Source of the DNA: a virus
DNA: 21,205 nt
IMG/VR virus record: IMGVR_UViG_3300032048_000640
Location: 1-21,205 of that record
Direction: 5' to 3' (one strand)
In this document: positions 1 through 21,205 of the stretch, piece by piece
How positions within the stretch are numbered: position 1 is the stretch's first letter
How the letters are laid out: each line of letters starts with the position of its first letter
The notes under the pieces: generated by a model
Told to the model about the DNA's origin: nothing
Databases searched by the model: none
What the model saw: the letters and a program-made list of their open reading frames with translations, nothing else
Program-made: the position numbers and the translations under genes

Positions 1-258
1 AAGGTTTTGTCGGGTGATGTGTCGTTTGTTGATGAGGCGAGGGTGTGGGTGGAGGCGCAGGAGGGTTTGTGGGATCGGGTGGCTGTTGTGGTGGCTGGGT
101 TGCATGAGGTGGAGCCGGTGAATTTGGAGGAGGGGAAGACGCCGTCGTGGATTTGGCAGGATTGGGCGGTGGCGTTGAGGTCGCCGTGGTCGCGTGATTT
201 GGAGGCGGCTATTGCGTCGGCGGAGAAATGGTTGGAGGGGCGTGCCGTCGCCTCGTAA
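1..258 (+). CDS. Hypothetical phage protein, 5' end probably outside the window
   Basis: The frame is open from the first base of the window to a TAA at 256-258. The first possible start codon is a TTG at position 7, but it has no properly spaced ribosome binding site in view, so the real start probably lies upstream and the entry is treated as partial. The visible 85 codons give a small acidic protein rich in Trp, Glu and Val with no motif I recognise. Codons are strongly G/T-rich (GTG, GTT, TTG, GGG), like the following gene and like the whole plus strand here. Its end overlaps the next gene by 17 bases, which suggests translational coupling within one rightward operon. Function unknown. 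Confidence 0.6.
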   Translation, partial: KVLSGDVSFVDEARVWVEAQEGLWDRVAVVVAGLHEVEPVNLEEGKTPSWIWQDWAVALRSPWSRDLEAAIASAEKWLEGRAVAS

Positions 259-637
259 CGCTCCGCGGCGGCGGGTGGTGAATGTGACGCGGGTTGGCGA
301 CTATGGGGGTGTCCGGTGGGTGCATCGGTTGGATTGTGGTCATTCGGCTGTTCGGAAGCGCCGTGGGGGTGTCCGGTTGGGGTGTGTGGAGTGTTTGGGG
401 GCGCGCGAGTTTGAGTCGTTTAGTCGCGAGTTGGTGAAGGCACCGCCGCCGGTTGTTGATGACGGGTTGGCGGAGGCTGAGGTGGAGGCTGCTAGTTTGC
501 GGGCGTTGGTGGCGGGCCGGTTGGGGGTTCCGCAGGAGCAGGTTGAGGTTGTCGTTGGTGTGGCTGCGAATGGCCGGTTGGGGGTCCGGTCGGGTTGGGT
601 GTGGTTGTCTGCTAGCCAGTTGCGGTCGGTTTTGTAA
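242..637 (+). CDS. Small putative zinc-binding phage protein (131 aa)
   Basis: The chosen start is GTG at 242 because a GGAGG (233-237) sits about five bases upstream; an earlier in-frame GTG at 194 lacks such a site and would give an Arg-rich, unlikely N-terminus. The protein has a CGH motif (Cys32, His34) followed by a CVEC motif (Cys48, Cys51), a pattern that could hold one zinc ion as a treble-clef or ribbon-like knuckle. An alanine/glutamate-rich helical segment and a hydrophobic C-terminus follow. Small proteins with a Cys-Gly-His and a CxxC pair are common in actinophages and usually have no assigned function. It converges with the methyltransferase gene on the other strand and overlaps it by 26 bases at the 3' end. 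Confidence 0.65.
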   Translation: MPSPRNAPRRRVVNVTRVGDYGGVRWVHRLDCGHSAVRKRRGGVRLGCVECLGAREFESFSRELVKAPPPVVDDGLAEAEVEAASLRALVAGRLGVPQEQVEVVVGVAANGRLGVRSGWVWLSASQLRSVL

Positions 638-1259
638 ACACGAGGAGTGTTTCGTGGGGGATGCGTTTGTCGGCGTTGGCTCCGTGCGGTAGCCCGGTTG
701 CGGGGATGATGATGGTGTTGGCGGACTGGTAGCCGATCGTTTTGCAGGTGTCGGTGTGCCATTTGGTGACGTGTTGTATTTCGCCACTGCGGATGTGGTC
801 TTTGATGTTGATGATGAGCGTCCCGCCGGGTTTCAGCACCCGTTTTGCCTCAACCCACGCTTCGTTGTGGAGGTGCCGGTAGTCGCTGCCCCATTGCAGC
901 CCGGCGGATGATCCGTTGGCGAGTTTGTGCCCGAGGTAGTGCCGGTAGGTGTGCCGTTTCGAGTCGTCTTTGGCTTCGTGGTGGTCGGCCATACGGTTCC
1001 CGAAGCAGGGTGAGGTGACGATGGCGTCGAAGGTGTCTCGGTCGTATGGGGTGTTGACGGCGTTGCCGACGATCGTGTCGGGGTGTTGCTTCGCCCAGTC
1101 GGGTTCAATTTCGACACCGATGGTGCGGTAGGGGAGTTGGTGTACGGTGCCGATTCCGGCGAACGGGTCGAGAACGTACAGGTCCGGGTTGTCGCCGAGG
1201 ATTTCGACGATGGCGTCTAAGTGGGCTTGGGCAAACTTTGCCGGATGCGGGATAGGCAT
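612..1259 (-). CDS. Phage DNA methyltransferase (SAM-dependent, 215 aa)
   Basis: The protein is a class I SAM-dependent DNA methylase. Residues 31-38 read DPFAGIGT, the SAM-binding motif I of amino-methyltransferases, and residues 82-92 read TSPCFGNRMAD at the catalytic motif IV position. The order motif I then motif IV, with nothing large between them, matches gamma-type N6-adenine or N4-cytosine enzymes. Motif IV is unusual: canonical enzymes have (S/D)PP(Y/F), here the second Pro is Cys. The following stretch with ADHHEAKDDSKR and a later LKPGGTLIINIKDHIR is typical, from memory, of a methylase family frequent in actinophages. The ATG directly abuts the TAA of the upstream gene with no clear Shine-Dalgarno, so it is probably coupled. 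Likely role: marking phage DNA against host restriction. Target base and site cannot be read from the sequence. Confidence 0.85.
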   Translation of the reverse strand: MPIPHPAKFAQAHLDAIVEILGDNPDLYVLDPFAGIGTVHQLPYRTIGVEIEPDWAKQHPDTIVGNAVNTPYDRDTFDAIVTSPCFGNRMADHHEAKDDSKRHTYRHYLGHKLANGSSAGLQWGSDYRHLHNEAWVEAKRVLKPGGTLIINIKDHIRSGEIQHVTKWHTDTCKTIGYQSANTIIIPATGLPHGANADKRIPHETLLVFTKPTATG

Positions 1260-1514
1260 TTAGGCAACAGTGTCCGGCTCTGGGTCAAGGTTCAGGGGGC
1301 GGAACTCGTTGGCTTGAAACGCACAGATGCCTTCGATGTGTTTCAGGGCGTTCAGCAGGATCTCTTTGTCGTCACGCAACCGTTTGATAAACACGTTTTG
1401 GTCGTCGAATTCGTGAACCAGCGCCGACAGGTACGGCATTCCGATCGACACGAAATCTTGCGGCGTTCCTGTTTCGATCCGTGCCCGAATGTAATCAATG
1501 GCAGATGTTTTCAT
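1260..1514 (-). CDS. Hypothetical protein, 84 aa
   Basis: The start is ATG at 1512-1514, whose ATGA overlaps the TGA stop of the ParB-like gene upstream; this four-base overlap is the reason for rejecting the much longer open frame that continues upstream as a shadow of that gene. The product begins MKTSAIDYIRARIE and is predicted to be mainly helical with mixed charge, with a single Cys (residue 64). No known domain is recognised. Its place between the ParB-like protein and the DNA methyltransferase, with zero or overlapping spacing on both sides, says it is translated as part of this unit. Function unknown. Confidence 0.7.
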   Translation of the reverse strand: MKTSAIDYIRARIETGTPQDFVSIGMPYLSALVHEFDDQNVFIKRLRDDKEILLNALKHIEGICAFQANEFRPLNLDPEPDTVA

Positions 1515-2026
1515 TTGTCTCTGGTGGGGGGTCGTTCGATGTGGATGTCTTCCCCGCCCGTTGATTCTACCGGAATCCATGCCCGGCTGTAAACATGCTC
1601 CTTGACTTTGCGCTTTTTGATGAGCGTCCCGTCGATCAACGTGTCGTATTCGTCGGCGGTCATGTTGAGTGTCGACATCAACTCCACGTCGGTGAACTGC
1701 TTCGTGGCCGCCAACGCCTGCAACGTTGTCGATAAACGCTTCGGCACGATCTGGCCTCTTGCCCGGTTCAAAACGATGTGGAGGATCATGGCCTCCACCG
1801 TTGAACAACTCACCCACCGCACTGGTATGGATAGTTCTAATTTTTGAGCGACTACCCAACGGTGGAAACCGTCGATGATCGTTCCGTCGTCCCGACACAC
1901 GAGCGGATACATGAACCCGTACTCCTTGACTGACCGTTGCATCAGCAGCAGGTCCGGGCGCAACACATGGTTGGTGCGCCAACCAGCGGGCCGCAAATTC
2001 ACGGTCTCTACGGTTTCGATCTCCAT
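1511..2026 (-). CDS. ParB-like (IbrB-like) nuclease-fold protein, 171 aa
   Basis: The N-terminal part fits the ParB/sulfiredoxin-type fold: a short beta stretch, a conserved RSVKEYGFMYPLV segment (about residues 31-43), then IIDGFHRWVVA (50-60), the counterpart of the ParB DGxHR box. An NRARGQ motif (87-92) follows, which I associate with the IbrB/SerK-like branch rather than chromosomal ParB. The C-terminal third is helical. ATG at 2026 is preferred over GTG at 2032 because AAGGTG lies at a proper distance from the ATG and almost touches the GTG; the GTG would add two residues. The gene lies directly behind a PAPS-reductase-like gene, the same arrangement as ibrA-ibrB in Escherichia coli. 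Biochemical activity in phages is not settled: nuclease, CTPase or free-serine kinase-like activities all exist in this fold. Confidence 0.85.
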   Translation of the reverse strand: MEIETVETVNLRPAGWRTNHVLRPDLLLMQRSVKEYGFMYPLVCRDDGTIIDGFHRWVVAQKLELSIPVRWVSCSTVEAMILHIVLNRARGQIVPKRLSTTLQALAATKQFTDVELMSTLNMTADEYDTLIDGTLIKKRKVKEHVYSRAWIPVESTGGEDIHIERPPTRDK

Positions 2027-2028
2027 GC

Positions 2029-3192
2029 TCACACCTTGTCGTCGATCAGGTCGAGGCCATCAGCGTCCGCTGCTGCCTGCAACGCCGCCATCCTCATCTT
2101 ATGCGAACGGGTCTTCGGCCCAACCGGCGACGGCGAAGTCAACCGAAACTCGTTCAGCAACAACGTCCGAACCAGATGATCTATCGGATACGAAAACGGG
2201 TCACCCGTATGCTTCTTGCGGTACTCGGCAACGAAACGTTTCGCATCTGTTGTCCTGCCGGGAGTCAGCATGTTCTCCACGACGCAACGCCGCACCCCGT
2301 CCCAACCTTGAAGGGCGTAACTGTTGATGAGTCGCTCCACGTTGAAATCGCCCCACAGGCGACGCTGAGCATCAATCTCCGGATACGCCCGATACAAGTT
2401 GTCAAAGAATTCCGGCTCCGTGCTGATCACATCAGACAGGCGGCGAGCCGCCACTGAATGCAACGGAATGCCGACACGGGTGTTCGCTCCCGACATGGCT
2501 GCATAGTCGTAGTAGGCGGTGTATCTGGCGTTGTGTTCCTCAGAGATGAACTTGAACACGTCGTCCGTTGTCCAGTCGTAAATCGGTTTCACCATCCGCA
2601 ACGGAATCGCTTTCGACAAACGGTACGGCCGGTTGATGTAGTTCTCGTGGAGTTTCTGAACGACGCTGCGGTACCGAATCATCGACTCGTTGGCCCGCAC
2701 CCCCGTCAGGAACGCCACCCGCCCCCGTTTGCCTTGCATCGTGTAATGATCGATCGGCAACGGAATCGCATCTTCACGGGTCAACCCGAAATGCTCCGCA
2801 GTGATTGCCCACGGCGGAATGTCACGCACAAGGCGACCCAGCCGTTCACGGGCAGCCGACCACAACAACGTGTAGTCGCGTCGACCCAACACCCACACCT
2901 CCTGCCCATGCGGCAGGCAATACCATTCCATGTCCACCCAGTCGTAGCCACGAACCTGCTCAAGGTGTTCCACCACCGCCGGGGACACCATCTCCTCGTC
3001 GCGGAAAATTACTTTCACCGGGCCAAGGCCGCGTTCCTCATGCACCTCTTTCGCAAGGTACAGAACCGCCGTCGAATCCTTGCCGCCCGAATACTGGACA
3101 CAGACCGTGTCGAACGTGTCGTACACATGCCGCATGCGTTGCCGTGCAGCGTCCACACACGAAATGTCGAGAAACATTCGGCGTCGTGCCAT
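2029..3192 (-). CDS. PAPS reductase-family PP-loop protein, IbrA-like (387 aa)
   Basis: Residues 34-41 read YSGGKDST, the PP-loop that binds ATP in the adenine-nucleotide alpha hydrolase/PAPS reductase superfamily. The protein activates a substrate by adenylation or handles a sulfur donor, as in DndC, CysH and IbrA. The length (387 aa) is longer than CysH (about 240) and fits the IbrA-type family with an added C-terminal domain. There is no obvious CysH-type C-terminal ECGxH motif, so assimilatory sulfate reduction is unlikely. ATG at 3190-3192 is taken as start, with a TTG codon immediately before it as an alternative. It lies 10 bases after the small upstream gene and two bases before the ParB-like ATG. 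The pairing with a ParB-like protein matches ibrA-ibrB, known from E. coli as regulators of immunoglobulin-binding protein genes; the molecular reaction is not known to me. Confidence 0.88.
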   Translation of the reverse strand: MARRRMFLDISCVDAARQRMRHVYDTFDTVCVQYSGGKDSTAVLYLAKEVHEERGLGPVKVIFRDEEMVSPAVVEHLEQVRGYDWVDMEWYCLPHGQEVWVLGRRDYTLLWSAARERLGRLVRDIPPWAITAEHFGLTREDAIPLPIDHYTMQGKRGRVAFLTGVRANESMIRYRSVVQKLHENYINRPYRLSKAIPLRMVKPIYDWTTDDVFKFISEEHNARYTAYYDYAAMSGANTRVGIPLHSVAARRLSDVISTEPEFFDNLYRAYPEIDAQRRLWGDFNVERLINSYALQGWDGVRRCVVENMLTPGRTTDAKRFVAEYRKKHTGDPFSYPIDHLVRTLLLNEFRLTSPSPVGPKTRSHKMRMAALQAAADADGLDLIDDKV

Positions 3193-3202
3193 CAATTTCC
3201 GA

Positions 3203-3499
3203 TCAGGTAGAGAAGTGGGGTGCCCGCCTCAAAATCATCGGCGTGCCTTCGCCCAGCCATGCACCAAACGTGTTGAACGACAGATAGTCAACAGCGTCCT
3301 CGTAGGACATGCCGTCGCCGCCGAACATCATTCGTTCGATCATCTTCTCTTCGTCATAAACCAGCACCGGAGGAAAGTTGATACGGGCAGCGTATCCGAT
3401 AACGCAACAATCGAAAAAGTCCCGAGCGCCGGGGCCGTCAAAAATGACGGCGTCAGGGTTGACCTCAGCGAAGTCGTCCCAAAACTCTCCTTTTCTCAT
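3203..3499 (-). CDS. Conserved small phage protein (98 aa)
   Basis: The C-terminal two thirds follow a pattern common in phage and some bacterial small proteins of unknown function: an F-D-x-C-x-I-G segment (residues 29-35), a VYDEEKMIERMM helix, then DGMSYEDAVDYLSFNTFGAW. I recognise the family shape but know no activity. The only available start is ATG at 3497-3499, and its A is the last base of the tmRNA CCA end. There is no Shine-Dalgarno before this ATG, because the upstream bases are the tmRNA acceptor stem, while an AAAGGAGAG sits just inside the coding sequence. Translation initiation is therefore odd and may depend on the unprocessed precursor or on a different mechanism. The gene is first in a run of closely spaced genes (PP-loop, ParB-like, 84 aa, methyltransferase). 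Confidence 0.75.
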   Translation of the reverse strand: MRKGEFWDDFAEVNPDAVIFDGPGARDFFDCCVIGYAARINFPPVLVYDEEKMIERMMFGGDGMSYEDAVDYLSFNTFGAWLGEGTPMILRRAPHFST

Positions 3500-3866
3500 G
3501 GTGGAGTCGGGGGGAATCGAACCCCCGTCCGTCGTGTTTCCGCATTTCCCCGTTCGACCGTCCCCGGTTTACGCCGGGTCGGGTGAAGCATTGCTTGCTG
3601 ATGCGACAGAGTGACCATGCTTCATAATCACTCCCTCATATGTTGTGTGCCCGTCTTTCCGGACTGTCGCCCGATTGGATTGACAAGGATCGGGAATCCC
3701 TGTGGGATTTAGATTAGGCAACCCTCCTCTTCGAGAAGAGCAGCGAATTCTGCATCCCAATCGCACGAGTATGAATCGGCGGTTGTTGTTGGTGCCCTGT
3801 TTAGCGAGTCTGAGCAACTCGGGTCGCGGGTAGTGCTTCTTCACGGCGTCGAAACCGATCGACCCC
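3499..3866 (-). ncRNA. ssrA: Transfer-messenger RNA (tmRNA) with encoded CCA
   Basis: The RNA has a tRNA-like end formed by a seven-pair acceptor stem (5' GGGGTCG against 3' CGACTCC), a discriminator A, an encoded CCA, and a T-arm of five G-C pairs around TTCGATT. The 5' end is followed by GGTTTCGAC, the conserved tmRNA 5' signature. The length of 368 bases is normal for a one-piece bacterial tmRNA. Between the tRNA-like ends lie a short reading frame (see tag entry), an adjacent CTCTT/AAGAG hairpin and regions able to form the usual pseudoknots. tmRNA works with SmpB to free stalled ribosomes and to tag the nascent chain; no smpB is seen here, so host SmpB would be used. Phage-encoded tmRNAs are known, for example in cluster C mycobacteriophages. 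The gene heads the leftward operon and has its own strong promoter. Confidence 0.95.
3709..3780 (-). other. tmRNA tag-peptide reading frame
   Basis: Inside the tmRNA, a frame starting with GCC at 3778-3780 encodes a 23-residue tag that begins ADSYSCD, ends EEEGCLI, and stops with TAA at 3709-3711. The frame was chosen because GCC GAT TCA (Ala-Asp-Ser) equals the opening of the Mycobacterium tag, which I recall as ADSHQRDYALAA, and because it sits just after an A-rich single-stranded stretch as expected for a resume site. The tag is about twice the usual length, strongly acidic (seven Asp or Glu residues), and lacks the usual C-terminal LAA degron. A competing frame offset by one base ends in KRRVA and has no resemblance at its start. 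Confidence 0.75.
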
Positions 3867-3875
3867 GTGCCGTCA

Positions 3876-3904
3876 ATCATACCCGATTCGGGCAAAGTCG
3901 TCAA
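3876..3904 (-). promoter_or_regulatory. Sigma70-type promoter for the tmRNA operon
   Basis: Reading leftward, TTGACG (3899-3904) and TATGAT (3876-3881) are separated by exactly 17 bases; each hexamer has five of six consensus bases. The tmRNA 5' end at 3866 lies nine bases beyond the -10 element, so the transcript can begin at or within a few bases of the mature RNA. The same promoter may feed the genes down to the methyltransferase. Confidence 0.8.
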
Positions 3905-3964
3905 CAGCCGATTTGCAATCGTCAAGCATTTACGATAAACTACTTGAACGGATCACCAAAGGGG

Positions 3965-3994
3965 TTGTCACACATAATCCCTACACTGTATGTA
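3965..3994 (+). promoter_or_regulatory. Weak candidate promoter for the GHKL-metzincin gene
   Basis: TTGTCA (3965-3970) is a fair -35 element; 18 bases later TATGTA (3989-3994) is only a partial -10 match. It lies just upstream of the plus-strand gene and points towards it. The 153-base gap between the divergent tmRNA and GHKL genes must hold a rightward promoter, but this assignment is tentative. Confidence 0.3.
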
Positions 3995-4019
3995 AACCCC
4001 TATCGAGGAGGCAGTACCT

Positions 4020-5453
4020 ATGAACAAATGGTTTGACGTAGACAAAGAAGGCTTCGGGCAACTCATGGCCGACCGACCAAAGGTCGCCATCCTGCACGAC
4101 CTCATCCAGAACATTCTCGACGAGGACGCCACCGTAGCCACCGTCACGCTGAAACCAATCAGCGGTCGACGCGGCCGGGCGCTCCTCACCGTCACCGACG
4201 ACGTACCCAACGGATTCGCCGACCTGCGCGACGCCTACACCCTGTACAAGGCATCCCGAAAGAAGAACGACCCCACCAAGCGCGGCCGCTTCAACGAAGG
4301 CGAAAAGTTCGTCCTATCGCAATGCGACGAGGCTGAAATCGTCACCACCACAGGCGGTGTCCGCTTCAACAAAGACGGCACCCGAACCTCGCTACGGCGC
4401 ACCACCGACCGCGGCTCAACCTTCACCGCCGTCATCCGACTCACCCACGACGAAGTCGCCACCATGTGCGCACAGGTGCAAGCGATGATCGTTCCCGAAG
4501 GAGTCTTCGTCCTCGTCAACGGAACCCCGCTCAAGGGACGCAACGCTATCCGCACCATCGAAGCAACCCTCCCCACCATCATCACCGACGAAGACGGCAA
4601 CCTCACCCGCACCCGGCGAGCCACCACCATCCACATCGACGAGTTGGGCGAAGGAGAAACCCCGCACCTATACGAAATGGGTATCCCTGTCGTCGAAATC
4701 GACACACCATGGCACATCGACGTACAACAGAAAGTGCCGTTGAATCGGGACCGCGACAACGTCACCCCCGCCTACCGGCGTGACCTGCTCGCCTACGTCC
4801 TTGACGAAACCGTCGACCTGCTCACCGAAGACACCGCCGCAGAATCGTGGGTCAAGGACGCCCTCCCTGCCGCCGAAGCAGACACCGTGAGACAGGCAAC
4901 CACGAAAATATTTGGCAAAGGCTGGGTCATCGGCACCCCCGCCGATCGTGAAGCCGACAAGAACGCCATCGCCAACGGCGTCACCGTCGTCGGCGGAGGG
5001 GCGTTGGGCAAAGACGCATGGGAGGCCGTCCGGGCAAGCGGATCAGCAAAACCGTCCGCCGACAAATACTCCCTTGGACACCGCACCGACCCCCGCGGGT
5101 ACAAACCCAAAATGGCAGAAGTGACCCCGTTCACCACCGCCGTCAAAAAGTACGCCCTCAAAGTCTGCAAGTTCCTTCTGGACGAGGACTACTTCGAAAT
5201 CGACCTACAGGACGACAGCCGCTTGCCGTACAGCGGCATGTACTGCGGGCGACGCATCGTCATCAACCTCCACTCGTACAAGAAGATCGAAGACAAAGAC
5301 GAGTTCGGTCGGGCACTCGACGACCTGCTGATCCACGAATGCGCCCATCGGTACAGCGGAGACCACCTCACGATGCAATACATCAAAGCCTGCACCCAAC
5401 TGGGAGCCAAACTGCGAAACCTTCCGACCCGGTGGCGGGCCGAGGTTGGCTGA
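4020..5453 (+). CDS. GHKL (Hsp90-like) ATPase with C-terminal metzincin-like zinc site (477 aa)
   Basis: The N-terminal ~140 residues carry GHKL ATPase motifs in order: an N-box like DLIQNILDE (27-35, Asn31 for Mg, Asp34), TVTDDVPNGF (57-66) in place of the usual DxGxG, and RGRFNEGEKF (88-97) as a lid-type G2 box. A middle region includes QKVPLNRDRDNV (237-248), which recalls the transducer-type loop of Hsp90/MutL/gyrase B proteins. The C-terminus contains HECAHRYSGDH (439-449): His439, His443 and His449 are spaced as in the metzincin HExxHxxGxxH zinc motif, with Glu440 as candidate general base, although the Gly is shifted by one position. A strong GAGGAGG at 4005-4011 fixes the ATG. The gene is alone on the plus strand between two leftward units. 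Role unknown; ATP-driven peptidase, chaperone or defence/counter-defence protein are possible. The ATPase call is firmer than the peptidase call. Confidence 0.82.
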   Translation: MNKWFDVDKEGFGQLMADRPKVAILHDLIQNILDEDATVATVTLKPISGRRGRALLTVTDDVPNGFADLRDAYTLYKASRKKNDPTKRGRFNEGEKFVLSQCDEAEIVTTTGGVRFNKDGTRTSLRRTTDRGSTFTAVIRLTHDEVATMCAQVQAMIVPEGVFVLVNGTPLKGRNAIRTIEATLPTIITDEDGNLTRTRRATTIHIDELGEGETPHLYEMGIPVVEIDTPWHIDVQQKVPLNRDRDNVTPAYRRDLLAYVLDETVDLLTEDTAAESWVKDALPAAEADTVRQATTKIFGKGWVIGTPADREADKNAIANGVTVVGGGALGKDAWEAVRASGSAKPSADKYSLGHRTDPRGYKPKMAEVTPFTTAVKKYALKVCKFLLDEDYFEIDLQDDSRLPYSGMYCGRRIVINLHSYKKIEDKDEFGRALDDLLIHECAHRYSGDHLTMQYIKACTQLGAKLRNLPTRWRAEVG

Positions 5454-5464
5454 TCCTGCCTGAA

Positions 5465-5506
5465 GATGACGGCGGGTCAGAAAGGAGAAACACCCCCGCC
5501 GCCATC
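5465..5506. terminator. Hairpin between convergent genes, possible terminator
   Basis: GATGACGGCGGG (5465-5476) pairs with CCCGCCGCCATC (5495-5506), twelve positions with one mismatch around an 18-base loop. It lies 12 bases after the GHKL stop, between convergent genes, where a terminator is expected. No clear T-run follows on either strand, so intrinsic termination is only suggested. Confidence 0.35.
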
Positions 5507-5551
5507 CTCATTTGGCGGGCCATGCCTCTTTGGGGGTAGAGGCTGGCGTCA

Positions 5552-5569
5552 GCAACCTTAGTAGGTTGC
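5552..5569 (-). other. Stem-loop just after the stop codon of the SAP-tailed gene
   Basis: GCAACCT and AGGTTGC form a seven-pair stem around a four-base loop, three bases downstream of the TAA on the minus strand. A stem with the same GCAACC/GGTTGC core lies after another leftward gene near 13.94 kb. No T-run follows. It may end transcription, protect the mRNA 3' end or bind a protein. Confidence 0.45.
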
Positions 5570-5572
5570 GAG

Positions 5573-6334
5573 TTACAGGGGCGGAACTTGCTGGAGTTTG
5601 CTCGCCAACAGTTCGACTGGCGAAGGAACCGGGGCACGAAGGGCATCGATCAGATCGGCCTTCTTCATTTGGTTTGCCCCATCGATCTCTGTAGCCAACG
5701 CCCGAAGTTCCACAACCTTGAGGTCTTCAAGTTCCCGTACCGGCTCTGGCTCCGTAACCAAATCCTCGCCACCCAACGCATCCTCAATCAACGCCCAGTC
5801 CAAAGCACCCGGCCCCTGAGTCTCCAAGCCCGGCATGTGATGGGCAGCGCAAACTCCGCTGAACTCAGTCCACTCGTTCATTAGCAGCACATCAGCCAAC
5901 GCTTCCTGTCCGGGGGCGGACCCCGGACGGACGACAGCCGGTGCGCCAACCGCCTCAACAACCTTGCTGATGATCAACGCTATCCACGACATGTCGTAGG
6001 TGTTCGGCATGTCGCCAAGGTGTTTGATGATCCGCAGCCATGCTGTTTGGCCGCGCTGATGCGCCATCTGCACGTTGGAAATCTGGATAACTGGAGCAAA
6101 CTTGAGGTCGATGTGCTGATAGACGCGGCGGTTCTCAACGTCGAGCGTGAAGTGCCCGACATAGCCCTGCTCCCCCATGCTCCTGACCGCTCCATCAAGG
6201 TTGCCTGCCCCAATGTTGTCGATCACTACACGGTTACCAGATTTGGTGGTGCGAGATTCGCCCGTGAGGGGACCAATCAGACCCAGCCCCTGCACGATGA
6301 TTTCAGAATCGACAAACGGTAGACGTTCACTCAT
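5573..6334 (-). CDS. Phage protein with C-terminal SAP/HeH-like domain (253 aa)
   Basis: The last fifty residues contain ELEDLKVVELRALATEIDG followed by a KKADLIDAL segment (about 201-232), the helix-extended loop-helix pattern of SAP, HeH and Rho N-terminal domains that often bind DNA or RNA. The main body (1-190) has mixed alpha/beta character and no recognised domain; it contains a LDWALIEDALGGE acidic helix before the tail. The ATG at 6332-6334 overlaps the stop of the nuclease-like gene as ATGA, so it is co-translated with it and lies in the ssb operon. A role on DNA during replication or recombination is plausible from context and tail, but not shown by the body of the protein. Confidence 0.75.
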   Translation of the reverse strand: MSERLPFVDSEIIVQGLGLIGPLTGESRTTKSGNRVVIDNIGAGNLDGAVRSMGEQGYVGHFTLDVENRRVYQHIDLKFAPVIQISNVQMAHQRGQTAWLRIIKHLGDMPNTYDMSWIALIISKVVEAVGAPAVVRPGSAPGQEALADVLLMNEWTEFSGVCAAHHMPGLETQGPGALDWALIEDALGGEDLVTEPEPVRELEDLKVVELRALATEIDGANQMKKADLIDALRAPVPSPVELLASKLQQVPPL

Positions 6335-6870
6335 AGCAAGCCCTTTCCATCGTTAGGTAATAGATTACACAAATCGGAATGGAAACGGTTGTAACAATCC
6401 GCTGTCCCGACATGCCGGTTGGACGACGACTGATCTACCGCCCCGGCTTGCTTGAGACGAGCCTCATCCCAAAACTCTTGATACGGCAACGACCCCACAT
6501 AAGAGGCACGACTATACGACTCCCACCGCCCATACCGCTTGTCCCCCTGCACGCTCACGAAGTGGTACAGGTCCGGACGCTGATGGCGGCTTCCCTCCCA
6601 CACCGACACCTCATACCCGGATAGTGGAGGAACGCCACGGCCCTTCGATTTGACCTCAGCCCTCGTCCCATCCGGCATGAGCAGATCATGGTTGCGGCTG
6701 TCGTCAAGCAGCCGTCCGCCAACCAACATCTCCATGATGATCTCGCCGATGTAGCCGAGGACACTGCCCTCGTCTTTTTCGATCGAATTGGGCAACTGGC
6801 CGCGGAGTGCCTTTCGGCGTTCAGCAATCTCCTGAATCTCAGGAGTTACCTCAACGATTACCGGAAGCAA
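6331..6870 (-). CDS. PD-(D/E)XK-like nuclease, start uncertain
   Basis: From TTG at 6870 the product is 179 aa. A GYIGE helix (residues 39-43), Asp62 in NHDLL and AEVKSK (71-76) have the spacing of the E...D...ExK catalytic core of restriction-like nucleases, including phage and Very-short-patch-type relatives. The C-terminal part is aromatic-rich with Arg-Trp-Glu patches. The start is a problem: the same frame continues, without stop and with protein-like sequence, back to the TAA of ssb at 6967-6969, yet contains no ATG, GTG or TTG upstream of 6870. Either TTG 6870 is used with a weak GGGA, or translation begins at a non-standard ATC/ATT, or there is stop read-through from ssb. The function is inferred from motifs only. 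Confidence 0.65.
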   Translation of the reverse strand: MLPVIVEVTPEIQEIAERRKALRGQLPNSIEKDEGSVLGYIGEIIMEMLVGGRLLDDSRNHDLLMPDGTRAEVKSKGRGVPPLSGYEVSVWEGSRHQRPDLYHFVSVQGDKRYGRWESYSRASYVGSLPYQEFWDEARLKQAGAVDQSSSNRHVGTADCYNRFHSDLCNLLPNDGKGLL

Positions 6871-6966
6871 AATCCCAGCCGAGTCACGCCATTGGCGTCG
6901 CCCGTCAGGAGAAAGCCGGTTAGCAATTTCCTCGATTGACCAGTTCGGAGATGGGTAGCCTTCGAT

Positions 6967-7404
6967 TTAGAACGCGTCCTCGAACGGGTTGCTCGTCGGA
7001 GCCGCCTTCGGAGCCTGCTTCGCTGCCTGTCCGTCGCCGCCGCCCTTCCGGCGACGCTTGTACTCTGCCACGCCCCACAAGTCCAAGCCGACTTTGTCGG
7101 CAACGACCTCCACGATGGTCTTCTTGTCGCCCTCGGGGGTTTCCCACGTTCTTGATTCCAGCCGTCCCGTCACCATGACGGCGCTGCCCTTCTCCAGAAT
7201 CTCGGCAGCGTGTTCGGCAAGGTCACGCCAGAACACGACATTGAAAAACGACGTGTCGCCGTCTTCCCACTGATTGGTTTCCTTGTTCAACACCCGCTTG
7301 TTGACGGCAACCCCCATAGCCAACCGTGCATGCCCGTTGTTGGTGAACTTGAGTTCAGGATCGGCAGTGATATTTCCAGCAATCTTTACTTCGGCACCAG
7401 CCAT
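6967..7404 (-). CDS. ssb: Single-stranded DNA-binding protein (145 aa)
   Basis: The protein has the bacterial SSB layout: an OB-fold over about residues 5-112 (opening AGNITADPELKFTNNG, then a TSFFNVVFWRDLAEHAAEIL segment and GSAVMVTGRLESRTWE), a basic Gly/Ala/Lys/Pro-rich linker, and a short acidic tip NPFEDAF that matches the role of the DDIPF-type partner-binding tail. It protects single-stranded DNA in replication and recombination and recruits partner proteins by the tip. The length is a little below cellular SSBs because the linker is short, as is usual in phages. It is the first gene after a good promoter and is followed in the same frame by the nuclease-like gene. Confidence 0.95.
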   Translation of the reverse strand: MAGAEVKIAGNITADPELKFTNNGHARLAMGVAVNKRVLNKETNQWEDGDTSFFNVVFWRDLAEHAAEILEKGSAVMVTGRLESRTWETPEGDKKTIVEVVADKVGLDLWGVAEYKRRRKGGGDGQAAKQAPKAAPTSNPFEDAF

Positions 7405-7457
7405 GGTTTCGCTCTCTTTGGTTCAAGGCCACATTCCTTGCAGCCGGACTGCCGCAT

Positions 7458-7486
7458 ACTCTAGGCTGATCCTGACCCACCGTCAA
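7458..7486 (-). promoter_or_regulatory. Promoter of the ssb operon
   Basis: Reading leftward, TTGACG (7481-7486) and TAGAGT (7458-7463) are 17 bases apart. The -35 is the same as in the tmRNA promoter. It sits about 54 bases before the ssb start, in the gap between divergent ssb and the acidic-protein gene. Confidence 0.65.
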
Positions 7487-7507
7487 CCCACTGTCAGGAA
7501 ACCTTCG

Positions 7508-7738
7508 ATGCCCAACCCCGATGCAATACTCGCCCTCCGCCAAGCGATCATCAACGTTCTCATCATCATGGGGGAAGTCGAAGAAGTCGAAGATGCGGCT
7601 CGCCGCACCGAACTCGAAGACGAAATGGGCAGGATTGCTGACACGTTCCTTGAGATGCTGAACGTCGAAATCACGGAGGCAGAGATCGACAACGAAACGG
7701 CCGTCATCAACTTCACCGTTTCTGTTCCAGCGTTCTAA
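7508..7738 (+). CDS. Small very acidic protein, 76 aa
   Basis: ATG at 7508 has AGGAAA about seven bases upstream. The product contains 17 Asp/Glu against four Arg and no Lys, is mostly helical in pattern (an Ile/Leu-rich first helix, then a long EVEEVEDAARRTELEDEM stretch), and ends with a beta-like hydrophobic tail. No family is recognised. It is the only plus-strand gene between two leftward units; it is divergent from ssb and overlaps the ParB-like stop by four bases. The strong negative charge would be consistent with a DNA mimic or a protein-binding inhibitor, but this is inference only. The reverse frame in this interval is a shadow. Confidence 0.65.
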   Translation: MPNPDAILALRQAIINVLIIMGEVEEVEDAARRTELEDEMGRIADTFLEMLNVEITEAEIDNETAVINFTVSVPAF

Positions 7739-8472
7739 TCTGAACTCACGTTCTCTCTGACAAACGCTATGACCTGTTCAGCCGAGGACGGCAGATTCGA
7801 ATAGGGCGGCACGCTCTTCAAATAACGCAGAAACGCATACCAGTCGCGTTGCTGTTCGGCATCATCAAACACAAGCGTGTACTGAACGACAGCCTTCGCT
7901 CCAGCCACCCCGGCGGAAGTCGCCCCCTGCGTCACCAACGTTTCCGTGTCCGTCGTCGCAATCGTCGGACCCTCCTCAGGGGAAGTAATCAGAACCGGAG
8001 CAGACCAGCCCGTATCGGCATCGCCGGTATCAACCTTGACCGGCTCATCCATCAACGCGACTTCGAAGTCATCCCAGCCCAACGAAGTAAACAGGTCGGG
8101 CATATCATCCATCACCGTCGTAAGCATGTCGAGCAGCAGTTGTTGATCTGAAAATCCGAGTTCAGACGTTCGATTGTCGGTCAAAGCAAACGCCACCGCT
8201 TTGTCATGGTCAAAAGGAACGTTCAGCACGGCGATATGCGTCCAACCAAGTTGCTTGGCTGCCGCCAACTGGTGGTTGCCTGCGATGATCGTGCCGGTTC
8301 CGTCCTTGTTGTCAACAGCAACAATCGGTTTGACCTGTCCGAACTCGGCATAGGAAGCAGCGATCGAGTCCACGTTCCCTTGCCGTGGGTTGCTCGGTAG
8401 AGGAATAAGTTCGTCGACATGCACCAACATCCCCTGAAGGGATTCGACAACGTTGTGAACTGGATCAGTCAT
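7735..8472 (-). CDS. ParB-like nuclease domain protein (245 aa)
   Basis: The N-terminal ~110 residues match the ParB N-terminal domain: LIPLPSNPRQGNVDSIAASY (22-41), FGQVKPIVAV (44-53) and IIAGNHQLAAAKQLGW (62-77), the last being the phage version of the GERRxxAA box with Asn-His in place of Glu-Arg. The rest is acidic and low in known motifs. Stand-alone proteins of this type are common in phages, often close to methyltransferases or recombination genes; nuclease or CTP-binding activity has been shown for relatives but is not certain here. The ATG overlaps the upstream stop as ATGA, placing it as the last gene of the large leftward DNA-metabolism operon. It is clearly different from the shorter ParB-like protein at 1.5-2.0 kb. 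Confidence 0.88.
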   Translation of the reverse strand: MTDPVHNVVESLQGMLVHVDELIPLPSNPRQGNVDSIAASYAEFGQVKPIVAVDNKDGTGTIIAGNHQLAAAKQLGWTHIAVLNVPFDHDKAVAFALTDNRTSELGFSDQQLLLDMLTTVMDDMPDLFTSLGWDDFEVALMDEPVKVDTGDADTGWSAPVLITSPEEGPTIATTDTETLVTQGATSAGVAGAKAVVQYTLVFDDAEQQRDWYAFLRYLKSVPPYSNLPSSAEQVIAFVRENVSSD

Positions 8473-8804
8473 GTTTGTGCTCGCACATTGGCCGACAAGG
8501 TTCGAAGGGCATCCATCGAAGTACGAAGAGAATACAACTTTTCACGCTTGGACTTCAGCAGCGCCTCAGCGATCTTCATGTGGTAATGATCGTCAGCCAT
8601 CTTGTAGTCAGCCCACGACTCGCGTTCCTTGATGGAGCCGTTGGCCGACAGGTACTCCTTGGCCCACGCTGCCTTATATTGAGCATCCTTCTTGGCGGCG
8701 TCCACGGCCAGAACCTCAAACGCTTCAGTTTCAGATTCCAACAAATCTGACATCCGGATAATTTCCTGCTCGATGTCTACTTGGCTAATCGGCGCATTAC
8801 GCAT
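8469..8804 (-). CDS. Helical phage protein, unknown function (111 aa)
   Basis: Nearly the whole chain is helical, with charged heptad-like segments (for example ETEAFEVLAVDAAKKDAQY and KIAEALLKSKREKLYSLR) that suggest a coiled coil or helical bundle. It ends LRTLSANVRAQT. Small helical proteins with the pattern LLxSKRExLxSLR next to recombination genes are common in phages, and I know no activity for them. It starts two bases after the resolvase stop and overlaps the ParB-like start by four bases, so it is co-translated with both. An accessory role in recombination is only suggested by position. Confidence 0.72.
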   Translation of the reverse strand: MRNAPISQVDIEQEIIRMSDLLESETEAFEVLAVDAAKKDAQYKAAWAKEYLSANGSIKERESWADYKMADDHYHMKIAEALLKSKREKLYSLRTSMDALRTLSANVRAQT

Positions 8805-8806
8805 CG

Positions 8807-9331
8807 CTACAAATCACCCCAATCGATATTCAGTAGGGCCGTCTGGTTCCGTTCCGGCCAGTCGTATCGAGGCTTCTCCAAATAACACAGCCCCATTTCT
8901 TGAAGAATCCATGCGTCGCATTCATCATCCGCTCCCGATCCGCTCCACGCCTGCTGCGTTCGAGCAGACACCGAAGAGATGCTTGCCGACTTGGAAGCAT
9001 TGCCTTTGCCGGTTGCGAACTTGGCTCGGCAGGTAGGCGGAATCTCCACGAACGTGAATCCGTGCTCGTGCCATGACAGCCGCAACACGCCGCCCAACTC
9101 ACCTTGCGCATGGGCATGGCTGGTTCGCTTAGCAAACGCATACCCCTCCACCATGACCACGACCGGCTCCTCGGAACAGCGCCGAAGTTCAACCAGTTCT
9201 GAAAAGACGGCGTCCCTGATCTCTGCGAGACGTTCCATTCCCTTTGCCTTGGATTGGATCACGAACGTTTCGTCACGAATGGCAACCCCAGTTGAAGTCA
9301 AAGACGGATCGATACCAACGACTTCAGTCAC
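8807..9331 (-). CDS. RuvC-like Holliday junction resolvase (174 aa)
   Basis: The RNase H-type acidic cluster of RuvC is present: GIDPSLTSTGVA (6-17, Asp8), VEGYAFAKR (61-69, Glu62) and ADDECDAWILQEMG (134-147, Asp135/136 and Asp139). KFATGKGNASK (104-114) matches the basic segment typical of RuvC proteins. The length of 174 aa is close to bacterial RuvC (about 170). The enzyme would cut four-way or branched DNA before packaging or after recombination. The GTG start at 9331 overlaps the HNH gene by eight bases; no ATG is available at the right place. Its neighbours (HNH nuclease and recombination genes further upstream) fit this role. Confidence 0.92.
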   Translation of the reverse strand: MTEVVGIDPSLTSTGVAIRDETFVIQSKAKGMERLAEIRDAVFSELVELRRCSEEPVVVMVEGYAFAKRTSHAHAQGELGGVLRLSWHEHGFTFVEIPPTCRAKFATGKGNASKSASISSVSARTQQAWSGSGADDECDAWILQEMGLCYLEKPRYDWPERNQTALLNIDWGDL

Positions 9332-9704
9332 GCCAACTCGGCTCCAACGGAATACCTTTGCTCCATGATTCTCGAAGCGTTACCGCTTCGTCGTACATCT
9401 CTACCGTAGCCCAACTGGGGAGATGCAGACCCAACGTTTCCGCTTCGTGGGGACGGGTGGTGATGCGACGATGGCAGCCACGGCAAACAGTCAGCAGGTT
9501 GGATTCTTCAAGGATTGATCCGCCCTGTGAGCGGTTGATGATTTCGTGAACGTCGCAGGCTGCCTGTTGCTGAAAGATGGCTTTGTTCTCCAGTGCCGCA
9601 TACAGGACGCAGGCTTCACAAAGGGGGCGCTCTGACAGCAGGCGTTCCACCAGTGGGCGACGTTGCCGGTATTCAAGTTCTCGTTTCTTCGACCGATACC
9701 TCAT
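9324..9704 (-). CDS. HNH endonuclease (126 aa)
   Basis: A complete HNH motif with two zinc Cys pairs is visible: CEAC (29-32), DVHEIINRSQGGS (51-63) with the catalytic His53, SNLLTVCRGCHRR (68-80) with Asn69, the second Cys pair 74/77 and His78. It is a small single-domain enzyme without a recognised DNA-binding extension. In phages such proteins are either packaging-associated nickases next to terminase or free-standing mobile nucleases; here it lies within the replication operon far from terminase. ATG at 9702-9704 overlaps the glycosyltransferase stop as ATGA, which argues for a long-settled operon member rather than a recent homing insertion. Confidence 0.9.
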   Translation of the reverse strand: MRYRSKKRELEYRQRRPLVERLLSERPLCEACVLYAALENKAIFQQQAACDVHEIINRSQGGSILEESNLLTVCRGCHRRITTRPHEAETLGLHLPSWATVEMYDEAVTLRESWSKGIPLEPSWRD

Positions 9705-10768
9705 GCGATGCTCCGAAAGAATGCGTCCAACTGTTTCGCCCCGTTTCGAACATCCAAACCAGCCAGAGCCTTACGGGTTGCTTCGGATTCCGCTTTCCGT
9801 TGGCTTGGTTCCAACAGTTGCAAGACGTTGGTTACCCAATGGAATGGCTTTCGGGCAATGCGGCCAGCCCCGAAGTCGTTCACGAGCGCAGCGTATTCCG
9901 GAAGGTTCGACGCAATGAAAGGAATGCCAGCGGCAGCGTATTCGAGACACTTGATCCAAGATTTGGCATGGTTGAACGGCGTGTCGGTCAGGGGAGCCAA
10001 ACCGATGTCGAACGGCATTCCGCCAGCGAATTCGGATGGAGCCAAAAACGGATATGTAGATACACGCTGCGGGTCGACTCCGATGCGTTCTGCAAAGGTT
10101 GGCGATCCGACGAACTCGCCCGTGTGATGAAAGCGAACGCTGTCGGGTAGTTGCGACAGGACCCCACGCAACAGTTCAAGGTCTCCGCTGCGATGTCGCG
10201 TTGAACCGCACCAGCCGACTATCACCTCGTCACCATGGTGATGCCGAGGGATGTATTTGTCGAATTCGACGTGGTTGACGAGATGCATGATTCGGGATTG
10301 GTCAACCCAACGGGCCATCTTCTCGACAAGGAATCGAGTGGACACAACCAGATAGTCTGATTTGGTAACGATTGATCCATAGTGGTTGATGTTGTTGGTT
10401 GGGTGTTCGGTGGGATGGGTGGCTCTGAAGGCAGCGTTGGCCGGGGAAATCCCCCAGTACCAGTCATCGATGTCGTTGATGATGATTTGCCCGTTGGCTT
10501 GAGCCTGTGCCATTTGCTTGATAAGGCGCTGATCCATGAACCGTTGCAAATAGATAATGTCACAGTCGAAGTGGTCTTCTTTCAACCACTCATGGACCCC
10601 GAATATTCTCTTATCGGGATGCCATGCCAACATGCCGAGAACCGCAGGGGTTCGAAGGTGTTGTAGGTACTGGCCGATTCTGATCCAGCCTGATCCCCCC
10701 ATGACCGGGATGCCTTCACTGGTCATTATGGATTGAGACCAGTCGTTGGAGGCAAACCCGACTTTCAT
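9701..10768 (-). CDS. GT-B fold glycosyltransferase (355 aa)
   Basis: The C-terminal half has the family 1/4-type donor-binding pattern: FDIGLAPLTDTPFNHAKSW (253-271) followed by KCLEYAAAGIPFIASNLPEY, with the conserved Glu before the AxGxP element. The N-terminal half begins MKVGFASNDW and contains a GGSGWIRIGQYLQ loop and a NDIDDWYWG segment, consistent with the acceptor domain of a GT-B enzyme. It would move a sugar from an activated nucleotide sugar to an unknown acceptor, possibly phage DNA, a virion protein or host surface glycan. A dTDP-glucose 4,6-dehydratase is encoded 5 kb away and could supply a deoxysugar donor. It starts 15 bases after the upstream gene with a weak ribosome site and overlaps the HNH gene by four bases. 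Confidence 0.88.
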   Translation of the reverse strand: MKVGFASNDWSQSIMTSEGIPVMGGSGWIRIGQYLQHLRTPAVLGMLAWHPDKRIFGVHEWLKEDHFDCDIIYLQRFMDQRLIKQMAQAQANGQIIINDIDDWYWGISPANAAFRATHPTEHPTNNINHYGSIVTKSDYLVVSTRFLVEKMARWVDQSRIMHLVNHVEFDKYIPRHHHGDEVIVGWCGSTRHRSGDLELLRGVLSQLPDSVRFHHTGEFVGSPTFAERIGVDPQRVSTYPFLAPSEFAGGMPFDIGLAPLTDTPFNHAKSWIKCLEYAAAGIPFIASNLPEYAALVNDFGAGRIARKPFHWVTNVLQLLEPSQRKAESEATRKALAGLDVRNGAKQLDAFFRSIA

Positions 10769-10783
10769 CAGGCAGACCCGCTG

Positions 10784-11296
10784 CTAAAAGTTTGCATTGA
10801 CCGCTTCCTCAACCTCGTTGAAGTTCCACTTGCCCTCAAGGGCAGCCCATAGTGCAACATCTATCGGGGTTGGGTCAAAGCGGTATTCCTCCATGAGTAA
10901 CCTGTGTTCCTTGATGGCCTTGGAAAGAAACGAAGCCAACTTGATGTCATCAGTCAAGGCTTCATCACCAAGGGCGATCATCCGATCCACTTCAGCAACT
11001 CGCTGTTCGACATAGAACCTGAACCGATTGATCTTCGTGCGACGCTCATCATTCCCGACTTTCATTTCCATGATGAGGACGCTGCCGCCCTCCATGTCGG
11101 CGAAACGACGTTCAGCGTCTTGGTCTGTGCGGTTCAGTTCCTGAATTTGTTCGTCGAGATTGTCGACAAGTTCGTTCAAGGACACTCGCCACCGATCGTG
11201 ATTATCGGGAAGGCGTAGGTATTCGCCTTGATCCGATGTCACCTTGTTTTTGACATCCTCGGCCACAAGGCGCGTGAATGCTTCATCAGTCAACAT
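10784..11296 (-). CDS. Hypothetical helical protein, 170 aa
   Basis: ATG at 11296 has AGGAA at good distance upstream. The chain is strongly charged and helical (about residues 36-110 form long amphipathic helices with NLDEQIQELNRTDQDAERR and KINRFRFYVEQRVAEVDR), so a coiled coil is likely. A more hydrophobic, Trp-containing tail follows (VALWAALEGKWNFNEVEEAV). It resembles no family I can name. It lies between another unknown gene and the glycosyltransferase, and a candidate promoter sits just upstream of it. Confidence 0.7.
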   Translation of the reverse strand: MLTDEAFTRLVAEDVKNKVTSDQGEYLRLPDNHDRWRVSLNELVDNLDEQIQELNRTDQDAERRFADMEGGSVLIMEMKVGNDERRTKINRFRFYVEQRVAEVDRMIALGDEALTDDIKLASFLSKAIKEHRLLMEEYRFDPTPIDVALWAALEGKWNFNEVEEAVNANF

Positions 11297-11308
11297 TGTA
11301 AAGATTCC

Positions 11309-11794
11309 TTATGCTAGATAACCGTGAGTCAAACTAAAACCGGGGCAAGCCTTTACGTCAATTGGCTCAACTGTCTTGACAACAGTTCGAAACCGTTCGC
11401 TGTCCTTTATGAGAGCCTGAAGGTCCGACCCGGAGTCAAGCATACCTGACGTAATCTTATTTCCATCAGCGGGTAAAGCATTTGCAATGTTTTGCATGGA
11501 GGTCTGCGTTTCCTGCTCTAGCCCTTTGTCAACAATCCCATCTGGAGAGTTGCGAATCGTGGCGTCACATATCTGTGGCCGCAAGTCAAGGGTCAGGGTG
11601 AGAACCCGATCAGAAAGAACAACTTCACAGTCGCTAACCATCAAGAAGTCTTGATAGTCCAGTTTCCGCTGGTTCAACCACTGAACGCGCATGGCCCCTT
11701 CGAGCGGAGGCATGCCCGCCTGTTGGATAACGTTGGCCCGTTCGACAAACCGGCTGCGGAAAGAATCGGCCCAATCTTTTTCGTCATCAGTCAT
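11309..11794 (-). CDS. Hypothetical protein, 161 aa
   Basis: The product begins MTDDEKDWADSF and contains a mix of helices and a beta-rich centre (LSDRVLTLTLDLRPQICDAT). No motif is recognised. It has two Cys in the middle and one near the end. ATG at 11792-11794 has AGG-rich sequence about ten bases upstream. Spacing to the next gene is 12 bases and to the previous one 29 bases, in keeping with the same leftward transcript. Nothing in the sequence shows a function. Confidence 0.66.
   Translation of the reverse strand: MTDDEKDWADSFRSRFVERANVIQQAGMPPLEGAMRVQWLNQRKLDYQDFLMVSDCEVVLSDRVLTLTLDLRPQICDATIRNSPDGIVDKGLEQETQTSMQNIANALPADGNKITSGMLDSGSDLQALIKDSERFRTVVKTVEPIDVKACPGFSLTHGYLA
11333..11361 (-). 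promoter_or_regulatory. Possible internal promoter before the 170-aa gene
   Basis: TTGACG (11356-11361) and TTTAGT (11333-11338) are 17 bases apart on the minus strand, with the same -35 as the tmRNA and ssb promoters. It lies inside the end of the 161-aa coding region, so chance is possible, but it would feed the genes from 10784 to the ParB-like gene. Confidence 0.3.
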
Positions 11795-11823
11795 AATAAA
11801 ACCTACCTATGTTGTCGATAAGT

Positions 11824-12588
11824 CTACTTTGCCCAAGCAGGGCAAATCGGCTTGTAATGACACCAATCACACAAACGTGACGGCTTGGTTTGAAACACCC
11901 CTGCCTCGCAAGAGTCCTCCACCTCTTTCCGCACGGAAGTGATCGTCTGGATGGTTTCCGACCGGCGCTTCTGCGTCGGCTCGTAGGCCACCACCTTGCC
12001 TTCTTTCAGATAGATGATCTCGCCCGAAACAACCGGCTGCTCCAGCATCTGCTCCAACATCAGGACGTACACCATGATCTGGAACACCTTGTCGGCTGAC
12101 CATTTCGGCAAAGGAACCTTGCCGGTCTTGTAATCGGCCACGACAACGTTGCCGTCATCGTCGTGAAGGTAACGGTCCACGAAACCGAGGACACGCACCC
12201 CGTTGATGGTGTCGTCAACTTTGGTTTCTACCCCCGCAAGGTTCATTTGCTGTGGGTCTTCCAACGCGAACAGGTTTTCGATACACCACCACGCCTTCCA
12301 ACGAAACTGGTTGATGTCTCTAACCCCGACCTCGTCAGCCTCTTTCGCCCACTTGCTGTCCCACAAGTCACGACCAATGCTGCGAGCAGTATCGAACGTG
12401 CGTTCGTCAGCGGGCGTTTTGTAGAACTCTTCCAAAATCTCGTGGACGAACGAACCGAGGATCATCGGCTCTGTTGCCGGTTCCTTGATCCTGTCGATAC
12501 GAGAAAACTTGAATTTGAGCGGACACTGAAGAAAGGTAGTCATCGACGACGCCGACAGATAGTCCGGCGGTTGCAACACCTCAGGCAT
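11824..12588 (-). CDS. Cas4/RecB-like PD-(D/E)XK exonuclease with Fe-S cysteines (254 aa)
   Basis: The nuclease core is complete: GSFVHEILEEFY (45-56, His49), GFVDRYL (135-141, Asp138), VVVADYKTGK (148-157, Asp152 and Lys154) and a later Gln170 in the QxxVY motif. One Cys near the start (Cys22 in FLQCPLKF) and three at the end (CDWCHYKPIC, Cys240, 243, 249) form the four-Cys set that holds a 4Fe-4S cluster in Cas4 and AddB-type nucleases. The enzyme would resect DNA ends to give 3' tails for the Rad52-like annealing protein two genes upstream. There is no CRISPR array or other cas gene here; such stand-alone enzymes are frequent in actinophages. It starts inside the end of the 47-aa gene (8-base overlap). 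Confidence 0.92.
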   Translation of the reverse strand: MPEVLQPPDYLSASSMTTFLQCPLKFKFSRIDRIKEPATEPMILGSFVHEILEEFYKTPADERTFDTARSIGRDLWDSKWAKEADEVGVRDINQFRWKAWWCIENLFALEDPQQMNLAGVETKVDDTINGVRVLGFVDRYLHDDDGNVVVADYKTGKVPLPKWSADKVFQIMVYVLMLEQMLEQPVVSGEIIYLKEGKVVAYEPTQKRRSETIQTITSVRKEVEDSCEAGVFQTKPSRLCDWCHYKPICPAWAK

Positions 12589-12724
12589 GCTTGATGCCGC
12601 TGCTCATTCCCCGAAAAGTCGCCGGACGAGGCCACGACTTTTTAGACGCATCCTTTTCCCGAGCCTCTAAAAGTTCTTCGCGGGTGAGCGTGTCGTGATT
12701 CAAATCTTTGGCTTTTGTTGTCAC
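12581..12724 (-). CDS. Small protein, 47 aa
   Basis: The GTG at 12722-12724 is preceded by AGGAG with about eight bases spacing, and it starts two bases beyond the stop of the Rad52-like gene. The ATG at 12724-12726 is followed at once by TGA and cannot serve. The product (MTTKAKDLNHDTLTREELLE onwards) is highly charged and ends with a basic, Gly/Ser-containing tail. The gene fills the gap between the annealing protein and the Cas4-like nuclease precisely, with an 8-base overlap to the latter, which is the main argument that it is real. Function unknown; it could be a small cofactor or simply an operon filler. Confidence 0.6.
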   Translation of the reverse strand: MTTKAKDLNHDTLTREELLEAREKDASKKSWPRPATFRGMSSGIKHA

Positions 12725-12725
12725 A

Positions 12726-13364
12726 TCAATCTCCTGTTCCTGCTTCGCCTGCCAGCAGCGAGATGCGTGCCATGGCCGCATCGAACATGTTCGCTGGCAT
12801 TTCCCGGTAGGGCTTTTCACGGTCACCATATCCCGCCCACCATTCACGAAACTGTTCTTTCTTGTCGTCTGGAAGGTTGACGAACAGGGCGGTGAATCGT
12901 TCCCACCGTTCAGTGGAAACCGGCATGGCGTCCTCCTGCTCCAACGACAAAGCATCCTCGCTTCGTGCCAGATACAAGCCGATGCCCAAATCCTGACACG
13001 CCTTCTTGAACGCATCCGAAACAGCAGACTTGAAGTCGTTGCCAAGATCGAGCAGTTCACCGGAGTCGCGCTTCTTCTTGATCCGTGCCCCGCCGACACC
13101 ATCCTTGGTGACGGTGCAACCGTCTACTTCGGCCACGATGCGGACAAGGGCGATGATCTCGTCTGGATCGGTAGCGTCGCGTTGCACCGACTGGATTTGC
13201 CTTGACCAGCCGCCGCCACCAAGAACGCTGTTGAGCCTGACGATGTATTCTGACACAGGCACATAAGACAGGGATTTGAATCCCTTCTGCACCTCCTGCA
13301 CCAGACGTTCGTCAAATGCCTCCGCCAACCGAGCGGTTTGAGATTCGGAATTAGAAGTCATCAT
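12726..13364 (-). CDS. Rad52-like single-strand annealing protein (212 aa)
   Basis: Residues about 20-135 fit the Rad52/Rad22 core: FKSLSYVPVSEYIVRLNSVLG (29-49), GGWSRQI, then a beta region with IALVRIVAEVDG (71-82), and the hallmark LGNDFKSAVSDAFKKACQDLG (107-127), followed by IGLYLAR. This core binds and anneals single-stranded DNA in rings. The C-terminal tail is acidic and then Trp-rich (EWWAGYGDREK). Two ATG codons stand in tandem at 13364 and 13361 after AAGGAG, and either could be used. It overlaps the upstream gene by 14 bases. Together with SSB, the Cas4-like nuclease and the RuvC-like enzyme it makes a recombination pathway. Confidence 0.88.
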   Translation of the reverse strand: MMTSNSESQTARLAEAFDERLVQEVQKGFKSLSYVPVSEYIVRLNSVLGGGGWSRQIQSVQRDATDPDEIIALVRIVAEVDGCTVTKDGVGGARIKKKRDSGELLDLGNDFKSAVSDAFKKACQDLGIGLYLARSEDALSLEQEDAMPVSTERWERFTALFVNLPDDKKEQFREWWAGYGDREKPYREMPANMFDAAMARISLLAGEAGTGD

Positions 13365-13905
13365 TTCTCCTTATGATGAGGCTACTGATGGCGTCACCCA
13401 CCTCGCAGTATTCGTTTGCGTTGACACCAAGGCGGTCAAGTTCTGCAACACGCCAGTAGGAGGGGGCAGCGTATCGCAAGATTTCACGCACCATCTCTTC
13501 CGGGCCAAGGGTCACCTCTCCAGTGTCGAGGTCGATCGATGAGTCCACAATCCGTTGCGCCACAACTGACCCCAATGAGGCATGATCCCACTTCTTTCGC
13601 GGGTAGCCGCCCTTCGTTTCGATCATTCCGCCGTTGGAAAGGTGGATGGGTTGCGGGTGCTCCCCCATAGCGTCGATCAACGTTTTCTGGCTCCGCTTGA
13701 ACACGTCGTCCATGATTCGCTTCAGTCCGTGGAGCCGGTAGACCCCTTGGGCAAGCGTGATGCGGGTGTCTTCGTTGTTGTCGTCTTCAAGGGCGGCAGC
13801 CAACAAGCCGACAGCGGTTTCAGTTTCCAGTAGGGCATGCTCTAACAGTGACAGTTGAGCATCTAGTTCGTCGGGGTTCGACACGGCGTCTCCGGGGTTA
13901 GGCAT
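13351..13905 (-). CDS. Conserved phage protein upstream of the annealing gene (184 aa)
   Basis: The N-terminal half is a helical bundle-like region (DELDAQLSLLEHALLETETA and later helices). The second half has GGMIETKGGYPRKKWDH (92-108), VAQRIVD, and a segment around MVREILRYAAPSYWRVAEL (138-156) ending in NEYCEVGDA. I recall this pattern from phage genes next to recombinases, where it has no assigned function. The ATG at 13903-13905 follows a GGGGTAG that is rather close. It is the first gene of the leftward DNA-metabolism run; no good promoter is visible in the 51 bases before it, so it may be read from further upstream. Confidence 0.75.
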   Translation of the reverse strand: MPNPGDAVSNPDELDAQLSLLEHALLETETAVGLLAAALEDDNNEDTRITLAQGVYRLHGLKRIMDDVFKRSQKTLIDAMGEHPQPIHLSNGGMIETKGGYPRKKWDHASLGSVVAQRIVDSSIDLDTGEVTLGPEEMVREILRYAAPSYWRVAELDRLGVNANEYCEVGDAISSLIIRRNDDF

Positions 13906-13934
13906 CTACCCCATTGACAGTAGCGGATTTATGT

Positions 13935-13953
13935 AGCAACCGCAAGGGTTGCT
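13935..13953 (-). other. Stem-loop after the 66-aa gene
   Basis: AGCAACC and GGTTGCT form a seven-pair stem around GCAAG, three bases after the TGA of the 66-aa gene. It shares the GCAACC/GGTTGC core with the stem-loop at 5.55 kb and lies between two genes of the same direction. No T-run follows. Confidence 0.45.
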
Positions 13954-13956
13954 GTG

Positions 13957-14157
13957 TCACGATTCCTTAGGAGGCTTCGATTCCTTGGGAGGCTTCGGCT
14001 TGTCGCCAGCAAAGAGTTCCAGAAGAAAGTCTTCCTGCGGGGGAAGCCCCAACCTTTTCCTCTCTTCACGAACTTCGGCGCGTGCCATCTCCCGGTATTT
14101 CTCCCCGGCGTCGGGCTTTGAAAAGTCGGGGGGACCTGCTGGATACACCATCATCAA
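13957..14157 (-). CDS. Small Pro/Lys-tailed protein, 66 aa
   Basis: The product starts MMMVYPAGPPDF, has a short charged helix (EMARAEVREERKRLGLPP) and ends with two copies of the hexapeptide KPPKES, encoded by an 18-base tandem repeat. Three ATG codons in a row (14157, 14154, 14151) make the exact start uncertain; the first overlaps the stop of the metallopeptidase-like gene. No domain is recognised. The linkage suggests co-expression with the large upstream protein. Confidence 0.62.
   Translation of the reverse strand: MMMVYPAGPPDFSKPDAGEKYREMARAEVREERKRLGLPPQEDFLLELFAGDKPKPPKESKPPKES
13961..13996. repeat. 18-base tandem repeat, two copies
   Basis: GATTCCTTAGGAGGCTTC at 13961-13978 is followed directly by a second copy at 13979-13996 that differs at one base. 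It encodes the two KPPKES units at the end of the 66-aa protein on the minus strand. Confidence 0.85.
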
Positions 14158-15926
14158 CCATCTCCATCGGGGAAGAATTCGTCCTCTATGCCTACTATGC
14201 CCTTTAGGGCTTCCCGATTGGCTTCGGAAAGACCTGCTATCAACTCGCGTATTGTGTTACGCATGTCTTCGAATCCCAAGCCTGCCTCTTCCAACGCCCC
14301 TACGAATGTATCCAGACCACCCCCCGATTCCAAGTGTCCGTGTAGCGTATTCATAAACTGTGCTGCTTCTCGCCAGTTGTCTGAAACGTGTGTGGCCTCG
14401 TCATAGTCCCTGTTGGTAGTAAGGGCAAACACTTCTGAAAACATCTCTGCCGGTTCGCTAAATCCGTACATGGACGGTGTTATTGGTGAGACGATTGTCG
14501 CAAGTTCTTCTGCCGTGCTCATGCCCGCTTCGTTGGCTGAACGTGTAAAGAATTCAAAATTCTTGACCATTATCTCGGTACCTTCGCCTTCGTAGAGATT
14601 GCCGCTGACAATGTTGAAGGCGTCCTTCGGATCGAGTAGTTCGTCATAGTCGCTGTCTTGCCACGCCCGGAGCCGCGTCAGTGACCACATGCAGTTGAAA
14701 ATATCACTCGTCTCCATGTCCGATGCCGCCATCAGCGCCTTGTCCAGATGGTGCGCATACTCGTGGCGGACTATCCCGTCGGTTCCATTGGTCGAAGTCC
14801 ACCCCCCAACGTTTGTTTTCCCGAATGCCTCCTTATGGGTAAGTGCCCTTAGTTTGAGTTCTCCTAAACCGACCTCGGCTACCTTCCCAAGTTGCCCACC
14901 CGATATGTTCACTCCTGCCGTCCCCTCGTCTCCCTCCATAGCAGCGAACACAAAGTTTTTTGCTAAAGACATGTGCTTTGTGCCTGCTGCCGCTATAGCA
15001 TTTCGCATCTTATCTTCGCCATATATTCCCTCCATCATGGTTTCGAACTCCACATATACGGCATCTGGAATGTCCCACATCTCCGTGGCTCCGTGCGCGC
15101 TAGCACCAAACATGTAGTCGTTGAGGATGGCTCTTTCCTTATCTGCATCTCCTTTGGCATCGAGCCAGCCCTCTATGATCTCTGCCATCTCGTTCAATCC
15201 CGAATTACGCAAATTCTCGACATACGCCTTCGATTTGCCTTTCTTGGTTCTCATCTGAAATCCACTTTGGGCGTTCTTCAATATGGAGTCAACGGCCACG
15301 CGAAAGTCCTCAACGAGCGCCTCACGGCGCTCAGATGACACTGACGGAGCGTCGGCATATTCAGGAGAATCAATATCGATTCGCTGCTTCTCGTCCTTTT
15401 TGAACAACTCCTTGTGCCAATGATCATGGCTTTTGGGGACACCGGGTTTGGCTGCCACATCGTCCGGTGAATCTATATCTCTCGTTGCTTGTACCTTTAC
15501 GTCTGGGGCGCGGGTGATGTCACCGACAACGGTGCGTTGGTCGCCAATCGTGCCTCGCGTTGACTCCAACGTTCCATGCCGTGACTCCAACGTTCCATAC
15601 CGGGTACCGAGCGTGCCGGTCATCCCACCCAACGTGTTAGCCCGAAACCCTTGCTTGGGGGCAGCCGCAGTGGGCGGCTTGCCACGCAACGCTTTGGGTG
15701 TGTACTCCTTGATGGGGCTGCCCTTGGCATCCACCATGCGAGCACCGGACGGCAATGCTGTCAGAAGGGCGTCGAGGACGTTGCCTGCCGCATCGACAAA
15801 ATTCGCACCCGCCGGGCGTTCCCAAATCGTGCCCTCTTGCACGATGCCGTCGTTGTCGGCATCGATGGCCTTGGGCTTGAAGGGCGCTGGTCGTGGTGCC
15901 CAGACTTTGGTTTGGATTTGGGTCAT
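14154..15926 (-). CDS. Large phage protein with EF-hand-like loop and HExxH metallopeptidase site (590 aa)
   Basis: Near the N-terminus DADNDGIVQEGT (22-33) matches a calcium-binding EF-hand/dockerin-type loop; similar D-x-D-x-D-G elements occur in actinophage MuF-type head proteins. Residues 104-131 form short repeats of the type GTLESRH. After a helical middle region comes GIVRHEYAHHLDKAL (384-398): His388, Glu389 and His392 make an HExxH zinc site. About 100 residues later, EPAEMFSEVFAL (491-502) offers Glu495 or Glu498 as the third ligand, as in gluzincins such as the anthrax lethal factor-type family. It may be a virion-associated or injected protease, or a toxin-like domain on a head-associated protein; structural role and substrate are unknown. 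ATG at 15926 lies seven bases after the dehydratase stop. Confidence 0.8.
   Translation of the reverse strand: MTQIQTKVWAPRPAPFKPKAIDADNDGIVQEGTIWERPAGANFVDAAGNVLDALLTALPSGARMVDAKGSPIKEYTPKALRGKPPTAAAPKQGFRANTLGGMTGTLGTRYGTLESRHGTLESTRGTIGDQRTVVGDITRAPDVKVQATRDIDSPDDVAAKPGVPKSHDHWHKELFKKDEKQRIDIDSPEYADAPSVSSERREALVEDFRVAVDSILKNAQSGFQMRTKKGKSKAYVENLRNSGLNEMAEIIEGWLDAKGDADKERAILNDYMFGASAHGATEMWDIPDAVYVEFETMMEGIYGEDKMRNAIAAAGTKHMSLAKNFVFAAMEGDEGTAGVNISGGQLGKVAEVGLGELKLRALTHKEAFGKTNVGGWTSTNGTDGIVRHEYAHHLDKALMAASDMETSDIFNCMWSLTRLRAWQDSDYDELLDPKDAFNIVSGNLYEGEGTEIMVKNFEFFTRSANEAGMSTAEELATIVSPITPSMYGFSEPAEMFSEVFALTTNRDYDEATHVSDNWREAAQFMNTLHGHLESGGGLDTFVGALEEAGLGFEDMRNTIRELIAGLSEANREALKGIVGIEDEFFPDGDG
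15561..15602. repeat. 21-base tandem repeat within the metallopeptidase-like gene
   Basis: Two copies (15561-15581 and 15582-15602) of a 21-base unit starting TGACTCCAACGTTCCAT differ at one position. They encode two of about four seven-residue units (GTLxxRx) in residues 104-131 of the minus-strand protein. The outer units are more diverged. Confidence 0.85.
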
Positions 15927-15933
15927 AGTCGAC

Positions 15934-16950
15934 TTAGAGGATTAGCCATTCCGGATGGTTGTATGTCCACTGCACGGTTTGTTCAAAACTTTTTTCGATG
16001 GTCATCGGCTGTTGCCAACCGGCTTCACGTAGTTTGGTGCCGTCCAAAGAATACCGCAGATCGTGTCCGGGTCGAGATGAGTGGAAGTCCACTAATTCGG
16101 TAATTGGCTCGATTCCGAGGATTTCTCCAACCATCTCTGCTATCTCCAAATTGTTGATCTCTTTCTCGCCAGCAATGTTGAAGCGTTCCGGCTCAGGATC
16201 ATCGTCGCTGTAAGGAATCACTGGAGCATTCTCAAGAATAAATTGCACAGCGTCGCCGTGGTTGCGGGCATGCAACCACACCCGTGCCCCGATCGTCCAC
16301 CCATCCGACCCATCCTTGGCATGAACCTGAATCGGCTCACCGTTCAGGATGCGACTCATCACCATGGGCACATACTTCTCCGGGTGTTGCCGTTCACCAA
16401 AGTTGTTCATCGTGTTCGTAATAATCACCGGCACATCAAACGTTCGCCAATACGAAAACGCGATCATCTCCTGAGCCGCCTTCGAAGCCGAATAGGGATT
16501 TGAAGGACGCAGCACCTCCCCCTCCCGGTGAGAATGACCAACCGGAGCAGGCCCGTACACTTCATCAGTTGAAATCTGAATGAACTTGTCCGGCCTCACC
16601 TCGCGCGCATACTCCAACATATTCAACACCAGAGCAACATTGTTCTCAACAAACGGCACCGGGTCAGTGATCGACCGATCCACATGAGAATCCGACGCCA
16701 TGTTCACAATCCAATCAACTGCACCAATCGAATCCACCAACTGTGGATGAATCGGCGCACGAAGATCATGCCACACCACACGCACACGATCCGGATCAAA
16801 ACAGTCAATGTCAGTCAACCGTTCAACCCGGCCTGAAAACCGCAAAGCGTCCATCACCACGATGTCCCAGTCCGTGTTCTTCAACCAATGCTCGACGGTA
16901 TGGCTACCGATAAAGCCAAGACCGCCTGTCAACAACACGCGCTTACTCAA
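15934..16950 (-). CDS. rfbB: dTDP-glucose 4,6-dehydratase (RmlB/RfbB-like, 338 aa)
   Basis: This extended short-chain dehydrogenase has GGLGFIGS (9-16) for NAD binding, ASDSHVDRSI (85-94), ISTDEVYG (126-133) with the Thr-Asp-Glu triad typical of sugar nucleotide 4,6-dehydratases, YSASK (153-157) with catalytic Tyr and Lys, NNFGERQHPEK (182-192), and RPGHDLRYS (293-301). The length is normal for RmlB (about 340-360). It converts dTDP-glucose to dTDP-4-keto-6-deoxyglucose, the entry to rhamnose and other deoxysugars. Related enzymes on GDP-mannose or UDP-GlcNAc differ in these motifs, so dTDP-glucose is the best guess. TTG at 16950 is chosen as start because GAGGAG lies at proper distance and no better ATG exists. 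It may work with the glycosyltransferase at 9.7-10.8 kb. Confidence 0.9.
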   Translation of the reverse strand: MSKRVLLTGGLGFIGSHTVEHWLKNTDWDIVVMDALRFSGRVERLTDIDCFDPDRVRVVWHDLRAPIHPQLVDSIGAVDWIVNMASDSHVDRSITDPVPFVENNVALVLNMLEYAREVRPDKFIQISTDEVYGPAPVGHSHREGEVLRPSNPYSASKAAQEMIAFSYWRTFDVPVIITNTMNNFGERQHPEKYVPMVMSRILNGEPIQVHAKDGSDGWTIGARVWLHARNHGDAVQFILENAPVIPYSDDDPEPERFNIAGEKEINNLEIAEMVGEILGIEPITELVDFHSSRPGHDLRYSLDGTKLREAGWQQPMTIEKSFEQTVQWTYNHPEWLIL

Positions 16951-17005
16951 CCCAAACTCCTCGACTCGAAAATGGACAAAAAAGCCCCCCTTGTTTTACA
17001 CATTG

Positions 17006-17040
17006 GGTTCTGAACTACCCTTGTGCATTACAAGAGAACC
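17006..17040. other. Composite stem-loop in the noncoding region
   Basis: GGTTCT (17006-17011) pairs with AGAACC (17035-17040), and CTTGT (17020-17024) pairs with ACAAG (17030-17034) directly inside it, leaving an eight-base bulge on one side. It precedes the dehydratase start by about 56 bases on the minus strand. Confidence 0.45.
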
Positions 17041-17079
17041 TTACAACTGGATACCTTAGTCCCCTTCACCAGATCGGTA

Positions 17080-17120
17080 GGTGAGGAGGATTGGCCCTGT
17101 CATGGGACCAACCCTTCACC
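17080..17120. other. Long stem-loop in the noncoding region
   Basis: The arms 17080-17097 and 17104-17120 form about 16 pairs (GGTGA/TCACC at the base, then GG and GG pairs, TTGG/CCAA, CCC/GGG at the top) with single-base bulges and a TGTCAT loop. It is the strongest hairpin of the region. No T-run follows on either strand, so it is not a simple terminator. Confidence 0.55.
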
Positions 17121-17283
17121 GTCACGGCAGGCGTATCGGCGTAGGCACCTAGACCCTCCACACATTGGGGGTTGTTGGTCAGCGGGCATCCACTCGTCGT
17201 CCCGAAGATGTGTGGGTTGAGGTGCTGGCCGCTGCCGGACTCCACCACGATGAGTAGTTCAGATCGCTCGTCAAGACCATCTG

Positions 17284-17320
17284 AGCGTTGAAGGGGAGGC
17301 CCCTCTGACGGGCGAACGCT
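17284..17320. other. Nested stem-loop in the noncoding region
   Basis: AGCGTT (17284-17289) pairs with AACGCT (17315-17320) and encloses a five-pair hairpin AGGGG/CCCCT (17292-17304) with a three-base loop. Confidence 0.4.
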
Positions 17321-17352
17321 AGGCGGTTTGGCCGCACGCTGGTCAGGCGTCG

Positions 17353-17376
17353 CCGACCATGTAGTCCTGTGGTCGG
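17353..17376. other. Stem-loop downstream of terminase
   Basis: CCGACCA and TGGTCGG are perfect inverted seven-base arms around a ten-base loop, about 70 bases beyond the terminase stop on the minus strand. Further GGTC/GACC pairs lie on both sides. It could end terminase transcription, although there is no T-run. Confidence 0.4.
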
Positions 17377-17448
17377 GTCAGGAGACCGGGACCTTAGGCG
17401 CTGGCGAATGACCGTGGTGGTAAAGGCGAGGGTTTTCTTTGTGGCGGG

Positions 17449-18750
17449 TCAGATTATGACTCGGGTTGGGCGTCGATGTCGGCCACCCAGCCCGGCCACA
17501 AAGTTGAATGCTCCCGCTGTCGCATCGATCTGGTCGTCGTGGTCGCATACCTCAGGAAAGGATGCGGCTTCGTCGAGGAAGTCGGTGAGCCATTGATTTC
17601 GGACAAGCCGGACGTTGCCATTTGCCACAGCAGCAGCGAGGGGCTTGGCGCGGACCTCCTTGCTGCCTGTCGACCTGATCCCGATGAAGTCGCAGCCGGG
17701 GAGGACGTATCTGGCGTACTGGTCGATCAGATTCTTGCCTGCCGACCCCGGCTCCTGCTCCATCCGTACTGCTACCTGCGGCCCGTCTTCCTCAGCGGTT
17801 TGAGAAATGAGGTGTTCGATCTTGTCGCCCTTGGCTCGAACTCGACGCACATCGAGAAGGTAGAAGATGCCTTGGTCGAACGCTCCAAGTGCCCCGACGG
17901 TCCAGTCCGGGTTCGGATTGTTGGGTGAAGGTTCAGTGGCGGCGAGGTCCCAGAATCGGACGAACTTCGGGCTGACCCATATGGGGGTTTCGGATTCTTC
18001 GATGATCACGAAGTTTTCCCGGTCGAACAACGACCCCAGTGACGATGCCCACCAGTCGCCAAATTCTAGGCGCTTGCGTTCGATCGGGTCGAGAGCCTGC
18101 AACGCCATTCGGTATGACTCGGCTTCGATGCCGGGATTGTCGTCAAGGGAGGCGGGAACGAAGATGCGCTCGCTGTCTCGCCCTTCGACAATGAACCGTT
18201 GCCTGACCCAGTTGGGCGCAGGGTTTGAGGCGCACCTCATCCGGAGGGGAACCTCCGATAGTTCGCCTGCCTTTGGTCGGCGGAGCCGGGAGAACATGTA
18301 GCGGTAGTCCGCTTCACGAATCTCCGTGACCTCGTCCATGCCCACGAATTGGAACTCTGCACCTTTGTAGCGGAGGTAGTCCTGTGAGTTGTTGAGGTAG
18401 CCGAAGGTGACGCGAGCGCCGGAGGGGAAGGTGGCGACGTAGTTGGAGCCGTTCCAGTGGATGTCGTCATGGGGCTTGACCCATTGGATGAACCTGTCCA
18501 TGAGTGCGCCGGGTAGGGCGAGGTCAGCGAAAGTACGTCGAAACAGGATGGCGGAGTAGTTGGGGATGTCGACGTATTGCATGGCGGCCATGAGGAGGGC
18601 GCTTGATTTACCTCCTCCGGCGCTTCCTCCGTAGAGGGCCTCAAGGTGGTTACAACGCAAAAAAGCGGTCTGTTTGAGCGCAGGGGTCTCAGGACAGTAC
18701 AAAGGTTCTTTGGGTTGTAGGTAGTTGTATATTTTTTCCCAGTCAGTCAT
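17449..18750 (-). CDS. terL: Terminase large subunit (433 aa)
   Basis: The ATPase domain has a Walker A GGSAGGGKS (41-49), a Walker B FQFVGMDE (133-140) with catalytic Glu140, and a coupling-type motif around CASNPAP (173-179). The nuclease domain has FWDLAATE (267-274, Asp268), VRMEQEPGS (328-336, Glu331) and DHDDQIDATAGAF (403-415, Asp406/Asp409), the three acidic sites of RNase H-like terminase nucleases. The motor cuts concatemeric DNA and pumps it into the prohead through the portal. The length is typical. ATG at 18748-18750 has only a poor ribosome site. No small terminase subunit is recognised in the window. The gene is divergent from the portal operon, unlike the usual same-strand order. 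Confidence 0.95.
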   Translation of the reverse strand: MTDWEKIYNYLQPKEPLYCPETPALKQTAFLRCNHLEALYGGSAGGGKSSALLMAAMQYVDIPNYSAILFRRTFADLALPGALMDRFIQWVKPHDDIHWNGSNYVATFPSGARVTFGYLNNSQDYLRYKGAEFQFVGMDEVTEIREADYRYMFSRLRRPKAGELSEVPLRMRCASNPAPNWVRQRFIVEGRDSERIFVPASLDDNPGIEAESYRMALQALDPIERKRLEFGDWWASSLGSLFDRENFVIIEESETPIWVSPKFVRFWDLAATEPSPNNPNPDWTVGALGAFDQGIFYLLDVRRVRAKGDKIEHLISQTAEEDGPQVAVRMEQEPGSAGKNLIDQYARYVLPGCDFIGIRSTGSKEVRAKPLAAAVANGNVRLVRNQWLTDFLDEAASFPEVCDHDDQIDATAGAFNFVAGLGGRHRRPTRVII

Positions 18751-18818
18751 TGGTACACTCTTGTCGGTGCGCTATTTCGTTTCCGCGTCTGGTCGTAGAT
18801 GCGGGTAAGGTCTTGTCC

Positions 18819-18986
18819 ATGAAGACGTTGAGGAAACTTTTGTCAAGGAATGCCATGGCCCACATATTTATGTTGTCTGCCATCATTCTAGTCGGTGTTG
18901 GTATCGGGGGAATAGATGTTCGATATGGTTTGGCGACAGGTGGCACTTTACTTGGCGCGTATGGTTATTTGCTTGGGGCTGAGTAA
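18819..18986 (+). CDS. Small membrane protein, two transmembrane helices (55 aa)
   Basis: ATG at 18819 follows TAAGG at suitable distance; the open frame begins further upstream but without a better start. The product has a basic N-terminus (MKTLRKLLSRN), a hydrophobic stretch (about 13-32, FMLSAIILVGVGIGGI), a short charged turn (DVRYG) and a second glycine-rich hydrophobic stretch (about 38-53), so two membrane helices are likely. The stop shares one base with the portal ATG (TAATG), so it is translated with the portal. Size and topology are holin-like, but the position before the portal is not typical for a lysis gene and no endolysin is seen. Function unknown. Confidence 0.65.
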   Translation: MKTLRKLLSRNAMAHIFMLSAIILVGVGIGGIDVRYGLATGGTLLGAYGYLLGAE

Positions 18987-21205
18987 TGGCTTGGAATCAG
19001 CCTAAAAACAAGGCGACTCCGGGCCAAGAGGAGAAGGTCATAGCGGTTGGCGCTCCGGTTGCTTACAACGCCGGAATGGTTGGCCGACCCTACTCTGACG
19101 GGTGGGACATTGAGCGCGCCTATCGAGAAGGTGTCGCCAAGGTCACTTGGGTCTGGCGCAGCATCGATGCCATCGCCGGAAACCAAGCCCGTTTGCCGAT
19201 GATCATGCGAAAAGACAATTCCCCAACGGGGGAACTGGTCGAAAATTCTGACCTTGCTCCCCTGTTGAACAGTGTTGCCAACGATGGCGAAAGCGCCTTT
19301 GCGTTCCGGTACAGGCTTTCATCCCAGTTGTTGATGAGCAGCCGCGGAGCGTTTGTCGAAATCGTTCGCGGCCGAGGCGGTCAACCAGTTGCGTTGCATC
19401 TGTTGCCGCCGCAGAATACGGCCCCGATTCCCGATCCGAAGAAGTTCGTTTCAGGCTTCGAGGTGGCATTACCGGACGGCAGCAAGAAAACGCTGAAACC
19501 CGACAACGTGTTGTGGGTGCGTCGCCCCCACCCATTGGACCCCTACCTGTCGATGACCCCGATGGAGGCCGCTGGAATCGCCATTGAAGTGGAGTCGTTG
19601 GCAAAGGTCTACAACCGGAACTTCTTGCTGAACGACGGCCGCCCCGGCGGCCTGCTCGTCATTCGTGGCGAAATTGACGAGGATGACAAGGAAGAACTTC
19701 GATCACGCTTCAGAGGCAATCTGGCACAGTCGGGAGCGGTCGGAGTCATCTCTTCGGACGAGGGTGCCGATTTCGTAGACACGGGAGCCAGCCCCCGCGA
19801 CGCGGCGTACATCCAGATGCGCGACCTCACGAAGAATGAGATTTTGGCCGCGTTTGGTGTTCCAGAATCCATCATCGGCAATGCCAGCGGACGCACGTTC
19901 TCGAATGCCGCCGAGGAGGGCAAGGTCTTCTGGATGGAGACCATGATGCCGCACCTCGAACTGCTTTCGCGGGCATTCGATTTACTTGACGACAAGAACT
20001 ACGTGACATTCGAAACAGAGTCGGTGCCGATTCTGATCATGGCGAAACAGGAACGCAACCAGTTCCTGTTGAACGAATATCAGAACGGGTTGATTTCAGC
20101 AAACGAGTATCGAGGTGGAACCGGCAAGATTGAGGTTGTTTCGGAACTTGCCGATTCGTTGCTGTCGAATCCGAACCTCACGCCCATCGGCAACACGGAA
20201 ATGCCGTTGGATGAGATGCAGCAGGGGCAGCAGGGTGGCGCAGTGCCGGGTGGTCCGGAAGGCATGCCCCCTGAAGGTGAGGGACCGCCCCCGGAGGGTG
20301 AGCCTCCGGGCGAAGGGCAACAAATGCCCGAGGGTCCGCCCCCGGCAGGAGCGACCCCTCCGCAGGAACAAGCCCCACAAGCGGCTGAACTTCCGCCCGT
20401 TGGTCCGCCGGGCGACTTTGGACTGTTGGGGGAGATGCCGGAGGGACTGGAGGTCAAGCGGTTCGACCTTGGCGATGAATGGCAATCGAAGGCTCTTGAG
20501 GATGTTGACCGATGGGAGTCTCTCTTTGGTCGATCTTTGGAACGTTTCTTCGAGCGGCAGCAGCGAGTCGTGTTGGAGAAGGCATCCAGCGTGAAGACGC
20601 GCCGGGCGTTGGAAAATGGAACCTTGACGGTCGAACAGGTGTTTGATCGGGAGGTGTGGGATCGGCAAGTGAGAGAAGACTTGCAGCCGTTGATTCTGGG
20701 GGCGTTTGGTCAGGCGGTCGAAGGGTCCACGACCGAGTCGGATGAGAAGGTGGAAACGACCGAGGAGGAGGTGCAGGAGTATGCCGAGGAACAGTTGCAG
20801 CGGGTTGAACAGGTCAACGAGACCACGAAGAAGGAACTTGCTGCGGCGATCCTGCTGGCGTTGCTGCTGAAGGATGACGATGATGACGATGCGAATATCT
20901 TGTTGAAGGTTTCGCTGTTGAAGACCGCTATCACTGCCGTGTTCGTGTACACGTTGACGAAGCGCCTGAAAGGCATTGCCGAGGTTGAGTCCCAGTCGGC
21001 CTATAACGCTGGGGTGTATTTCTCTGGACAGCGGGCAGGAGCCACGACGAAAACGTGGTTGACTCGCAAGGATGAGCGGGTTCGTTCGGCGCATCGAACA
21101 CTTGAGGGGAAAACGATCCCGATTGGTGAGGGATTCAAGGCTGGTGGGACGATTTTGCGCTTCCCCGGTGATCCATTGGCACCGCCGGGCTTGACGATCA
21201 ACTGC
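18986..21205 (+). CDS. HK97-type portal protein fused to MuF-like domain, 3' end outside the window
   Basis: 740 codons are visible and the frame is still open at the window edge. Residues 1 to about 400 fit the Phage_portal family: WVWRSIDAIAGNQARLP near the start, then a central region with SMTPMEAAGIAIEVE, NRNFLLNDGRPGGLL, and AAFGVPESIIGNASGRTFSN (about 287-306), which forms the dodecameric portal through which DNA passes. Residues about 415-478 are a low-complexity linker rich in Pro, Gly and Glu. The last part (about 480-740) has helices, a run of six Asp, and then TWLTRKDERVRSAHRTLEG (about 690-708) with a final GDPLAPPGLTINC, the C-terminal Mu gpF-like head morphogenesis signature. 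Most phages encode these two as separate genes, so this is a fusion. The ATG shares a base with the upstream stop. Confidence 0.92.
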   Translation, partial: MAWNQPKNKATPGQEEKVIAVGAPVAYNAGMVGRPYSDGWDIERAYREGVAKVTWVWRSIDAIAGNQARLPMIMRKDNSPTGELVENSDLAPLLNSVANDGESAFAFRYRLSSQLLMSSRGAFVEIVRGRGGQPVALHLLPPQNTAPIPDPKKFVSGFEVALPDGSKKTLKPDNVLWVRRPHPLDPYLSMTPMEAAGIAIEVESLAKVYNRNFLLNDGRPGGLLVIRGEIDEDDKEELRSRFRGNLAQSGAVGVISSDEGADFVDTGASPRDAAYIQMRDLTKNEILAAFGVPESIIGNASGRTFSNAAEEGKVFWMETMMPHLELLSRAFDLLDDKNYVTFETESVPILIMAKQERNQFLLNEYQNGLISANEYRGGTGKIEVVSELADSLLSNPNLTPIGNTEMPLDEMQQGQQGGAVPGGPEGMPPEGEGPPPEGEPPGEGQQMPEGPPPAGATPPQEQAPQAAELPPVGPPGDFGLLGEMPEGLEVKRFDLGDEWQSKALEDVDRWESLFGRSLERFFERQQRVVLEKASSVKTRRALENGTLTVEQVFDREVWDRQVREDLQPLILGAFGQAVEGSTTESDEKVETTEEEVQEYAEEQLQRVEQVNETTKKELAAAILLALLLKDDDDDDANILLKVSLLKTAITAVFVYTLTKRLKGIAEVESQSAYNAGVYFSGQRAGATTKTWLTRKDERVRSAHRTLEGKTIPIGEGFKAGGTILRFPGDPLAPPGLTINC

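What the first reader, a model, noticed from the sequence alone, without database searches (positions are those of the whole stretch)
4020..5453. GHKL ATPase joined to a metzincin-like zinc site on a lone, opposite-strand gene
The N-terminus has GHKL-type boxes (QNILDE, DDVPNGF, GRFNEGEKF) and the C-terminus has HECAHRYSGDH, with the three His at metzincin spacing. I know of no standard phage family with both an Hsp90-like ATPase and a zinc peptidase site. The gene stands alone on the plus strand with a strong ribosome site next to a tmRNA, the usual place for accessory functions. It could be an ATP-gated protease, a defence or anti-defence factor, or a protein remodeller.
Basis: partly seen in the sequence, partly recalled or inferred. 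Interest (0 to 1): 0.8.

Follow-up and report, generated by a model that had tools for sequence, protein, structure and literature searches.

The report
Phage ATPase fused to zinc protease
This phage gene encodes an Hsp90/MutL-type ATP-driven clamp fused to a small zinc protease of the Wss1/SPRTN kind, an unnamed architecture that turns out to be conserved in about 200 viral contigs plus plasmids and bacterial genomes, and that may be an ATP-controlled protease unlike the known AAA+ ones.

Summary
Window 4020-5453 (+) encodes a 477-aa protein. Its N-terminal GHKL ATPase plus transducer module resembles Hsp90/TRAP1, MORC and MutL by fold. Its C-terminal domain carries HExxH plus a third His. 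It is not an isolated oddity. A profile search found 201 viral contigs (80 fetched) and 42 genome contigs encoding relatives, and plasmids and a 485-kb huge phage also carry it. In 82 aligned members the ATP-site Asn31, Asp34, Asp60, Gly94 and Lys96 and the zinc-site His439, Glu440, His443 and His449 are invariant.

One detail of the reading is wrong: the zinc domain is not a metzincin. Its loop length varies, it lacks the metzincin Gly and a Met-turn, and its predicted fold matches minigluzincins, M48 BepA and SPRTN. The His spacing is exactly that of yeast Wss1.

No Pfam, NCBIfam, PADLOC or PDB family covers the fusion, and I found no paper describing it. Most likely it is a stand-alone, ATP-gated (dimer-clamp) metalloprotease used by mobile elements against protein targets; the substrate is unknown. 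In the window's own clade the presumed catalytic Glu27 of the ATPase is Asp. ATP-protease coupling is inferred, not shown.

The parts
4006..4011 (+). Shine-Dalgarno AGGAGG, 8 nt upstream of the ATG
   Evidence: read directly in the sequence
4020..5453 (+). GHKL ATPase - minigluzincin fusion protein, 477 aa
   Evidence: full-length homologues; AF2 model pLDDT 92.8 / pTM 0.82
4020..4499 (+). GHKL ATP-binding domain (residues about 1-160)
   Evidence: HATPase_c_3 matches 65 of 82 homologues, best 3e-8; Foldseek PDB hits Hsp90/TRAP1 2e-11, MORC 1e-7, MutL 7e-7, GyrB
4098..4121 (+). N-box, residues 27-34 (D27 in place of the usual catalytic Glu; N31 and D34 invariant)
   Evidence: position 27 is E in 74/82, D in 8/82; N31 and D34 82/82; D27 confined to the window's clade
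4197..4217 (+). Motif II DDVPNGF, residues 60-66 (variant of DxGxG; canonical DNGSG in cyanobacterial relatives)
4281..4310 (+). ATP-lid / G2 box RGRFNEGEKF, residues 88-97
   Evidence: R88 G89 R90 G94 K96 invariant
4500..4754 (+). Transducer-like (S5-type) domain, residues about 161-245, with Q237-K238 loop and R245
   Evidence: Q237 and R245 82/82, K238 80/82; beta-rich in the model; S5-type assignment inferred from the Hsp90/MORC/MutL fold match
4755..5069 (+). Helical connector, residues about 246-350
   Evidence: secondary structure of the model
5106..5450 (+). C-terminal minigluzincin (WLM/YgjP/SprT-like) zinc peptidase domain, residues about 363-477
   Evidence: separate AF2 model pLDDT 91.8; Foldseek selecase/jannalysin/abylysin/BepA/SPRTN; WLM and YgjP-like Pfam matches in homologues
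5334..5366 (+). Zinc site HECAHRYSGDH, residues 439-449 (H439, E440, H443, H449)
   Evidence: invariant in 82 of 82; present in all 94 non-redundant relatives with an intact C-terminus

Best explanation
A stand-alone cytosolic protease whose activity is controlled by ATP. The N-terminal GHKL domain binds ATP and, with the transducer domain, is expected to close as a dimeric clamp, as in MutL, MORC, GyrB and Hsp90. Closing captures a protein, or a protein on DNA, and delivers it to the C-terminal minigluzincin zinc site, where Glu440 activates water for peptide-bond cleavage. Phages and other mobile elements carry it as a single-gene accessory, most likely to remove host or DNA-bound proteins that impede takeover. 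Shown here: architecture, residue conservation, folds by prediction, distribution. Inferred: ATP hydrolysis, dimerisation, zinc binding, proteolysis, coupling of the two domains, and the target.
For: Full-length conservation of both halves in a broadly diverged family: 82 members, 32-61% identity to the query, ATP-site and zinc-site residues all invariant. Three of 97 non-redundant relatives lack the zinc motif and all three are shortened or visibly disrupted frames. High-confidence models. GHKL-type fold hits: Hsp90/TRAP1, MORC2/3, MutL, GyrB, rIIA. Peptidase fold hits: minigluzincins, BepA, SPRTN, and a viral SprT-like protein. His spacing identical to the solved Wss1 site His115/Glu116/His119/His125 (PMC5557861). 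Lys238 sits where a transducer-loop lysine is expected (80/82). No conserved neighbour gene, hence probably self-sufficient.
Against: No experiment. Fold hits of the peptidase domain are individually weak (best E 0.012, probability 1.00). The window's clade has Asp27 instead of the catalytic Glu, which may slow or abolish hydrolysis. The phage branch has a non-canonical motif II (DDxPxGF). Nothing shows that the two domains communicate.
Confidence: 0.55

Rival explanations
1. A DNA-clamp protease: the GHKL module clamps DNA as in MORC and MutL, and the SPRTN/Wss1-like domain cleaves proteins crosslinked to or stalled on DNA, so it is a phage DNA-protein roadblock remover.
For: Wss1-identical His spacing and SPRTN among the fold hits (6mdx); GHKL-S5 relatives with DNA roles (MORC, MutL, GyrB); the window's gene lies in a phage record with SSB, Rad52-like, RuvC-like and PD-(D/E)XK genes.
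Against: Mean net charge of the regions after residue 160 is negative (about -8.5 in all), with no obvious DNA-binding extension or zinc finger; neighbours across the family are not visibly enriched for DNA repair genes; YgjP and minigluzincins without known DNA roles are equally close.
Confidence: 0.2
2. A host-conflict factor of the rIIA type: a GHKL ATPase with a C-terminal effector that counters exclusion or defence systems; the peptidase destroys a defence protein.
For: rIIA proteins (GHKL plus variable C-terminus) appear among the viral fold hits and are described as counter-defence (PMC7824862); patchy accessory distribution and viral/cellular interleaving in the tree; single-gene setting.
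Against: The C-terminus here is conserved, not variable; no PADLOC family matches the window protein; no consistent link to defence genes (one plasmid copy lies near SIR2-HerA).
Confidence: 0.2
3. A non-proteolytic protein remodeller or sensor in which the zincin fold serves for binding only, or in which the window's copy has lost ATP turnover (Asp27) and works as a nucleotide-binding switch.
For: Asp27 instead of Glu in all eight members of the window's clade; motif II is unusual in the phage branch.
Against: H439, E440, H443 and H449 are invariant in 82 of 82; a non-catalytic domain would not be expected to keep Glu440 in every member.
Confidence: 0.1
4. A virion-maturation or virion-delivered protease.
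For: Phage zincins are proposed to process virion proteins in jumbo phages (PMC7824862).
Against: Also occurs in plasmid and bacterial contexts; terminase or head genes adjoin it in only a few loci.
Confidence: 0.05

Closest known systems
Wss1 / SPRTN / WLM and SprT-like proteases (minigluzincins: abylysin, jannalysin, selecase; YgjP)
   Same: Small zincin domain; HExxH plus third His, spacing identical to Wss1 His115/119/125; predicted fold; weak Pfam WLM and YgjP matches in homologues
   Different: Fused behind a GHKL ATPase; to my knowledge none of the known ones carries its own ATPase in the same chain
Hsp90/TRAP1, MORC, MutL, GyrB (GHKL-S5 ATPases)
   Same: GHKL ATP site with N-box and lid glycines, transducer loop Lys, overall fold
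   Different: Motif II is DDxPxGF in the phage branch; C-terminal domain is a peptidase rather than a dimerisation, DNA-binding or endonuclease domain
Phage rIIA proteins
   Same: N-terminal GHKL ATPase followed by another domain; phage accessory gene (PMC7824862)
   Different: rIIA C-terminus is described as highly variable, with no described zinc-peptidase site
FtsH/Yme1 ATP-dependent zinc proteases
   Same: ATPase and HExxH zinc protease in one chain (from established knowledge)
   Different: FtsH uses an AAA+ hexamer and is membrane bound; here the motor is GHKL, and no membrane segment is evident in the model's fold
Polyvalent-protein MPTases of phages and conjugative elements
   Same: Zincin domains in mobile-element conflict proteins (PMC5512222)
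   Different: No GHKL domain is mentioned in that paper; the partner domains listed are different

Membership tests
GHKL ATPase superfamily | N-box with Asn (and Glu four residues before it), Asp of motif II, glycine-rich ATP lid | tested here: met
   N31, D34, D60, G65, G89, G94, K96 82/82; E27 74/82 but Asp in the window protein; HATPase_c_3 in 65/82 homologues
GHKL ATPase superfamily | Bergerat fold | tested here: met
   Predicted model matches Hsp90, MORC, MutL, GyrB
GHKL-S5 (MutL/GyrB/MORC/Hsp90) clamp | Transducer domain with a Lys/Arg reaching the gamma phosphate | tested here: inconclusive
   Q237 82/82 and K238 80/82 in the right region; geometry not measured
GHKL-S5 (MutL/GyrB/MORC/Hsp90) clamp | ATP-dependent dimerisation | not testable with these tools
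   no complex prediction or biochemistry available
Metzincins | HExxHxxGxxH with conserved Gly | tested here: not met
   Position 446 is S/E/A/V/C; His2-His3 loop varies from 4 to 8 residues
Metzincins | Met-turn downstream of the zinc site | tested here: not met
   No column after H449 has Met in more than 12 of 82 members; about 30 residues remain
Minigluzincin / WLM-YgjP-SprT zincins | HExxH and third ligand shortly downstream | tested here: met
   His spacing identical to Wss1; invariant in intact members
Minigluzincin / WLM-YgjP-SprT zincins | Minimal zincin fold | tested here: met
   Foldseek: selecase 1.2e-2 (prob 1.00), jannalysin, abylysin, BepA, SPRTN 6mdx; E-values modest
SPRTN/Wss1 DNA-protein crosslink proteases | DNA-dependent proteolysis | not testable with these tools
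   no biochemistry
Hsp90 chaperones | Hsp90 C-terminal dimerisation domain | tested here: not met
   C-terminus is the zinc-peptidase domain; no Hsp90 family match
Known anti-phage defence families (PADLOC) | Match to a defence model | tested here: not met
   Window protein 0 families; relatives only weakly match TmtA through the ATPase part

The most novel reading that the evidence does not exclude
The first energy-dependent protease powered by a GHKL (Hsp90/MutL-type) clamp instead of an AAA+ ring, spread among large and small environmental phages, plasmids and bacteria as a one-gene system.
Probability: 0.35. Interest if true: 0.88.

Novelty: new variant of a known kind. Interest (0 to 1): 0.7.

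Why it matters
Known ATP-driven proteases use AAA+ rings (established knowledge). A conserved one-chain pairing of a GHKL clamp ATPase with a Wss1/SPRTN-type protease would be a different way to power or gate proteolysis. With about 200 viral carriers and almost no annotation, it is a sizeable unnamed family of phage accessory proteins that can be tested directly with point mutants at Asn31, Glu440 and Asp27.

Tried and rejected
Metzincin assignment: rejected (no conserved Gly, no Met-turn, variable loop, gluzincin fold hits). Chance HExxH: rejected (invariant in 82 homologues). Fusion by assembly error: rejected (the same architecture in phage, plasmid and genome records from independent sources). 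Search for an operon partner by clustering neighbour proteins in 97 non-redundant groups and by Pfam/PHROG scans of neighbours: no common partner; the most recurrent clusters reach 5 groups. Neighbour genes were called by a simple longest-ORF rule, so short partners could be missed. Diadenylate-cyclase/CHAT neighbourhood: seen only in three closely related Picosynechococcus plasmids, not general. tmRNA neighbourhood: in the 27 relatives' loci scanned no tmRNA was found, so it is probably incidental. PDB sequence search with the profile gave only weak matches. Literature searches found no description of the fusion; the library holds only open-licence papers. First genome-contig scan with the single sequence found nothing; the alignment query found 42 loci.

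Full report
Observation. The ORF at 4020-5453 (+) encodes 477 aa exactly as described. AGGAGG stands 8 nt upstream of the ATG and a tmRNA is predicted on the other strand at 3499-3866. The GHKL-like boxes and HECAHRYSGDH are at residues 27-34, 60-66, 88-97 and 439-449. The window is a whole IMG/VR virus record of 21,205 bases of a tailed phage whose terminase is nearest, at 43% identity, to Gordonia phages. The gene is the only clear plus-strand gene in a minus-strand block of about 18 kb; both ends of the record carry plus-strand ORFs.

Relatives. The single sequence matches no Pfam family, no NCBIfam model above cut-off, no PADLOC model and no PDB sequence; phrog_6077, a family of unknown function, matches weakly. 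tblastn found one huge phage (LR745208, 485 kb, 37% over 98%) and six plasmids. A profile of eight members then found 201 viral contigs, of which 80 were kept, and 42 genome contigs. Carriers include viral contigs of 221-435 kb, each with one copy, Planctomycetota, Pseudomonadota, Acidobacteriota and cyanobacteria, and archaeal and Patescibacteria bins. In a tree of 116 sequences viral and cellular members interleave (14 label changes, at least 8 forced by well supported branches); the window protein falls in a well supported clade of eight viral proteins.

Conservation. In an alignment of 82 non-redundant members the invariant positions are those expected for both active sites: N31, D34, D60, G65, R88, G89, R90, G94, K96, R200, Q237, R245 and H439, E440, H443, H449. 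K238 is kept in 80. E27, the position of the GHKL catalytic Glu (four residues before the N-box Asn, from established knowledge of GyrB, MutL and Hsp90), is Glu in 74 and Asp in eight, and those eight are exactly the window's clade. The phage branch has DDxPxGF where the cyanobacterial relatives have the canonical DNGSG.

The zinc domain is not a metzincin. All 94 non-redundant relatives with an intact C-terminus keep HExxH and the third His, but the intervening loop is 5 residues in 83, 4 in six, 7 in three and 8 in two. The metzincin Gly is not conserved and no Met-turn exists in the roughly 30 residues that follow. Pfam WLM (6 of 82, best 1.5e-4) and YgjP-like (2 of 82, best 1.6e-4) are the only recurring peptidase matches. 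The domain folded alone with pLDDT 91.8 and matched minigluzincins (selecase, jannalysin, abylysin), M48 BepA and SPRTN in the PDB. Yeast Wss1 binds zinc with His115, His119 and His125 with Glu116 as base (PMC5557861), the same spacing as H439, H443, H449 and E440 here. A sequence-only search did list myroilysin (E 0.022-0.032), a weak alignment that ends at the third His and so does not reach a Met-turn.

The ATPase half. The full-length model has mean pLDDT 92.8 and pTM 0.82. Its best PDB matches are Hsp90 and TRAP1 (2e-11), MORC3/MORC2 (about 1.6e-7), MutL (7.5e-7) and GyrB/topoisomerases. In the viral library rIIA proteins appear below an unnamed close relative (A0A1B1ITP9, TM-score 0.81 by target length). 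HATPase_c_3 matches 65 of 82 homologues.

Genomic setting. Clustering of neighbouring proteins over 97 non-redundant groups found no partner present in more than five. Pfam and PHROG scans of adjacent genes gave only one to four matches per family. The protein therefore probably works alone. In Picosynechococcus plasmids it sits beside a diadenylate cyclase and CHAT genes, a local arrangement.

Interpretation. Two enzymatic sites are strictly conserved together across large divergence. This argues that both activities are used in one act: ATP-controlled proteolysis by a clamp-type enzyme. What is shown is architecture, conservation and predicted fold. What is inferred is catalysis, dimerisation, coupling and target. 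The Asp27 of the window's clade warns that in this particular protein hydrolysis may be slow, with ATP binding used as a switch. The rival roles (DNA-protein roadblock removal, rIIA-like counter-defence, virion processing) cannot be separated by sequence; the negative net charge of most of the chain and the lack of DNA-repair neighbours speak mildly against the DNA-bound version.

Novelty. Both domains are known; the pairing is not covered by any library or paper that I could search. I rate it a new variant of a known kind, with a real chance that it founds a distinct class of energy-dependent protease.

Noticed in passing
window 14154-15926 (-): A 590-aa phage protein with HEYAHHLD (HExxH at about 14765), a second putative zincin, with no Pfam or PHROG match.
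   Followed up: no
window 3499-3866 (-): tmRNA gene in a phage, tag ADSYSCDWDAEFAALLEEEGCLI.
   Followed up: partly
L007:5386-7542, L008:5388-7539, L048:6387-8536: In Picosynechococcus plasmids the family gene directly follows a diadenylate cyclase (DAC) gene, with sigma-70 and CHAT-TPR genes nearby.
   Followed up: partly
L011:4029-5369 (-): A second gene with GHKL-like boxes (ELIQNAKDE, GQFGEGLNLA) lies close to the family gene, in a neighbour cluster seen in five groups; a separate putative GHKL ORF lies at L059:7241-8680.
   Followed up: no
L069, L126: tRNA-Pyl(CTA)-like calls in contigs of 286 and 435 kb, possibly suppressor tRNAs for TAG recoding.
   Followed up: no
L005:1770-8000: Rhodovastum plasmid copy lies a few kb from a SIR2-HerA anti-phage pair.
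   Followed up: no
window 2029-3195 (-), 1511-2032 (-), 7735-8472 (-): PAPS-reductase-family gene and two ParB-like genes in the same phage.
   Followed up: no

Follow-up and report, generated by a model that had tools for sequence, protein, structure and literature searches.

Attenuators and riboswitch leaders are arranged in an order where a structured domain is followed by a terminator-like hairpin with a U-run and then by the ribosome-binding site. In phage HK022, the structure of the put leader RNA decides whether transcription passes terminators, a case of RNA-mediated antitermination. Among structured RNAs, the wcaG (RF01761) and manA (RF01745) motifs were found in marine metagenomes and cyanophages and the wcaG RNAs were tied to exopolysaccharide genes, according to the part of their description drawn on here (PMC2864571). 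Phages and prophages also carry GOLLD and ROOL, two large types of structured noncoding RNA which often lie beside tRNA islands, with GOLLD often exceeding 800 bases (PMC12286853, also drawn on in part). The portions of the literature consulted mention no noncoding RNA beside a phage terminase and no epimerase leader of the kind described below.

The window analysed here is the whole of a linear virus record of 21,205 bases without end repeats. It contains a 498-base gap which extends from the stop of a terminase gene to the start of an epimerase gene (Table 1). We tentatively read this gap, with a probability of about 0.4, as the 5' leader of the epimerase, a long structured RNA which is made from the minus strand and has a terminator-like hairpin at its end. 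The leader perhaps acts as an attenuator. The support observed for this reading consists of the position of the gap, a fold excess on the minus strand, a hairpin present in two sequences and hairpins at the corresponding position in a single group of relatives. Transcription and read-through of the gap, regulation of the epimerase and any binding of a ligand or a protein by the large domain are inferred.

Setting and structure of the gap

The gap adjoins the terminase as the earlier note had stated, and PHROGs and Pfam both identified the gene at 17449-18750 on the minus strand as the terminase large subunit. On the other side lies a nucleotide-sugar epimerase or GDP-mannose 4,6-dehydratase-like gene (15934-16950, minus strand) which starts with TTG at 16950. 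Since both genes are on the minus strand, the gap lies on the 3' side of the terminase and serves as 5' leader to the epimerase, and the latter relationship had been missed in the earlier note. Gene orientation switches at 18751-18985 and not at the gap. This region is a divergent spacer between the terminase (minus) and the portal (plus), where 2 of 235 positions differ from the related contig L002 and a 78-aa frame at 18750-18986 is without a Pfam match. The description of the window as otherwise gene-packed needs to be qualified, as nine other gaps longer than 60 bases were found in the gene list and one of these (3500-4019) contains a tmRNA. The tmRNA gene is full-length (3499-3866, minus strand, 101 bits in Rfam) and its predicted tag ends in GCLI; the usual tag end is ALAA-like. 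Among 31 related records, one tmRNA match above the family cut-off was observed, spanning 82 bases.

Table 1. Positions of features in and beside the gap, numbered along the window
Feature	Position	Strand	Basis
Noncoding gap, terminase 3' side and epimerase 5' leader	16951..17448	-	reading frames, codon scores, families
Conserved core, unlike L002 at 2 of 330 positions	17072..17401	-	
16-pair hairpin of the earlier note, identical in L002	17080..17120	-	
Variable patch, 6 of 8 positions unlike L002	17402..17409	-	
Possible closing helix P1, 5' side (partner 17063-17070)	17419..17426	-	fold
Possible closing helix P1, 3' side	17063..17070	-	fold
Terminator-like hairpin, 22 pairs, in both sequences	16981..17042	-	
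Six T (U in RNA) closing the terminator-like hairpin	16978..16983	-	
Epimerase ribosome-binding site GAGGAG	16957..16962	-	read from sequence
Weak promoter-like pair CCGACA-18-CATAAT, within the terminase end	17453..17482	-	9/12 matches

The stretch 16985-17446 was found to fold more stably on the minus strand (z -3.61, beating 100/100 shuffles) than on the plus strand (z -1.65, with 3/100 shuffles as low). When 90 same-length pieces tiling both strands served as the comparison set, the element on the minus strand was the lowest of 93 pieces (z -4.30, 40 shuffles each), lying about 2.7 standard deviations away from the mean of the window. The piece bearing the tmRNA reached -3.53 and coding pieces went down to -3.69, so the fold value of the element is suggestive and falls short of proof. 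The excess is located in the 3' half (z -3.00) and is absent from the 5' half (-0.45). A possible closing helix, P1, was observed with pair probabilities of 0.44-0.47 in the window, and five of its eight pairs are present in L002's own fold.

Four stem-loops had been proposed in the gap, one of them with about 16 pairs. The latter was recovered with 16 pairs and -23.1 kcal/mol, and such a hairpin is uncommon as 8 of the 5291 44-base pieces of the window, on either strand, fold as well. The best 44-base piece of the gap was equalled in 1/60 shuffles on the minus strand and in 3/60 on the plus strand. The count of four depends on the fold that is chosen; structure beyond chance is on the minus strand.

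The terminator-like hairpin is interrupted and leads on the minus strand into six U, and the end of this U-run is located 15 bases upstream of the epimerase ribosome-binding site. Hairpin, U-run and ribosome-binding site therefore follow in order on the same strand. The pattern of an intrinsic terminator or attenuator, in which a stable hairpin leads into a U-run of the transcribed strand, is thus present, but the stem is interrupted and a simple terminator scan did not list the hairpin. Ten differences from L002 fall in this hairpin, six of them at paired sites, yet 22/22 pairs are kept in both sequences. Of the five changed pairs, four carry a substitution at one of their two bases and the fifth at both. 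As four of the changed pairs involve G-U, the pairing holds only as minus-strand RNA. In a simulation, all pairs survived in 415/20,000 random placements and in 842/20,000 with six hits on paired sites, and this evidence from pair retention is partly circular because the fold was derived from both sequences. The column-shuffle control (248/500) is uninformative for an alignment of two rows. Conserved base pairing, the lack of which the earlier note had named as refuting its idea, was seen for the end hairpin in a comparison of two sequences, too few for covariation to be proven.

In folds of partial transcripts of the window, residues 17442-17431 at the 5' end of the RNA pair with 17040-17030 in the 5' arm of the hairpin, and this pairing is a possible antiterminator. 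Three of its ten pairs are lost in L002, which does not fold it, and this argues against a two-state switch. An alternative antiterminator kept in relatives, as expected of an attenuator, was not seen, and the folds of the window and L002 contained no conserved, mutually exclusive one.

Relatives of the flanking genes

The epimerases in loci L094-L103 are 70-74% identical to that of the window and their upstream neighbour is another gene rather than a terminase. All eight distinct leaders in this group (8/8) have a strong hairpin directly before the ribosome-binding site, with z values of -3.5 to -5.7, whereas 4/53 other gene starts in the same loci reach z <= -3.5. A promoter-like pair with a 17-base spacer was observed 124-141 bases before the epimerase start in 10/10 loci; the same pattern occurs in 120/2000 random 200-base stretches. 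As this pair lies upstream in all ten loci, the hairpin would be inside the epimerase mRNA. A recurrent other gene (L094, L096, L100 and L101) shows a different order, with the hairpin preceding the promoter-like pair as an ordinary terminator would. A consensus promoter of the type found in these relatives was not found in the gap of the window.

Several details of this group were also recorded. The 160-base stretch upstream of the epimerase start in L094-L103 holds a hairpin of 12-14 pairs whose stem sequences vary between groups. In L100 and L101, the gene start at about 1607-1609 is directly preceded by a TTGACA promoter-like pair, and upstream of this pair, at a distance of about 30-80 bases from the start, lies an intrinsic-terminator-like hairpin. 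Its 3' arm, which reads AAGGGGGGCTTTTTG in L100, closely resembles that of the window hairpin.

The leader hairpin is not general among epimerase relatives. It is missing from the closest ones (L092, L093 and L107, which are 80% identical and share a single distinct leader; z -0.35) and from L104-L106 (z 1.1, 0.9 and -1.3). In these last three, the upstream frame stops 11 bases (L104, L105) or 66 bases (L106) short of the match. Overall, 15 of 66 distinct leaders reach z <= -2, a count which leaves out four loci where a start was not found. The 77-base leader piece of L002 itself gives z -1.28.

The terminase relatives were taken as the best 80 of 106 stretches. The element occurs in contig L002 (= L087, also L350), the terminase of which is 98% identical. 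In the other 79 loci of this set, the terminase is 67-71% identical and the sequence that follows it is unrelated, with no detectable similarity to the element. The objection foreseen in the earlier note, that homologous phages would have an annotated gene here, did not materialise, and the place after the terminase in these 79 relatives consists mostly of open frames. The inspection covered 81 rows (80 loci and a duplicate), with 400 bases present in 78; frames of at least 60 aa occupy a median of 91% of these 400 bases and the contig of the element is the lowest at 50%. Seven terminase-adjacent proteins from seven loci were assigned to HTH, ferredoxin, YkuD and, in two cases, DUF932, while two were without a family. 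Since the post-terminase sequence differs among relatives, the site is variable, and knowledge of the element is confined to a single close pair.

Searches for further kin of the element returned the same contig. BLASTN of the gap against 359 other loci gave the L002/L087/L350 contig as the only true match, and a covariance model of 17070-17245 found this contig alone over 49 records. L304 gave a match of 40 bases (E 0.011), which was rejected as chance since a wider comparison gave no further similarity around it. Exact probes of the core, 15-17 bases long, matched 6, 5, at least 119, 57, 7 and 2 stretches in viral_contigs, and an 18-base probe gave 3 matches in genome_contigs. Against named phages and plasmids, a 1001-base query had no match and the core gave matches of at most 37 bases with E >= 1. 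Neither a second copy nor an antisense target of the element was found within the window, where self-BLASTN gave only matches of at most 19 bases with E > 1. In Rfam, the only relevant match at gathering level on the window was the tmRNA elsewhere, nothing relevant was found in 16851-17548, which spans the gap, with E allowed up to 10, and nothing was found on four related loci.

The same fold and terminator-like evidence could also describe an independent noncoding RNA, about 460 bases long, which starts near the terminase end (about 17446), is ended by the hairpin and U-run at 16978 and acts in trans, with the epimerase reached by partial read-through. We consider this reading, the main rival of the leader, rather unlikely. 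The promoter-like pair ends at 17453, at a suitable place for such an RNA, and the phage already has one large RNA gene, the tmRNA. However, the promoter match is weak and falls within codons of the terminase C-terminus (the scan gave 3 sites like it as against 0.8 from shuffles), the hairpin occupies the same position as the leader hairpin seen in a group of epimerase relatives, and no homologue was found elsewhere in genomes within the sequences searched.

The comparison with L002 bears on whether the gap has a dedicated RNA function at all. The element is 95% identical in L002, with differences at 2/330 positions of the core, at 17/121 positions on the epimerase side (16951-17071) and at 8/47 positions of 17402-17448, six of the latter being in the variable patch. 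With core limits that were set after viewing the data, divergence of the core is below that of its flanks (Fisher p 7.9e-11) and below that of the third codon positions of the terminase and portal, where 42/1174 differ (p 0.0026). Both differences in the core fall within the loop of a single hairpin in the consensus fold of the two sequences. A stretch of the epimerase differs at 12/171 positions, ten of which are third positions (10/57). With divergence so patchy from one part of the contigs to another, some of the contrast could be due to a mosaic joint near 17071. The gap might then be a spacer, a joint between terminase and epimerase modules with an ordinary terminator after the terminase and a core that was recently shared. 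This is unlikely in our view because the core lies below the third codon positions and the 3' half has a fold excess on the minus strand, even though the patchy divergence, the variable place after the terminase and the limited distance of the fold value from the window mean would all suit a spacer.

Composition and coding potential

The earlier note had suggested a replication origin, a packaging site or an undescribed phage RNA. The last of these is favoured by the minus-strand fold excess, the hairpin and U-run in the relative, the lack of a coding signal and the lack of an Rfam family, while origin and packaging gained no positive support. The interpretation thus mainly shifts from a possible origin to a probable structured leader or RNA that is transcribed. 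A DNA site, either an origin or a packaging (cos/pac) site, is very unlikely. The gap does adjoin the terminase and has the GC-skew minimum, but its strand-specific structure and U-run are not needed by a DNA site, iterons are absent and only two DnaA-box-like words occur, with one mismatch each. The iterons, initiator boxes or AT-rich unwinding stretch of an origin were thus not seen beyond these two words, the GC of the gap being 0.58. A 10-base direct repeat was present as described (ACACATTGGG, 16998 and 17160), although it is at chance level since 56/500 shuffles contain a 10-base repeat.

The strand-composition switch was confirmed, as the cumulative GC skew turns within 16751-17250. Third-position skew on the plus strand amounts to -0.29 for the epimerase and to +0.36 for the terminase even though both genes are on the same strand, and composition was also observed to flip in other genes of the window. 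When read on the coding strand, third-position GC skew is -0.36 in 17449-18750 (minus), -0.55 in 612-1259 (minus) and -0.51 in 4020-5453 (plus), with the other 19 genes at -0.25 to +0.29. These three genes with strongly negative skew may be modules of other origin.

The gap was also claimed to be noncoding and we agree, as no frame in it scores like the window genes and its short frames match no family in Pfam or PHROGs. Codon scores of the gap frames are at most -0.005, compared with 0.052 to 0.304 for the 22 window genes, and the 95th percentile of off-frame scores is -0.004. One 87-codon frame of the gap gave nothing better than E 9 against named phages. It is highly improbable that the gap encodes one or two small minus-strand proteins (60 or 52 aa). 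In the window neither frame is interrupted, and the longer one is almost identical in L002. Their codon scores, however, resemble off-frames (that of the 60-aa frame being at the edge of the off-frame range), they are without an ATG start, a ribosome-binding site by eye and any family or phage match, and in L002 a single base is deleted at 17296, within the frame of 52 aa.

Proposed leader function and known systems

In the leader reading, transcription would enter from the terminase or from the weak promoter at the terminase end. The nascent RNA would fold the large domain (about 17426-17063, with its core inside) and then the terminator-like hairpin with its U-run, which would form 15 bases before the ribosome-binding site. 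The hairpin would set the amount of epimerase, either through attenuation or as a stabilising or translation-tuning hairpin. Since no consensus promoter lies between the hairpin and the epimerase, the epimerase mRNA should read through and the hairpin can set the epimerase level. No ligand, promoter or conserved antiterminator for the leader was found in this analysis.

It is also conceivable, though quite unlikely, that the gap represents a new class of large phage RNA (about 360 to 460 bases) which is both an RNA of its own and the switchable leader of a surface-sugar epimerase. In such a dual role, one hairpin would either end the RNA or permit production of the enzyme during infection. Some phages of the lineage carry sugar-nucleotide genes and these may alter the surface glycans of the host. 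If the leader senses the state of the cell or the phage, it would constitute a new RNA control point over a sugar-nucleotide gene. The promoter and hairpin in the leaders of one group of relatives make RNA control testable.

The gap shares with attenuators and riboswitch leaders the order of their elements; it differs in being without a conserved mutually exclusive antiterminator, and a ligand-binding role of its large domain is putative. HK022 put is likewise a phage leader RNA, set apart from the gap by its size and structure. GOLLD and ROOL differ in that the gap has no Rfam match and the window has no tRNA. The likeness to wcaG and manA lies in the setting and not in descent, as far as the consulted part of their description goes, since the gap is directly upstream of a nucleotide-sugar epimerase but neither covariance model matches 16851-17548 at E up to 10. 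On the parts of the two descriptions drawn on, wcaG and manA are therefore the nearest known systems in setting, and GOLLD and ROOL are the nearest in kind.
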